A stretch of DNA of 64,000 nucleotides from Bacteroidales bacterium (GTDB taxonomy: Bacteria > Bacteroidota > Bacteroidia > Bacteroidales > F082): the NCBI GenBank assembly GCA_015491905.1, contig WGGC01000041.1, positions 1-64,000 of the forward strand, in the 5' to 3' direction. Shown here one piece after another: positions 1-64,000 of the stretch (within the stretch, counting starts at the first letter, position 1; the number at the start of each line of letters is the position of its first letter). Below the pieces are notes generated by a model, which did not search any database, was not told the origin of the DNA, and saw only the letters and a list, made by a program, of their open reading frames with translations. Position numbers and translations under genes: made by a program.

Positions 1-1671
1 GTTATTTTCCTGACGCATTGCAAAGAACCGACAAATAAAACCACAACAAAGAAACCTACTGAGGTAATTTCAGACAGTGCTATGGTAGTGAGTGCGCGTA
101 GTGAAGCCAGCATGATAGGATTAAAAATTATGAAAAAAGGAGGTACGGCATTTGATGCTATGATTGCTACTGATTTAGCATTAACGGTTTCCTATCCATT
201 TGCCGGAAATATTGGAGGCGGAGGTTTTATGGTTTACAGAACCAAAGATGGGAAAACAGGAGCACTTGATTATAGGGAAAAGGCGCCTTTAAGAGCTTCA
301 AGAAACATGTATCTCGATAAAAATGGAAATGTGATACCAGGTAAAAGCACGCTGGGAGGGCTGGCTGTTGGCGTACCTGGAACAGTGGCAGGGCTATTTA
401 AAGTATATAAAAAATTCGGTACACTTCCTTTTGATTCACTAATTCAACCGGCCATTGATTTGGCAAAACGAGGAGTAGTGGTTACGGCAAAACAAGCCAG
501 AAGGTTAAACCATTACAGAGGATATTTCAGCAAAGTTAATAAACGGAATATTTTACTTGATAAAAAATGGAAAAAAGGTGATACTATTCGCTACCCGGCA
601 CTGGCACGCACATTAGAACGAATAAGAGACAATGGAAGAGATGAATTTTATAAAGGGAAAACAGCCAAAATGCTGTTGAAATATTTATCCGAACATGGTG
701 GAATTATGACCATTAATGACCTTGCTGATTATGAGGCAAAATGGAGGAAACCTATTATTTTCAACTATAAAGATTGTCGTATTATTTCAATGTCGCCACC
801 ATCAAGTGGGGGAATTTGTATGGCAGAAATTTTAAATGAAATAGAACCCTTTCCGGTAGCATCGCTAGGGCATAATACAACACGGTATATTCAGTTATTA
901 ACAGAAGCTGAACGAAGAGCTTTTGCAGACAGAGCATATTTCTTAGGTGATCCTGATTTTATAAAAATTCCGATTGACACTCTTATTTCCGAAGAATATG
1001 CACGCAGACGAATGCGTACTTTCAGTTGGAAACATGCCACCCCTTCTTCAGAGGTTTCACATGGAATTATCACGGGTTATGAAAGCATGCAAACCACGCA
1101 TTACTCCATTGTTGATGAATATGGTAATGCTGTATCTGTAACAACAACGCTAAATGGAGCCTACGGGTCAAAACTATATGTAAAAAAAGGAGGGTTTTTT
1201 TTGAATAATGAAATGGATGACTTCAGTGCAAAACCAGGAACGCCAAATCAATTTGGTCTTGTAGGAGCTGAGGCTAACAGTATTCAGCCAGGGAAGAGAA
1301 TGTTAAGTTCCATGACTCCTACAATAGTAGAAAAAAAGGGCAAATTATACATGGTATTAGGGTCGCCGGGAGGTTCTACAATAATTACTTCTGTAACGCA
1401 ATCCTTTTTAAATGTATATGAGTTTGGAATGACAATGCAAGCAGCTGTTGATTCTCCACGTTTTCATTCGCAATGGTTACCTGATGACATAAAAATGGAG
1501 CCGGGCGGTTTTACTGTGGAAGTACAAGATTCCTTAAAGCATTTGGGTTATGTTATAGATACCACAAATGCACCAGTAATTGGGAAAGTAGATGCTATCT
1601 TACGACTTCCAAATGGTAAACTTGAAGGCGGAGCAGACTATCGTGGAGATGATAATGCAATAGGGTTTTAA
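1..1671 (+). CDS. ggt: gamma-glutamyltransferase (5' truncated by window edge; probable lipoprotein)
   Basis: The ORF is open to base 1 in the same frame (..VIFLTHCKEPTNKTTTKKPTEVISDSAMVVSARSEAS..). GGT-like motifs: GGTAFDAMIATDLALTVSYPFAGNIGGGGFMV, QTTHYSIVDEYGNAVSVTTTLN, LSSMTPTIV, GSPGGSTIITSV. A Cys after a hydrophobic stretch suggests a lipobox. Confidence 0.93.
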   Translation, partial: VIFLTHCKEPTNKTTTKKPTEVISDSAMVVSARSEASMIGLKIMKKGGTAFDAMIATDLALTVSYPFAGNIGGGGFMVYRTKDGKTGALDYREKAPLRASRNMYLDKNGNVIPGKSTLGGLAVGVPGTVAGLFKVYKKFGTLPFDSLIQPAIDLAKRGVVVTAKQARRLNHYRGYFSKVNKRNILLDKKWKKGDTIRYPALARTLERIRDNGRDEFYKGKTAKMLLKYLSEHGGIMTINDLADYEAKWRKPIIFNYKDCRIISMSPPSSGGICMAEILNEIEPFPVASLGHNTTRYIQLLTEAERRAFADRAYFLGDPDFIKIPIDTLISEEYARRRMRTFSWKHATPSSEVSHGIITGYESMQTTHYSIVDEYGNAVSVTTTLNGAYGSKLYVKKGGFFLNNEMDDFSAKPGTPNQFGLVGAEANSIQPGKRMLSSMTPTIVEKKGKLYMVLGSPGGSTIITSVTQSFLNVYEFGMTMQAAVDSPRFHSQWLPDDIKMEPGGFTVEVQDSLKHLGYVIDTTNAPVIGKVDAILRLPNGKLEGGADYRGDDNAIGF

Positions 1672-1770
1672 TTTATTACCATTGGATAAAATAATAATTT
1701 AATACTACATACTTAATTCTTTAATAATTTTTTTCAGATTTTATTTTTTTGTTAAAAAATTTTTTATTTT

Positions 1771-1788
1771 TGACCAATCGTTCAGTCA
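1771..1788. promoter_or_regulatory. imperfect palindrome TGACCAATCGTTCAGTCA, candidate TetR operator
   Basis: TGAC..A.CG.T..GTCA symmetry centred on CG; ends 10 bp before the ATG of the TetR gene at 1799. Confidence 0.55.
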
Positions 1789-1798
1789 ATAAAATAAC

Positions 1799-2374
1799 AT
1801 GGCACCCAGAACAAAAAAACAGTTTGAGGAAATAAGGGAGAGACGAATTGAGTCGATAAAGAAAGTTGCATTCAGGTTATTTGCTAATCAAGGTTTTAAA
1901 GGCACCTCAATTGCTGATATTGCAAAAAAAGCAGGAATTTCAAAAGGTCTTATTTACAATTATTTTGAGAATAAAAATGATTTAGTAAAATCGATTATCA
2001 AAGATGGGTTCAATGATTTACTGGACTCTTTGCAATTTGATTTCACCAAATCCCTTACTCGGGAAGACATCATCTATTTAATTGATAAAAATTTTAAATT
2101 AATAAAAGAAGATACGGATTTTTGGAGGTTATATGCGGCAGTAATCACCCAACCCACTGTTGCTGAACTTGCAAAAGAAGATTTATATACAATTCTGGAG
2201 CCTTTTATTCAATCCATTTCTGCATACTACAAAACACAAGGTGTTTCCAATCCATTGGCTTACGGATATTTATTTGCAGCCATTCTTGATGGAGTAGGGT
2301 TAGACTACATGTTTGACCAGGATAATTATCCATTGGAGGATATTAAAAAATTAATTATTGAAAAAATTATTTAA
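1799..2374 (+). CDS. TetR/AcrR family transcriptional regulator
   Basis: N-terminal HTH: RRIESIKKVAFRLFANQGFKGTSIADIAKKAGISKGLIYNYFENKNDLVKSII. Confidence 0.95.
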   Translation: MAPRTKKQFEEIRERRIESIKKVAFRLFANQGFKGTSIADIAKKAGISKGLIYNYFENKNDLVKSIIKDGFNDLLDSLQFDFTKSLTREDIIYLIDKNFKLIKEDTDFWRLYAAVITQPTVAELAKEDLYTILEPFIQSISAYYKTQGVSNPLAYGYLFAAILDGVGLDYMFDQDNYPLEDIKKLIIEKII

Positions 2375-2393
2375 CATTACAACTATATATATT

Positions 2394-2528
2394 ATGAAAT
2401 ATCCATTGTTGAATAATTATTAAATAACATTCACCCTGAGAAATTTTTGCTATTTCACAGGGCAAGAAGAATGCTTATTCCATTTTGTGAATTACCATTT
2501 GGCCAATGAAATATAAAATTATAAACAG
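2394..2528 (+). repeat. 135-bp dispersed nested-hairpin element, copy 1, ending at the start codon of the 2529 gene
   Basis: Ungapped alignment with 14371-14505, about 114/135 identical by hand count. Core stem ccctgagaaa (2434-2443) / tttcacaggg (2453-2462), one mismatch. Confidence 0.85.
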
Positions 2529-3320
2529 ATGAAAAGAATTATTCAAAAAGGAACTTTTATTTTATTGATAATATTTTTATTGCCAGCAACTATACTTGGG
2601 CAAAAAAGCCTAACTGCAAAAGAAGTTGTACAAAAATCTTTTAACAGGTTTTTAGGGAAAAGCAGTTTCAGCATTATGGAAATGAAAATTGAGAGGCCCA
2701 CGTGGAGCCGTAGTGTAACCATGCAAAACTGGTCGTTAGGCACGCAATATTATATCACATATATTACAGCACCTGCACGTGACAACGGAGAAGTTTTTTT
2801 AAAATATAAAAAAGATATGTGGAATTATATTCCTGCCATTAACAGGTTAATAAAAATCCCACCATCGATGATGATGCAGTCGTGGATGGGTTCAGATTTC
2901 ACAAATAACGATTTGATGAAGCAAAATAGTATTGTAACAGATTACACACATAAATTTAACAAAAGTGAAAAATATGGAGGGTATACATGTTATGTAATTA
3001 CACTGAAGCCTTTACCTGAAGCTGCTGTAGTATGGGGGAGTATTAAAATATGGATTGCCAAGTCGAATTTGAACGCACTCAAGACTGAATTCTTCGACAC
3101 ACATGGTAATTTGATAAAAACCGAAAAAGCCTCCAGGTTAAAAATTATGGGGGGAAGGCTGCTTCCATCATTTTTAGAAATGATTTCAAACACCAAAAAA
3201 GGACATCGCACGGTAATTAATATCATTTATCAAGAGTTTAACGTAAAAGGAATAAATGCAGGATTTTTTTCAATTCAGCGTATAAAAAGTTTAAGGCCAC
3301 GAACTATCAGAATTAAATAA
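2529..3320 (+). CDS. LolA-like outer membrane lipoprotein-sorting family protein
   Basis: Signal peptide (LLIIFLLPATILGQ), PTWSRSVTMQNW, MGSDFTNNDLM and LKTEFFDTHGNLIKT, typical of LolA_like proteins that accompany transporters. Confidence 0.85.
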   Translation: MKRIIQKGTFILLIIFLLPATILGQKSLTAKEVVQKSFNRFLGKSSFSIMEMKIERPTWSRSVTMQNWSLGTQYYITYITAPARDNGEVFLKYKKDMWNYIPAINRLIKIPPSMMMQSWMGSDFTNNDLMKQNSIVTDYTHKFNKSEKYGGYTCYVITLKPLPEAAVVWGSIKIWIAKSNLNALKTEFFDTHGNLIKTEKASRLKIMGGRLLPSFLEMISNTKKGHRTVINIIYQEFNVKGINAGFFSIQRIKSLRPRTIRIK

Positions 3321-3326
3321 AATTAA

Positions 3327-4550
3327 ATGAAATCCTTAGTAAAGATAGCCTGGAGAAGTCTGTGGAGGAACAGACGACGCACAATACTAACAGCAGCAGC
3401 AGTAGTTCTGGCTTTAGTATTGGCATTGTTTATGCGTTCTATGCAGTTTGGTTCATACGACCAGATGATACAGGCAGGTGTAAATCAAGTTGGATATTTG
3501 CAAGTTCACGACACAGGTTATTGGGAAAATCAATCTATCGACCGCGCATTTTTTTATAATAAAAATATAGGAGAAGCTATCAAAAAAATTCCTGAAATAC
3601 AAATGGCTATTCCAAAATTAGAAACATTTTCACTGGCTTCTTATGGAAAGCAAACCAAAGGGGTACTAATTTCCGGTATTAATCCCGTATTACAAAATAA
3701 AAAAACTCATCTTGGCAAGAAAATAGTTAAAGGTTCTTATTTATCAAACAAACAAAACGAAGTTCTTGTGGGCGACAACCTGGCCCGCTATCTCCATATT
3801 TCCATTGGAGATAGTCTGGTTTTACTTGGACAAGGATACAGAGGGATAACATCCTATGGTATTTATACGGTAAAGGGAATATTTCATTTACCATCTACAG
3901 AAATAAACAGCCAGGTAGTTTATATGAATTTAACAGCAGCTCAATATTTTGTTTATCCATATCAAAAAGGACTTCTCACAGGTATTTCCTTATATTTGAA
4001 AGATCCTTTAAAACTACAAGAAGTAAAACAGCAACTATCTGTTAGTTTGGGAAAGCACTATGAAATTATTTCCTGGAAAAAAGTACTTACCGACATATTA
4101 CAATCCATTAAGGTAGATAATATTTCCGGTCAAGTGATGCTATTGATACTATATATTATTGCGGCTTTTGGTATTTTCAGTACTACATTGATGATGACTA
4201 TGGAAAAAAGGAAACAATATGCCATAATGATCTCAATAGGAATGCAAAGAAGTAGATTGGTTTGGGTAAGTATTTTGGAAACCATTATCATCACTATAAC
4301 AGGAATTCTTGCAGGGCTTATTATTGTAACGCCAATACTTTTTTACTTACATGCCAACCCCATCCCTCTTACAGGTGAAATGAGTAAAGTTTATGAGCAA
4401 TTTAATATAGAACCTATTTTGCCTTTTGCTGTTAAGGCACATATTTTTATTAGCCAGACATTAATAATATTTGTATTATCAACTTTATCAACACTTTATC
4501 CAATTATTTATCTTTCACGATTTAATATTTTAAAGGCCTTTAGACACTAA
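3327..4550 (+). CDS. ABC transporter permease, FtsX/LolE-like
   Basis: N-terminal TM 'AWRSLWRNRRRTILTAAAVVLALVLALFM', large periplasmic domain, three C-terminal TM helices with MMTMEKRKQYAIMISIGM. Confidence 0.9.
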   Translation: MKSLVKIAWRSLWRNRRRTILTAAAVVLALVLALFMRSMQFGSYDQMIQAGVNQVGYLQVHDTGYWENQSIDRAFFYNKNIGEAIKKIPEIQMAIPKLETFSLASYGKQTKGVLISGINPVLQNKKTHLGKKIVKGSYLSNKQNEVLVGDNLARYLHISIGDSLVLLGQGYRGITSYGIYTVKGIFHLPSTEINSQVVYMNLTAAQYFVYPYQKGLLTGISLYLKDPLKLQEVKQQLSVSLGKHYEIISWKKVLTDILQSIKVDNISGQVMLLILYIIAAFGIFSTTLMMTMEKRKQYAIMISIGMQRSRLVWVSILETIIITITGILAGLIIVTPILFYLHANPIPLTGEMSKVYEQFNIEPILPFAVKAHIFISQTLIIFVLSTLSTLYPIIYLSRFNILKAFRH

Positions 4551-4562
4551 AAAATAAATTTT

Positions 4563-5801
4563 ATGTTACTTGCCATTGCATGGAGAAATATCTGGAGAAA
4601 CAAATTACGCAGCATTGTAATTTTTGCTGCAATTGGCATTGGAATTATTGGAGCTGTTATATCAGACGGTTATATGTCGGGATTAACAGATCAAAGGGTT
4701 AATGCAGCCATAGCCAATGAAGTTTCTGACATACAAATTCATAATCCAAAATTTTTAATTAACAATGAAATACAATATTTAATTCCAAATGCAGAAAAAA
4801 CAAAAAAAGTAATACAAAGATTATCACTTGTAAAAGGAGTAACATTACGATTAAAAATGCCTGCAATGGCATCTTCAGCAAATGCGGGAGCAGGAATAAC
4901 ATTATATGGAGTAAATCCAACCGATGAGAAAAAAGTAAGCGATATTTACAATCATATTGTCAAGGGGAAATATTTGACAGACTCTGGAAAGATTTCCACC
5001 GTTATTGGCAAAAAACTTTCCAAAAAGTTAAACCTTGGTATTGGAGATAAATTAATTATTACTCTAACTGACACAACAGGCACAATCACTAGTGGAGCAT
5101 TTAATATAGTTGGGATTTATAAAACTGCAAACGATCAGTTTGACGGAAAAACTGTTTTTGTAAATAAAAGGGATTTGGCTTCATTAGTAGGTTATCCCGT
5201 ACATACGGGTGACGAGATGGCTATTCGGTTAAAATCGGATACTGATACACCCATAATGATGAAAAAACTTAAAAAGATATTTTCTTCAGAAATAAAACAA
5301 AAAAAACTTATCATTCAAAGTTGGAGCCAGATACAGCCATTGCTTAAATCTATGATTCAAATGATGGATTACTTTTCTTACATATTTTTATTAATCATAC
5401 TTTTAGCATTGGCCTTTGCCATAGTAAATACAATGTTAATGGCAATTATGGAAAGGACCCGGGAGATTGGAATGCTAATGGCACTGGGAATGAACAAAAG
5501 AAAAATTTTTGTATTGATACTTTATGAAACAATTTTTCTCTCGGTTATTGGCGCAATAGCGGGATTAATTATTAGCATATTTATAGTCAGATTTTATTCC
5601 ATTCATGGTTTCGACCTTTCAAGTGTAGCCAAAGGTTTAAATTATATTGGTTACAGCTCCATTATATATTTTAGAGTCAACACCAATTTTTATATTATCA
5701 GTATCCTGTTAGTAATAATAATCGCCATTATTTCGGGAATATTTCCGGCACTAAAAGCTTTAAGGTTTCAGCCTGCAACTGCTGTCAGAGAAGATGTTTA
5801 A
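4563..5801 (+). CDS. ABC transporter permease, FtsX/LolE-like
   Basis: 'AWRNIWRNKLRSIVIFAAIGIGIIG' N-terminus; 'MAIMERTREIGMLMALGM' FtsX motif near the C-terminus. Confidence 0.92.
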   Translation: MLLAIAWRNIWRNKLRSIVIFAAIGIGIIGAVISDGYMSGLTDQRVNAAIANEVSDIQIHNPKFLINNEIQYLIPNAEKTKKVIQRLSLVKGVTLRLKMPAMASSANAGAGITLYGVNPTDEKKVSDIYNHIVKGKYLTDSGKISTVIGKKLSKKLNLGIGDKLIITLTDTTGTITSGAFNIVGIYKTANDQFDGKTVFVNKRDLASLVGYPVHTGDEMAIRLKSDTDTPIMMKKLKKIFSSEIKQKKLIIQSWSQIQPLLKSMIQMMDYFSYIFLLIILLALAFAIVNTMLMAIMERTREIGMLMALGMNKRKIFVLILYETIFLSVIGAIAGLIISIFIVRFYSIHGFDLSSVAKGLNYIGYSSIIYFRVNTNFYIISILLVIIIAIISGIFPALKALRFQPATAVREDV

Positions 5802-5818
5802 TCAGTAAAAAATTTATT

Positions 5819-6508
5819 ATGAGTATAATTGAAATAAAAAATGTTTTTAAAACTTATAACGAGACCAGCGTTCCGGTTCATGCCTTAAATGGCATTAATT
5901 TAAAAATCGGGAAAGGTGAATTTACTGCAATTGTTGGGCCTTCGGGATCGGGCAAAACAACTTTATTAAATATAATAGGTGGGCTGGACTTACCTTCAAA
6001 AGGAGATGTTTTTATTGAAGACGTTAATTTAAAGAATTTAAGCTCCAGACAACTCATTGATTTCAGGCTTCATAATATTGGTTTTGTTTTCCAGGCATAT
6101 AATTTAATTCCTGTATTAACAGCCTTAGAAAATACTGAATTTATCATGGAGCTACAGCAAGTTCCCAAAAAAGAAAGAGAGCAGAAAGCAATAAGATTAT
6201 TAGAAACAGTAGGTATTGGAGATAAAAAAGATCATAAACCGGGGCAGCTTTCCGGCGGACAACAACAAAGGGTTGCCGTGGCAAGGGCACTGGCATCACA
6301 GCCTAAATATATTATTGCCGATGAACCAACAGCAAACCTTGATTCGAAAGCTACAGAAGAATTGCTGGATTTAATGAGAAATATGAATAAACAATATCAT
6401 ACAACATTTATTTTTGCTACACATGACCAAAGGGTTATGGACAGGGCAAGGAGAATTGTTACAATTGACGATGGGAAAATAATTTCAGATGAACAAACAG
6501 AAAAATAA
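5819..6508 (+). CDS. ABC transporter ATP-binding protein (LolD/MacB-type)
   Basis: Walker A GPSGSGKTT, LSGGQQQRVAVARAL signature, Walker B YIIADEPTANLDS. Confidence 0.96.
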   Translation: MSIIEIKNVFKTYNETSVPVHALNGINLKIGKGEFTAIVGPSGSGKTTLLNIIGGLDLPSKGDVFIEDVNLKNLSSRQLIDFRLHNIGFVFQAYNLIPVLTALENTEFIMELQQVPKKEREQKAIRLLETVGIGDKKDHKPGQLSGGQQQRVAVARALASQPKYIIADEPTANLDSKATEELLDLMRNMNKQYHTTFIFATHDQRVMDRARRIVTIDDGKIISDEQTEK

Positions 6509-7715
6509 GAATAATATATATTTACCTCTAATGCATAGAAAATTAAAGGCAAATAAATTTATCAGGAATATATTTCTATTTTCTATAATTTTTATAGTAT
6601 CCCCAAATTTACATGCCCAGCAAAACAGTCAGGTAACCTTTCATGGTTTTCTAGAATATACAAATACTACATGGGCTCCGGCCGCTAGTAACCAATGGGT
6701 AGGATTTTCAGGTATTCATAACCGCATTGACATTCATTGGTATCCAGGAAACAATATTACATTTCACCTGGGCCTGCGAAACAATATAGAATTTGGATCA
6801 ATGTTGGCAAAATTTTATCCAATTTACAATAACTACCTAACTCGTCAGAATGGATGGATGGATCTTACCTTTAAACTAACCGAGGGTCGATCATATATTT
6901 TATACAGTAACATTGACAGGATGAACTTCAAATGGACAATAAAAAACCTTGAAATTTCTATAGGCAGGCAACGCATTAATTGGGGTATCAATTTGATATG
7001 GAACCCAAATGATATTTTTAATACATATAACTATTTCAATTTCGATTATATAGAACGCCCGGGTAGTGATGCTGTGTTATTGCAATATTATACGGGAGCT
7101 CTGTCATCTATCCAGGTAGCTGCAAAGCTGGATAAGAATAAACAACTTACTGCAGCCGTTAATTATAAATTTAACGCCTTAAATTATGATTTTCAAATTA
7201 TTGGTGGCATAATGAATAAAAATATAGTTGCCGGAATAGGCTGGGCAGGCCAGATAGGAGGAGCAGGTTTTACCGGTGAGGGAAGTTATTTTAACAGCGC
7301 AGAGCATTTCAGTGATTCAACAGGCCAGTTAATTTTTTCCATTGGTGCCAATTACACTTTTAAAAAAGGGCTTTATCTAAACACATCTTTTATATATAAC
7401 AGTAAAGGAGCTACAGGTAATGCAGGTTTTAGAAATCTTTTTGAAATGGGAAGCCTATCACCAAAAACCCTTACTCTTGCCAGAACAGAAATATTTGGAG
7501 AAATATCTTATCCATTTACACCTTTAATTAAAGGAGATTTTTCTACCATATTAAACCCATGGGACGGTTCTGCTTTTTTAGGTCCATCTTTAACTTTCAA
7601 TCTTACCGAAAACATGGAACTATATGTTATGGGGCAACTTTTTACCGGTAAGAAGGGTACAGAATATGGACAATTTGGCCAAATGTATTACATGCGCTTA
7701 AAATGGTCCTTTTAA
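6489..7715 (+). CDS. outer membrane beta-barrel protein (DUF1302/porin-like); real start probably ATG at 6531
   Basis: ATG at 6531 starts a signal peptide (MHRKLKANKFIRNIFLFSIIFIVSPNLHAQQ); alternating beta-barrel pattern and C-terminal aromatic (KWSF). Last gene of the 1799 operon. Confidence 0.7.
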   Translation: MNKQKNKNNIYLPLMHRKLKANKFIRNIFLFSIIFIVSPNLHAQQNSQVTFHGFLEYTNTTWAPAASNQWVGFSGIHNRIDIHWYPGNNITFHLGLRNNIEFGSMLAKFYPIYNNYLTRQNGWMDLTFKLTEGRSYILYSNIDRMNFKWTIKNLEISIGRQRINWGINLIWNPNDIFNTYNYFNFDYIERPGSDAVLLQYYTGALSSIQVAAKLDKNKQLTAAVNYKFNALNYDFQIIGGIMNKNIVAGIGWAGQIGGAGFTGEGSYFNSAEHFSDSTGQLIFSIGANYTFKKGLYLNTSFIYNSKGATGNAGFRNLFEMGSLSPKTLTLARTEIFGEISYPFTPLIKGDFSTILNPWDGSAFLGPSLTFNLTENMELYVMGQLFTGKKGTEYGQFGQMYYMRLKWSF

Positions 7716-7848
7716 TCGTTTATTTTTCAATTTTAAAACACCATTTGGTTTTTTAATTGAAAAAATAACTATAATCAGAAATAAATATCTGTGCCTAAAA
7801 AAGTAATGATTAAAGTTTTTTTAACAACCGTAAATCATAACTTCTTAC

Positions 7849-7856
7849 TACCTTTG
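7849..7856 (+). promoter_or_regulatory. Bacteroidota-type -7 element TACCTTTG upstream of pepD
   Basis: TAnnTTTG match 21 bp before the ATG at 7878. Confidence 0.5.
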
Positions 7857-7877
7857 TTTTCATAAAAAATTACAGCT

Positions 7878-9341
7878 ATGAATGAAGAATTATTAAAATT
7901 ACAGCCTTTTAAAGTATGGTATTTCTTTAAAGATATATTATCCATTCCAAGACCCTCAAAAAAGGAAGGTAAAATTGTTGATTATCTGATAAAATTCGCA
8001 AAAGACCGACATTTGGAGGTTCATAAAGATGATGTAGGAAACGTATTAATCAGAAAGCCTGCTACACGAGGAATGGAAAGCAGAAAGGCAGTAGCTTTGC
8101 AAAGTCATGTAGATATGGTTTGCGAAAAAAATAGTGATAAAATCCATGACTTTGAAAAAGACCCAATAGAAACATACATTGATAATGGATGGGTAAAAGC
8201 CAAAGGCACTACTTTAGGTGCAGACGATGGTATTGGTGTAGCTGCTGCATTGGCATTACTTGATGCAGATGATATTCCGCACGGGCCAATAGAAAGTTTA
8301 TTTACCATAGATGAAGAAACCGGACTAACAGGAGCTTTTGGTTTAAAACCCGGATTTCTAAAAAGTACAATTCTTCTAAATCTGGATTCAGAAGATGAAG
8401 GACTGTTATATATTGGTTGCGCAGGAGGCCAAGATACTTTGGCATGGTTATCTTATAAAAAAGAAGAAATCCCTGTAAATTATAAAGCCGTTAAAATTAT
8501 GATTTCAGGTTTAACAGGTGGTCATTCCGGTGATGATATAAACAAAGGAAGGGCTAATGCAAATAAACTATTGAATCGTTTTTTATGGAAAACTAAAGAA
8601 CAATATGACCTAAAACTTTCTGTTTTTGACGGAGGAAATTTACGGAATGCCATTGCCCGAGAAGCTTATGCTGTAATTTTAGTTCCGGATAATAAATATG
8701 AGTCCTTTTTAAAGGAAGTCTCAAAATATGAAGAAATTTATAAAAACGAATTTCATATTACAGAGCCGGAATTAAAATTTAAATATAAGGATATAGAAAA
8801 ACCTGAAAATATTATTTCAGATAAAGATTTTACCCTTCTTACCAACGCACTATATGCATGTCCACATGGTGTAATCACCATGTCGCAAGACATTAAGGAT
8901 TTTGTCGAAACCTCCACAAATCTGGCATCTGTAAAATTTAAAGATGATAAAATTGTAATAACAACAAGCCAGAGGAGTTCTGTTGAGACAGAAAAAGATG
9001 ACGTTACAAACATGGTCGTTAGTGTATTTAATCTTGCTAATGCAACAACAGAAACAACTGATGGATATCCAGGCTGGACTCCAAATCCCGATTCAGAAAT
9101 AGTAGATTTAACAAAAAATATTTATGAAAAGTTATTTCAAAATAAACCCGAAGTATTAGCAATACATGCAGGACTAGAATGTGGATTAATTGGAGATAAA
9201 TATCCAGGCATGGATATGATTTCTTTCGGCCCTACTATTAAAGGCGCACATTCTCCTGATGAGAGATTAGAAATTAAATCGGTTCAAAAATTTTGGGATT
9301 TACTTCTAGCCATTTTAAAGGATATACCGGAAGAAAATTAA
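7878..9341 (+). CDS. pepD: aminoacyl-histidine dipeptidase (M20 family)
   Basis: LQSHVDMVCEKN, GTTLGADDGIGVAAALAL, DEETGLTGAFGL, LNLDSEDEGLLYIGCAGG, HAGLECGLIGDKYPGMDMISFGPTIKGAHSPDE. Confidence 0.96.
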   Translation: MNEELLKLQPFKVWYFFKDILSIPRPSKKEGKIVDYLIKFAKDRHLEVHKDDVGNVLIRKPATRGMESRKAVALQSHVDMVCEKNSDKIHDFEKDPIETYIDNGWVKAKGTTLGADDGIGVAAALALLDADDIPHGPIESLFTIDEETGLTGAFGLKPGFLKSTILLNLDSEDEGLLYIGCAGGQDTLAWLSYKKEEIPVNYKAVKIMISGLTGGHSGDDINKGRANANKLLNRFLWKTKEQYDLKLSVFDGGNLRNAIAREAYAVILVPDNKYESFLKEVSKYEEIYKNEFHITEPELKFKYKDIEKPENIISDKDFTLLTNALYACPHGVITMSQDIKDFVETSTNLASVKFKDDKIVITTSQRSSVETEKDDVTNMVVSVFNLANATTETTDGYPGWTPNPDSEIVDLTKNIYEKLFQNKPEVLAIHAGLECGLIGDKYPGMDMISFGPTIKGAHSPDERLEIKSVQKFWDLLLAILKDIPEEN

Positions 9342-9401
9342 GTTTTATTTTTTATTTAAAAAATAATTAAAATTTGAACATCATTTTTTTGTAGGATTTT
9401 T

Positions 9402-9809
9402 ATGCTCATCCATTATCATAGCAGAAAGTATATTAAATTAATTGCTATAACTTTAGTAATTCTGTTTTTTACCCCTTATACGGTAAAAATTATTGATACT
9501 GTACATCATCATCATTATCGGTATCTTACAGAAGAGAATAATGTTATCAATTTTTCTAATCATTCAAATATTTGCCCCATTCCGGGTTTTCATTTTCACA
9601 GCTTTCTGTTTCAGAAAACTGTTCCATTTTTCAACGGATCACTTTTTGTTTATCAGATTTTATCGTTTTCTACATTAAATCCATTTTCTTCTAATTTTAT
9701 TTTATCATTTTCCCTTCGCGGCCCGCCAAGACATTTTTTTGAGTTAACTTTAATTAATTCAATAAGGAAATTATTGGCAGAAACATATACATGTATTACT
9801 ACATGTTAA
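9402..9809 (+). CDS. small His-rich secreted or membrane-anchored protein, candidate metal-associated
   Basis: N-terminal TM (LIAITLVILFFTPYTV), VHHHHYRY, PGFHFHSF, LRGPPR tail; directly upstream of a TonB receptor. Confidence 0.55.
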   Translation: MLIHYHSRKYIKLIAITLVILFFTPYTVKIIDTVHHHHYRYLTEENNVINFSNHSNICPIPGFHFHSFLFQKTVPFFNGSLFVYQILSFSTLNPFSSNFILSFSLRGPPRHFFELTLINSIRKLLAETYTCITTC

Positions 9810-9834
9810 TTAAAATGATAAAATATATTTAATA

Positions 9835-12069
9835 ATGAAGAATAAAATTATTCTTTTCTTTTTGCTGTTTCTTTTTATAAAAGTAAACGCACAAAATAGT
9901 ATAAGTGGAACTATAACAGATAATAATACCGGTAACACATTACCGGGTGTAAATATAATTATCTCTGATTTAAATTCTGGAACGGTAAGCAATGTTAATG
10001 GATACTACATTTTAAATAACTTACCTAACGGGCAATTTTTTGTTACTTATTCATTTATCGGATACGAATCAGTTACAAAAAAAATTGTATTAAAAGGAGA
10101 TACTCATCTTACCATAAATATTGCCATGAAGCCAATGATAGTTCAAAGTCAGGAGGTAGTGGTAACAGGCAGTTTTACAGGAACCCAGCATGAAAACACG
10201 GTACAGATTAGCACATTAAATTCAAAAAGCATAAATCAAACCGGAGCAATGTCGGTAATGGCCTCCCTAAAAAAAATTCCCGGTGTTAGTGTGGTTTCAA
10301 AAGGTCCCGGTGTTATGACGCCGGTAATTCAAGGATTATCATTAAGTAATATTTTGGTTTTGAATAAGGGTATTCCAATGGAAAATTTTCAATTTTCAAT
10401 GGATCATCCATATTTAGTAAATGAATCAGGAATTAGCAGAATTGAGGTAATAAAAGGCCCGGCATCTTTAATGTATGGTTCAGGAGCTGTTGGTGGAGTA
10501 ATTAATTTCATAGGAGAGCCTGCTGCCAGACCTGGTAAAATACAAGGCAATATTAACCTAAAATTATACAGCAATACACTAGGAACCAATTCAGATTTTG
10601 GAATTAAAGGAAACCACAATGGGTTTATATGGGGTATTGGCGCCGGAATAAATTCTCAGGAAGATTATATACAAGGAAATGGTAAGTTTGCCCCAAATAC
10701 ACGATTTAATGAAAACTCTGCAAGGGTAAATATTGGACTGTTAAAAAAGGTTGGCTCATTTCGTCTATATTACAATTATAATCGTGCAAAGCTCGGAATG
10801 GCTGTACCCCCTGCCCTATCAATAGTAACCGTAAGAGGAAGAAAAAATTCTGTCTGGTTTCAAAATTTAACTGACAATTTACTCATTTCAAAAAATAAAC
10901 TTTTCCTTGGTAATTTTAAAATAAATGCAGATTTCTCCTATCAAAATAACAACAGAAGACTGGAAGGGTCATCTAAAACTCCTGTAATGGAATTAGTAAA
11001 TATGACTTTGCAGACTTTTACGTACCGGGTAAAAGGAACCTATGAATTCTCATCCCAACTAAAATCTTTTTTAGGATTGCAAGGAATGGCTCAGAGTAAT
11101 AAAAATTTTGAAGCCCCACAACATGTAATTCCCAATGCAAATCAAAACGATATTTCTATATTTAGCATGACGCGTTATCAATGGAAAAAAATATTAATTT
11201 TGGAAGGAGGGTTACGTTTTGACCATAGAAAAGTTGTTATTCCATCATTTATTTCGAAGGGAACAGGGTTAACTACGCAAAAAATAGTTAGGAATTTCAA
11301 CAATCTAAGTGCCTCTGCTGGTGCCAACTTACATTTAAGTGAGAAATTATTATTTCGGTTAAATATTGCTTCTGCTTTTCGAAGTCCTAATATTGCCGAG
11401 CTAACTCAAAACGGAGTGCATGGTAACCGTTATGAGATAGGGAATTCAGATTTGAAGAATCAGCAGAACACTGAAGCAGACATGGGTTTTCATTTTCACA
11501 GCTTGCACTCAACCATAGATTTATCTGCATTTTACAACAACATTAATAATTTTATTTATCTCGCGCCTACAGGAACAACTTCCAGCGGAGGGTTTCCTGT
11601 TTACAAATATTTGCAAACACCTTCAGTTTTATATGGTGGACAAGCAGGTATTCATATTCATCCGCACCCTCTTAACTGGCTACACCTAATTTTAAATTAC
11701 ACTTATACATTAGGTAAAAAGCAGAATGGTGAATATTTACCGCTTATTCCCGCCAATAAAATTCACTCTGAAATAATGTTAAAAAAGGATGTTTGGAATA
11801 AGTTTCTAAATAGTTATTTCCGTATAAGTGTTGACCATACTTTTGCCCAGAATCATCCTTCCCAATTTGAAGAATCTGTACCTGGATATACCTTAACAGG
11901 AATTTCTGCCGGAACATCAGTCAAGATAAATAAAAACATAATCAGTATTAATCTTATTGGAAATAACATTTTCAATACAGTATATATGGATTATCTATCT
12001 ACATTAAAGGAAGTTGGAATTTACAATATGGGCCGAAATATCACACTTTCGATAAGTTACTCTTTTTAA
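9835..12069 (+). CDS. TonB-dependent receptor, ZnuD-like, with N-terminal carboxypeptidase-regulatory-like domain
   Basis: ISGTITDNNTGNTLPGVNIIISDLNSGTVSNVNGYY; plug SLKKIPGVSVV..IEVIKGPASLMYGSGAVGGVINF; NGVHGNRYEIGNSDLKNQQNTEADMGF...YNNINNFIYLAPTG, the pattern of ZnuD-type receptors. Confidence 0.88.
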   Translation: MKNKIILFFLLFLFIKVNAQNSISGTITDNNTGNTLPGVNIIISDLNSGTVSNVNGYYILNNLPNGQFFVTYSFIGYESVTKKIVLKGDTHLTINIAMKPMIVQSQEVVVTGSFTGTQHENTVQISTLNSKSINQTGAMSVMASLKKIPGVSVVSKGPGVMTPVIQGLSLSNILVLNKGIPMENFQFSMDHPYLVNESGISRIEVIKGPASLMYGSGAVGGVINFIGEPAARPGKIQGNINLKLYSNTLGTNSDFGIKGNHNGFIWGIGAGINSQEDYIQGNGKFAPNTRFNENSARVNIGLLKKVGSFRLYYNYNRAKLGMAVPPALSIVTVRGRKNSVWFQNLTDNLLISKNKLFLGNFKINADFSYQNNNRRLEGSSKTPVMELVNMTLQTFTYRVKGTYEFSSQLKSFLGLQGMAQSNKNFEAPQHVIPNANQNDISIFSMTRYQWKKILILEGGLRFDHRKVVIPSFISKGTGLTTQKIVRNFNNLSASAGANLHLSEKLLFRLNIASAFRSPNIAELTQNGVHGNRYEIGNSDLKNQQNTEADMGFHFHSLHSTIDLSAFYNNINNFIYLAPTGTTSSGGFPVYKYLQTPSVLYGGQAGIHIHPHPLNWLHLILNYTYTLGKKQNGEYLPLIPANKIHSEIMLKKDVWNKFLNSYFRISVDHTFAQNHPSQFEESVPGYTLTGISAGTSVKINKNIISINLIGNNIFNTVYMDYLSTLKEVGIYNMGRNITLSISYSF

Positions 12070-12097
12070 AAAAAGATAATTTTTTTATTATTATTAA

Positions 12098-12152
12098 AAA
12101 TACCGGTTTTTATTATTGAATTAGAAATATAAAAGCCGGTATTTATTTTTTT
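12098..12152 (+). terminator. intrinsic terminator after the TonB receptor
   Basis: aataccggtttttatta...aaaagccggtattta followed by a T-rich run. Confidence 0.6.
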
Positions 12153-12223
12153 TAAATAAAACAGAAATTACATAATAAATGTCAGCAATAAAATTATTAT
12201 TTAAACGTAATCATTATAACATT

Positions 12224-12231
12224 TATATTTG
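12224..12231 (+). promoter_or_regulatory. -7 element TATATTTG upstream of the 12281 gene
   Basis: Exact TAnnTTTG, about 50 bp upstream of the start. Confidence 0.4.
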
Positions 12232-12280
12232 TATAATAAAGTTATAAATCCGGTATAGAGCAACAGCAAATTAATAACTA

Positions 12281-13753
12281 TTGAAAATAATGAAGTTTCA
12301 TTTAATAAAACACCCTATTTTTCTTATTTCCATTTTTTTTATTCTTCTTTCATCATGTAAAAAAGAAGTAGGAATAAATTTAAATCCTGAAGCTAAATTA
12401 ACATTTTCAACAGACACCATATTATTTGACACCGTTTTTACTTCACTTGGATCGGCTACAAAATGGTTGGTAATTCATAATTCATCAAATTTACCAATCA
12501 AGATATCAGATATTAGACTGGCAGGAGGAAAACAATCTCCATTTAGAATAAATGTTGATGGGGAACCTGTTTTTAACAAAAAAAATACCATTTTGGCCGG
12601 AAAGGATAGTTTGTATGTTTTTGCCAAAGTTACAATAGATCCAAATCAGAAAAACAATCCTTTTGTTGTGGAAGACAGCATTTTATTTACCACCAATAAT
12701 AATGAGCAAACTGTAAAGTTAGTAGCATGGGGGCAGAATGCAAATTATATTCTTGCTGATCAATACAATCCCGGCTTTCCTCCTTATAAGATAGTAGCAG
12801 ACAGCCTGCAGACAATTGAATGGAACAGTACAAAACCTTATGTTATATATGGTTATGCCGTTGTTAATTCATATGGAAAACTAATAATTTCACCCGGAAG
12901 CAAGATTTATTTTCATAAAAATTCAGGATTATGGATATATGCAAATGGGCAGTTAAATGCCAGCGGAACGGAAAAAAACAAAATCATTTTTCAAGGTGAC
13001 CGGTTAGAGAATGATTACCAAGAAGTTCCGGGGCAATGGGATCGTATCTGGATTATGGAAGGGATTAATGGGAAAAATAATATTATTAAAAATGCCGTAA
13101 TTAAGAATGGGTTTATTGGCATTCAGTCCGAATCTTTCTTTAATCCTACTAAAAACAAGCTGATACTGGAAAATGTGATAATAGAAAATATGGATGGAGC
13201 CGGCATATTAAGCCGTAACTATAATATAGAAGGAAAAAATATGGTTGTTGCTAATTGCGGAGGATATTGCCTTGCCCTTACCGGTGGTGGCAATTATCAA
13301 TTTATCCAGTCAACAATTGCAAATTTCTGGTCTTTCTCAGTAAGAAATAATCCAGCTGTAATTCTTACAAATTTCATTAAAGACAATAACAATCAAACCA
13401 TTCCTTATCCCTTGAATTTTAATTTGGGTAATAGTATTATATACGGATACAACGACAATGAATTTGGCACTCAAATGATTCCAGGGGCTGACTCCAATTA
13501 TTTATTGGAGTATTGTTTAATAAAAACTAAATTAAAAATGACAAACCCCGGTTTTTTCAAAGAGATTATAAAAAATAAAGACCCTTTATTTAAGAACCAG
13601 GATTCATTAGATTTCAGGTTAGATAGCCTATCACCCGCAATTGGTGCCGGGAGTTATTTAATCAGCAGGCAAGCTCCAATAGATATTCTAGGTAATCCCA
13701 GAGGTCAAAAGCCCGATTTGGGAGCTTATCAATTTATCTTTAGAAAGCCTTAA
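12281..13753 (+). CDS. lipoprotein with right-handed parallel beta-helix region
   Basis: Lipobox FILLSSCKKE; beta-helix-like repeats (NNIIKNAVIKNGFIGIQSE.., LILENVIIENMDGAGILSRN); C-terminal DILGNPRGQKPDLGAYQ. Confidence 0.72.
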   Translation: MKIMKFHLIKHPIFLISIFFILLSSCKKEVGINLNPEAKLTFSTDTILFDTVFTSLGSATKWLVIHNSSNLPIKISDIRLAGGKQSPFRINVDGEPVFNKKNTILAGKDSLYVFAKVTIDPNQKNNPFVVEDSILFTTNNNEQTVKLVAWGQNANYILADQYNPGFPPYKIVADSLQTIEWNSTKPYVIYGYAVVNSYGKLIISPGSKIYFHKNSGLWIYANGQLNASGTEKNKIIFQGDRLENDYQEVPGQWDRIWIMEGINGKNNIIKNAVIKNGFIGIQSESFFNPTKNKLILENVIIENMDGAGILSRNYNIEGKNMVVANCGGYCLALTGGGNYQFIQSTIANFWSFSVRNNPAVILTNFIKDNNNQTIPYPLNFNLGNSIIYGYNDNEFGTQMIPGADSNYLLEYCLIKTKLKMTNPGFFKEIIKNKDPLFKNQDSLDFRLDSLSPAIGAGSYLISRQAPIDILGNPRGQKPDLGAYQFIFRKP

Positions 13754-13818
13754 AGAAAAGGTATTTATTGTTATTTTTGCACAGCATAATCTTTTAATAA
13801 ATAGTCATAGCAAGATTT

Positions 13819-14385
13819 ATGATAATAGGAATTGGTGGGGTAAGCAATGCGGGAAAAACAACACTTGCAAAACAATTAAAAGAACATTTAAGTAGCTTTT
13901 CTGTCAGTACTCTATGTCAGGATGATTTTCCTAATCCAATAGATAAAATTCCAAAAATCCGTAATCATGTTGACTGGGAGATTCCTGAATCCATTGATTT
14001 ATCAGGATTTTATAAAAAAATGTTGTCAGATGACAAGGAATATGATATTGTTATTGCAGAGGGATTATTTGCTTTTTGCAACAAGAAATTTGTACAACAT
14101 TATGATAAGAAGATTTTTATCACACTTACAAAAGATACTTTCCGGAAACGAAAACAGAAAGACTTAAGATGGGGAAAAGAACCGGAATGGTATATGGAAC
14201 ACATCTGGGAAAGTCATTTCCGTTGCGGCACTCTTACTTCATTTGATGAAAATACAATGATAATTTCAGGAGAAAACACTATTGATATAAATAAAATACT
14301 TTATTTTTTAAATCTTCCAAAAAGTACCTATCCCGAAACAAATGAAAATATTCCGATTCTTATAAATAAAATGAAACGTCCATGA
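13819..14385 (+). CDS. P-loop nucleoside kinase, nicotinamide riboside kinase/uridine kinase-like
   Basis: Walker A GGVSNAGKTTLAKQL, QDDFPNP, DIVIAEGLFAF, RKRKQKDLRWGKEPEWYMEHIW, resembling eukaryotic NRK1. Confidence 0.72.
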   Translation: MIIGIGGVSNAGKTTLAKQLKEHLSSFSVSTLCQDDFPNPIDKIPKIRNHVDWEIPESIDLSGFYKKMLSDDKEYDIVIAEGLFAFCNKKFVQHYDKKIFITLTKDTFRKRKQKDLRWGKEPEWYMEHIWESHFRCGTLTSFDENTMIISGENTIDINKILYFLNLPKSTYPETNENIPILINKMKRP

Positions 14386-14505
14386 TTGAATAATTATTAA
14401 ATCACATTAACCCTGTGAAATTTTTGCTGTTTCACAGGGCAAGGAAAATGATTATTCAATCATGTTAAATTCCATCTTACCAATGAAATATAAAATTATA
14501 AACAC
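14371..14505 (+). repeat. 135-bp dispersed nested-hairpin element, copy 2, ending at the start codon of the 14506 ORF
   Basis: Perfect outer 14-bp inverted repeat catgattgaataat (14381-14394) / attattcaatcatg (14451-14464) and perfect inner 10-bp stem ccctgtgaaa (14411-14420) / tttcacaggg (14430-14439). Overlaps the last codons of the kinase gene. Confidence 0.88.
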
Positions 14506-14841
14506 ATGAAACCAACTTTCAAAGTTTTATATTATCTCGATCATAGGGATATAAGTTTAATAGAAGTAAAAAGGACTGATTTAAAAGGAGAAAAAGACAA
14601 GACTAAAATATACTTTTGGATATTGATAACAAAAGAAAATAATATGGTTAAACCCTTAACTTTTGTGTCAATAAACTCAGAATTAGAGAATGAGAAACGC
14701 GAATTTAAAGAAGGTAACCTGGAATTTAACAAACATTCAGGTAGATTCCGCTCAAAAGAAGGCTTGTTTAATTTGGTAGTTATAGCGCCAGAAAAAGTCC
14801 CTCCCATTCAGTTAAATGCTATAAACGACTACCTACTATAA
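14506..14841 (+). CDS. hypothetical protein (111 aa)
   Basis: Open frame without recognisable domain; plausible Bacteroidota start context ATGAAA. Confidence 0.5.
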   Translation: MKPTFKVLYYLDHRDISLIEVKRTDLKGEKDKTKIYFWILITKENNMVKPLTFVSINSELENEKREFKEGNLEFNKHSGRFRSKEGLFNLVVIAPEKVPPIQLNAINDYLL

Positions 14842-14857
14842 CTGTTTTAACCTCAGT

Positions 14858-15778
14858 TTATTTATTATTTTCCATAATTAATAAACATTGCTTTACTTTT
14901 TCATCTTCAGATAAATTTCCGTCCAGCCAATGTATTTTAATTCCTCTCTTCTCCATTCTGCGAAACCATGTCATTTGTCTTTTTGAAAATTGATGAATAG
15001 CGGTATTTAGTTTTTCAAACATTGCAGAATAGTCAATTTCCCTTGTAACATACTGTGTAACAAATCGATATTCTAAACCATAAAATAATAACTGCTGAGG
15101 TTGCAGTCCACTGTTTAGTAAACTTTCCACTTCTTCAATTAAGCCATTTTCCAGTCGTTCTTTTAACCTCATGGTAATACGTTTTTTCACTTCCTGGCGT
15201 TCAAGCTTTATTCCGATATTCAGTGATGAAAGCTCCGGAAATTTTTCATCATCCGGATGTTCTAAATCATACTTTTTAATTTCTATTGCACGTATACATC
15301 TGTTTTTATCGGATATATCTGTAACATTATGAACCGGGCCATAAGATTTCAATATTTCAGTTACCTCTTTTAATGTCTTTTCAGATAATAAAATCCTAAG
15401 GTTTTTATTTTCAGGAACTTTTTTCATTCGATAACCCATCAAAACAGATTCAATATACATTCCTGTACCACCGCACATTATAGGTTGTTTATTCCTTAAA
15501 TTAATATCTTGAAACGCTTTCAGAAAATCATGCTGGAAGGAGTATACATTATATTCTGAACCAGGGTTAACAATATCGACCAGATGATATGGAATTACTT
15601 CTCCGTTAAAATTATATTCTTCAATATCCTTACCCGTACCAATATCCATATTTCGATATACCTGACGGGAATCAGCACTAATAATTTCACCATTAAACTG
15701 TTGTGCTAGTCGTACTGCAAATTTAGTTTTTCCTGTAGCCGTTGGTCCCAGTATAGTTATTAAATCAAACTTTTTCAC
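14858..15778 (-). CDS. miaA: tRNA dimethylallyltransferase
   Basis: ILGPTATGKTKFAVRLA, GEIISADSRQVYRNMDIGTGKD, PIMCGGTGMYIESVL, KRQMTWFRR. Confidence 0.97.
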   Translation of the reverse strand: MKKFDLITILGPTATGKTKFAVRLAQQFNGEIISADSRQVYRNMDIGTGKDIEEYNFNGEVIPYHLVDIVNPGSEYNVYSFQHDFLKAFQDINLRNKQPIMCGGTGMYIESVLMGYRMKKVPENKNLRILLSEKTLKEVTEILKSYGPVHNVTDISDKNRCIRAIEIKKYDLEHPDDEKFPELSSLNIGIKLERQEVKKRITMRLKERLENGLIEEVESLLNSGLQPQQLLFYGLEYRFVTQYVTREIDYSAMFEKLNTAIHQFSKRQMTWFRRMEKRGIKIHWLDGNLSEDEKVKQCLLIMENNK

Positions 15779-15830
15779 ATTCTTTTATTAATATACTTAT
15801 TAAATTTTATCCTGCATCTTTGTTATATTG

Positions 15831-15838
15831 CAAAGATA
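15831..15838 (-). promoter_or_regulatory. -7 element TATCTTTG (minus strand) for miaA
   Basis: caaagata on the + strand; 53 bp upstream of the miaA start. Confidence 0.45.
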
Positions 15839-15846
15839 CTAAAGCT

Positions 15847-15892
15847 AAAAGTAATTGTACGTATGCATAATAAAAGACAATTACTTTTTTGT
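15847..15892 (+). terminator. orphan terminator-like hairpin in the miaA / 16022 divergent intergenic region
   Basis: aaaagtaattgt (15847-15858) / acaattactttt (15877-15888) followed by T residues; 18-nt loop. Confidence 0.45.
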
Positions 15893-16021
15893 TCTGAATT
15901 TATATGGCTAAATTAAAATATTCACTTTGCTAAATTTACTTTATAGAAAATTATTAAAACAATAATTTAATATTTTAGCTGTTATATCTCTTAAAGGAAA
16001 AGAACACCAATTTATACTTTA

Positions 16022-17530
16022 ATGAAGAACCATTACGTAGCAAAAAAATTAAAATGGCTAACAATTTTATTGTTTTTTTTAAGTAGTTATAATTTATTTA
16101 GTCAGGAGATGCCTGGTATAAGTTTTAGTAATTACAGTGGAATATCGGGAAGCATGACAAATCCGGCCTTCCTCACAGGATCAAAAGTTTATTTTGATGT
16201 TAACATTTTGGGGGGAGATATTTTTTTAAATAATACATTTGGATATATTCCAAAAGACAGTACCAATATATGGAAATTGTTACGAGGAGGAAGTTTACCA
16301 ACGGGATTTGGTGCTTATGGCTATAACAGTTTTTATAAAATATATCCTTACAGGAAAACCTATAATTTCACTGCTATAAGTACTATAATGGGGCCATCAA
16401 TTATGGTACAAAATAAGAAATCCGCATTTGGAACAGGAATTAGAATTAAAAATTTTGAATCTTCTTTTCATTTTCCGGGGAACTTCTTAAAAAATATTTA
16501 TTATGATAAATCAGATTCTTTAAATAAAGATGAACTTTCAAAAAGTTTTGGTTTTAGCTCGCTAACATGGTATGAACTTCATTTTGATTATGCTTATGAT
16601 TTTTATGAAAGGTATGGAAATAAGTGGACTATTGGAATTGAAGCAAAAATATTATTTGGGATTGAAGGGTTTTACTCATCTGTAAATAGATTAAAATACC
16701 ACTGGATTAATAAAAATCAAATTAATATTGACACTTTAAGTACTAGTTTAGGCATTGCTTTACCAATAAATTATAATAATGCTAACAAAATAAACTTAAA
16801 ACCACTGAGTAAGGGACATGGTTTAGGTTTTAACATAGGTATTCTATATACAAAAAATGAAAAACCGATAAAACAAAAAGGAGGAAAAGCACTATGCGCA
16901 CAACCTTATGAAAATTATAAATACAGAATAGGTTTTTCCATATTAGATATTGGCATTATTAAATTTAATAAGACAGCACAGCTGCACCAGATTAACACAA
17001 GTAATAAAATAATTGACATAAATAATATTTATGGTGACTTCAGTACTGTTAATTCTACTATGAAAGTAATAAGCGAATTATTGCTTGGTGATTCTACTGC
17101 ATCTTTGAAGGATACGGCATTCACAATGAGTTTACCAACAGCTATAAGCTTTCAATATGATTATCATTATAGAAAAAATATTTTTATCAGCGGATTTTGG
17201 ATACATCCTTTAAGATTCCAGAATAAATCTATACGCAGACCTGCCCAATTGGCTATTATCCCACGTTACGATACAAGATTATTAGGAGTAAGTATTCCGG
17301 TTTCATTATACGATTATCATCAAATGAGATTAGGCCTGGCAATCAGAATTTACACTCTAACTATTGGTACAGATAAATTAGGAACATTGTTGGGAACATC
17401 TAACCTTTCAGGAATGGATTTCTACTTTAATCTTAAATTCAATTTTTTAAAAGGAACTTGCCTTACCTGGAAAAAGGGAGCCTGTAGCAAAAATAAAAAG
17501 AGAGCTCTGGATTTCCGACTCTTTAAATAA
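16022..17530 (+). CDS. DUF5723-like Bacteroidota outer membrane/secreted protein
   Basis: Signal peptide; MPGISFSNYSGISGSMTNPAFLTGSKVYFDVNILGGDIFLNN pattern. Confidence 0.65.
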   Translation: MKNHYVAKKLKWLTILLFFLSSYNLFSQEMPGISFSNYSGISGSMTNPAFLTGSKVYFDVNILGGDIFLNNTFGYIPKDSTNIWKLLRGGSLPTGFGAYGYNSFYKIYPYRKTYNFTAISTIMGPSIMVQNKKSAFGTGIRIKNFESSFHFPGNFLKNIYYDKSDSLNKDELSKSFGFSSLTWYELHFDYAYDFYERYGNKWTIGIEAKILFGIEGFYSSVNRLKYHWINKNQINIDTLSTSLGIALPINYNNANKINLKPLSKGHGLGFNIGILYTKNEKPIKQKGGKALCAQPYENYKYRIGFSILDIGIIKFNKTAQLHQINTSNKIIDINNIYGDFSTVNSTMKVISELLLGDSTASLKDTAFTMSLPTAISFQYDYHYRKNIFISGFWIHPLRFQNKSIRRPAQLAIIPRYDTRLLGVSIPVSLYDYHQMRLGLAIRIYTLTIGTDKLGTLLGTSNLSGMDFYFNLKFNFLKGTCLTWKKGACSKNKKRALDFRLFK

Positions 17531-18725
17531 AACTCTTTCTTTTTATTGATTCTATTTCAAATAACTTATCTCTGATATAAGAAAGACTATTTAAAGAAAG
17601 GTTATCCAACCCTCTGTTCAACAAATCCAAAAGCATTTCCTCATTTAATTCTATATTTTCAATTTCTAAACATTCTTTTAACGATTGTTCATTTGCAGGC
17701 CCTTCCTGTTGACTTCTGTATCGCAGATATTGGAGAATTCTTAACCCATCAATATAATTATGGCAGGCTTTAACAAAATTCTTCCTGTCCTTATAATTCT
17801 TCCTGAATTTTTCCCATGGTAAACCACCTTTTATTTTTTTCATAATGAATTTATCCATAGGAGTATTTTTATCCTTTTCGTATAAATCAGAAAAACTTAA
17901 GAAAGTAGTTTTTATTTCATCAAAATACTTAATTGGGTAAACAGGGTAGCTATCCCAATTACCTGTATTTCCTTTTATCAATGCCGGGCCTGTTCCAAAA
18001 TTAACTCTATCAGAAAACCTTGCAGAAGGATAAGCAACAGTATCAACAGTTAATCCAATCCTACCGTGTTTCACTAATTTCTGAAGAAAATAAAAATCCT
18101 CACCAGACTTTACCGGTGTTAATCCTCCAACTTTTTTATATGCCCAAACCGGAAAAGCCATAGCAGAACCCAATGCTGAAAATGCATATGGATTTTTTAT
18201 CCTTAATAAATTTAAAAAATAGCAACGCATATAAATCTCATATCTCAATATTAATTTGTTTTTAATATCGTCTTCTCCCAAAGGATGATAATAAGAAATT
18301 GAAAGACCATATATATCCTTATTTATATAAAAATAATTTTTTACATTCAGCAAATAATCAGCTGGATAAATTGTATCTGCATCTATACTAACAATGAGAT
18401 CAGTTTCGTGATTATTGTTTTCGGCAATCCAGTCCATTATAACTTTACGAGCCCAACCAACTCCGCCTTTTTTCTTTTTCCATCCTTTTTTTGGAGAAGA
18501 CCTGTCAATAACATGAATATCGATATCTTTAAATTCATTTAAAAATTTCAGGCTTTTTTCATTATTAAGGCACACAACCTTTTTTGATTCATCTTTCCAC
18601 CAATGATCATATTGGTTTATACATACAACCAGTTTAAAGTCTTTAAATTCCTGATTACTCAAATTTTTCAAAAGTCCGGGTAATTGCTCCCATTCATTTA
18701 AAACAGGTAATGCTATATAAACCAT
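17523..18725 (-). CDS. glycosyltransferase family 2 protein
   Basis: YIALPVLNEWEQLPGLLKNL, DLIVSIDADTIYPADYL, SGEDFYFLQKLVKHG. Confidence 0.85.
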   Translation of the reverse strand: MVYIALPVLNEWEQLPGLLKNLSNQEFKDFKLVVCINQYDHWWKDESKKVVCLNNEKSLKFLNEFKDIDIHVIDRSSPKKGWKKKKGGVGWARKVIMDWIAENNNHETDLIVSIDADTIYPADYLLNVKNYFYINKDIYGLSISYYHPLGEDDIKNKLILRYEIYMRCYFLNLLRIKNPYAFSALGSAMAFPVWAYKKVGGLTPVKSGEDFYFLQKLVKHGRIGLTVDTVAYPSARFSDRVNFGTGPALIKGNTGNWDSYPVYPIKYFDEIKTTFLSFSDLYEKDKNTPMDKFIMKKIKGGLPWEKFRKNYKDRKNFVKACHNYIDGLRILQYLRYRSQQEGPANEQSLKECLEIENIELNEEMLLDLLNRGLDNLSLNSLSYIRDKLFEIESIKRKSFI

Positions 18726-18837
18726 TATTATTAATTATAAATGCATGCAAAACTACTTTTTATTCTTACCAGCAGTTAAAAACACTTTAATTTTATTTGT
18801 ATTTTTGAATTTGTTTTTAAATGGTCTAAATAAAATT

Positions 18838-20514
18838 ATGCGTGCAAATTCAATAATACAAAAAATTCCTAATTATTTAAGGCAATTTATTGTAGAGCAG
18901 CATTATGAGAATTATACAGGACGTGACCATGCTGTATGGCGATATGTAATGCGCAGAAACAAAGCTTATTTACAAAAGCATGCACATAAATCATATATAG
19001 CCGGACTTAATAAAACAGGTATTTCGCTTTTTAAAATACCTTCCATTGAGGAAATGAATATCATATTAGGGAAAATAGGATGGGCAGCAGTATGTGTTGA
19101 TGGCTTTATTCCTCCTGCCATGTTTATGCTTTTTCAGGCATATAAAGTGTTGGTTATTGCCTCAGACATAAGAAATATTGATCAAGTTGAATATACTCCT
19201 GCACCCGATATTATTCACGAAGCAGCAGGACATGCTCCCATAATAGCTGATGAAGAATACGCAAACTACCTTTTGCATTTTGGTAATATAGGTTCCAAAG
19301 CATTACCATCAAAAAAGGACCATGAACTATATGAGGCTATTCGCCATTTATCTATTCTAAAAGCTGACCCCAAATCTTCCGGCGCCGAAATAAGTAATGC
19401 TGAAGATTCAATTTCATTGCTTCAAAGAAATATGGGAATGCCTTCAGAGATGTCTTTAATACGTAATTTACATTGGTGGACAGTAGAATATGGTTTAATT
19501 GGAGATTTAAAAAATCCAAAAATTTACGGTGCCGGTTTACTTTCTTCTATTATGGAGAGCAAAGAAGCCCTTAGTCCGAAAGTAAAAAAAATACCTTATT
19601 CGCTCGATGCTATGGACTATGGATTTGATATCACCAAACCTCAGGAGCAATTATTTGTTACCCCTGATTTTAAACATTTAAATGAAGTTCTGGATGAGTT
19701 TTCAAACCAAATGGCACTAAAAACAGGAGGAATAGAAGGTATATTGAAAGCTATACAGTCAGGTGAAGTAAGCACCATTGAATATAGTTCCGGAATTCAG
19801 GTATCAGGAATATTTTCAGATGTAATTATTCACGATGGGCAAGCTGTTTATATCAATACCAATGGCCCAACAACATTAAATTATAAAGAGAAACTATTAC
19901 CGGGTCATGATACTTCTCATCATAAAAGTGGTTTCGGTTCTCCTATAGGAAAAATAAAAGGGTGCCTAAAGCCTATAAGACATCTAACAGACTCAGAATT
20001 AAGGCAACTAGGAATACATAAGGGAAAATATTGTAAAATAGAATTAGAATCAGGGGTGATTATTGAAGGCTATTTGATAAAAACTACACGAAAGGATAAC
20101 AAAATATTACTAATGAGTTTTAAAGATTGCCTTGTAAAACATAATGAAAAAATACTCTTCGAACCATCGTGGGGTATATATGATATGGCAGTTGGGGAAA
20201 AAATAACATCTGTTTTTTCCGGTCCGGCTCAAATAGATAATTATCCTTTACCCAATTACAATCCCACTGAAAAGACTCATACAATTAATTATAGTGATGA
20301 AGATTTAGAATTATTTTCTGTTTATGAGAAAATAAATTCATGGTTTTTTACTTCCCCTGCAACAAAAGAATTCCTTTCTTTATGGAATCACATTTATGTA
20401 AATTATCCAAATGAATGGTTATTAATAAATGAAATGTTAGAATTAACAAAAACCAATTCTCACCTTACTGATTTCAAGCAACAAATAGAATCACGCCTTA
20501 AAAAGACTTATTAA
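18838..20514 (+). CDS. biopterin-dependent aromatic amino acid hydroxylase with long C-terminal extension
   Basis: DIIHEAAGHAPIIADEEYANYL (iron-ligand HxxxH region), WWTVEYGLIGD, IYGAGLLSSIMES. The ORF track starts at 18745, but TATTTTTG at about 18800 and the conserved N-terminus favour ATG 18838. Confidence 0.9.
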   Translation: MRANSIIQKIPNYLRQFIVEQHYENYTGRDHAVWRYVMRRNKAYLQKHAHKSYIAGLNKTGISLFKIPSIEEMNIILGKIGWAAVCVDGFIPPAMFMLFQAYKVLVIASDIRNIDQVEYTPAPDIIHEAAGHAPIIADEEYANYLLHFGNIGSKALPSKKDHELYEAIRHLSILKADPKSSGAEISNAEDSISLLQRNMGMPSEMSLIRNLHWWTVEYGLIGDLKNPKIYGAGLLSSIMESKEALSPKVKKIPYSLDAMDYGFDITKPQEQLFVTPDFKHLNEVLDEFSNQMALKTGGIEGILKAIQSGEVSTIEYSSGIQVSGIFSDVIIHDGQAVYINTNGPTTLNYKEKLLPGHDTSHHKSGFGSPIGKIKGCLKPIRHLTDSELRQLGIHKGKYCKIELESGVIIEGYLIKTTRKDNKILLMSFKDCLVKHNEKILFEPSWGIYDMAVGEKITSVFSGPAQIDNYPLPNYNPTEKTHTINYSDEDLELFSVYEKINSWFFTSPATKEFLSLWNHIYVNYPNEWLLINEMLELTKTNSHLTDFKQQIESRLKKTY

Positions 20515-20577
20515 ATTACGTTATTTAATAAAAGTCACTTGCTTTAAAACGCGTCTGTATATTATTATATTTTACTC

Positions 20578-21210
20578 TTAGGTTTTCTTTATACTTAAAC
20601 TAACAATCCATTTAACCAATCCTATAATAATAAAGAAAACACTTAGATAAACAAAACTCCATTTAAGAAAAGTAGATATAGCAGCAATATCCACCCATAC
20701 TTTATTCATTGCCGGATAAGACAAAAGGTCTATACGTAATAATATATTTTCAATGTAATCGAAAAAGGCTGCAATAAATGGAAGATATACTAATTTAACC
20801 AATTTGGTTTTTTTCAATTGGATATATAACAGGCTTCCTAATAATAAAGAATATATTATCGGATAAAACATATCTACCCACTGCAGCTTTAAATATACCT
20901 CTTTACCCACCACACCATAAGAATGGAAAATATTGGAAAGTTGCTTGAACGAATAAAAGAAAAGAGCATCAGGAATACCTTTACCTCCAGAAATTTGATT
21001 AATTTTTTCAACACTAAATGGAAACAATCCATTGAAAGCAAAAAGAAAAAATACTTCAAGTGCAATTAATAAAATAATGCCTGTCCATGATGATGTCTTT
21101 CTAAAAATATTATCACAGCAAATTTTACCCGACTTCATAATTTTATTTTTTAATAAAAAACTAAAGTACAAAAGATTAATAAAAAAGAACGTATTGCAGA
21201 GAAAAATCAT
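20578..21210 (-). CDS. hypothetical integral membrane protein
   Basis: Several hydrophobic segments; no family recognised. Confidence 0.55.
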   Translation of the reverse strand: MIFLCNTFFFINLLYFSFLLKNKIMKSGKICCDNIFRKTSSWTGIILLIALEVFFLFAFNGLFPFSVEKINQISGGKGIPDALFFYSFKQLSNIFHSYGVVGKEVYLKLQWVDMFYPIIYSLLLGSLLYIQLKKTKLVKLVYLPFIAAFFDYIENILLRIDLLSYPAMNKVWVDIAAISTFLKWSFVYLSVFFIIIGLVKWIVSLSIKKT

Positions 21211-21245
21211 TAAAAGCTTTTATATATTTGAAGAAAGATTCATTT

Positions 21246-22523
21246 ATGCATTTGAATGGAGATAAGGAACTACAGATTTTAAAAGACAAGCAATATTATA
21301 AGTTCAGTCTATACGGTTTTTTTAAGAACTTACGATTTTATGAATCTTTCTTAATATTATTCTTTTTGAGTAAGGGAATTGATTATATAAAAATAGGGTT
21401 ATTATATTCTATTAGAGAAATTACTGTTGCTATTCTGGAAATACCAAGCGGATTAATTGCAGACGCACTTGGAAGAAAAAAAACCCTAATCATTTCCTTT
21501 TTATTTTATATGATTTCCTTTACTATATTTTATTTTTCCAATCATTATGGCTTAATGGCAATAGCTATGATATTTTATGCTATTGGGGATGCTTTTAGAA
21601 CCGGTGTTCATAAGTCAATGATTTTTCATTATTTAAAAATAAAAGGACTGGGAAAGCAGAAAGCTGCATATTACGGACATACACGTTCCTGGTCGCAAAT
21701 CGGATCAGCATTATCCGCCTTAATTGCAGGATTACTTGTATATTATACAGACAGTTATAAAATAATATTTATAGCATCTATAATTCCGTATTTATTCGAT
21801 ATGATATTGATAGCCTCTTATCCTGAATTTTTAAATGGAAACATTAAACACTTGAAAAAGACAAATTTATCATCAAAGTTCAAATTAATATTTCACGCTT
21901 TTTATCTTAGTTTCAAACAATTACATTTTTTAAAATCAATAACAAATTTATCTTTACATACCGGATATTATAAAGCTATAAAGGACTACATTCAACCTTT
22001 AATGATGGGATTTGCTCTTTCAATACCATGGCTTACAAACATGGAGGACAAAAAGAAAACAGCAATTATTGTCGGTGTTTTTTACTTTTTTATTTATTTA
22101 GCTACATCTTTCACTTCCCGACATGCAGGGGAGTTTAAAAGTTATTTCAAACGCTTTACAACTCCATTAAATATTACATTAATTACAGGTTTTATGAGTG
22201 GGATATTTAGTGGAATATTTTATAATAATCACTGGTTTTTGCTTTCTATCTTTACATTTATAATTATTTTACTTTTGGAAAATTTAAGAAAACCTATTGG
22301 AATAGCATATGTGGCAAACCAGTCAAATGATAATGCTATGGCAACAATACTTTCTGTACAATCACAATATCAGTCTCTTTTCACAGCAATTATTGCTCCT
22401 ATAATAGGTTTTGCGGCACAGTTTTTTGGTGTAGGAATAGGTATATCAATTGCAACAATATTTTTATTACTGTTTTTTCCATTATATTATTTAAAAGAAA
22501 AAAAAGATAAATTTTTTAAATAA
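21246..22523 (+). CDS. MFS transporter
   Basis: LLYSIREITVAILEIPSGLIADALGRKKTLIISF (MFS motif A). The track start (TTG 21228) lies inside a -7 element TATATTTG at 21223-21230, so ATG 21246 is preferred. Confidence 0.85.
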   Translation: MHLNGDKELQILKDKQYYKFSLYGFFKNLRFYESFLILFFLSKGIDYIKIGLLYSIREITVAILEIPSGLIADALGRKKTLIISFLFYMISFTIFYFSNHYGLMAIAMIFYAIGDAFRTGVHKSMIFHYLKIKGLGKQKAAYYGHTRSWSQIGSALSALIAGLLVYYTDSYKIIFIASIIPYLFDMILIASYPEFLNGNIKHLKKTNLSSKFKLIFHAFYLSFKQLHFLKSITNLSLHTGYYKAIKDYIQPLMMGFALSIPWLTNMEDKKKTAIIVGVFYFFIYLATSFTSRHAGEFKSYFKRFTTPLNITLITGFMSGIFSGIFYNNHWFLLSIFTFIIILLLENLRKPIGIAYVANQSNDNAMATILSVQSQYQSLFTAIIAPIIGFAAQFFGVGIGISIATIFLLLFFPLYYLKEKKDKFFK

Positions 22524-22594
22524 GTATCTACTATATTATTTATATCTTTGAATCATAATGTATAGTAGAAATTAATTATCAATATAAAAAAGAA

Positions 22595-23461
22595 ATGAAA
22601 AAATTAGCCCTTGCATTAGGAGGAGGAAGTGCCAGAGGATTGGCCCATATAGGTTTTTTAAAAGTTATTGAAAAAAATGAAATTCCAATTAGCAGGATAG
22701 CAGGATGCAGTATGGGAGCAATGGTAGGAGGAGCTTATTGTTTATATCAAAACATAAAAGATGTCGAAAAATTAAGTAACAATTTTATAAATAATCCCTT
22801 TTTCAAAGAATTTAATTTTGATGATTTTGCGTCCATTGACAAAAAGCCTAAAAACTGGAAAGAAAAGGTTCGTATAGCAATGGGAAGGGTAAAGATAGGT
22901 TTGGAGTTATTTAAAACATTAGGTAATCCCAGTATCTTTGATGAAGAAACAATGGAAAAAATATATAATACATATCCTGATGTTATGGTTGAAGATTTAG
23001 GAATCCCGTTTTATGCAACCTCTAATGACATACAAACAGGGGAAGAAGTTATTTTAAATGAAGGAAGCTTATTAAAAATAATAAGAGCAAGTTCAGCCTT
23101 ACCGGGATATTTCCCTCCTGTTAAAATAAAAAATCATTTATTAGTAGATGGAGGAGTATCAAATTTAGTTCCTACTAATGTTTTTGAAAAAAATCATAAC
23201 GAAATAATTGTAGGAGTTGATGTTAGTCAACCAATAAAACGGAATACCAAATTAAATAGTGGTATTGAAATTATGCAACAAGCCGAATCAATAAGAGAAT
23301 ACCACCTTGCACAACTTAAAATGTCGAATGCTGATAAAATAGTTTCATGCAAAATGAATGGCTATTCATGGGCTGACTTTGGTAAATCAAAAGAAATAAT
23401 TGCTGCTGGAGAAAAAGCAGGAAGGGAATTTGTAAAATGGTACAATCAAAATCACCGGTAA
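22595..23461 (+). CDS. patatin-like phospholipase family protein
   Basis: LALGGGSARGLAHIGFL (oxyanion loop), GCSMGAMVGG (GxSxG), VDGGVSNLVP (DG dyad). Confidence 0.95.
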   Translation: MKKLALALGGGSARGLAHIGFLKVIEKNEIPISRIAGCSMGAMVGGAYCLYQNIKDVEKLSNNFINNPFFKEFNFDDFASIDKKPKNWKEKVRIAMGRVKIGLELFKTLGNPSIFDEETMEKIYNTYPDVMVEDLGIPFYATSNDIQTGEEVILNEGSLLKIIRASSALPGYFPPVKIKNHLLVDGGVSNLVPTNVFEKNHNEIIVGVDVSQPIKRNTKLNSGIEIMQQAESIREYHLAQLKMSNADKIVSCKMNGYSWADFGKSKEIIAAGEKAGREFVKWYNQNHR

Positions 23462-23466
23462 AAAAT

Positions 23467-24894
23467 CTAACTAAAAAAAACTTCATTAAATCCTAACAAA
23501 AATACTTTTTCTGTTGCACGGGTAAAAGCTGTGTATAACCATCTTAAATAATCAACTTCCAAAGGTTTTTCGGGGTTTATGTATCCTTGAGTTATAAATA
23601 CCACAGGCCATTGGCCCCCTTGTGTTTTATGGCAGGTCATAGCATAAGCATATTTTATTTGTAGTGCATTAAAATACGGATCCTTACGAATAGCAGCCAT
23701 TCTTTTACGTTTATTTGGAATATATTGATAATCAGCTTCAATCTGTATGAAAAGATTTTTTTGGTCTTCTTCTGAAAGTGAAGCCCCCGAAGCATCAAGC
23801 GAGTTTAATAGAATTTTTACCGTTATTTCTTTTTCTTCAGGATAATCAAGCATAACTACTTCCGCATCTGCAAACTCAAATCCATATAATTCCTCTAAAT
23901 AATTAACTCTTCTTATTTCAATCATATCACCATTAGCAATAAAACCGGCTTTTGATTCGGCACTTAACCAAAAATAATTGTTTTTAACTACCATCAATTT
24001 ATCTCCGGCCTCCAAACGAGATTCTTTTTGCTGGATAAAATTACGTATTTGATGATTAAATAAATTTGCATCTTTATTACTTCTTGTAATAACAATTCCC
24101 TGAATTCCATTTTGTTCAGAAAAATATGACTGCATCAGGTCTTCCAACATGTATGAATCCTCAACAACCTCAACATCATGAGAAAAATTGTTTTTATAAA
24201 AAAATGGAAATGATATATCAACTATTTCAATCTTTTCTCGTATATCCGTAGCTGTTTTAAGAATACCTGAATTCATAGATTGCCTCATCACCTCTCTCAT
24301 TTCGAAAGAAAAAGCAGTAACCTGATAACTCATCTTAAGATATTCCAGATTAAGAGCCGGACTAATATTAAGACCTACAGGTGGTAATTGAGCAGTATCG
24401 CCAACAAGTAAAAGTTTATTTCCGGAATTTGAAAATACAAATTGCATTAAATCATCTAAAAGGTTATTGTTTCCAAAACCTGTATCTAATCCGGAATCAT
24501 TAATCATGGAAGCTTCATCAACAACAAAAACAGTATTATTCATATTATTTTTTGCCAGAATCATTTTTCTGTTTCCGTTAGAATCCTTAATATTAATGTA
24601 AATACTCCGGTGAATTGTACCGGCATTAAAACCGGTATATTGACTTAATACTTTTGCAGCGCGTCCGGTAGGAGCCATTAAAACAAACCTTTTTGAATTT
24701 AGCTGAAGGTAATTTACAAAAGCACTGACTAATGAAGTTTTTCCTGTTCCGGCATACCCTTTTAGAATATAAAGAGGATTTATTTTTTCAGTATTCCCAA
24801 AAGCAACCAGATGTTCTATAACAGAATCCTGATCAGATGTAGGAACAAATTTCAAAAACGACTTTAGTAATTTTTTTTCATTTTGAATATCCAT
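23467..24894 (-). CDS. ATP-dependent RecD-like helicase / AAA family ATPase
   Basis: ILKGYAGTGKTSLVSAFV, MAPTGRAAKVLS, VFVVDEASMIND, LLVGDTAQLPPVG, AMTCHKTQGGQWPVVFI, WLYTAFTRATEKV. Confidence 0.94.
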   Translation of the reverse strand: MDIQNEKKLLKSFLKFVPTSDQDSVIEHLVAFGNTEKINPLYILKGYAGTGKTSLVSAFVNYLQLNSKRFVLMAPTGRAAKVLSQYTGFNAGTIHRSIYINIKDSNGNRKMILAKNNMNNTVFVVDEASMINDSGLDTGFGNNNLLDDLMQFVFSNSGNKLLLVGDTAQLPPVGLNISPALNLEYLKMSYQVTAFSFEMREVMRQSMNSGILKTATDIREKIEIVDISFPFFYKNNFSHDVEVVEDSYMLEDLMQSYFSEQNGIQGIVITRSNKDANLFNHQIRNFIQQKESRLEAGDKLMVVKNNYFWLSAESKAGFIANGDMIEIRRVNYLEELYGFEFADAEVVMLDYPEEKEITVKILLNSLDASGASLSEEDQKNLFIQIEADYQYIPNKRKRMAAIRKDPYFNALQIKYAYAMTCHKTQGGQWPVVFITQGYINPEKPLEVDYLRWLYTAFTRATEKVFLLGFNEVFFS

Positions 24895-24903
24895 AAAGTA
24901 TAA

Positions 24904-27258
24904 TTAAAATGGATAACCTATTCCGAAATTGCCAATAAAATCATGTAACTGCAAATATGGTAATCTCCACCTTTGACCTCTTGGGTAAGCAGGATTTACA
25001 AAAGGTGCTGCTACATCAAAACGAAGAACAAAATAACTGAAATCTAATCTTATGCCAAATCCAGCATCAACAGCCATTTGTCTTAAAAAAGAATTCCATT
25101 TAAATTTACCATTAGGATATACAGATGAAATATTATAATTCCATATATTACCAGAATCTATAAATAAAGCACCTTTGATAAAATTATATACAGGAAACCT
25201 CCATTCAACATTTCCTTCTAATTTAATATCGCCTACGCGTTCGTAAGCACTAGTTCCGGTATATCCTCCCGGGCCCAGCATCCGAAAATGCCAACCTCGC
25301 ATACCGTTTGCCCCGCCTGCATAAAAACCCTTTTCATAAGGTATCTCTGAAGAATTTCCAAAAGGAATAGCTAGCCCAACCAATGCACGGAAAACTAACA
25401 TGTTGCTTGCATTATCAAAATGAATATAATGCCTAAAATCTCCATCAAAGCGAATATATTGGGAGTATCTTACTCCAAATAAAGAATAAAAGCCACCTGG
25501 AATCCTTTTACCACCGAACCAATGGTTTAAAGCATCTAATAAATTACCCGAACTTTCTAAATCAAGGCGAAAATAATTAAAATTACCTATTTTATTAATT
25601 TGCTGATTATTAAATATAAAGCTGTATTTTAAGCCAAAAATAAAATGGTTTGAATATTGCTCTTTTAAGGCAATATTTGTTTCTTTGGATAATATAGAAT
25701 CGAAAACCGGGCTAGGATTAACTTTAACATAGTTAATATTTAATGGAGTTAAAATGTGATGAATATATACACTTTGATCCCAAAGGTATCCTAAGTCTGC
25801 ATTAGTAATACTTCTGGAATAATAGGGACGTAATTGATAGTTATACCCAATATCAACACTTGTTTGAGAATTTCCTTTTAGAGATAATCCCCGGAAAGGG
25901 AAAAGAACCATAGGGAAATATAATGAGGAATTAATTCCCGTTTCAAATGTATTAAATAAATTATTTTTTGAACTTGGAAGTGTTCCTGATGCTATTTGCT
26001 TTTGAGCCTCAAAACCACCATTTAAACTTATATTAAAAACCTCTCCCCTCTTGAAAATATTTCTGTTGGTAATTGATAAAGCCCCGTTAACACCAAGGTT
26101 CCCACTGGAATTAGTGCCTACAACCTCAACAGAAAAAGTATTCAGCTTACCCGTTTGCATAATTATTTTTGCATTTATAACTCCGGTTAAGCCGGATGAT
26201 TGATTAGCTGTTCCGGTAGTATCAAAATTAATATTAACGCTCCTCAACAATCTGTATTTAAACAAATTGTCATACGTTTGCTTTACTCTAATGTCAGAAT
26301 ATGGTTGGTCAGGTAATATACGGATAGCATGATAAAAGGTACCTTTTCCAAAACGCCTTTTTGGTCCGTAAATATAATAATACAAAAACTTCTTTTTTGC
26401 TCTTCCTAATTTAACAAACTGTCTTACAGTATCATACTTTTGTATTTTCAACGGTGAGTAGTTGGGAATAACAAACACTTTATTAATAAAATATCTAATA
26501 TGAGGATAATTATTAAAAAGACCGGGGTGATTAATATCAGGAACCTCACGAGCTTTTAAAACAACTTTTATGTTAACCCTATAATCTCTAAAATTAGTAT
26601 CTGCTACAAACTGCACAAAATTTCTGGTAAAGTAATAATAGCCATTATTTCTAAGATAATCAGTAATTTTACCTCTCAAATTATCAAGCTTATATGCATT
26701 AAATATCTGTCCCTCTCTCAAATAGGAACTCAATTTAAATTTTTTCATATAAGGTCTCAAGGTAGTATCCTGAAAAAGATAGCTAACAGTATCTATTATA
26801 TATGGTTTCCCCGGATATATTTTATAATCAACATCTGTAATAAAATTATGATTAATGACCTTATACTGAATACGGCTTTTAAAGAAACCCAAATCATGAA
26901 GATATATTTTTAAACTCCTGACATTAGTTTCGGGTTCTCCAGAGAAAAAATATACCGGTTTTTCACTAAACTTTTTATTTAATAGTTTCCCAAGCCATGT
27001 TTTATTATGCTTATAATAAAAATATGACCAAAGATTAAATCTTGTAAAAAGAAACTTTTTATTTGGTTTAGGATGTATAAATTTTTTTAGATCACCGGCA
27101 GTTAAGAGTTTAGGATATTGATTATTTTTAATTTCAACGATACTTTTACCTACAAGATGCTCATTTTTAGGAATATATTTTTTAACAGAACAAGCTGATA
27201 ATCCCATCAGGATAAAAGCTGATACACCTATTACTAAAGTAAAATATTTTTTAATCAA
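24904..27258 (-). CDS. TamL-like (BamA/TamA superfamily) outer membrane lipoprotein
   Basis: Lipobox ILMGLSACSVKKYIP; POTRA-like region then barrel; GFYAGGANGMRGWHFRMLGPGGY (BamA-type RGF/RGW motif); C-terminal NFGIGYPF. Confidence 0.88.
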   Translation of the reverse strand: MIKKYFTLVIGVSAFILMGLSACSVKKYIPKNEHLVGKSIVEIKNNQYPKLLTAGDLKKFIHPKPNKKFLFTRFNLWSYFYYKHNKTWLGKLLNKKFSEKPVYFFSGEPETNVRSLKIYLHDLGFFKSRIQYKVINHNFITDVDYKIYPGKPYIIDTVSYLFQDTTLRPYMKKFKLSSYLREGQIFNAYKLDNLRGKITDYLRNNGYYYFTRNFVQFVADTNFRDYRVNIKVVLKAREVPDINHPGLFNNYPHIRYFINKVFVIPNYSPLKIQKYDTVRQFVKLGRAKKKFLYYYIYGPKRRFGKGTFYHAIRILPDQPYSDIRVKQTYDNLFKYRLLRSVNINFDTTGTANQSSGLTGVINAKIIMQTGKLNTFSVEVVGTNSSGNLGVNGALSITNRNIFKRGEVFNISLNGGFEAQKQIASGTLPSSKNNLFNTFETGINSSLYFPMVLFPFRGLSLKGNSQTSVDIGYNYQLRPYYSRSITNADLGYLWDQSVYIHHILTPLNINYVKVNPSPVFDSILSKETNIALKEQYSNHFIFGLKYSFIFNNQQINKIGNFNYFRLDLESSGNLLDALNHWFGGKRIPGGFYSLFGVRYSQYIRFDGDFRHYIHFDNASNMLVFRALVGLAIPFGNSSEIPYEKGFYAGGANGMRGWHFRMLGPGGYTGTSAYERVGDIKLEGNVEWRFPVYNFIKGALFIDSGNIWNYNISSVYPNGKFKWNSFLRQMAVDAGFGIRLDFSYFVLRFDVAAPFVNPAYPRGQRWRLPYLQLHDFIGNFGIGYPF

Positions 27259-27362
27259 TTTATTAATCCTATTTTGGCAAATTTATGAAAAGAAAGGATA
27301 ATAATTCAATCATTTTTTTTTGATTTATAAATATTTTTTATTGGAAAAATAAAATAAGATTG

Positions 27363-27370
27363 TATCTTTG
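27363..27370 (+). promoter_or_regulatory. -7 element TATCTTTG for tRNA-Val
   Basis: Exact consensus 28 bp upstream of the tRNA. Confidence 0.55.
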
Positions 27371-27398
27371 CACTCTCAATTTTTGAGAAGGATATAAA

Positions 27399-27473
27399 GG
27401 GAGCTTAGCTCAGCTGGTTCAGAGCACCTGCCTTACAAGCAGGGGGTCACTGGTTCGAATCCAGTAGTTCCCA
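27399..27473 (+). tRNA. tRNA-Val (anticodon TAC)
   Basis: Cloverleaf: GGGAGCT acceptor / AGTTCCC, CCTGC-CTTACAA-GCAGG anticodon arm, GGTTCGAATCC T arm. CCA not encoded. Confidence 0.97.
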
Positions 27474-27474
27474 C

Positions 27475-27513
27475 AAAAAAGGATTGTTTCATTTTGAAAC
27501 GATCCTTTTTTTA
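27475..27513 (+). terminator. intrinsic terminator after tRNA-Val
   Basis: aaaaggattgtttc-atttt-gaaacgatcctttttt plus T run. Confidence 0.85.
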
Positions 27514-27589
27514 TTTTAACTGCTATATTATACTTATCTTTTGACATTATAAAATGTCGATCTTTACACAACTAATCACATCAATAAAG

Positions 27590-28681
27590 ATGAATAAAAG
27601 GAAAAGAAATTGGATAACAATCCTAGCCTTATTAATTATAAGCACTTACAATATTAATGCACATAACAATACAACTATGAAAAAAACCGGAAACCTTGAA
27701 GTTGCCACACTGGCAGGTGGTTGTTATTGGTGTATGGATGCACCGTTTGAAAAGACACCCGGAGTAATTAAGGTAATTTCCGGTTTTGCCGGAGGCCATA
27801 TAAAGAACCCTACTTACCAAGAAGTAGCTACAGGTAAAACCGGAGCAGTGGAAGCTGTTCAAATAACCTTTAACCCAACTGTAATTAGTTTTTCTGAAAT
27901 CCTAAATATTTTCTGGCGGCAATTTAACCCAACAGATGCCGGCGGATCATTTTACGACAGAGGTTCCCAATATAAATCGGTTATCTTTTATCATAATAAG
28001 ACACAAAAAGATTTGGCAGAACTTTCCAAGACAAAGTTGGAACTTTCAGGTAAGTTCAGCAAGCCAATCGTAACCAAGATTGAAAAATTCACCACTTTTT
28101 ACCCGGCATCGAGCGACCAGCAACATTACTACAAGAAGAATCCCATTCATTACGACCAATACAGAAAAGCTTCGGGTAGGGATCAGTATATCCAAAAAGT
28201 TTGGGAAAACGATGCGAAAACCTACAAAAAACCAAAACAGGAAATATTAAAAAAGAAACTTACTCCACTTCAATACCAGGTAACTCAAAACAATGCTACG
28301 GAAAGGCCTTTCAAGAATGATTACTGGAACAACAAACAGGAAGGAATTTATGTAGATGTTGTCACCGGAGAACCGTTATTCAGTTCCAACGATAAATTTG
28401 ACTCTGACTGTGGCTGGCCCAGTTTTACTCGTCCTCTCAATCCTGGTGAACTGATAAAAAAAGAAGATTCATCTTTTGGAATGCATCGTGTTGAAGTAAG
28501 AAGTAAAATAGGAAACTCTCACTTGGGACATGTTTTTGACGACGGTCCCGGACCCGACCATTTGCGTTATTGTATAAACTCTGCATCAGTTAAATTTATT
28601 CCGGTTCAGGATATGAAAAAAGAAGGATATGGAGCTTACCTCTATTTGTTTAAAGGCAAGAAAAAAGGGAACGCAAACTAA
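27590..28681 (+). CDS. msrAB: bifunctional peptide methionine sulfoxide reductase MsrA/MsrB, exported
   Basis: Msr[36 protein letters not shown]; Msr[25 protein letters not shown]. The signal peptide begins at ATG 27590 rather than 27554. Confidence 0.95.
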
Positions 28682-28860
28682 TTATGTCTTGACAATCAAT
28701 TTACCTAAATTTTGCTATCAAAAAAAACGATAAAAGCCTGCGGAGTATCTTTAAATCTTTCAACAACGGTTTCTTTGCAGATATATTGTTACCTGTACAA
28801 TCCTTATCTGCCTTCTATATATTTCTTAAAACAACTAAACAAAGATTAAACAATAAAACT

Positions 28861-29718
28861 TCAATTAATAAAAAAATATAAAATTCCCGGTATCCAGAAG
28901 GCAATATCACCCAAATATCTGTATAAATTTTTATTCCCGGAGTTGCCGTTTGATTTAATATTAAAAATAAAAAGTATCAATCCTAAAACTGCCAAGATAA
29001 GGTAAGCTGCTCTATAATTTGGAGCCTTTAGGAAAGTAAAAATAATAAGAGATATTGCAATAGAAAAAATCAAAAGGCTATTTACAAATTTCTCCGTATT
29101 TTGTTTTCCAAAATAAATACTAAAACTTTTGAACTTTTCCTTTTTATCGACATCGTAGTCATATATACTAGCTATCAGTCCTTCTGAAACAGCATAGATA
29201 AATAAAATAGTTATAATCATCAATACAGTTACAGGAGGAATATTATCATATTTTTCCAGCGGAATAAGCCAAATTCCACCAATATAAATTGCAGCGACCA
29301 ACATTTCTTTAAAAAAGTAGAAAAACTTCTTATTTCCTAAAAAATGGATTAGGAGTAAATAAAGACAAACAATAAAGATTAAAGTTAACCCTGAAAAAAA
29401 TATTACAGATGAGAAATACAAATAGCTAATCAAAAAAACTATAATAGAAAATAAAAATACTAAACTTAATAATAAGTTTTTATGTTTAACATGAATTTTG
29501 CGTCTAAACAAAAAGGCATTCTTTTTAAGTGAAAAACCATCTACCAAATGATCAGAAGTATAAACAATCCAAACAGCACCAGCTAAAATAAGCAGCCATA
29601 AGATATCGATAGGAATCTCTAGCACTTTGCATGCAAATAACCCCATTGAAACAGCTCCTATAACAACATCAAAGCTATATGCGGAAAAAAATTTCCAAAG
29701 CTTGTAAAAATTAATCAT
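28861..29718 (-). CDS. UbiA-prenyltransferase-like polytopic membrane protein
   Basis: About 8 TM segments; 'VYTSDHLVDG' and 'ASIYDYDVDKKEKFKSFSIYFGKQNT' resemble the UbiA DxxxD-type motifs. Confidence 0.55.
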   Translation of the reverse strand: MINFYKLWKFFSAYSFDVVIGAVSMGLFACKVLEIPIDILWLLILAGAVWIVYTSDHLVDGFSLKKNAFLFRRKIHVKHKNLLLSLVFLFSIIVFLISYLYFSSVIFFSGLTLIFIVCLYLLLIHFLGNKKFFYFFKEMLVAAIYIGGIWLIPLEKYDNIPPVTVLMIITILFIYAVSEGLIASIYDYDVDKKEKFKSFSIYFGKQNTEKFVNSLLIFSIAISLIIFTFLKAPNYRAAYLILAVLGLILFIFNIKSNGNSGNKNLYRYLGDIAFWIPGILYFFIN

Positions 29719-29724
29719 AATAAT

Positions 29725-29757
29725 AAAAAAAGGAGATGGTAATTACACCCATCTCCT
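29725..29757 (-). terminator. intrinsic terminator of the act operon (minus strand)
   Basis: aggagatgg..ccatctcct stem followed on the minus strand by a TTTTTT run. Confidence 0.75.
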
Positions 29758-29784
29758 CCTAAAAATAACTTAAATTAAAACATC

Positions 29785-30963
29785 CTAATAAAACTCTTCT
29801 ATATCTTTAAGTTCAATCGATTCTTCCAGGTATGGATGATTTCTTGGTATTAAAGGATACTTGGATAATGCATGAAGGACAACCACCAAAAATAAGCCGG
29901 CAAAACCAACAAAAGATCCTATTTCAATAAATCCTATTGACGGATGTTCCACAGTTCCCGGGAAAATAGCATTATACAATTCAATCCACTGTCCAATAAT
30001 TAAAACTCCCACGGTAATCAATAAAGCTGTAGCATTTTTTGCAAGTCTGTTCCACATCAAGAATATAAAAGGAAAGAACCAGTTAATAAAAATTTCAAGA
30101 TAAAATAAAGTAGTAAAGCCTTCCTCTCTCCGGGTAAAATAATAAACAGTCTCTTCAGGAATATTACCATACCAAATGAGTAAATATTGCATAAACCACA
30201 TATATCCCCACATAATACTTAACATAAACAAGTATTTAGAAAAATCATGACGATGCCCTTCATTTAAGAAAGGGAAATACCCATAGTGATTTGCAATAAG
30301 GACAAAAGCTAAGATTATGCTCGTTCCATGATAGAAAGCGGAGACAAAATATTTTACAGAAAATATGGTGCTAAACCAGTGTGCATCCAGAGATTCGAGC
30401 CAATCTATAGGGAAAAAGATAAAAGAAAGTCCTAATACAAAAATAAAAACCTTAGAGGTAAATTCAATTTTAGTAAAGGAAAGATTACCACCTTCAACAT
30501 CTTCTTTTAAGGATAGTTTTCTCATTCTCAAGGCGAGGAATATCAACAATCCAAATATAACAGCGGTTCTCACAATTAAGAATCCAATGTTCAAATATGG
30601 AGCTTTATGGGCAAGAATCGGATCTGAAGCCACAGCAGCACTATGCGACCAATGATAGAGGGAATGCAACCCGAAAAACAAACCTACCCATAATATTAAA
30701 GCATAAACAAGGTAAGTACCCATAGCCTGAGGTATTCTCAAAAAAGGAGAAGACCAACCTGACTGTGTAATATACTGAAGTGCCATCCAAAATAATGCTC
30801 CAAGTGAAATTGAAATAAAATAAAAATTATTTAATAAATAGTTAGCCCATGTCCTTTCAGCCTGATGAGTAGCAAATCCATATATAAAAGCAGCTAAACC
30901 AATAGCTATAAACAAAAAAAGAATAGCTTTAAAAGTTTTATTTATCTGAAGTTTATAATCCAT
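29785..30963 (-). CDS. actF: Alternative Complex III quinol:cytochrome c oxidoreductase subunit ActF
   Basis: Polytopic protein, last gene of the ActA-F order; GALFWMALQYITQSGWSSPFLRIPQAMGTYL. Confidence 0.9.
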   Translation of the reverse strand: MDYKLQINKTFKAILFLFIAIGLAAFIYGFATHQAERTWANYLLNNFYFISISLGALFWMALQYITQSGWSSPFLRIPQAMGTYLVYALILWVGLFFGLHSLYHWSHSAAVASDPILAHKAPYLNIGFLIVRTAVIFGLLIFLALRMRKLSLKEDVEGGNLSFTKIEFTSKVFIFVLGLSFIFFPIDWLESLDAHWFSTIFSVKYFVSAFYHGTSIILAFVLIANHYGYFPFLNEGHRHDFSKYLFMLSIMWGYMWFMQYLLIWYGNIPEETVYYFTRREEGFTTLFYLEIFINWFFPFIFLMWNRLAKNATALLITVGVLIIGQWIELYNAIFPGTVEHPSIGFIEIGSFVGFAGLFLVVVLHALSKYPLIPRNHPYLEESIELKDIEEFY

Positions 30964-30988
30964 GATATATTTTTTTTGAACCTTTCAA

Positions 30989-31573
30989 TTATTTTACTAA
31001 TTCTCTCAGATAGTTTACAATTTTCCAACGATTTTCAGGTGTAACCTGAACCCCATGAGGCCCCATCAAACCGGAAATAGACCCTTCAGTAATGATAAAA
31101 AACAAAGAACCATCTGGCATATTCTGAACGTAAGGACTTGTCAAATCTCTGGGTTTTGCCGGAAATAAGCCAGCTGTATATAAATGCCCATCGCCTTTAC
31201 CGGCAACACCGTGACAGTCCATACAAAAAATCTGATATTCCTTTTTCCCTTCGCTTAAGGTCAAAGCATTAACAGGAACAGGATTTTTTAGTTCTATTCC
31301 GGCTTTAGCCTGATCAGCAACTTTTTCAGCAATATTTTTTGGCGCAAAAGGGAAATAATTCTCTCCTCTTGACACACTACCTGCGGGAGCAGGCTGATCG
31401 GTTTGGCCATTTGGCAAAATAGGATTTGGACTATAAGCTTTATAAAACTTTGTATAGTACATATCAAAATGACCCATATAAGCATACCCGGGATTGTTTC
31501 TACTTTCTACACAAGAGGTAAAAAATAAACCGGAAATAAAAACAGACAATATAAAGAGTTTACTTTTCATCAT
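30989..31573 (-). CDS. actE: Alternative Complex III monoheme cytochrome c subunit ActE
   Basis: Lipobox LFFTSCVES; CMDCHGVAGKGDGH heme motif; NMPDGSLFFIITEG. Confidence 0.92.
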   Translation of the reverse strand: MMKSKLFILSVFISGLFFTSCVESRNNPGYAYMGHFDMYYTKFYKAYSPNPILPNGQTDQPAPAGSVSRGENYFPFAPKNIAEKVADQAKAGIELKNPVPVNALTLSEGKKEYQIFCMDCHGVAGKGDGHLYTAGLFPAKPRDLTSPYVQNMPDGSLFFIITEGSISGLMGPHGVQVTPENRWKIVNYLRELVK

Positions 31574-31581
31574 TACAATTT

Positions 31582-32094
31582 TTAATATTCATTAACCTCA
31601 TCAGCACCATTATCCTTCAGTAGTTTTTCCAATTCTGATTCTGAAATATTACCCATATCTTTTCTGTCGATAACTATAATAAATTTATCATCGGTAGCTC
31701 TGGTATCAGGCATTTTAGATTTAACGCCTGGCCATAAATTCTCGCGAAACTGGAGTGTTAATAATGTAAAAACCACCCCGAACAAAATAGTTAAAACAAA
31801 CATAATAACAATAAAAGATAATGAATTATGAGGTTTCCCACCAAATGTTAGTGGGTAATTTATAACAGAAGTCCAGTATAAAAATGCGAAAACAGAAATG
31901 GTTCCAATAGCACCATAAATAAAAGTAAGGTATGGAATCCTGGTCTTCATTTTTAATAATTCCCAAACTTCTTCTATAGGAAATGGAGAATATACATCCT
32001 TAACTTTCACATTATTTTTGATCAGACTTTCAACAGCATGTGTCATATCATCCGGATCATTAAAAACGCCCAAAATTTGACTTGGCTTTTCCAT
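31582..32094 (-). CDS. actD: Alternative Complex III subunit ActD (DUF3341)
   Basis: LGVFNDPDDMTHAVESLIKNNVKVKDVYSPFPI; two TM segments. Confidence 0.93.
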   Translation of the reverse strand: MEKPSQILGVFNDPDDMTHAVESLIKNNVKVKDVYSPFPIEEVWELLKMKTRIPYLTFIYGAIGTISVFAFLYWTSVINYPLTFGGKPHNSLSFIVIMFVLTILFGVVFTLLTLQFRENLWPGVKSKMPDTRATDDKFIIVIDRKDMGNISESELEKLLKDNGADEVNEY

Positions 32095-32112
32095 TAGCGT
32101 ATATTTTTATAA

Positions 32113-33522
32113 TTATTTTTTATTTTTTTTCTTTGCTTTTAATACATCACGAAAGTCAGGTTTATCATGAGCTCCTGTTTCTTTCAAAATTCCTTTCAGT
32201 TCACTAATAGCCATCATTGGGAGGAATTTCATAAACATCAATATTCCTAAAATAAAAAAACCAATAGTCCCGACAAACACAGCAATTTCAGTAACTGAAG
32301 GAGAGTAAGAATGCCAGGTTGCCGGTAAGAATGTTTTTGATAATGAAGTAACCACAATAACGTATCTTTCATACCACATACCTATATTAATAAGAATACT
32401 AATAATAAATACAACTGTAATATTGGAACGAATTTTTTTAAACCAAAATAATTGCGGAACAATAGCATTAAAAGCAACCATTGCCCAATATTCAAAAGCA
32501 TAAGGTCCCGTAGCCCTGTTATGGAAAAAGATATACATTTCATATGGGTTATCCGAATACCATGCTACAAATATTTCAATAATATAAGCAACCCCCATAA
32601 TTAACGATACAAAAGTTAATACCCTGGCAATGGCATCTAAATGTCCTTTTGTAACATATTGTTCATAATGAAATACTTTCCTAACAATGATCATTAAAGT
32701 CATTACCATTGCAAAACCAGAGAAAATAGCTCCTACAACAAAAAACGGAGGAAATATAGTTGAGTGCCACCCCGGGAGAACGCCGGCGGCAAAATCGGTT
32801 GCAACAATAGAATGCACAGAAACAACAAGTGGTGCTGCCAGGCCTCCCATCAATAACGCTGCAGATTCAAAACGCAGCCAGCCTCTTGCAGATCCCACCC
32901 AGCCAAAGCTTAATATACCGTAAACTTTTTTCTTAATCTTTGAGACAGTACGTTCTCTAATAGTGGCGAAATCAGGAATCATTCCAATGTACCAAAACAC
33001 AAACGAAGCTGTTAAATAGGTTGAGATAGCCATAACATCCCAAAATAATGGTGAGTTAAAATTATCCCAAAGTGGACCCCTGGTATTTGGATAAGGAAAT
33101 ATAAAAAAACCATCCCAAATACGTCCCATATGAATCAAAGGAAACATACCGGCAGCAGCCACGGCAAAAATCGTCATAGCCTCTGCAGCCCTGTTAATAG
33201 ATGTTCTCCATTTTTGATGTAAAACAAGTAAAAAAATGGAAAATGCAGTTCCGGCATGTCCGATACCTATCCACCAAACAAAATTAATGATAGCCCATCC
33301 CCAGGAAACGCTGTTATTATTACCCCAAGTACCAATACCATTTACAATGGTGTTATAAAATCCCCAAACTCCCCATACCAGCATTGCGCTGGCAACAAAG
33401 GAAGCTACCCACCACCATACAGGTGTTTTATCAATTAACATTGGGCGGGTAACATCACTACTAATATCAGCATATGTTTTGTCACCTTCAATTAAAACGC
33501 CCCTTATTTTTGCATTATACAT
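32113..33522 (-). CDS. actC: Alternative Complex III NrfD-like subunit ActC
   Basis: NrfD/PsrC-type TM protein; WWVASFVASAMLVWGVWGFYNTIVNG, GHAGTAFSIFLLVLHQKWR, ADFAAGVLPGWHSTIFPPFFVVGAI. Confidence 0.95.
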   Translation of the reverse strand: MYNAKIRGVLIEGDKTYADISSDVTRPMLIDKTPVWWWVASFVASAMLVWGVWGFYNTIVNGIGTWGNNNSVSWGWAIINFVWWIGIGHAGTAFSIFLLVLHQKWRTSINRAAEAMTIFAVAAAGMFPLIHMGRIWDGFFIFPYPNTRGPLWDNFNSPLFWDVMAISTYLTASFVFWYIGMIPDFATIRERTVSKIKKKVYGILSFGWVGSARGWLRFESAALLMGGLAAPLVVSVHSIVATDFAAGVLPGWHSTIFPPFFVVGAIFSGFAMVMTLMIIVRKVFHYEQYVTKGHLDAIARVLTFVSLIMGVAYIIEIFVAWYSDNPYEMYIFFHNRATGPYAFEYWAMVAFNAIVPQLFWFKKIRSNITVVFIISILINIGMWYERYVIVVTSLSKTFLPATWHSYSPSVTEIAVFVGTIGFFILGILMFMKFLPMMAISELKGILKETGAHDKPDFRDVLKAKKKNKK

Positions 33523-33542
33523 AATTAAGCTCTTTTATTCTG

Positions 33543-36488
33543 TTAAGCATTAATATTTCTAACTTTTGTCAAATAACTGGTAGTTGGAACAGTATGTAAC
33601 GATTCAAGTAAATGATACATTCTTTCTGTATCATTAGTTTTATTAACCTTACTATTTTTTTCCAATAAGTTACCAAACTGAATAGCATCAGTAGGACAAC
33701 TTTGCTGACAAGCTGTTTTTACTTCGCCATCTTTAAGCTCCCTATCATCAGCTTTAGCGGTAAGTTTCTTCTCTTGAATTCTTTGAACACAATAAGTACA
33801 TTTTTCTACAACCCCTCTCTGACGAACAGTAACGTCCGGATTAAGAACTAATTTACCCAATTCTGAATTTAAATTATAATCAAAACTGTTATTATTCACA
33901 TATTCATACCAATTAAATCTTCTAACTTTATATGGACAGTTATTCATGCAATAACGTGTTCCTATGCAGCGGTTATATGCAACTTGACTCAAGCCCTCTT
34001 CACTATGAGTAAGAGCGCCAACAGGACATACATTCTCACAAGGAGCATTATCGCATTGCTGACACATAACCGGCATTCTGAACACGGCAGGATTTTCAGC
34101 CATATCAGAATAATACCTGTCAACTCTTAGCCAGTGCATAATTCTGCCGTTCTTTACTTGTTCTTTTCCTACTACAGCTACATTATTTTCTGCCTGACAA
34201 GAAACAATGCAGTTATTACATCCGGTACAACTATTTAAATCGATAGACATTCCCCATCTAAAACCAGCAAATTCAGGTTTAGGATAAAGGCTAAGGTCTT
34301 CATTTTTAATAAACTCCTGATGCATTTCGTTTCCGGAAGCCGGATCTTTACGATAAGAAGATAAATCTGTTTCTCTTACTATAGGCCTACCTTCCATAAC
34401 ATGGTGAGTCTGAGTTAATGCAAGGGAATAGGTTTTGTCAGTTTTTAATATATTTATATTAGTTCCATTAAGATTTTTTCTTCCTGAGGTTATATTACTT
34501 AGTTCATAAACATTTTTTCCAATTCCATTACCTACTTTTCCGGCGGAATGATGACCATAACCGACAGCAATACCAATTGTACCTGGGGTTTGTCCCGGTT
34601 GAAGCAATACAGGAAGTTCTACCTTACCGTTAACTTTAACAACATCTTCTTGTTTTAATCCCATTTCTTTTGCCTGAGATAAAGAAATGGTAACATAATT
34701 ATCCCAGGTTGCTGTTGTAACAGGATCAGGAAGTTCCTGTAACCATGGGTTATTAGCATATCTCCCTGAACCCATAGAAACACTTTCATATAAAGCTAAT
34801 TCAATACTACTTTTCTGAGGCTTATCTGCGCTTAATTTAGTAACTTTAAATTTAAAATTTTTATTCACTTTTTCTGAAAGGCGATAAACACCATTCTGTT
34901 TTGTACTAAACCAGAATTTATCAAAACTTGAATATTCTTTCTGTCTTTTGAAAAAGTTTGATTTCCAATTATTTTCAAGGTAATCTGAAAATTTTATATC
35001 TTCTCCCATCCATGACAATAAACTATCTTGGGCTTGCCTTGTATTAAAAATAGGTCTTATAGTAGGCTGAACTACTGACAGATAACCGGCAACAGGTTCA
35101 GCATCGTTCCATGATTCCAGATAATTATTATCGGGACAAACATAATCACAAAGCTTAGACGTTTCATCCAATATTGGAGAAAAAGATATCTTTAAATCGA
35201 GATTTTTTATCGATTTGGCAAACATATCTGCATGAACACAATCATAAACAGGATTTACATTATAAAAAATAATACCGGATGCTTTACCTGATTCCATACT
35301 ACTAATAGCAGCCATCATATCCTTTTCATCACCCTGTTTTAAATTTATTGGTTTAGACAAGTCAATTGTTTTACCATAATTCCCCAATAAATTATTAATG
35401 GCATTTACAATTAATTGAATTTTTAAATCATTAGTACCTGAAACAACCAAAGATTTTCCTTTGGAATTAAGCAGGTCATTGGCAACTTTATCAACTTTAA
35501 TATCTACTTTGGGTGCGGAGTAAGAAACAGAATTTAATTTTTCAGAAAGGACATTGTACAGTTTAAGTAAAACAGCACTTTCTTCAGAAGGCCTGATCTG
35601 ATATCTATAATCTGCATTTGAACCTGTCATCGACATGTTAGTTTCAAACTGATAGAAACGAGACATGTTATTCTGAGATTTTGATAACTTTCTTCTTTTG
35701 GAGAATTGTTTTGAAAAAGTAACAGGTAATAACCAAGTGCCAAGAAAATCAGCATTAAAACCGACAATCACATCAGCTTTATCAAAGTTATAAAAAGGAA
35801 TTATAGCTTTATTAAAATTCTTTTTATTAGCTTCTCGAATAGAAGACATAGGAACTGAATCATACTGGAGCCATTTTACATTAGGAAATTTCTGAATAAA
35901 TTCACCAATTAATTTTGTGGTTGTTGGACTTATAATAGTAGAAGTCATAAATATAACCTCTTTACCCATATCTTTAAAACCATTTAGTTTCTTGGTAACT
36001 TCTTTATCTAAAGACTTCCAATCAGTTTTTTCACTATTTTTTAATGGGTTTTTTAGTCTAGCATCATCATACAAATTTAAAACTGAGGCCTGAACTCTGG
36101 CAGTGGTACCGCTCTGGGACAAAGGACAAAGTTCATTTCCTTCAATTTTTATGGGCCTGCTTTCCCTTGTTTTAACTAACACACTACAAAATTCGTCTCC
36201 GTCAAAAAAAGTAGAAGCATAAAAATTAGGCACTCCCGGAATTAAATCTTTAGGCCTGTTTAATAAAGGGATAGCTTTTCGCACGGGCATTTGGCAACTT
36301 GATACCAGTGCAACTGCACTCACAGAAAAGCCCATCATTTTCAAAAAATCACGCCTACTTGATTTCCCTTTTAATTCAGACTCATCCAAACCTTTAATTG
36401 CAAATTCCGGAGTCTTTTCATTACTAGCGACTCCTTCTTTTTGAATTTCTTTATAATTTTCAATACTTTGCCAATATATCTTTTCCAT
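33543..36488 (-). CDS. actB: Alternative Complex III Fe-S/molybdopterin-like subunit ActB
   Basis: SSRRDFLKMMGFS TAT-variant; CTGCNNCIVSCQAENN, CQQCDNAPCENVCPVGAL, CIGTRYCMNNCPYKVRRFNW ferredoxin motifs. Confidence 0.95.
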   Translation of the reverse strand: MEKIYWQSIENYKEIQKEGVASNEKTPEFAIKGLDESELKGKSSRRDFLKMMGFSVSAVALVSSCQMPVRKAIPLLNRPKDLIPGVPNFYASTFFDGDEFCSVLVKTRESRPIKIEGNELCPLSQSGTTARVQASVLNLYDDARLKNPLKNSEKTDWKSLDKEVTKKLNGFKDMGKEVIFMTSTIISPTTTKLIGEFIQKFPNVKWLQYDSVPMSSIREANKKNFNKAIIPFYNFDKADVIVGFNADFLGTWLLPVTFSKQFSKRRKLSKSQNNMSRFYQFETNMSMTGSNADYRYQIRPSEESAVLLKLYNVLSEKLNSVSYSAPKVDIKVDKVANDLLNSKGKSLVVSGTNDLKIQLIVNAINNLLGNYGKTIDLSKPINLKQGDEKDMMAAISSMESGKASGIIFYNVNPVYDCVHADMFAKSIKNLDLKISFSPILDETSKLCDYVCPDNNYLESWNDAEPVAGYLSVVQPTIRPIFNTRQAQDSLLSWMGEDIKFSDYLENNWKSNFFKRQKEYSSFDKFWFSTKQNGVYRLSEKVNKNFKFKVTKLSADKPQKSSIELALYESVSMGSGRYANNPWLQELPDPVTTATWDNYVTISLSQAKEMGLKQEDVVKVNGKVELPVLLQPGQTPGTIGIAVGYGHHSAGKVGNGIGKNVYELSNITSGRKNLNGTNINILKTDKTYSLALTQTHHVMEGRPIVRETDLSSYRKDPASGNEMHQEFIKNEDLSLYPKPEFAGFRWGMSIDLNSCTGCNNCIVSCQAENNVAVVGKEQVKNGRIMHWLRVDRYYSDMAENPAVFRMPVMCQQCDNAPCENVCPVGALTHSEEGLSQVAYNRCIGTRYCMNNCPYKVRRFNWYEYVNNNSFDYNLNSELGKLVLNPDVTVRQRGVVEKCTYCVQRIQEKKLTAKADDRELKDGEVKTACQQSCPTDAIQFGNLLEKNSKVNKTNDTERMYHLLESLHTVPTTSYLTKVRNINA

Positions 36489-36529
36489 AATATTTAGAAA
36501 TGGAATTATTTTAATAAATTTCTTTTATT

Positions 36530-38056
36530 TTAATAATGACAGCTTGCACAATCAGCACCACCAATCATTTTTACTGTTACATCCTTTATTTTACCAGATT
36601 TTAAATCTTCATGGAGCTTTTTGTACTGGCCATAAAATTTATTATTGGTAAACTGGACTTTATGAGTTCTATGACAATCTAAACACCAACCCATACTTAA
36701 AGTTTTTACCTGAGCTACAACATCCATTTGGGCAACATCTCCATGACATTCTTTACAGTCAAGTTTTCCAACTTTTACGTGTTGTTTATGATTAAAATAA
36801 ACAAAATCAGGCAAGTTATGAACTTGTACCCATTTGATAGGTTTATTATTTTTAATTGCAGCGTAAATCTTGTTAATCTCTTTTTTGCCAGTACGTTTTC
36901 CTTCTTTAACTTGTGTATGACAATTCATACAAACGGATGCCGGAGGAATTCCTGCGTGCATACTTCTATCTGCAGTAAAATGACAATACTGGCAATCTAT
37001 TTTATTTTGACCTGCATGTACTTTATGAGAAAACCAAATAGGCTGATCAGGTTGGTAATATTGTTGTCTTCCTAATCTGGTTGCATACGTGTATGTCCAT
37101 TCACCAAGTATCCACAAAGCTGCAAGCAATATAACATAATGAACCCACTTTGCTTTAAGATAATGTGTAAAAATCAAATCTATTAGTACAATAATAAGCA
37201 AGAACCCCATTACTATGGCAGCAATAGAAAGATTCTCCAGACCTTCTTGCTGATTTTTAATAAATATTTCTGTTTCATCCAAAACAGGACCACTGCTTTC
37301 TACAATTTTAGTAGTACTATGCGAAGAAACAGTTGTTGCCTGTGGAATTTTGCCATCATTATTAATAAAAGCGAGAATGCTTTTTATTTGATTATCTGAA
37401 AGATTATGGGCAGGCATTGGAATTTTGCTATACTCATTAAAGATTTTCACAGCTTTTGGATCTCCTGCTTTAACCATTGCCTGCGAGTTCCTAATAAATT
37501 TAATTAACCATTCCTCAGATAATTTTTTTGTTACTCCCTTTAAATCCGGTCCAACAAGCCTTCCTCTTCCGATGGTATGACATGCTTTGCATTCATTAAA
37601 TAATTTGGCTCCCTTTTTAATCTCTGTTAAAGACCCTAATGTGTTAGAAGAAGTTTTATTAACGGCAGGTTGAGATATTTTACCATCATTTTTTATATAT
37701 AATAATATTCCTTTAATTTGGGCATCCGTAAGATTATGGGATGGCATAGGAATTTTATTATACTCGTTAAACACTTTAACAGCAGCCGGATCTCCTGCTT
37801 TAACCATCGCCTGCGAATTCTTAATAAATTTAATCAGCCATTCTTCCGGCATTTTTTTTGTTATTCCCTTTAAATCCGGACCAACAAGCCTTCCTCCACC
37901 AATGGTATGACATGCTTTACACTGATTAAAGTTTTTAGCATCCTGTTCATTTTGTCCAAATAAATTTAATTGAAAGAATGAAAGAAAAAGAAAAAGGAAT
38001 AAAAACAATCCTGCTATACCAGGACGATTTTGATTGGTAAATTTTTTCCTCATCAT
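36530..38056 (-). CDS. actA: Alternative Complex III multiheme subunit ActA with two extra N-terminal class I cytochrome c domains
   Basis: Seven CxxCH motifs: CKACH x2, then CQYCH, CMNCH, CKECH, CLDCH, CASCH; one TM between the two parts. Confidence 0.93.
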   Translation of the reverse strand: MMRKKFTNQNRPGIAGLFLFLFLFLSFFQLNLFGQNEQDAKNFNQCKACHTIGGGRLVGPDLKGITKKMPEEWLIKFIKNSQAMVKAGDPAAVKVFNEYNKIPMPSHNLTDAQIKGILLYIKNDGKISQPAVNKTSSNTLGSLTEIKKGAKLFNECKACHTIGRGRLVGPDLKGVTKKLSEEWLIKFIRNSQAMVKAGDPKAVKIFNEYSKIPMPAHNLSDNQIKSILAFINNDGKIPQATTVSSHSTTKIVESSGPVLDETEIFIKNQQEGLENLSIAAIVMGFLLIIVLIDLIFTHYLKAKWVHYVILLAALWILGEWTYTYATRLGRQQYYQPDQPIWFSHKVHAGQNKIDCQYCHFTADRSMHAGIPPASVCMNCHTQVKEGKRTGKKEINKIYAAIKNNKPIKWVQVHNLPDFVYFNHKQHVKVGKLDCKECHGDVAQMDVVAQVKTLSMGWCLDCHRTHKVQFTNNKFYGQYKKLHEDLKSGKIKDVTVKMIGGADCASCHY

Positions 38057-38283
38057 AAAAATTTGAATATCAATATATTAAATAGTTGTAAAATTAAAAA
38101 AATAAGATATATATCTATTTGTATTTTTTCGTGACAAATCTATTAAAATTTCTATTCAGATTTAGTCAATTAAGGGATTTTTTACTTAATTTCTTAAACA
38201 AGATCGCAATATTAAACTTTTATTTTACTGTAAATCAATTTATTTACTTGTTTATAAATTCTGAAAAAAATCTGAAAAAAAAT

Positions 38284-38931
38284 TCAATCGTTTGCTTTAT
38301 CCTTAAGTAAAGGGACAAATCTAAATTTACCAAACGTTTCTTTTTTTAATTTGCCATTCACAAGTTTTGTAATTCGCAACATAGTCTGAACATCACCTTT
38401 ACCAACCGGTATAACCAAATGTCCTCCAATTTTCAGTTGTTGTAGGAGAGGTTCAGGAATCTCAGGCGCCGCAGCAGTAATTAAAATTCCATCAAAAGGG
38501 GCTTCTTCAGGTAACCCTTTATAACCATCACCATAAAATAAGTTTATTTTATATGGGAACAAGCGTAGTAATTGTTTCGTACGCTCAAAAAGTTTTTTTT
38601 GTCTTTCTATAGAAAAAACTTTTGCTCCCAGTTCAGCAAGAACGCAAGCTTGATAACCTGATCCTGTTCCAATTTCCAAAATTTTATCCTCTGGTTTTAC
38701 CTCCAATAATTGGGTTTGAAAAGCGACAGTATATGGCTGAGATATAGTTTGACCAGAACCAATTGGGAAAGGCTTATCTTCATAAGCATATTCCAAAAAG
38801 CCAGAGTCAAGAAACAGGTGTCTGGGAATTGCATTTATAGCACTCAATAAATTTTCGTCCAGGATACCTTTTTTACGGATTTCATCCACAAGTTTTTTCC
38901 GCATTCCTTTATGCCGGTAATTATCTTCCAC
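38284..38931 (-). CDS. pcm: protein-L-isoaspartate O-methyltransferase
   Basis: AIPRHLFL, GSGQTISQPYTVA, ILEIGTGSGYQACVLAELG, GGHLVIPVG. Confidence 0.96.
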   Translation of the reverse strand: MEDNYRHKGMRKKLVDEIRKKGILDENLLSAINAIPRHLFLDSGFLEYAYEDKPFPIGSGQTISQPYTVAFQTQLLEVKPEDKILEIGTGSGYQACVLAELGAKVFSIERQKKLFERTKQLLRLFPYKINLFYGDGYKGLPEEAPFDGILITAAAPEIPEPLLQQLKIGGHLVIPVGKGDVQTMLRITKLVNGKLKKETFGKFRFVPLLKDKAND

Positions 38932-38971
38932 TTATTAACATTTGATGTTCGTTATTTCTTTTATTAAGATG

Positions 38972-38979
38972 CAAAGTTA
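38972..38979 (-). promoter_or_regulatory. -7 element TAACTTTG (minus strand) for pcm
   Basis: caaagtta on the + strand, 41 bp upstream of the pcm start. Confidence 0.45.
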
Positions 38980-39016
38980 ACCAAAGAGGGACTTATTTTT
39001 GAAAAAAAATTAATGA

Positions 39017-39946
39017 ATGTTTAAAATTGGATTAGTGGGCAATAGTGTATTGGTAGAAAATCACATTGACGCTCTAAAAAAAATTCATGAAGTTGATATT
39101 TCAGGAATTTATGACCCTGAAAATAAACTTTCCTCATTATTTTATAAAAAATATCATATTGCAGTTTTTAAATCGTTTAATGAATTAATTGAGAATTCTA
39201 CTGCAATTGACATAATTTCTATTCCAGATTCTTTTTTTAAAACAGTTATTTCATCATTAATAAAAAAAACAAAACATCTTTTTATTGATGAAGATGTCAT
39301 TAAAAATAACTTTAATAAATTAACGAATATTTACAAGTTATCGGTAGAGGCAGGAGTAATTGTTCAACCTGGATTCTTACTTCCTTTTAATCCTGATTTA
39401 AAAGAACTTACCTGCCCATTTTTTTTACCGGGTTTTATTGAAATAAAACACTTTAAAAATGAAATTTTGCAAAAAGATAAAAATGATTTTATTTTTAAAG
39501 TTATGATGCCGGATATCTTCCTAATAATTAACCGAATAAAATCAAATTTAAAAAAAATTGAAACCTCATCTGTAAATTTTAATAAAAATTCCTCAATTCT
39601 TATAAATACCTACATGATGTTTGAGAATGGAAGTTTTGCTAATATAACAGCAGGTAATTTTATGCATGAAAGCCGTCATGATTTAACATTATATCAAAAT
39701 TCGTCAAAAATTGATATCGATTTAAGAAACAATAAACGAGATAGGTTAAGTAAAAAAATTAATAATACCATAAAAAAAGCCATACCGGATTTATCATCAA
39801 ATACTCTTGAAGATGCTTTAAAATTATTTATTTATAGTGTTAATAAATCTATTGAACCTGATATAAATTTAAATCAAGCTATAGAAGCTCTACATATAGC
39901 AAATACAATTCAATACAAGCTGAATTTTTCACATCAGTCAGTTTAA
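39017..39946 (+). CDS. Gfo/Idh/MocA-like protein, divergent
   Basis: N-terminal Rossmann-like 'FKIGLVGNSVLVENHIDALKKIHEVDISGIYDPE', 'AIDIISIPDSFFKTVISSLIKKTKHLFIDED'; EKP motif not conserved. Confidence 0.65.
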   Translation: MFKIGLVGNSVLVENHIDALKKIHEVDISGIYDPENKLSSLFYKKYHIAVFKSFNELIENSTAIDIISIPDSFFKTVISSLIKKTKHLFIDEDVIKNNFNKLTNIYKLSVEAGVIVQPGFLLPFNPDLKELTCPFFLPGFIEIKHFKNEILQKDKNDFIFKVMMPDIFLIINRIKSNLKKIETSSVNFNKNSSILINTYMMFENGSFANITAGNFMHESRHDLTLYQNSSKIDIDLRNNKRDRLSKKINNTIKKAIPDLSSNTLEDALKLFIYSVNKSIEPDINLNQAIEALHIANTIQYKLNFSHQSV

Positions 39947-40073
39947 TTATTTTCCTTTTTTTAATAATATTTTATTTACATTTACGTTTACTATTAAAGT
40001 AACCCTTAAAATTGGCTACCTTTATTTAATTTTCATTATTAATATGTCAACCAACATTTGAATCATTTTATAA

Positions 40074-41489
40074 ATGAACGAGAAATTACAAACGTTTAAA
40101 TATATATTTTTTGATTGGATAGCATCTATATTCACTTGGATTCTGTTTTTTATATTTAGAAAACTACAGGAAAATAATTTTATTTCCATAGATTTTTCAA
40201 ATATTTTAAAAGACAAAAATTTCTGGTTAGGAATACTTTTGATTCCTGTTTTTTGGTTAGTTATATATCTGTTTTCGGGAAGTTATCGTAAAGTTTTCAG
40301 AAAATCGAGGCTAAAAGAACTGGGGAATACAATATTAGAAGTATTTATTGGAGTCACCTTTTTATTTTTCACTATTTTACTTGATGATAATATTAATAAT
40401 TACATTTCATATTATCATTCTTATATAGTTCTTTTAACATTGCAATTTACTTTTACTTATGGATTTCGGCTTATTATTACAAGTAGAACGGTAAATAAAA
40501 TTCATAAAGGCATTATTGGTTTCAACACTTTAATTGTTGGGAGTAATGGAAATGCTATAAAGATATATCAGGATATTAAAAGTGAAAAAATATCTTCCGG
40601 AAATAAATTTATTGGATTTGTAAATGTTAAAGATGTCAACTCTTTTAAAATGTCAGAAGTTCTACCCTGGTTAGGATCATATAAAAATTTAAAACAAATT
40701 ATTAGCCAGAGTAATATTGATGAGATTATTATCGCCATAGAGAGAAGTGAAACTAATACTATCGACAGAATTATTTCAGAAATTGTAGATACAGACGTTA
40801 TTATTAAAGTAATTCCGTTAATGGAAGATATTATTTTTGGATCGGTAAGGACATCAGGAATATTTAACACACCTTTAATTGAAATTTCACCAGACATGAT
40901 GCCGCAATGGCAGCAAAGTTTAAAAAGATTATTAGATATAGTTTCGTCTGTATTTGTATTAACGGTTTTTTCTCCCCTATTTTTGATAACAGCCATAGGT
41001 GTAAAATTATCATCTCCCGGACCAATAATTTATAAGCAAAAAAGAATTGGGTTAAAAGGGAAACCTTTTACGATGTATAAGTTTAGATCCATGTATAGTG
41101 ACTCAGAAAAATTTGGGCCTCAACTATCTTCAAAGAATGATCCAAGAATAACTCCAATAGGGTCTTTTATTAGAAAAGTACGCATTGACGAAATACCTCA
41201 GTTTTACTCCGTGCTGAAAGGAACAATGTCTTTAGTAGGGCCACGTCCTGAAAGAGCTTATTACATTGAAAAAATAGTTGAAAGAGCCCCTCATTATAAA
41301 TTATTATTAAAAATAAAGCCGGGAATTACCTCATGGGGACAAGTAAAGTTTGGTTATGCTTCAACAATAGATGAAATGATACAACGGCTAAAGTATGATT
41401 TATTATATATAGAAAACATGTCTCTGGCAATGGATTTCAAAATTCTGATTTATACAGTATTAATAGTTCTACAAGGAAGAGGAAAATAA
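40074..41489 (+). CDS. exopolysaccharide biosynthesis polyprenyl glycosylphosphotransferase (bacterial sugar transferase)
   Basis: KRLLDIVSSVFVLTVFSPLFLITAIGVKLSSPGPIIYKQKRIGLKGKPFTMYKFRSM, DEIPQFYSVLKGTMSLVGPRPE. Confidence 0.95.
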   Translation: MNEKLQTFKYIFFDWIASIFTWILFFIFRKLQENNFISIDFSNILKDKNFWLGILLIPVFWLVIYLFSGSYRKVFRKSRLKELGNTILEVFIGVTFLFFTILLDDNINNYISYYHSYIVLLTLQFTFTYGFRLIITSRTVNKIHKGIIGFNTLIVGSNGNAIKIYQDIKSEKISSGNKFIGFVNVKDVNSFKMSEVLPWLGSYKNLKQIISQSNIDEIIIAIERSETNTIDRIISEIVDTDVIIKVIPLMEDIIFGSVRTSGIFNTPLIEISPDMMPQWQQSLKRLLDIVSSVFVLTVFSPLFLITAIGVKLSSPGPIIYKQKRIGLKGKPFTMYKFRSMYSDSEKFGPQLSSKNDPRITPIGSFIRKVRIDEIPQFYSVLKGTMSLVGPRPERAYYIEKIVERAPHYKLLLKIKPGITSWGQVKFGYASTIDEMIQRLKYDLLYIENMSLAMDFKILIYTVLIVLQGRGK

Positions 41490-41490
41490 A

Positions 41491-42066
41491 TTATTTAATT
41501 TTACCTTCATTAATCATTCTTATTATCTTTTCTATTTTTTTATCTTTCTTTTTGGGATCGTATCGATTTTTTAAATTATATCCCCATAATCTTGCAAATC
41601 CCTGGTAAAAAAAGGCTGTAAATTTACCACGAAGCTGAACAACCAAATCATAGGAAGTGTTTCCTGTTTCTCTGTCAAGCAATTTTATTAAAATAATTCC
41701 TTGGGTAAAAGTTAACTTTTTTAAATCACTACCATATTTCAATTTCAATTCTTTTTCAGCAAGCTTCATCATTTTTCGTCTTTCTGCATCATTTTTTGCA
41801 GACTTTAAACGGACTTCATATTCACGTAATAATCTACCTGCTGTTTTAGCATAAGGATATGCTTTTTTTACATTATAAATAAGTCGTTGCATTCTCCATC
41901 TCTGCCAAAAGTTAAAAATTCCTTTGTGAGATACTATATCAACCTGTTTAAGTTGTACTGTAGGGATTCCCTTTTTAACAGGGGTTAACTTTGAAGGAGA
42001 TGTATTTTGAGAAACACCCTGACAAACTATAAAAAGACTTAAAAGAAAAGTTAATATTAGTCGCAT
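41491..42066 (-). CDS. DUF4294 domain-containing protein
   Basis: Signal peptide, then 'RLIYNVKKAYPYAKTAGRLLREYEVRL...LIKLLDRETGNTSYDLVVQLRGKFTAFFYQGFARLWGYNLKNRYDP'. Confidence 0.8.
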   Translation of the reverse strand: MRLILTFLLSLFIVCQGVSQNTSPSKLTPVKKGIPTVQLKQVDIVSHKGIFNFWQRWRMQRLIYNVKKAYPYAKTAGRLLREYEVRLKSAKNDAERRKMMKLAEKELKLKYGSDLKKLTFTQGIILIKLLDRETGNTSYDLVVQLRGKFTAFFYQGFARLWGYNLKNRYDPKKKDKKIEKIIRMINEGKIK

Positions 42067-42166
42067 GGCAAAGCACTCAAATTATTCTATTCATCAGTAA
42101 TAGATTTTATATTATAAATATCAATAAAATCCATACAAAAGTAAAAGAAATCTAAGTGCAGACTAT

Positions 42167-43408
42167 TTAACTAACGGCTTTTAATTTAGCAAGATTAGCT
42201 TTGGCCAGTTTTTCTTTAGCATAAGAAAGAGTTACACGAAAATCTTCAACCTTGCCCTGTTGAGAAGGTAACTCAAACATTGCATCCATTAAAACGGCTT
42301 CCAGCAATGCTCTAAGTCCCCTGGCACCAAGTTTATATTCAAAAGACTTTTCAACAATATAATCATAAACCTCATCATCGAAGGTAAGCACAATATTATC
42401 CATTTCAAATAAATGAACGAATTGTTTTACCAAAGCATTTTTAGGTTCTAATAATATTCGTTTAAGAGCCTCTTTGTCGAGTGGATTTAAGTAAGTTAGT
42501 ATAGGCAACCGGCCTACAATTTCAGGAATAAGACCAAACTTTTTTAGGTCAGCGGGGGAAATATATTGCAATAAATTTTCCATATCCACATGCTCTTCTT
42601 TATGTCCGGCAAAAGAGTATCCAACAACATGAGTACGTAACCTATTGGCTATTATTCTTTCTATACCCTGAAAGGCTCCACCGGCAATGAACAGAATATC
42701 TTTAGTATTAACTTGAATCATTTTTTGCTCCGGGTGTTTTCTTCCACCCTGGGGAGGAACGTTTACAATAGTACCTTCAAGCAGCTTCAATAAAGCTTGC
42801 TGTACTCCTTCTCCTGAAACATCCCTGGTAATAGAAGGATTATCACTTTTTCTGGCAATTTTATCTATTTCATCAATAAAAATAATACCTTTCTCTGCTG
42901 CAGCAACATCATAATCGGCACTTTGCAATAACCGGGTAAGAATACTCTCAACATCTTCACCAACATAACCTGCTTCTGTCAGAACAGTTGCATCAGCAAT
43001 GGCGAATGGAACATGTAACATCTTAGCAATTGTTCTTGCTAAAAGAGTCTTTCCTGTTCCGGTATCTCCAACAAGAATAATATTTGATTTATCAATTTCA
43101 ATATCATTTGTTTGAACTGTTCTGCCAATACGTTTATAATGATTATACACGGCAACCGATAATACTTTTTTAGCATCATCTTGTCCAATAACATATTGAT
43201 CAAGGAAATTTTTTATCTGAAAAGGTTTTAAGAGCGTATGGTCAACTGTAATGTTTTTTACATTCGATTTACGTTCTTCCTGTAAAATATCCCAAGCCTG
43301 CTCAATGCAATAGTTACAAATTTTGGCTTCCATGCCTGAAATCAGCATATCAGTTTCTGACTTTGGACGCCCACAAAAAGAACAATATTCCTCTTTATTC
43401 TTTGTCAT
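42167..43408 (-). CDS. clpX: ATP-dependent Clp protease ATP-binding subunit ClpX
   Basis: [17 protein letters not shown] zinc finger; [40 protein letters not shown]. Confidence 0.98.
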
Positions 43409-43476
43409 TTTAAGAGTATTTTTAATTTAAATGAAATAAATAAAACTTGTAAAATTTAGTGTTACTATAGACAAAT

Positions 43477-43500
43477 AAGGCAGAATTTTCATTCTGCCTT
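43477..43500 (-). other. hairpin between clpP and clpX
   Basis: aaggcagaat-tttc-attctgcctt perfect 10-bp stem. Confidence 0.6.
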
Positions 43501-43527
43501 AAATGCTTTTTAATATTCACTAATTAT

Positions 43528-44208
43528 TTATTCTGCTTTATTTCTTATTAGCACTTCATCTATCATACCATAGTCTTTAGCTTCAGATGCCGTCATCCAA
43601 TAATCCCTGTCACTGTCTTTCCAAACTTTATCATAGGGCTGGCCTGAATGACCAGAAATAATATCATAGAGTTCTTTTTTCAGTTTCTGAATTTCCCTGG
43701 CTGTAATTTCAATATCTGAGGCCTGCCCCTGAGCACCACCCATTGGCTGATGTATCAACACCCTTGAATGAGTAAGAGCAGTACGTTTGCCCTTTTCCCC
43801 GGCACATAATAAAACTGCTCCCATAGAAGCTGCCATTCCTGTGCATATAGTTGCCACGTCTGGTTTTATATATTGCATTGTATCGTAAATACCTAAACCA
43901 GCATAAACAGAACCTCCGGGAGTGTTTAAATAAATCTGTATATCACGAGAAGCATCTACTGATTCTAGAAATAGTAACTGCGCCTGAATTATATTAGCAA
44001 CATAATCGTCAATGGGAACACCGAGAAAAATGATTCTGTCCATCATTAATCTGGAGAAAACATCCATCTGTGCAACATTTAGCTTACGTTCTTCAATAAT
44101 GGTTGGAGAAATATAATTTCCATAAATAGAATTATATCTTTCAAGTGTTAAACTACTAATTCCATGATGACCAGTAGCATATTTTTTAAATTCCTTGCTG
44201 CTATTCAT
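43528..44208 (-). CDS. clpP: ATP-dependent Clp protease proteolytic subunit ClpP
   Basis: YLNTPGGSVYAGLGIYDTMQYI, GMAASMGAVLLCAG (catalytic Ser), SRVLIHQPMGGAQGQASDI (catalytic His). Confidence 0.98.
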   Translation of the reverse strand: MNSSKEFKKYATGHHGISSLTLERYNSIYGNYISPTIIEERKLNVAQMDVFSRLMMDRIIFLGVPIDDYVANIIQAQLLFLESVDASRDIQIYLNTPGGSVYAGLGIYDTMQYIKPDVATICTGMAASMGAVLLCAGEKGKRTALTHSRVLIHQPMGGAQGQASDIEITAREIQKLKKELYDIISGHSGQPYDKVWKDSDRDYWMTASEAKDYGMIDEVLIRNKAE

Positions 44209-44211
44209 AGA

Positions 44212-45564
44212 TTAACTATTTTTTTGTGAAGATACAATTTTTACAAATTCATCAGTGGTAACTTCTTTTTCATCTTTACCGACCTTTTCTTTAAAAAATT
44301 GGATATACCTTTCATCCATAAGCTCAGCAAAATAACGCTGATATTCCTGTTCGTTACTCAATAACTGATCTATTAAACCCTCAACCTGAGGATTTGAATC
44401 ACCTCCCTGGGGCAACTGAAAATATCCTTTTAATCTGTTTCTTACATCTTCTTTAGTTACCCGCAATGCATCACCATATTGGCTTATTAAATCACTTTCT
44501 ATTAGCTGCCAGCGAAAAGTTTTTGCATATTCATTATATTCTTTGTCAATCTGCTCTTTAGTAACTTTTCCCTGATTACTATCCAACAACCATCTTTTCA
44601 AAAAGTCATCAGGTAACTCAGGATTAATTTTTTCCATCAATATGTCAATCACATCAGAAACAAATTTTTTATCTGCATCTTTCTGATAATGTTCTTTTAT
44701 TTCTTTTCTCACTCTGTCTCTGAACTCATCAACAGTTTTCAGGTCCTCGTTAGGATAAATTTCTTTAATAAAAGCCTCATCTACTTCAGCTTCTATTTTT
44801 CTAACCACATCCTTAATTTCAAACTCATAATCAGCTTTTGCAACATCATTAACCTCATCCAATTGTAGCAAAGCTTTAAGCTTTTCATCATCTTTTAAAG
44901 CCCTATTTGGATTGAAGATAATTTTATCACCTTTCTTCTTACCTACAAGTTTACTTTTTACTGTTTTCAATTGAATATCATCAATAGCAATTTCTCCTTC
45001 AATCACATGTCCACCTTCCAGGACATTTCCTTCTTTGTCGATCTGACGAAAAGTACCTCTTAAAAAGTCACCTTCTTCGGTTATTTCCACATTTTCTTCC
45101 TTAGCAAGTTTTTGCTGCATATTCTTAATTGCTTCATCAACCTCTTTATCTGCTATTTGAATTTGATAATATGGTGCTTTAATTTCTTCTGAAATTTCAA
45201 CTTTTACTTCAGGAGCAATTCCAATATCAAAGAAGAAATCAAAATCTTTTTGTCTGTCAAAGTCAATCATCTGAGATTTTTCTTCATTAGGTAATGGATT
45301 TCCCAGAACGTTGATTTTATTTTCTTGTAAATAATTATTCAGAGCTTCGGAAACAGTTTTATTTACTTCATCAGCAATTACAGCTTTTCCATACATTTTT
45401 TTTACTAAACCCATAGGAACCATACCAGGACGAAATCCGGGCATTTGGGCTTTTTTTCTATAGTCTTTTAACTGTTTGTTAACATTGTCTAAATAGTCTT
45501 CTTCCTGAAGATTAATATGAACAGTTGCGGTTAACTTTCCGTTTTCTTCTTGTGTAATATTCAT
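44212..45564 (-). CDS. tig: trigger factor
   Basis: DYRKKAQMPGFRPGMVPMGLVKKMYGKAVIADEVNK; position upstream of clpP-clpX. Confidence 0.95.
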   Translation of the reverse strand: MNITQEENGKLTATVHINLQEEDYLDNVNKQLKDYRKKAQMPGFRPGMVPMGLVKKMYGKAVIADEVNKTVSEALNNYLQENKINVLGNPLPNEEKSQMIDFDRQKDFDFFFDIGIAPEVKVEISEEIKAPYYQIQIADKEVDEAIKNMQQKLAKEENVEITEEGDFLRGTFRQIDKEGNVLEGGHVIEGEIAIDDIQLKTVKSKLVGKKKGDKIIFNPNRALKDDEKLKALLQLDEVNDVAKADYEFEIKDVVRKIEAEVDEAFIKEIYPNEDLKTVDEFRDRVRKEIKEHYQKDADKKFVSDVIDILMEKINPELPDDFLKRWLLDSNQGKVTKEQIDKEYNEYAKTFRWQLIESDLISQYGDALRVTKEDVRNRLKGYFQLPQGGDSNPQVEGLIDQLLSNEQEYQRYFAELMDERYIQFFKEKVGKDEKEVTTDEFVKIVSSQKNS

Positions 45565-45592
45565 TGAAACCGATTTGTTTTATAAAATATAG

Positions 45593-45674
45593 TGCGGATG
45601 AAGGGACTCGAACCCCCACGCCTTGCGGCACTAGATCCTAAGTCTAGCGCGTCTACCAATTTCGCCACATCCGC
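45593..45674 (-). tRNA. tRNA-Leu (anticodon TAG)
   Basis: Reverse complement GCGGATGTGGCGAAATTGGTAGACGCGCTAGACTTAGGATCTAGTGCCGCAAGGCGTGGGGGTTCGAGTCCCTTCATCCGCA; class II long variable arm; CCA not encoded. Confidence 0.96.
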
Positions 45675-45704
45675 ATTTTTTTATTATGCTTCCTTTTGGG
45701 GGTG

Positions 45705-45712
45705 CAAATATA
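45705..45712 (-). promoter_or_regulatory. -7 element TATATTTG (minus strand) for tRNA-Leu/tig
   Basis: caaatata on the + strand, 31 bp upstream of the tRNA 5' end. Confidence 0.5.
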
Positions 45713-45880
45713 CTACTTTTTTATTTTTAAATGTATTTTAAATATAAATTATATATTGAGTGGGGATAACTATTAGAAATTTATTTGGATTTTACTTTTT
45801 ATAACATGTCCAACCAGATGATTAATGGTTTTAATTAAATAAAGATTCATAATTATCGATATACTATTATTGTTACTATT

Positions 45881-45912
45881 TTAGCTTATTAATAATATTA
45901 TTAATAAGTTAA
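45881..45912. other. AT-only palindrome downstream of the mazG-like gene
   Basis: cttattaataat|attattaataag (45885-45908) perfect 24-bp palindrome, extended by 4 more positions with one G.U. Confidence 0.65.
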
Positions 45913-45919
45913 GTATTAA

Positions 45920-46252
45920 TCATTTTTTATCTAGCTTTTTATTACGTTTATGTCTTAATTTATCACGTGTTTCTTTTTTTATCATATTATTACGAAAAGC
46001 TTCTTCGAGGTTAATTCCTGTTTGATTGGCAAGGCAAATTAAAACAAACAAAACATCTGCCAATTCATCTCCCAAATCAACTTCTTTATCCGATTCCTTA
46101 AAGGATTGTTCCCCATATTTACGCGAAATAATTCTAGCTACCTCCCCTACTTCTTCTGTCAATATCGCCATATTGGTTAACTCATTAAAATACCTTACAC
46201 CGGTTGTATTTATCCATTTATCAACTAATTTCTGTGCTTGATTAATTGTCAT
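45920..46252 (-). CDS. MazG-like nucleotide pyrophosphohydrolase
   Basis: LTEEVGEVARIISRKYGEQ...DLGDELADVLFVLICLANQTGI. Confidence 0.9.
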   Translation of the reverse strand: MTINQAQKLVDKWINTTGVRYFNELTNMAILTEEVGEVARIISRKYGEQSFKESDKEVDLGDELADVLFVLICLANQTGINLEEAFRNNMIKKETRDKLRHKRNKKLDKK

Positions 46253-46337
46253 TTGCTATATTTTTCTATACAAAACAAATATATCACTTTTCGTAATAAT
46301 TAAAACAATTCGTTAGCTTGTTAGTTTGTGTTTTTAG

Positions 46338-46345
46338 TACTTTTG
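46338..46345 (+). promoter_or_regulatory. -7 element TACTTTTG for the 46353 gene
   Basis: Exact TAnnTTTG 7 bp before ATG 46353 (near-leaderless transcript). Confidence 0.5.
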
Positions 46346-46352
46346 CCATCTG

Positions 46353-47540
46353 ATGAAAGATTTAAAAAAATTAGAACCCGGAATGGATCTTACTGCAAAA
46401 ACTATTTCCGGTTTGGAAGAAGTGCTTGCCAATGAACTACATGCACTCGGTGCTTCGGATATAATAACAGGAAAACGCGTTGTATTTTTTAGAGGTGATA
46501 TAGATATGCTTTATAAAGCAAACTATCTGGCGCGGACTGCTTTGCGAATTTTAAAGCCCATAGGGGTTTTTACAGTTCGTAATGAAGATGAGTTATATAA
46601 TAAAATCAAACGAATTGACTGGCCCCAAATTTTCAATACAGATCAAACCTTTGTCGTAAACTCTTCTGTTTTTCAATCTACAATGACACATTCATTATTT
46701 GTTTCATTAAAAACAAAAGATGCTATTGTTGATCAGTTTAGAGAAAAAACAGGAAAGCGGCCTAATGTAGATAGAAATAATCCTGATTTTATAATTGATA
46801 TCCATATTAATAAAGAAAAATGCACTGTATCTCTGGACAGTTCCGGACAATCCCTTCATAAAAGAGGATATAGAATAGCAGCAGATAAAGCACCATTAAA
46901 TGAAGTCCTTGCTGCAGGTATGATAAAATTGAGCGGCTGGAAAAAAGAAGGTGACTTTATAGACCCAATGTGTGGATCGGGAACATTACCCATTGAAGCC
47001 GCTATGGATGCCATGCATATTCCTGCCGGGTATTACCGTAAACATTTTGCCTTTGAAAACTGGAAAGATTTTGATTCAAAAAAATGGTTTAGAATAAAAG
47101 ATGAAGCTAACAATCAAATTTCTGAATATGATAATCCTATTATTGCTTCCGACCAATCTTTTAAAGCTTTTAACATCGCACGTTCAAACTTAAAGAATGC
47201 AGGCCTTCATAAAGACATTACACTTTTAAACAAACCATTTGATAAACTTAACCCAGAAAGTGGAAAAGGACTACTAATTTTTAACCCTCCTTACGGTGAA
47301 AGGCTTGAAGAACGAAATATAATCGATTTGTATAAAATGATTGGTGATATTTTAAAAACAAAATTCCAGGGATATGAAGCATGGATAATTACAGGAAATA
47401 TAGAAGCAGCCAAATTTATCGGACTGCGGCCCTCTAAAAAGATTACTTTATATAATGGCCAAATTGAAAGTAAATTTATCAAATACGAAATGTATGCCGG
47501 AAGTCGTAAAGCAAAAAAAAAGAAAAATTTAGAACCATAA
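46353..47540 (+). CDS. THUMP-domain class I SAM-dependent RNA methyltransferase (RlmL/TrmN-like)
   Basis: N-terminal THUMP; DFIDPMCGSGTLPIEAAM, LLIFNPPYGERL (NPPY motif). Confidence 0.94.
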   Translation: MKDLKKLEPGMDLTAKTISGLEEVLANELHALGASDIITGKRVVFFRGDIDMLYKANYLARTALRILKPIGVFTVRNEDELYNKIKRIDWPQIFNTDQTFVVNSSVFQSTMTHSLFVSLKTKDAIVDQFREKTGKRPNVDRNNPDFIIDIHINKEKCTVSLDSSGQSLHKRGYRIAADKAPLNEVLAAGMIKLSGWKKEGDFIDPMCGSGTLPIEAAMDAMHIPAGYYRKHFAFENWKDFDSKKWFRIKDEANNQISEYDNPIIASDQSFKAFNIARSNLKNAGLHKDITLLNKPFDKLNPESGKGLLIFNPPYGERLEERNIIDLYKMIGDILKTKFQGYEAWIITGNIEAAKFIGLRPSKKITLYNGQIESKFIKYEMYAGSRKAKKKKNLEP

Positions 47541-47601
47541 AAAAGAAAAAAGAGACAATCTAAAAAAGACAATCTCTTTTTTTCTACTAATTTATATGTA
47601 T

Positions 47602-48966
47602 TTATTCTTTTGCAAAATATCTATAAAACCATGTAATAGTTTCAATCCCCTTATAAAAATGTGACAATGGATAATTTTCGTTGGGTGAATGAATGGCATC
47701 CGACTCTAAACCAAACCCCATTAAAATAGTTTTTACACCTAATATTTTTTCAAAATCAGAAACAATTGGAATACTTCCCCCACTTCGTGTAGGAACCGGA
47801 ATTTTGGAGTATACTTTTTCATAGGCTTTCTCAGCAGCTGCATAGGCGGGAAAATCAATAGGACAAACGTAGGCCTGACCTCCGTGTAATGATTCCACCT
47901 TAACTTTTACTGACTTTGGAGCAATTTGAGTAAAATAATCCTGAAACAATTTAGCAATTTTATTATGGTCCTGGTTTGGCACCAATCGTGAAGAAACCTT
48001 AGCAAACGCTTTTGAGGGTAAAACAGTTTTAGCACCTTCACCTGTATAGCCACCCCAAATACCACAAACATCAAATGAAGGTCGAATACCTGTACGTTCT
48101 ATTGTAGTATATCCTGTTTCCCCATATAATTCGTCTACTCCAATAGAATTCTTATATTCCTTTTCATCAAATGGAGCTTTATTTAGCATTTCTCTTTCTT
48201 TTTCAGAGACTTCTAAAACATCATCGTAAAAACCCGGAATAGTAATATGATTATTATCGTCGGTTATAGATGCTATCATTTTTGATAAAATATTTATTGG
48301 ATTAGCAACAGCTCCACCAAATAAACCTGAATGCAAATCACGATTTGGCCCTGTAACCTCTACCTGCCAATATGCTAAACCTCTTAATCCTACAGTAATA
48401 GAAGGAATATCCGAAGCTATCATTCCTGTATCGGAAACTAAAATAACATCGGCTTTTAACATTTCCTTATGGGATTCGCAAAATTCCGGCAAATTAACAG
48501 ATCCTACTTCTTCTTCACCTTCAATCATGAACTTTACATTTACCGGTAAACTATCTGTTTTAACAAGCGCTTCAAATGCTTTTGCATGCATAAAACCCTG
48601 GCCTTTATCATCATCAGCCCCTCGCGCATATATTTTACCATCTCTAATTTCGGGTTCAAAAGGAGGGGAATCCCACAAGTTAATCGGATCGACAGGCATA
48701 ACATCATAATGTGCATAAACTAATACTGTTGGCTTAGCCGGATCAATTATTTTTTCGGCATATACTATTGGATTCCCGTTGGTTGGCATCACTTCAGCCC
48801 TGTCAACACCCGCATTTAAAAAAGTTTCCTTATAATATTCAGCAGCTTTTAACATATCAGATTTATGTTCTGACTGAGAACTAATGGAAGGTATCCGGAT
48901 TAATCCAAATAATTCTTGTAGGAACCGGTCTTTATTCTCTTCTATATACTTTTTTACATTATCCAT
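47602..48966 (-). CDS. M20 family dipeptidase
   Basis: VLVYAHYDVMPVDP, IYARGADDDKGQ, EGEEEVGSVNL, RSGGSIPIV, HSPNENYPL. Confidence 0.95.
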   Translation of the reverse strand: MDNVKKYIEENKDRFLQELFGLIRIPSISSQSEHKSDMLKAAEYYKETFLNAGVDRAEVMPTNGNPIVYAEKIIDPAKPTVLVYAHYDVMPVDPINLWDSPPFEPEIRDGKIYARGADDDKGQGFMHAKAFEALVKTDSLPVNVKFMIEGEEEVGSVNLPEFCESHKEMLKADVILVSDTGMIASDIPSITVGLRGLAYWQVEVTGPNRDLHSGLFGGAVANPINILSKMIASITDDNNHITIPGFYDDVLEVSEKEREMLNKAPFDEKEYKNSIGVDELYGETGYTTIERTGIRPSFDVCGIWGGYTGEGAKTVLPSKAFAKVSSRLVPNQDHNKIAKLFQDYFTQIAPKSVKVKVESLHGGQAYVCPIDFPAYAAAEKAYEKVYSKIPVPTRSGGSIPIVSDFEKILGVKTILMGFGLESDAIHSPNENYPLSHFYKGIETITWFYRYFAKE

Positions 48967-49024
48967 ACTTACTTTTTTTAACTATTAATTTTAAATTATT
49001 ACCGCTCGTAAAATTACAATATTT

Positions 49025-49786
49025 CTATAAAAGGAAAGGAAAAACAGCCTTCCTGTCGGCAGGATAATTTTTAAACATCTTTTTATACCATCTTTGATGG
49101 TCAAGAGAACGAGGAATTAAATTTGCCATTGTCCACAGTGCAAATGCAAAACCAGGTAAACTCCAAGCCATAAATGCCCAGCCAATCCATTCTATAATTT
49201 CCCCCAACAAGTTTGGAGATGAAACATATTCAAATAACCCACCGTAAGGGATGTAATAACCTTTTTTTCCATTGCTTCTAAGATTTAATAAAATTTGATC
49301 GGAATAAATGTTTAAATACATTCCACCAAAAAACAAAACGAATCCCAAAATAAACTGCCATTTAAAAAACCAAGTGTCAGGATAAGGAGAGCTTATATTT
49401 CCAAACCAATATCCATTAAAAAATCCATTAATGAAATTAAATAAAAATGCCATAATAACTATTACCCATGGCATCCGCTTACCATTATCCTTTAATTGAA
49501 AAGGATAAATAAAAACACGTCGAATATAATGGAGCATAAAAAGGCCATAGATCACATATTCAGGTAATGTTTTGTCTGCTTTACCCGTAAAAAAGAACCA
49601 GGAGAAAAATAATAAAACAGGAATCTCCATAAAAAACCATGCCCACCGGTTCGCCAATGTCGGACCCCATGTATTGGTTGTATGTCTTCCATAAGGCGCT
49701 GTAACACGAAGTAATATAAGAAATACCACCAAAGCTAATCCAATCCAAATGTAAAGTAACAGAAAAAAGGTTTCCTTTGAAATCAT
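49025..49786 (-). CDS. 3-oxo-5-alpha-steroid 4-dehydrogenase-like membrane protein (SRD5A family)
   Basis: TNTWGPTLANRWAWFFMEIP, HYIRRVFIYPFQL, LRSNGKKGYYIPYGGLFEYVSSPNLLGEIIEWIGWAFMAWSLPG. Confidence 0.88.
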   Translation of the reverse strand: MISKETFFLLLYIWIGLALVVFLILLRVTAPYGRHTTNTWGPTLANRWAWFFMEIPVLLFFSWFFFTGKADKTLPEYVIYGLFMLHYIRRVFIYPFQLKDNGKRMPWVIVIMAFLFNFINGFFNGYWFGNISSPYPDTWFFKWQFILGFVLFFGGMYLNIYSDQILLNLRSNGKKGYYIPYGGLFEYVSSPNLLGEIIEWIGWAFMAWSLPGFAFALWTMANLIPRSLDHQRWYKKMFKNYPADRKAVFPFLL

Positions 49787-49789
49787 GAA

Positions 49790-50767
49790 TTAAAAATAAG
49801 ACATTTTTTTAAACCACAATAAAGTATCTCTCAAGGTATCTTCCAAAGGCCTCGCTGAATAATTTAATTCCTTAACAGCCTTATTACTTGAAATATGATT
49901 ATTACAATGTTGTAGAATATTTAATGATTCAAGAGTATATAAAGGCGATTTTCCCATGATTTTATTACCAAATGACATAAATGGCAGTCCTATTTTCGCC
50001 ATCCATAAAGGAATAACCGGAATCTTCTGCTTCTTTCCGTTAAAACTGGATATAATATCTGCAAAACCTTTAATTTCTCTCCATTTTCCAGATAATATAA
50101 ACTTTTGGCCTGGAGCACCCATAGTAATAGCATTCACAGCAGCCATAGAAATATCACGAACATCTACCCAGTCATATCCTCCCGGGATAATAGCAGGTAA
50201 ATGGCCCTTATATAGCATTAAAATAAAACGACCAATGAAAGAAGGCTTAAAATCATACGGACCTACAACAGCTGTGGGATTCAAAACCAGTACTTCAAAG
50301 GTTTTTGTATTTTGTTCTAATACCCATTGTTCTGCAATAGCTTTTGTTTTTTCATAGGTTGATTTAGAATTCAGCTGTAAAGGTCGGTTTTCATCCATAA
50401 CTTCATTTAAAGGTATGTGCGACATGGCATGAATAGAACTGAAATGAATAAAACGTCTTACATTTGCATTTCTACATGCATTAAGAACATTTTGTGTACC
50501 AATCACATTTACTTCATAAACATTTTTAAAAGTATCCCCACCTATAGAAATAGAAGCTGCCAAATGTTCAACAACATCTAAACCTTTACAAAATTTATTC
50601 AAAGATTTAATATCCAGTAAATCTCCCTTTACATACTCAACATTTAATCCTTTAAAAATATCTTTACCATTTCGTACTAATACCCTAACATCGTGTCCAT
50701 ATTTTAACAAATCCCTGACTAAATTAGCACCAATATGTCCTGTGGCCCCGGTAACTCCTACTTTCAT
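49790..50767 (-). CDS. NAD-dependent epimerase/dehydratase (extended SDR, 3beta-HSD-like)
   Basis: GVTGATGHIGANLVRDLL, FSSIHAM, YEKTKAIAEQWVLEQN (YxxxK), NPTAVVGPYD. Confidence 0.88.
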   Translation of the reverse strand: MKVGVTGATGHIGANLVRDLLKYGHDVRVLVRNGKDIFKGLNVEYVKGDLLDIKSLNKFCKGLDVVEHLAASISIGGDTFKNVYEVNVIGTQNVLNACRNANVRRFIHFSSIHAMSHIPLNEVMDENRPLQLNSKSTYEKTKAIAEQWVLEQNTKTFEVLVLNPTAVVGPYDFKPSFIGRFILMLYKGHLPAIIPGGYDWVDVRDISMAAVNAITMGAPGQKFILSGKWREIKGFADIISSFNGKKQKIPVIPLWMAKIGLPFMSFGNKIMGKSPLYTLESLNILQHCNNHISSNKAVKELNYSARPLEDTLRDTLLWFKKMSYF

Positions 50768-51150
50768 ATTTTTATATTCTATATCTGCTATCAGATAACA
50801 CTTAACACCTCTTAACGATAAATATTCTGTATTTTAATAAGTTATCAGTTATTAAAATTCATTATTTTAAGAAAATTATTCATATTAATCACGAATAAAC
50901 ATACAATGTAATTCACTCTGAAATCATTAATCTCTCAAAAGATTTTTCTATTCAATCTCATGTAAAATTAAAATAGAAAAATATTTTTTTACATAATAAT
51001 ATTTCGTTTAGCACATATTATCTTATTAATTAAATGCAAGATAACAAATTATTAAACCTGTATTTTATCTATTAAGCAATTGTTTTTAATAAATTTAAAT
51101 ATTTTTTACATTATTCTATTGATAATCATACCTCATAAAGATTTTTTTTC

Positions 51151-51158
51151 TACTTTTG
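51151..51158 (+). promoter_or_regulatory. -7 element TACTTTTG for rpsF-rpsR-rplI
   Basis: Exact TAnnTTTG, 43 bp upstream of the rpsF start. Confidence 0.5.
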
Positions 51159-51201
51159 CACTCCAAATTTTATTAAATTTAATTAACTAATAAACAAAAA
51201 G

Positions 51202-51570
51202 ATGGTAAATCAGTATGAAACCGTTTTCATTTTAACTCCCGTTTTATCTGAAGATCAGGTAAAGGAAGCGGTAAAAGATTACGAGAAACTCATCACCGAT
51301 AATGGTGGAGAGTTTGTAAATCAGGAAAATTGGGGTATGCGTAAGCTGGCATATCCAATTCAAAAGAAGTCTACAGGTTTTTATAATTTATTTGAATTCA
51401 GAGTAGAAGGTTCTTTTATTGAAAAACTGGAAGTGCAGTTTATCCGTGATGAAAGAGTGTTAAGGTTTTTAACAGTAAAACTTGATAAACATGGAATAGC
51501 ATATAGTGAAAAAAGGCGAAAAAAAGCCGGTATTAAAAATGAAGTAAAAGAAAAAAGCAACAAAGCATAA
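51202..51570 (+). CDS. rpsF: 30S ribosomal protein S6
   Basis: YETVFILTPVLSEDQVKEAVKDYEKLI; operon with S18 and L9. Confidence 0.98.
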   Translation: MVNQYETVFILTPVLSEDQVKEAVKDYEKLITDNGGEFVNQENWGMRKLAYPIQKKSTGFYNLFEFRVEGSFIEKLEVQFIRDERVLRFLTVKLDKHGIAYSEKRRKKAGIKNEVKEKSNKA

Positions 51571-51603
51571 TTCTTTTAGTTTAAAAATTAAAAAGATATA
51601 ACA

Positions 51604-51870
51604 ATGGCACAAAGTTCAGAAATAAAATATTTGACACCTATAGCAGTTGACACAAGCAAGAAAAAGTACTGCAGATTCAAGAAAAATCATATTAAATATA
51701 TTGATTATAAGGATGCTGATTTCTTACTCCGTTTTGTAAATGAGCAAGGTAAAATTTTACCACGTCGCATTACAGGTACTTCAACAAAATACCAGAAAAA
51801 AGTTGCTCGTGCAGTAAAAAGAGCACGTCACCTTGCCTTAATGCCTTATGTAGCTGACTTATTAAAATAA
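51604..51870 (+). CDS. rpsR: 30S ribosomal protein S18
   Basis: [51 protein letters not shown]. Confidence 0.98.
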
Positions 51871-51886
51871 AAGGGAGGAAATTACA

Positions 51887-52336
51887 ATGGAGATAATATT
51901 AAAACAAGACATTTCAGGATTAGGATATAAAAATGACCTGGTTACTGTTAAAAGCGGATATGCCCGTAATTATTTAATTCCAAAAGGTATTGCAATCTTA
52001 GCGACCGAATCAAATAAAAAACAACTGGCAGAAACAAAGAAACAACAAGCTTACAAGGAAGAAAAGATTAAATCTGAAGCTCAAGTTATAGCTACAGCAT
52101 TGGAAAATGCAGATTTAACTATAGGTGTTAAAGCCAGCACGAAAGGTAAGATTTTTGGTTCGGTAAACAATATTATGATTGCTGATGCAATTTCAACACA
52201 GAAAAATCTTGATATAGACAGAAAAAAGATTGAAGTAGATGGTGATGCTATTAAAGAAATAGGAAAATATACTGCTTCAGTTAAACTGCACAGAGATATT
52301 GTAGTAAAAATTAATCTGGATGTAAAAGCAGAATAA
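51887..52336 (+). CDS. rplI: 50S ribosomal protein L9
   Basis: MEIILKQDISGLGYKNDLVTVKSGYARNYLIPKGIA. Confidence 0.98.
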   Translation: MEIILKQDISGLGYKNDLVTVKSGYARNYLIPKGIAILATESNKKQLAETKKQQAYKEEKIKSEAQVIATALENADLTIGVKASTKGKIFGSVNNIMIADAISTQKNLDIDRKKIEVDGDAIKEIGKYTASVKLHRDIVVKINLDVKAE

Positions 52337-52351
52337 GATTATTATTTTATT

Positions 52352-52387
52352 AAAAAAACCCTTTCTGAAATAGAAAGGGTTTTTTTG
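52352..52387 (+). terminator. intrinsic terminator after rplI
   Basis: aaaaaaaccctttct-gaaat-agaaagggtttttt. Confidence 0.9.
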
Positions 52388-52405
52388 TTTTTATACCTTC
52401 GCATA

Positions 52406-53152
52406 ATGCTAAATAAAAATACTATTAAACATATACATTCCCTTAGGCAGGTAAAATATCGCAAAAAGCTAAATGAATTTATAGCAGAAGGAAATACCAT
52501 TGTAAAAGACTTTATTAAAAGTAACTTACAGATAATAAAAATTTTCGCAAACGAAGATTGGATAAAAAACAACAAATCATTAATAAGAGGAGTTCCTTTT
52601 GATATAGTTTCTAAAAATGATATGTCTAGAATTACCTTTCTTAAAAATCCATCTGAAGTCCTTGCAATAATAAAAAAGCCTGAATTTTCATTGCCTGATG
52701 TAGAAGATTCACAAAATTACATATTAGCACTGGACAAAATAAAAGATCCCGGAAACCTTGGCACCATTATCAGAACCGCCGATTGGTTTGGGATAAAGGA
52801 TATTGTATGCTCAAAAGAAACAGTAGATGCTTTTAACCCTAAAGTAATTCAAGCTACAATGGGTTCTATTTCCAGAGTAAAAGTACATTATTATCCATTA
52901 AAAGAATTCCTTAAAGAAGCTAATGGAAAAATAAAAGTTTTTGGAGCAACACTAAAAGGAAAGCCAATTCAGGATATTCCGAAAGCAGAGAAAGGAATAC
53001 TTTTAATCGGCAGTGAAGCTCATGGTATATCCAAAGAACTTTATCCATATATTAATGAAGAAATATTTATACCTTCAGCAGCTAATTCTAAAGCAGAATC
53101 ACTAAATGCAGCTGTAGCAACAGCTTTAATATGCTATTCATTTATATTATAA
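52406..53152 (+). CDS. TrmH-family (SpoU) RNA 2'-O-methyltransferase
   Basis: LDKIKDPGNLGTIIRTADWFGI, LLIGSEAHGISKEL, IPSAANSKAESLNAAVATAL. The track start at 52385 lies in the terminator, so ATG 52406 is used. Confidence 0.94.
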   Translation: MLNKNTIKHIHSLRQVKYRKKLNEFIAEGNTIVKDFIKSNLQIIKIFANEDWIKNNKSLIRGVPFDIVSKNDMSRITFLKNPSEVLAIIKKPEFSLPDVEDSQNYILALDKIKDPGNLGTIIRTADWFGIKDIVCSKETVDAFNPKVIQATMGSISRVKVHYYPLKEFLKEANGKIKVFGATLKGKPIQDIPKAEKGILLIGSEAHGISKELYPYINEEIFIPSAANSKAESLNAAVATALICYSFIL

Positions 53153-53270
53153 TAAAATATTCTGACCATAGTCACATTTTGGAAACAACTTAGTAAGTCT
53201 TAAATATTGTGAATTATTTCACCAAATAATAAAATATATTGTATTTTTGTAAAACAAAATTTAAAATAAA

Positions 53271-53537
53271 ATGTTTATAAAATTATTTCTTTTATCCAGT
53301 ATAATAATCGGAATTGCTATTGCAGGTTTTGCAATTAAAATGTTTTTCCAAAAAGATGCTATGTTCAAAAAAACATGCTCCAGCAGTATTGTTGATAAAA
53401 ATACAGGAAAAAAATTAAGTTGTGCTGGTGGTGGTTCATGTCATAGTCCTGTTGTTGAAGAAATCAATTATCAGAAAAACAGCCCTATAAGCAAGGTTAA
53501 CATTAAAAAATTAATGGATGCCGCCTCAAGTGATTAA
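53271..53537 (+). CDS. small Cys-containing single-TM protein
   Basis: N-terminal TM then KKTCSSSIVDKNTGKKLSCAGGGSCHSP; preceded by TATTTTTG and followed by a strong terminator. Confidence 0.7.
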   Translation: MFIKLFLLSSIIIGIAIAGFAIKMFFQKDAMFKKTCSSSIVDKNTGKKLSCAGGGSCHSPVVEEINYQKNSPISKVNIKKLMDAASSD

Positions 53538-53565
53538 GAGTTAAATTATTCAAAAATAAATAAGT

Positions 53566-53602
53566 AAAAGCCGGAAGTATAAAAAAATTCCGGCTTTTTT
53601 TT
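53566..53602 (+). terminator. intrinsic terminator after the small Cys protein gene
   Basis: aaaagccggaa-gtataaaaaaa-ttccggctttttttt. Confidence 0.88.
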
Positions 53603-53806
53603 TATAATTTTTCATTAAGCTGTGAAATAACTTAACTTTTTATTATTTAGTAATTCAGGTAATAAAAATAATTAAATAGAATTAAACATATAATAAAAGG
53701 TTATTTATGCTATTAATTTCTATAATTTTGATTTAACAAATAAATATTATAACTTTGTAGTAACCTGATTTTTATATTTTTAATTATTAAAATAAACCAT
53801 ACTGCA

Positions 53807-54745
53807 ATGAAAGATACAATTAAAAAAGAGTATAATTTCCTTACATTTAATCAGCCGGATGATTATGAAGGAAAGGTTATAACGACTTTAATTTCCCGCC
53901 AAACTCAAAAGAATACAAAAAAAGCTTTTTTGTATTTACATGGCTTCAATGATTATTTTTTTCAGGATCATATGGCAGATTGGGCTAATAAAGAAGGATT
54001 AAATTTTTATGCACTTGAATTAAGAAAATATGGCAGGTCTATTTTGCCAAACCAAACTCCTAATGATTTCAGAGATTATCATGAATATTTTGAAGACATT
54101 GATACAGCTATAAAACATATTAAGGAAAATGATAACAATGAAAAAATAGTTTTCATGGGTCATTCTAATGGTGGTTTAATATCATCCCTGTACGCTGATG
54201 AAGGAAAATACAAGGACAATATTAACTTATTGATTCTTAATAGCCCGTTTTTTGAGTTTAATATTGATCCAATTTTAAAAGCCACCTTTTTACCTTTGAT
54301 GTCCGCATTAGGAAAGAGCTTCCCTAAAATAGCCTCACCAGTAGGATTGGATACGGGTTACGGGTATAGTATCCATAAAAGCCATAAAGGAGAATGGGAT
54401 TATGATTTAAAATTAAAACCTGATGCGGGTTTTAAAATTCATGCAGGGTGGATACGAGCTGTTAGGACAGCACAAAAAAGGTTACAAAGCGGATTAAATA
54501 TTCAGGTACCAATTCTGGTCATGTATTCTAAAAAAAGTGTAAAACCGGGAAATTTCAAACCTGAGATGAAACACTCAGATTCAGTATTAAACGTAAAAGA
54601 TATTGAGTTTTATTCAGATAAATTAGGGCCAAACATTACTAAAGTTTCTTTTGAAGGGGGACTTCATGATTTGTTATTATCAGAAAAACCGGTACGGGAA
54701 AAGGTTTTATCAACAATGAGTGATTTTGTAAATAAAAATCTTTAA
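53807..54745 (+). CDS. alpha/beta hydrolase (S33 aminopeptidase/monoacylglycerol-lipase-like)
   Basis: FLYLHGFNDYFFQDHMADW, VFMGHSNGGLISSLYA (GxSxG), ILVMYSKKSVKPG, EGGLHDLLLS. Confidence 0.88.
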   Translation: MKDTIKKEYNFLTFNQPDDYEGKVITTLISRQTQKNTKKAFLYLHGFNDYFFQDHMADWANKEGLNFYALELRKYGRSILPNQTPNDFRDYHEYFEDIDTAIKHIKENDNNEKIVFMGHSNGGLISSLYADEGKYKDNINLLILNSPFFEFNIDPILKATFLPLMSALGKSFPKIASPVGLDTGYGYSIHKSHKGEWDYDLKLKPDAGFKIHAGWIRAVRTAQKRLQSGLNIQVPILVMYSKKSVKPGNFKPEMKHSDSVLNVKDIEFYSDKLGPNITKVSFEGGLHDLLLSEKPVREKVLSTMSDFVNKNL

Positions 54746-54757
54746 CAAACACCTAAC

Positions 54758-54788
54758 AAAAAAGGCTATCTTATCAAATAGCCTTTTC
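54758..54788. terminator. bidirectional terminator
   Basis: aaaaggctat-cttatcaa-atagcctttt between convergent genes. Confidence 0.75.
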
Positions 54789-54791
54789 ATT

Positions 54792-55112
54792 TTATGCTTC
54801 ACCAGCAGGACCACCAAGATTAAAAGGTGGAACCATGCCTTCAGGACTATCCTTTATTGGGCCATGCATTGATTCGTATTTTAATATATTATCCTGTAAT
54901 GCCTTAAACAACCTTTTGGCGTGTTCAGGTGTAAGAATAATTCTTGATTTTACTTTGGCCTTAGGAACACCAGGCATCAACTTAACAAAATCAATAATAA
55001 ATTCTGAATTTGAATGAGTAATTATTGCCAAATTAGAATAAGTTCCTTCAGCAACTTCATCTGATAATTCAATATTAATTTGATTTTGTTGATTCTGATT
55101 ATTATCTTCCAT
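54792..55112 (-). CDS. DUF3467 domain-containing protein
   Basis: INIELSDEVAEGTYSNLAIITHSNSEFIIDFVKLMPGVPKAKVKSRIILTPEHAKRLFKAL. Confidence 0.93.
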   Translation of the reverse strand: MEDNNQNQQNQINIELSDEVAEGTYSNLAIITHSNSEFIIDFVKLMPGVPKAKVKSRIILTPEHAKRLFKALQDNILKYESMHGPIKDSPEGMVPPFNLGGPAGEA

Positions 55113-55165
55113 AATATTGTAAATTAAAAAAGGATATAAATATAAATTTATATCCTTTTAAATTA

Positions 55166-58100
55166 TTATTGATTTTCTTCCATTTCAGCCTTTTCTAAAT
55201 CATCAGCATTGGCAAGCATTGCTTCATATTCCTCTCTGGAACCGACAATAATATCATTATATTGTTTAAGCCCTGTTCCGGCAGGAATTTGATGACCTAC
55301 AATAACATTTTCTTTCAAACCAAGTAAATCATCTTGTTTAGCATTAATTGCAGCAGATGTAAGTACTTTAGTAGTTTCCTGGAATGAAGCTGCAGAAATC
55401 CAACTGTCAGTTTGAAGTGAAGCTCTTGTAATTCCTTGAAGTACTTGTCGTGCAGTAGCAGGCTGAGCCTCTCTGGCTTCAATAAGTTTTTTATCTCTTC
55501 TCTTCAACGTAGAATTTTCATCTCGTAGTTTTCTGGCAGAGATAATTTGTCCCTGGCGAATAATCTCGGAATCACCCGGGTCAACAACAACCTGCATTCC
55601 AAAAATTTCATCATTAACTTCCTGAAATGTAATCTTATTTACAAGTTCACCTTCTAAAAAGCGTGTATCACCAGGATCTTCAACCTGAACTTTACGCATC
55701 ATCTGACGAACAATAACTTCAAAATGCTTATCATTTATCTTTACACCCTGCAATCTATATACTTCCTGAATTTCATTAACAATATATTCTTGAACAGCCA
55801 TCGGACCTTTGATAGCCAATATATCAGCAGGAGTAATAACACCATCAGAAAGTTGTGCTCCTGATTTTACAAAGTCGTTTTCCTGTGCTAAAATCTGCTT
55901 AGAAGTAGGAACCAGGTACCTTTTTTCTTCTCCTGTTTTAGAGGTTATAATAACTTCTCTATTACCTCTTTTCAATTTTTTTCCAAAAGAAACAACACCA
56001 TCAATTTCAGAAACAACGGCCTGTTCCGAAGGATTCCTAGCCTCAAATAATTCAGTAACTCTAGGTAAACCACCGGTAATATCACCAGCTTTACCAAAAG
56101 CACGAGGTATTTTTACAAGAAGATCACCAGCTTTAATATCCTGTCCTTCTTCAACCATAAGGTGAGCACCTACAGGTAAATCATAAGAACGAAGAATACT
56201 ACCATCTTTGCCGGTAATCTTAACAAATGGGTTTTTAGATTTTACTTTTGTTTCTATAATTACTTTTTCAAAATATCCTGTCTGCTCATCAGATTCAACT
56301 CGATATGTTTGCCCTTCAGTAATATTTTCAAAAGATACCTTACCGGAAACCTCAGAAAGTATAACAGCATTAAAAGGATCCCATTCAGCAATAAGATCTC
56401 CTTTTTTAACAGAATCATGGCTTTTGAAAAATAATTTAGAACCATAAGGTATATTACCAGAAGCCAAAATAACTCCTGTTTTGTTATCAACGATTTTCAT
56501 CTCTGCAGAACGTCCGGTAACAATTTCATATTTATTTCCTTCATCATCAGAATATGAAACTGTTCTCAACTCTTCAATTTCCAGAGTACCATCGAATTTA
56601 GCTTCAATTTTTGAATTAGCAGCAACATTAGAGGCTGTACCTCCCTGATGGAAAGTTCTTAATGTAAGCTGAGTTCCAGGTTCACCAATTGATTGAGCTG
56701 CAATAACACCAACAGCTTCTCCCATCTGAACGAGTCGTCCGGAAGCAAGGTTTCTACCATAACAATTAGCACAAACACCATGTTTTGATTCACATGTTAA
56801 TACCGACCTTATTTCAACTTGTTCTATAGGCGATTCTTCAATTTCCAATGCAATTTTCTCAGTAATTTCTTCTCCGCCTTTAACAATCAATTCACCGGTA
56901 ATAGGGTGATAAACATCATGCAAAGCAACACGACCCAGAATACGATCATATAAAGACTCAACAATTTCCTCATTCTTTTTTAAAGCAGATATTGTCAAAC
57001 CTCGTAAAGTACCGCAATCTTTTTCTGAAATAATCACATCTTGTGAGACATCAACAAGACGTCTTGTTAAATATCCGGCATCAGCGGTTTTAAGAGCAGT
57101 ATCCGCTAAACCTTTACGGGCACCATGGGTAGAGATAAAGTACTCTAGAACAGATAATCCTTCTCTAAAATTTGAAAGAATAGGATTCTCAATAATTTCA
57201 TTACCTACGGCTCCTGACTTTTGCGGTTTAGCCATAAGTCCTCTCATACCAGACAACTGACGAATTTGTTCTTTAGATCCACGAGCTCCTGAATCCAACA
57301 TCATGTAAACAGGGTTGAAACCAGCATCATCAGAGGCAAGTTCTTTCATCAATGTATTTGTCAAATGAGAATTGGTATGAGTCCAAATATCAATAATTTG
57401 ATTATATCTTTCATTATTAGTAATGAACCCCATATTATAGTTATTCATCACCTCGTCAACCTCAGCATTTGCCTTTGCAATAAGTTCTTCTTTAATTTTT
57501 GGAACAATAACATTGTTCATATTAAAAGATAAACCACCAGAAAAGGCCATATTATAACCCAGGTTTTTTATATCATCAAGAAACTGTGCAGTAACAGCAT
57601 TACCTGTTTCCTTTAACACATCACTAATAATATCTCGCAGAGCCTTTTTTGTAAGTAATTGATTTATGAATCCATAACCACTAGGTACTTTTTCATTGAA
57701 GATAACTCTACCAACAGTAGTTTCAATAATCTTCCTGACGAGAGTTCCATCTTCCTTAACATCCACCATAACTTTAATAATAGCATGCAAATCTACTCTA
57801 CCTTCATTATATGCTATTCTTACTTCTTCCGGAGAATAAAAAACCCGGCCCTCACCCTTTACAGGATGCTCAGGTGTATTTTTTCTTGCTTTTGTAATAT
57901 AGTATAGACCTAAAACCATATCCTGGGAAGGAACAGTAATAGGAGCACCATTAGCCGGATTCAAAATATTATGTGAAGCCAGCATAAGAATTTGAGCTTC
58001 AAGGATTGCTGCATTACCTAAAGGAAGATGAACAGCCATTTGGTCACCGTCGAAGTCAGCATTAAATGCAGTACAGGCAAGCGGATGGAGCTGAATAGCT

Positions 58101-59476
58101 TTACCTTCAACTAATTTTGGTTGAAAAGCCTGAATACCTAGACGATGAAGAGTAGGAGCCCTGTTTAGCAAAACAGGATGTCCTTTCAATATATTTTCAA
58201 GAATATCCCAAACTACCGGATCTTTTCTCTCGACAATTTTTTTTGCAGATTTAACAGTTTTAACAATTCCTCGTTCAAGTAAACGACGAATGATAAATGG
58301 TTTATATAATTCGGCAGCCATATCTTTCGGCAAACCACATTCATTCATTTTTAATTCAGGACCTACGATAATTACCGAACGACCAGAATAATCAACACGT
58401 TTTCCAAGCAAGTTTTGACGAAATCGTCCTTGTTTACCTTTTAAGCTATCACTAAGAGATTTTAGAGGTCTGTTAGATTCAGATTTAACAGCACTTGATT
58501 TTCTTGAATTATCAAATAAAGAATCCACAGCTTCCTGCAACATTCTCTTTTCATTCCTCATGATAACATCAGGAGCTTTAATTTCAATCAACCTCTTCAA
58601 ACGGTTATTTCTGATAATTACACGTCTGTATAAATCATTTAAATCAGAAGTAGCAAACCGTCCTCCATCCAAAGGAACCAAAGGACGCAATTCAGGTGGG
58701 ATAACCGGGACAACTTTAACAATCATCCATTCAGGATGATTTTCTTTTCGTTTTTGAGCTTCTCTAAAAGCTTCATAAACCTGTAAACGTTTTAATGCTT
58801 CGGCTTTTCTTTGCTGGGAAGTTTCAGTATTTGCTTTGTGCCTTAACTCATAAGACATTTTATCTAAATCCAAATTAGCCAACAAATCATGGATAGCCTC
58901 AGCACCCATTTTTGCAACAAATTTTTCAGGATCTGAATCATCTAAATACTGATTTTCCGAAGGAAGAGTATCTAAAATATCAAGATATTCTTCTTCTGTT
59001 AAGAAATCCATCCTATTAATTCCATCTGCCTCTTTAATACCAGGATTAATTACGACATAACGTTCATAATAAATAATAGATTCAAGTTTTTTTGTTTGAA
59101 GGCCAAGTAGTGCCCCAATTTTATTAGGAAGAGAACGGAAAAACCAAATATGAACAACAGGGACAACTAACTCAATATGTCCCATTCTTTCACGTCTGAC
59201 TTTTTTCTCAGTAACTTCTACGCCACAACGATCACATACGATTCCTTTATAGCGAATTCTTTTATATTTACCACAGTGACATTCATAATCCTTTACTGGA
59301 CCAAATATTCGTTCACAAAAAAGGCCGTCTCTCTCTGGTTTATAGGTACGATAGTTAATGGTTTCCGGTTTTAACACCTCACCATGCGAACGTTCCAAAA
59401 TAGACTCCGGAGAAGCCAGACTAATGGTAACTTTATTAAAACTTTCCGGTACTTTACTGTCTTGTCTGAAAGCCAT
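55166..59476 (-). CDS. rpoC: DNA-directed RNA polymerase subunit beta'
   Basis: [15 protein letters not shown] active site, zinc-binding [24 protein letters not shown]. Confidence 0.99.
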
Positions 59477-59508
59477 ATTAGCAATTATTTAAAAGTATCA
59501 AAATTTAA

Positions 59509-62500
59509 TTATTTATCAAAGCTTAGTTCTAAACCTAAACCACGTAGTTCATTAACCAACACGTTAAAAGATTCAGGAGTTCCGGTTTGTGGCATATTAT
59601 CCCCCTTAACTATAGCTTCATAAGCCTTTGCACGTCCATTTACATCATCAGATTTAACTGTAAGAATTTCCTGTAAAATATTAGCAGCACCAAAAGCTTC
59701 TAAGGCCCATACTTCCATTTCACCAAAACGCTGACCACCAAATTGAGCTTTTCCACCCAATGGTTGCTGAGTAATTAAAGAATATGGTCCGATAGAACGT
59801 GCATGCATTTTATCATCAATTAAATGATGTAATTTAAGCATATAAATATAGCCAACAGTAACAGGCTGATCAAAGCGTTTTCCTGTTCCTCCATCATATA
59901 AATAAACGCTTCCATTTTCAGGAAGTCCGGCTTTCTTCATATACTCATTAATCTGTTCAAGGGAAGCACCATCAAAAATAGGAGTAGCAAAATTAACTCC
60001 AAGCTTTACTCCTGCCCATGCCAATATAGTTTCATAAATCTGTCCCAGGTTCATACGAGAAGGTACACCCAAAGGATTTAAGACAATATCAACAGGAGTT
60101 CCGTCTTCCATAAATGGCATATCTTCTTCACGAACGATTTTAGCAACAATTCCCTTATTACCATGACGTCCGGCCATTTTATCACCCACTTTAAGTTTAC
60201 GCTTTTTAGCGATATAAACCTTTGCAAGCTGAACAATACCATTTGGCAATTCATCCCCAACAGAAGCAACAAACTTTTTACGATTATAAATCCCAAGAAG
60301 TTCTTTATATTTTATATTATAATTGTTCAACAAGCGCTGAATCAATAAATTCTTCTCTTTATCGGTTGTCCATTTACTTGAATTGATAGTAGTATAATCC
60401 AGACTATTCAGAATTTTTTGTGTAAATTTCGTTTTAGTTGGAACCACCATTTCTCCATATGTATTGGTTACTCCCTGGGAAGTTCTGTTACTTACTATTA
60501 CAGTAAGTTTATCAACCAACTTAGATTTTAAATCTGCGAATAACTTATTATACTCTTCATCCAGTTTTTCAATAAATTCTTTTTCCTGAGCTTTTGTTTT
60601 AGCACCTTTAACAGCTCGCGAAAATAAATGTTTCTCCAGAACAACACCACGTAAAGAAGGTGGCGCTTTCAAGGAGGCGTTTTTAACATCACCTGCTTTG
60701 TCACCAAAAATAGCACGAAGCAGTTTCTCTTCAGGAGTTGGGTCGCTTTCACCTTTCGGGGTAATTTTACCGATTAAAATATCTCCTTCTTTTACCTCAG
60801 CTCCAACACGAATCAGTCCGTGTTCATCCAAATCTTTTGTAGCTTCTGCACTAACATTAGGAATATCATTTGTTAATTCTTCTATTCCTCTCTTAGTATC
60901 TCTAACCTCAAGAGTAAACTCTTCAATATGAACAGAGGTAAACACATCTTCCTTTACTATTTTTTCAGAAATAACAATAGCATCTTCATAATTATATCCT
61001 TTCCAAGGCATGAAAGCTACTTTGACATTTCTTCCCAATGCAAGGTCACCTTTTTGAGTACCATATCCTTCGCACAACGGATCGCCTTTAGAAACCTTAT
61101 CTCCTGGCCTTACTATTGGCCTTAGATTGATAGAAGTATTTTGATTAGTCCGGCGGAACTTTGTAAGTTTATATTCTTTAATATCATCATCAAAACTTAC
61201 AAGTTTTTCCATCTCATCACGAGAGTAACGAATAATAATTTTTTTTGCGTCTACATATTCCACAACTCCATCGCCTTCAGCGGTAACCAAAACTCTACTA
61301 TCTCTGGCAACAAAAGGTTCAACACCCGTACCTACAATTGGAGCTTCAGGGTTTAATAATGGAACAGCCTGACGCATCATGTTAGACCCCATCAATGCCC
61401 TGTTAGCATCATCATGCTCAAGAAATGGAATTGATGAAGCGGCAATAGAAGCAATTTGATTAGGTGCGATATCAATTAAATCTACCTCTTCTCTGGGAGT
61501 AATTGGATAATCAGCCTGATAACGAACTTTTACTTTATTATTAACAAAAGAACCTTTATCATCAACAACAGTATTTGCCTGGGCAATTATTTTATCTTCC
61601 TCTTCCTCGGCACTTAAGTAAATTGGTTTGTGTTTATAATCTATAATTCCATCTACAACTTTACGATAAGGAGTTTCAATAAAACCAAGATGGTTAATTT
61701 TTGCAAATACACATAATGAAGATATCAAACCAATATTAGGACCTTCAGGAGTTTCTATTGTACATAATCTGCCATAATGAGTATAGTGAACATCACGAAC
61801 TTCAAACCCTGCTCTTTCGCGTGATAAACCACCTGGTCCCAATGCAGAAATTCTTCTTTTATGAGTTATTTCAGCCAAAGGATTTGTCTGATCCATAAAT
61901 TGAGATAGAGCATTTGTTCCAAAAAATGAATTAATAACAGAAGATAGTGTTTTAGCATTTATCAAATCGGAAGGTGTAAAAACCTCATTATCCCTTACAT
62001 TCATTCTTTCCCTAATAGTACGAGCCATACGGGCTAAACCAACACCAAACTGGCTATATAACTGTTCTCCTACAGTACGAACTCTACGGTTACTCAAATG
62101 ATCAATATCATCAACAATAGTTTTTTGATTCATCAATTTAATTAAATGACGAATAATCAAAACTATGTCTTCTTTGGTTAAAACTCTAACATCAGTTGGA
62201 GTATTTAATTCAAGTTTTTTATTTATACGATAACGTCCTACCTCACCAAGGTCATATCGTTTATCAGAAAAGAATAATCTGTCGAAAACACTTCTTGCTG
62301 TTTCTTCATCTGGTGGTAATGCGTTCCGCAATTGGAAATAAATATATTCAACAGCTTCTTTTTCAGAATTCGTTGTATCCTTTTGTAAAGTATTAAATAT
62401 AACAGCATAATCATTAATACTTTCATCATCTTTATGTAAAAGAATTGTTTTTACACCAGCATCAATTATTTGTTGAATATGTTCCTTTTCAAGAACAGTT

Positions 62501-63318
62501 TCACGTTCAATAATAACATCGTTACGCTCAATAGTAACAACTTCACCAGTATCTTCATCAACAAAATCTTCAAACCAGGATTTAACAACCCTGGCAGCCA
62601 AACTTCTCCCTAATACTCTTTTAAGTCCGGCTTTACTAACCTTAACCTCTTCAGCGAGATCAAAAATTTCAAGAATGTCATGGTCTGATTCAAAACCTAT
62701 GGCACGCAATAAGGTAGTAACAGGTAATTTCTTTTTTCTGTCGATATAAGCATACATTACGTTATTAATATCGGTAGAAAACTCAATCCATGACCCTTTA
62801 AAAGGAATAATTCTGGCGGAAAATAATTGAGTACCATTAGCATGGCGATGTTGACCAAAGAAAACACCAGGAGAACGGTGTAACTGTGAAACGATAACAC
62901 GTTCTGCTCCGTTAACAATAAATGTACCACGAGGGGTCATATAAGGAATCATCCCCAGGTAAACATCCTGAACAATGGTTTCAAAATCTTCGTGCTCGGG
63001 ATCTGTACAATAAAGCTTTAATTTAGCTTTAAGCGGTACACTATAAGTTAATCCACGTTCTAGACACTCATCAATGGTGTATCGTGGAGGATCAACAAAG
63101 TAGTCCAGAAATTCAAGGACAAAATTATTTCTTGCATCAGTAATAGGAAAGTTTTCAGAAAAAACCTTAAAAAGTCCTTCATTAATACGATTTTCCGTAT
63201 TTGTTTCCAATTGGAAGAAATCTTGAAAAGATTTTAATTGGACATCCAGAAAATCCGGATAAGGCATCAGGTTTTTCGTTGATGCGAAACTGATTCTTTC
63301 GGTTTTGTTTCCAGCCAA
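59509..63318 (-). CDS. rpoB: DNA-directed RNA polymerase subunit beta
   Basis: [56 protein letters not shown]. Confidence 0.99.
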
Positions 63319-63413
63319 GGCTATATAGTTTTAGATTATAAATAAAACTGACAATAATATAATTACATGCCAGTAAATTAAGTCAGTAAGATGTAAAAGA
63401 ACAAATAGACGCA

Positions 63414-63442
63414 AACCTCTAACCCATATTGGGTTAGAGGTT
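63414..63442 (-). other. 13-bp perfect hairpin between rplL and rpoB
   Basis: aacctctaaccca-tat-tgggttagaggtt; no T tract immediately following on the minus strand. Confidence 0.75.
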
Positions 63443-63463
63443 ACATCTTTTTTAAAAAAAATA

Positions 63464-63841
63464 TTACTTAATTTCTACCTCAGCACCAGCACCTTCAAGC
63501 TGAGTTTTTAAGGCTTCTGCCTCATCTTTGGTAACGCCTTCTTTGATAGCTTTTGGTGCAGCATCAACTAGTCCTTTAGATTCCTTTAAACCTAAACTGG
63601 TAAGTTCTTTAACCAATTTAACAACAGCCAGTTTAGACTGTCCGGCACTTTTAAGGATAACATCAAAAGAAGTTTGCTCTTCAGCTGCATCTTCACCAGC
63701 ACCGGCACCAGGACCAGCAACAGCTACAGCAGCAGCGGCCGGTTCAATACCATATTCGTTTTTTAAAATTTCAGCTAGTTCATTAACTTCTTTAACAGTA
63801 AGGTTAACTAATTGTTCTGCAAATGCTTTTAAATCTGCCAT
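63464..63841 (-). CDS. rplL: 50S ribosomal protein L7/L12
   Basis: [29 protein letters not shown]...[30 protein letters not shown]. Confidence 0.98.
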
Positions 63842-63893
63842 TTTTGTTATTTTTTAATTATTATGAATTCGTTTTACTAAAATATTTTTACCA

Positions 63894-64000
63894 TTATTCA
63901 GATTTCTCTGATAAGGTTTTAAGAATACCGGTTAAATTATTACCACCGGATTGCAGAGCTGAAACAACATTTTTTGCAGGAGATTGCAATAAAGCAACCA
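63894..64000 (-). CDS. rplJ: 50S ribosomal protein L10, C-terminal part (5' truncated by window edge)
   Basis: Reverse-complement reading ..VALLQSPAKNVVSALQSGGNNLTGILKTLSEKSE*; position directly upstream of rplL. Confidence 0.93.
   Translation of the reverse strand, partial: VALLQSPAKNVVSALQSGGNNLTGILKTLSEKSE

Follow-up and report, generated by a model that had tools for sequence, protein, structure and literature searches.

A gene-free repeat of Bacteroidota that very probably inserts immediately 5' of ATGAAA, usually at a start codon

Is a folded 135-bp sequence that ends exactly at the start codon of two different genes a leader RNA of these genes, or a mobile element that provides them with a leader? 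The question was raised by a stretch of Bacteroidales DNA of 64,000 nucleotides, hereafter the window, in which a preliminary description had pointed to two such copies and had left both options open. The features of the two loci are as follows.

2394..2528, + strand: element copy 1 (135-bp long form), at the intergenic junction between a tetR-like gene and LolA_like
2434..2462, + strand: nested inner hairpin CCCTGAGAAATTTTTGCTATTTCACAGGG of copy 1, inserted secondarily into the basic family unit
2496..2501, + strand: arm CAT-X-TG (X=T) of copy 1, complementary to the stretch formed by the right junction and the start codon, with a U-G pair here
2526..2531, + strand: partner arm CA-X'-ATG of copy 1, in which the element's final 3 bp join the ATG of LolA_like
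2529..3320, + strand: host gene LolA_like, 263 aa, ATGAAA start, Pfam PF17131
14371..14505, + strand: element copy 2 (135-bp long form), at the junction of a kinase-like gene with a 111-aa ORF
14381..14398, + strand: 5' arm of the outer stem of copy 2 (fold prediction)
14411..14439, + strand: nested inner hairpin CCCTGTGAAATTTTTGCTGTTTCACAGGG of copy 2 (sequence comparison and fold)
14447..14464, + strand: 3' arm of the outer stem of copy 2, with the conserved ATGATTAT (folds and family conservation)
14473..14478, + strand: degenerate arm CATCTT (X=C, X'=C) of copy 2, where the start-codon helix is lost
14506..14841, + strand: host ORF, 111 aa, ATGAAA start, no Pfam match

Fold of the element and pairing with the start codon

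The two copies align without gaps (134 of the 135 bp aligned, 85% identity, about 114 identical bases), both carry ATGAAA at their left end, and both are followed directly on the 3' side by the ATGAAA of the host gene, all as initially described. Identity peaks at TTTCACAGGGCAAG and in the final 23 bp, which are exactly common to the two copies, the chance expectation for such a shared terminal 23-mer being 0.00. The assignment of the copy 1 host as LolA-like was also borne out by Pfam (263 codons, PF17131). The claim of a nested fold fared unevenly: the fold is strongly predicted in copy 2 (RNA z = -5.5) and is decayed in copy 1 (z = -0.6). No other strong copy was found within the window, and copies 1 and 2 have no flanks in common. 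The upstream kinase-like ORF (13819-14385) was seen to run into the left end of copy 2 (14371-14385), so that its final codons, M-K-R-P plus stop, are supplied by the element sequence ATGAAACGTCCATGA.

The basic unit of the family measures about 88-91 bp, and the 135 bp found in the window are a long form with a nested hairpin. From its 5' end, the unit consists of ATGAAAC, a stem P1 enclosing a small hairpin P2, the conserved CACARRGRNATGATTAT and the second P1 arm; then come GTTCCAT-X-TGAC, an A/T spacer and ATAAACA-X', followed by the ATGAAA of the gene. CACARRGRNATGATTAT is a long internal block, conserved and unpaired, and the GTTCCAT block is also complementary to the ATGAAAC of the unit's own left end. 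The element is gene-free, with no ORF inside the unit; a leader ORF that would open at the left ATG was considered and rejected, its frame, read by eye, not being conserved between members. In Rfam 15 (HEARO and riboswitches included) the element had no match, whether gathering scores or a cut-off of E<=1 were applied, in keeping with the preliminary statement that no known riboswitch class was recognised.

Three helices covary in the family, namely P1, P2 and the X:X' helix; covariation in homologs was one of the tests proposed beforehand. For P1 and P2, arms of the same copy paired better than arms of different copies in 5000 of 5000 permutations. The third helix, CAT-X-TG / CA-X'-ATG, spans the right junction and includes the host start codon. 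Watson-Crick complementarity of X and X' holds in 108 copies out of 123, when 57 were expected (C-G 72, G-C 30, A-T 6). Among non-redundant copies it holds in 41 of 46, the permutations giving 20 on average and 30 at most. Near-identical units of Labilibaculum differ by a paired change, C..G to A..T. It follows from this complementarity that the unit can pair with the start codon of its host, and the predicted start-codon pairing probability is 0.88 with the element, versus 0.54 at other Labilibaculum ATGAAA starts. In the window, copy 1 retains the start-codon helix (X=U, X'=G) and copy 2 is without it. As judged from the comparison of copies, P1, P2 and CAT-X-TG / CA-X'-ATG are shown to be maintained by compensatory changes.

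In the long form, the basic unit encloses a second hairpin, CCCTGTGAAAT...ATTTCACAGGG. Neither the congener copies L042, L050 and L055 nor L040 have this hairpin, which other relatives (G005, G025) carry outside the element. Since some 40 copies carry it at the same place, the composite itself has multiplied. An essential role for the inner hairpin was ruled out by its absence from the basic family and from G002. Several variant forms were noted along the way. Two orientations of the nested-hairpin loop were seen, TTTTTGCTA and TAGCAAAAA (L012, L013, L020, L021, L029 and others), linked to AAGG or AGGG downstream, which may reflect subfamilies or loop inversion. At L031, L036 and L038, the left half of the long element is fused to a right part of another sequence (GCCATAGATGAAGGAATTTTTATT and the like); these hybrids may be truncations or another type of element. 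A separate palindromic repeat of the congener G005 (L047, L052, L056), with ends AGGGATTGCTACGAAATAA / TTATTTCGTAACAATCCCT, encloses the CCCTGTGAAAT hairpin, which therefore resides in unrelated repeats as well.

Copy number, target and mobility

A whole-genome search of the source genome returned about 41 long-form copies, mostly full-length and with unrelated flanks, and a family profile, built from distant relatives and whose E-values are rough, gave 51 matches in the same 3.02-Mb, 204-contig assembly. When the species-level genome collection was searched with the pattern GTTCCATNTGACN{6,30}ATAAACANATGA, derived from diverged members in relatives, at least 115 stretches were found. Among the matches listed, all record titles that name a group belong to Bacteroidota (Bacteroidales, Flavobacteriaceae, Saprospiraceae, Prevotellaceae), the BMS3Abin03 title coming without assignment, and the genera include Labilibaculum, Agaribacillus, Terrimonas, Aquimarina and Moheibacter. 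Decayed copies are under-represented among these relatives, because the sampling pattern demands an intact right end.

Across 17 copy-bearing genomes, the profile gave from 12 to at least 150 matches per genome; these are the source genome and 16 others reached via copies, hence selected for carrying the element. Counts were 140 in Labilibaculum sp. K2S, 127 in L. manganireducens, 93 in L. euxinus, 122 in Plebeiobacterium, 85 in Agaribacillus and 44 in Galbibacter orientalis, and two MAGs had 144 and at least 150. In an even draw of the window's class, at least 47 of 295 good-quality genomes were positive, with 13 candidates scored in each. Within one genus, the copy number ranges from none detected to dozens. 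Further genomic copies, whose existence had been set beforehand as a test of the preliminary description, are therefore found both within the genome and in relatives across Bacteroidota.

The search pattern fixed only the ATGA of the right flank. Of 99 non-tandem copies, 94% nevertheless had AA at positions 5-6, as compared with 38% of ATGA starts at the same loci (p=2e-25); at position 7, C, which would lengthen the pairing, was not preferred. In 87 of 104 copies (84%), the ATG at the right end opens a reading frame that spans 60 codons or more, or that runs off the contig. On sampled Labilibaculum chromosomes, ATGAAA gene starts are outnumbered by noncoding ATGAAA sites, 100 to 250; relative to such sites, start codons are about 13-fold over-represented, in odds, among those hit, a figure that relies on a first-ATG gene model and sets copies from many genomes against a two-genome background. 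Selection against other insertions contributes to this excess.

In the source genome, the right end of about 25 of 36 distinct copies lies at a gene start, and some copies sit at ATGAAA sites that open no gene. The hosts, judged from their N-termini, presumably include KdsA, MiaB, PheS, TrpD, Pfk, endonuclease IV, rubrerythrin and PII; the genes hit there are unrelated and form no regulon. What had been described as an element ending at a start codon proves to be the target specificity of a whole family. After insertion, the upstream side retains ATGA, the host gene retains an intact ATG, and the right end of the element substitutes for the native initiation region. The idea that X' is taken from the target's own -1 base was discarded, as no clear correlation was seen. 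Two individual loci illustrate the neighbourhoods in which copies occur. In a 3.1-Mb MAG with 144 copies, one lies between trpC-like and trpF-like genes, inside a trp operon (L211, 571-660). At L115 (6800-6960), a response regulator gene precedes the insertion, which lies at an ATGA where stop and start overlap; the TGA of the regulator gene comes from the left ATGA of the element.

Queries made of joined flanks and run against nine Labilibaculum genomes revealed empty sites at six loci. Filled and empty alleles differ by exactly one unit, located between base -1 and the A of ATG, as in the filled ...aaaactatac[ATGAAACGTCC...AAACAG]atgaaaaaacaag and its matching empty site ...aaaacgatac|atgaaaagacagg. 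The comparison of orthologous loci that had been suggested for the window gave the same picture, both insertions being missing from congeners that have the neighbouring gene: the element is absent from the tetR-lolA junction in 10 of 10 congeners examined, and from the kinase-orf111 junction in all 4 congeners having the ORF. From this presence/absence comparison we infer gain of the element, and one empty site (L269) looks like a loss by recombination between A/T-rich repeats. Tandem arrays of two or three units per start codon were found at L094, L122, L197, L251 and L262, and array length differs at orthologous loci (L157 versus L169, L235 versus L261). At one orthologous site in two Labilibaculum species (L232 and L264), the unit bodies differ and X' is G in both, which suggests replacement or gene conversion between units. 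A phage vehicle was considered and dropped, viral contigs giving one degenerate match only.

Of the two options left open at the outset, the mobile, leader-providing element is the one that stood, given the dispersed copies, the tandems and the exact empty sites; the strict MITE and REP labels did not, and the genes hit form no regulon.

Search for the mobilising enzyme and competing explanations

Neither a mobilising enzyme nor an autonomous copy was found among the copy-bearing genomes and loci examined. No transposase-like ORF lies between element ends at L180, L115 or L033/L021, and the Y1 loci read had no element ends around them. Y1 (RAYT/IS200) genes are present in 16 of the 17 copy-bearing genomes, the exception being a MAG (G075) with 36 copies and no Y1 match, and they are also present in congeners where no copies were detected. 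Copies were no more frequent than by chance in the roughly 1.5 kb around the Y1 loci inspected. At L083 and L214, the Y1 (RAYT) genes are flanked by other repeated hairpins, CTTCGGGATTTGCAATCCCGAAG / CATTCGGATTTGCAATCCGAATG and CTTCGAAGTTTGCAACTTCGAAG, which are candidate cognate REPs of Bacteroidota RAYTs. A reverse transcriptase was rejected as mobiliser, since six copy-bearing genomes, the source (G000) included, gave no match; it is thus not needed for maintenance. On two chromosomes, 85 of 114 copies (tandems merged) lie on the leading strand, compared with 54% of ATGAAA genes (p=0.002) and 58% of all genes (p=0.001). This bias is opposite to that expected of a bottom-strand IS200-like substrate, and gene selection may contribute to it.

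The element is, very probably, a non-autonomous and site-specific mobile element of Bacteroidota, whose point of insertion is exactly the boundary of base -1 with the A of ATGAAA, usually a start codon. The pairing that spans the junction would act at integration as a guide choosing the target and the right junction; this role of X:X' is inferred, and an RNA acting on translation would predict the same pairing. The integrating form may be a folded single strand or a circle, and each insertion would recreate a target, which would lead to tandem arrays. In the mRNA, the unit would form a new leader and hold the start codon in a stem of 6 bp around an A-rich loop, an arrangement that the host gene presumably tolerates or uses. 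We propose more tentatively, as a possibility to which we give a little less than even weight, that this is a new mobile class: a folded, protein-free unit of about 88 nt that locates translation starts by pairing with CAX'|ATGAAA, spares both neighbouring genes and gives the host gene an entire new leader, the final helix of which holds the start codon, and that is moved by an enzyme so far without a link to a known transposon family.

Several other explanations were weighed. That the two window copies reflect one segmental duplication, or chance similarity, could seem to fit a window with only two strong copies; the lack of common flanks, the relatives throughout the phylum, the number of genomic copies and an exact match far beyond chance make this next to impossible. 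It is also improbable that the element is chiefly a cis-regulatory leader RNA, in which P1/P2 sense a signal, the start-codon helix gates the AUG and usefulness drives the spread. The covarying helices, the conserved unpaired block, the raised pairing probability of the start codon and the strong placement at start codons would all suit such a leader, but the hosts are unrelated housekeeping genes without a regulon, copies occur at ATGAAA sites that open no gene, copy number within a genus falls to none detected, and copy 2 of the window has lost the start-codon helix. Likewise improbable is an integron- or Xer-like site, where a tyrosine recombinase would act on folded or circular units at CAX'|ATGAAAC and build cassette-like arrays. 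The junction between tandem units is indeed the target, and the inverted repeats ATGAAAC/GTTCCAT surround the hairpin; against this, the ends depart from the attC core consensus, the units are geneless, and the target is genome-wide instead of one attI site.

The last alternative specifies the enzyme within the mobile-element explanation: the unit would be a minimal single-strand transposon of the IS200/IS605 or REP type, with a Y1 HUH transposase acting in trans. Read on the bottom strand, one end is flanked by TTTCAT and the other is made up of it, CAX'ATGGAAC at the foot of the hairpin would be the guide, and Y1 genes are nearly always present. Bacteroidetes-specific Y1 genes of subclass 2.6 are reported to be flanked by atypical dispersed structures that have no GT[AG]G foot and are copied elsewhere in the genome (PMC6006769), which speaks for a Y1 route. 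We nevertheless regard it as rather unlikely, in view of the lack of convincing linkage between element and Y1, the other hairpins that flank the RAYT genes of L083 and L214, the congeners with Y1 and no detected copies, the MAG with copies and no Y1 match, and a strand bias opposite to that of a bottom-strand substrate on the lagging-strand template.

Relation to known systems and significance

Like REP/BIME sequences (RAYT, including Y1 subclass 2.6), the element is short, folded, geneless, multicopy and dispersed between genes. It differs from them in being longer, with fixed ends and exact insertion before ATGAAA; the GT[AG]G foot of REPs is absent from the top-strand consensus of 64 diverse copies, and, unlike REPs, it shows no excess of copies around the RAYT (Y1) loci inspected. 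Compared with a DDE MITE, its ends ATGAAAC and ATAAACAX' are not inverted repeats and there is no variable target duplication: the left ATGAAAC is retained even where the right flank differs, and the net insertion is one unit. IS200/IS605 elements insert beside a fixed short target without variable target duplication. Their derived MITEs and palindrome-associated elements are likewise non-autonomous, multicopy and hairpin-bearing, and our element shares the fixed short target at one junction (ATGAAA in 94%, exact empty sites). In contrast to these derivatives, it has a strict start-codon placement, a long conserved block and a strand bias that runs counter to the one simply expected, to which gene selection may contribute, and no autonomous parent or matching transposase was found for it.

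HEARO RNAs exist as standalone copies inserted just upstream of ATGA or GTGA, and start-codon placement is not known among their traits. Set against HEARO and IscB omega RNA, the element is smaller, has a different conserved sequence and matches nothing in Rfam. Leaders of translational riboswitches also have a folded 5' domain followed by a helix holding the AUG, with conserved structure, but the element is mobile, with dozens to at least 150 copies per genome, in front of unrelated genes. Integron attC arrays share with it a folded site with inverted ends, as well as tandem arrays that regenerate the junction; they differ from it by a unit that here has no ORF, by genome-wide targets and by a misfit to the core sequence. 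A published description of the element was not found in the open-access literature. Short non-autonomous repeats are a known kind; insertion at start codons together with a pairing helix defines none of the families tested, and there is a substantial chance that the element represents a new class.

In some Bacteroidota, the 5' leader of a few percent of genes has been replaced by the element, with up to at least 150 copies per genome, and the housekeeping genes affected include pheS, pfkA and miaB. Such an insertion specificity for start codons is unusual, and explains how a compact genome tolerates many insertions. It also leads to the prediction that many mRNAs of Bacteroidota have a base-paired start codon, in a phylum where translation initiation is poorly understood. 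The X:X' pair offers a direct test with a single base change, and knowledge of the enzyme would reveal the way in which DNA is placed precisely at translation starts.
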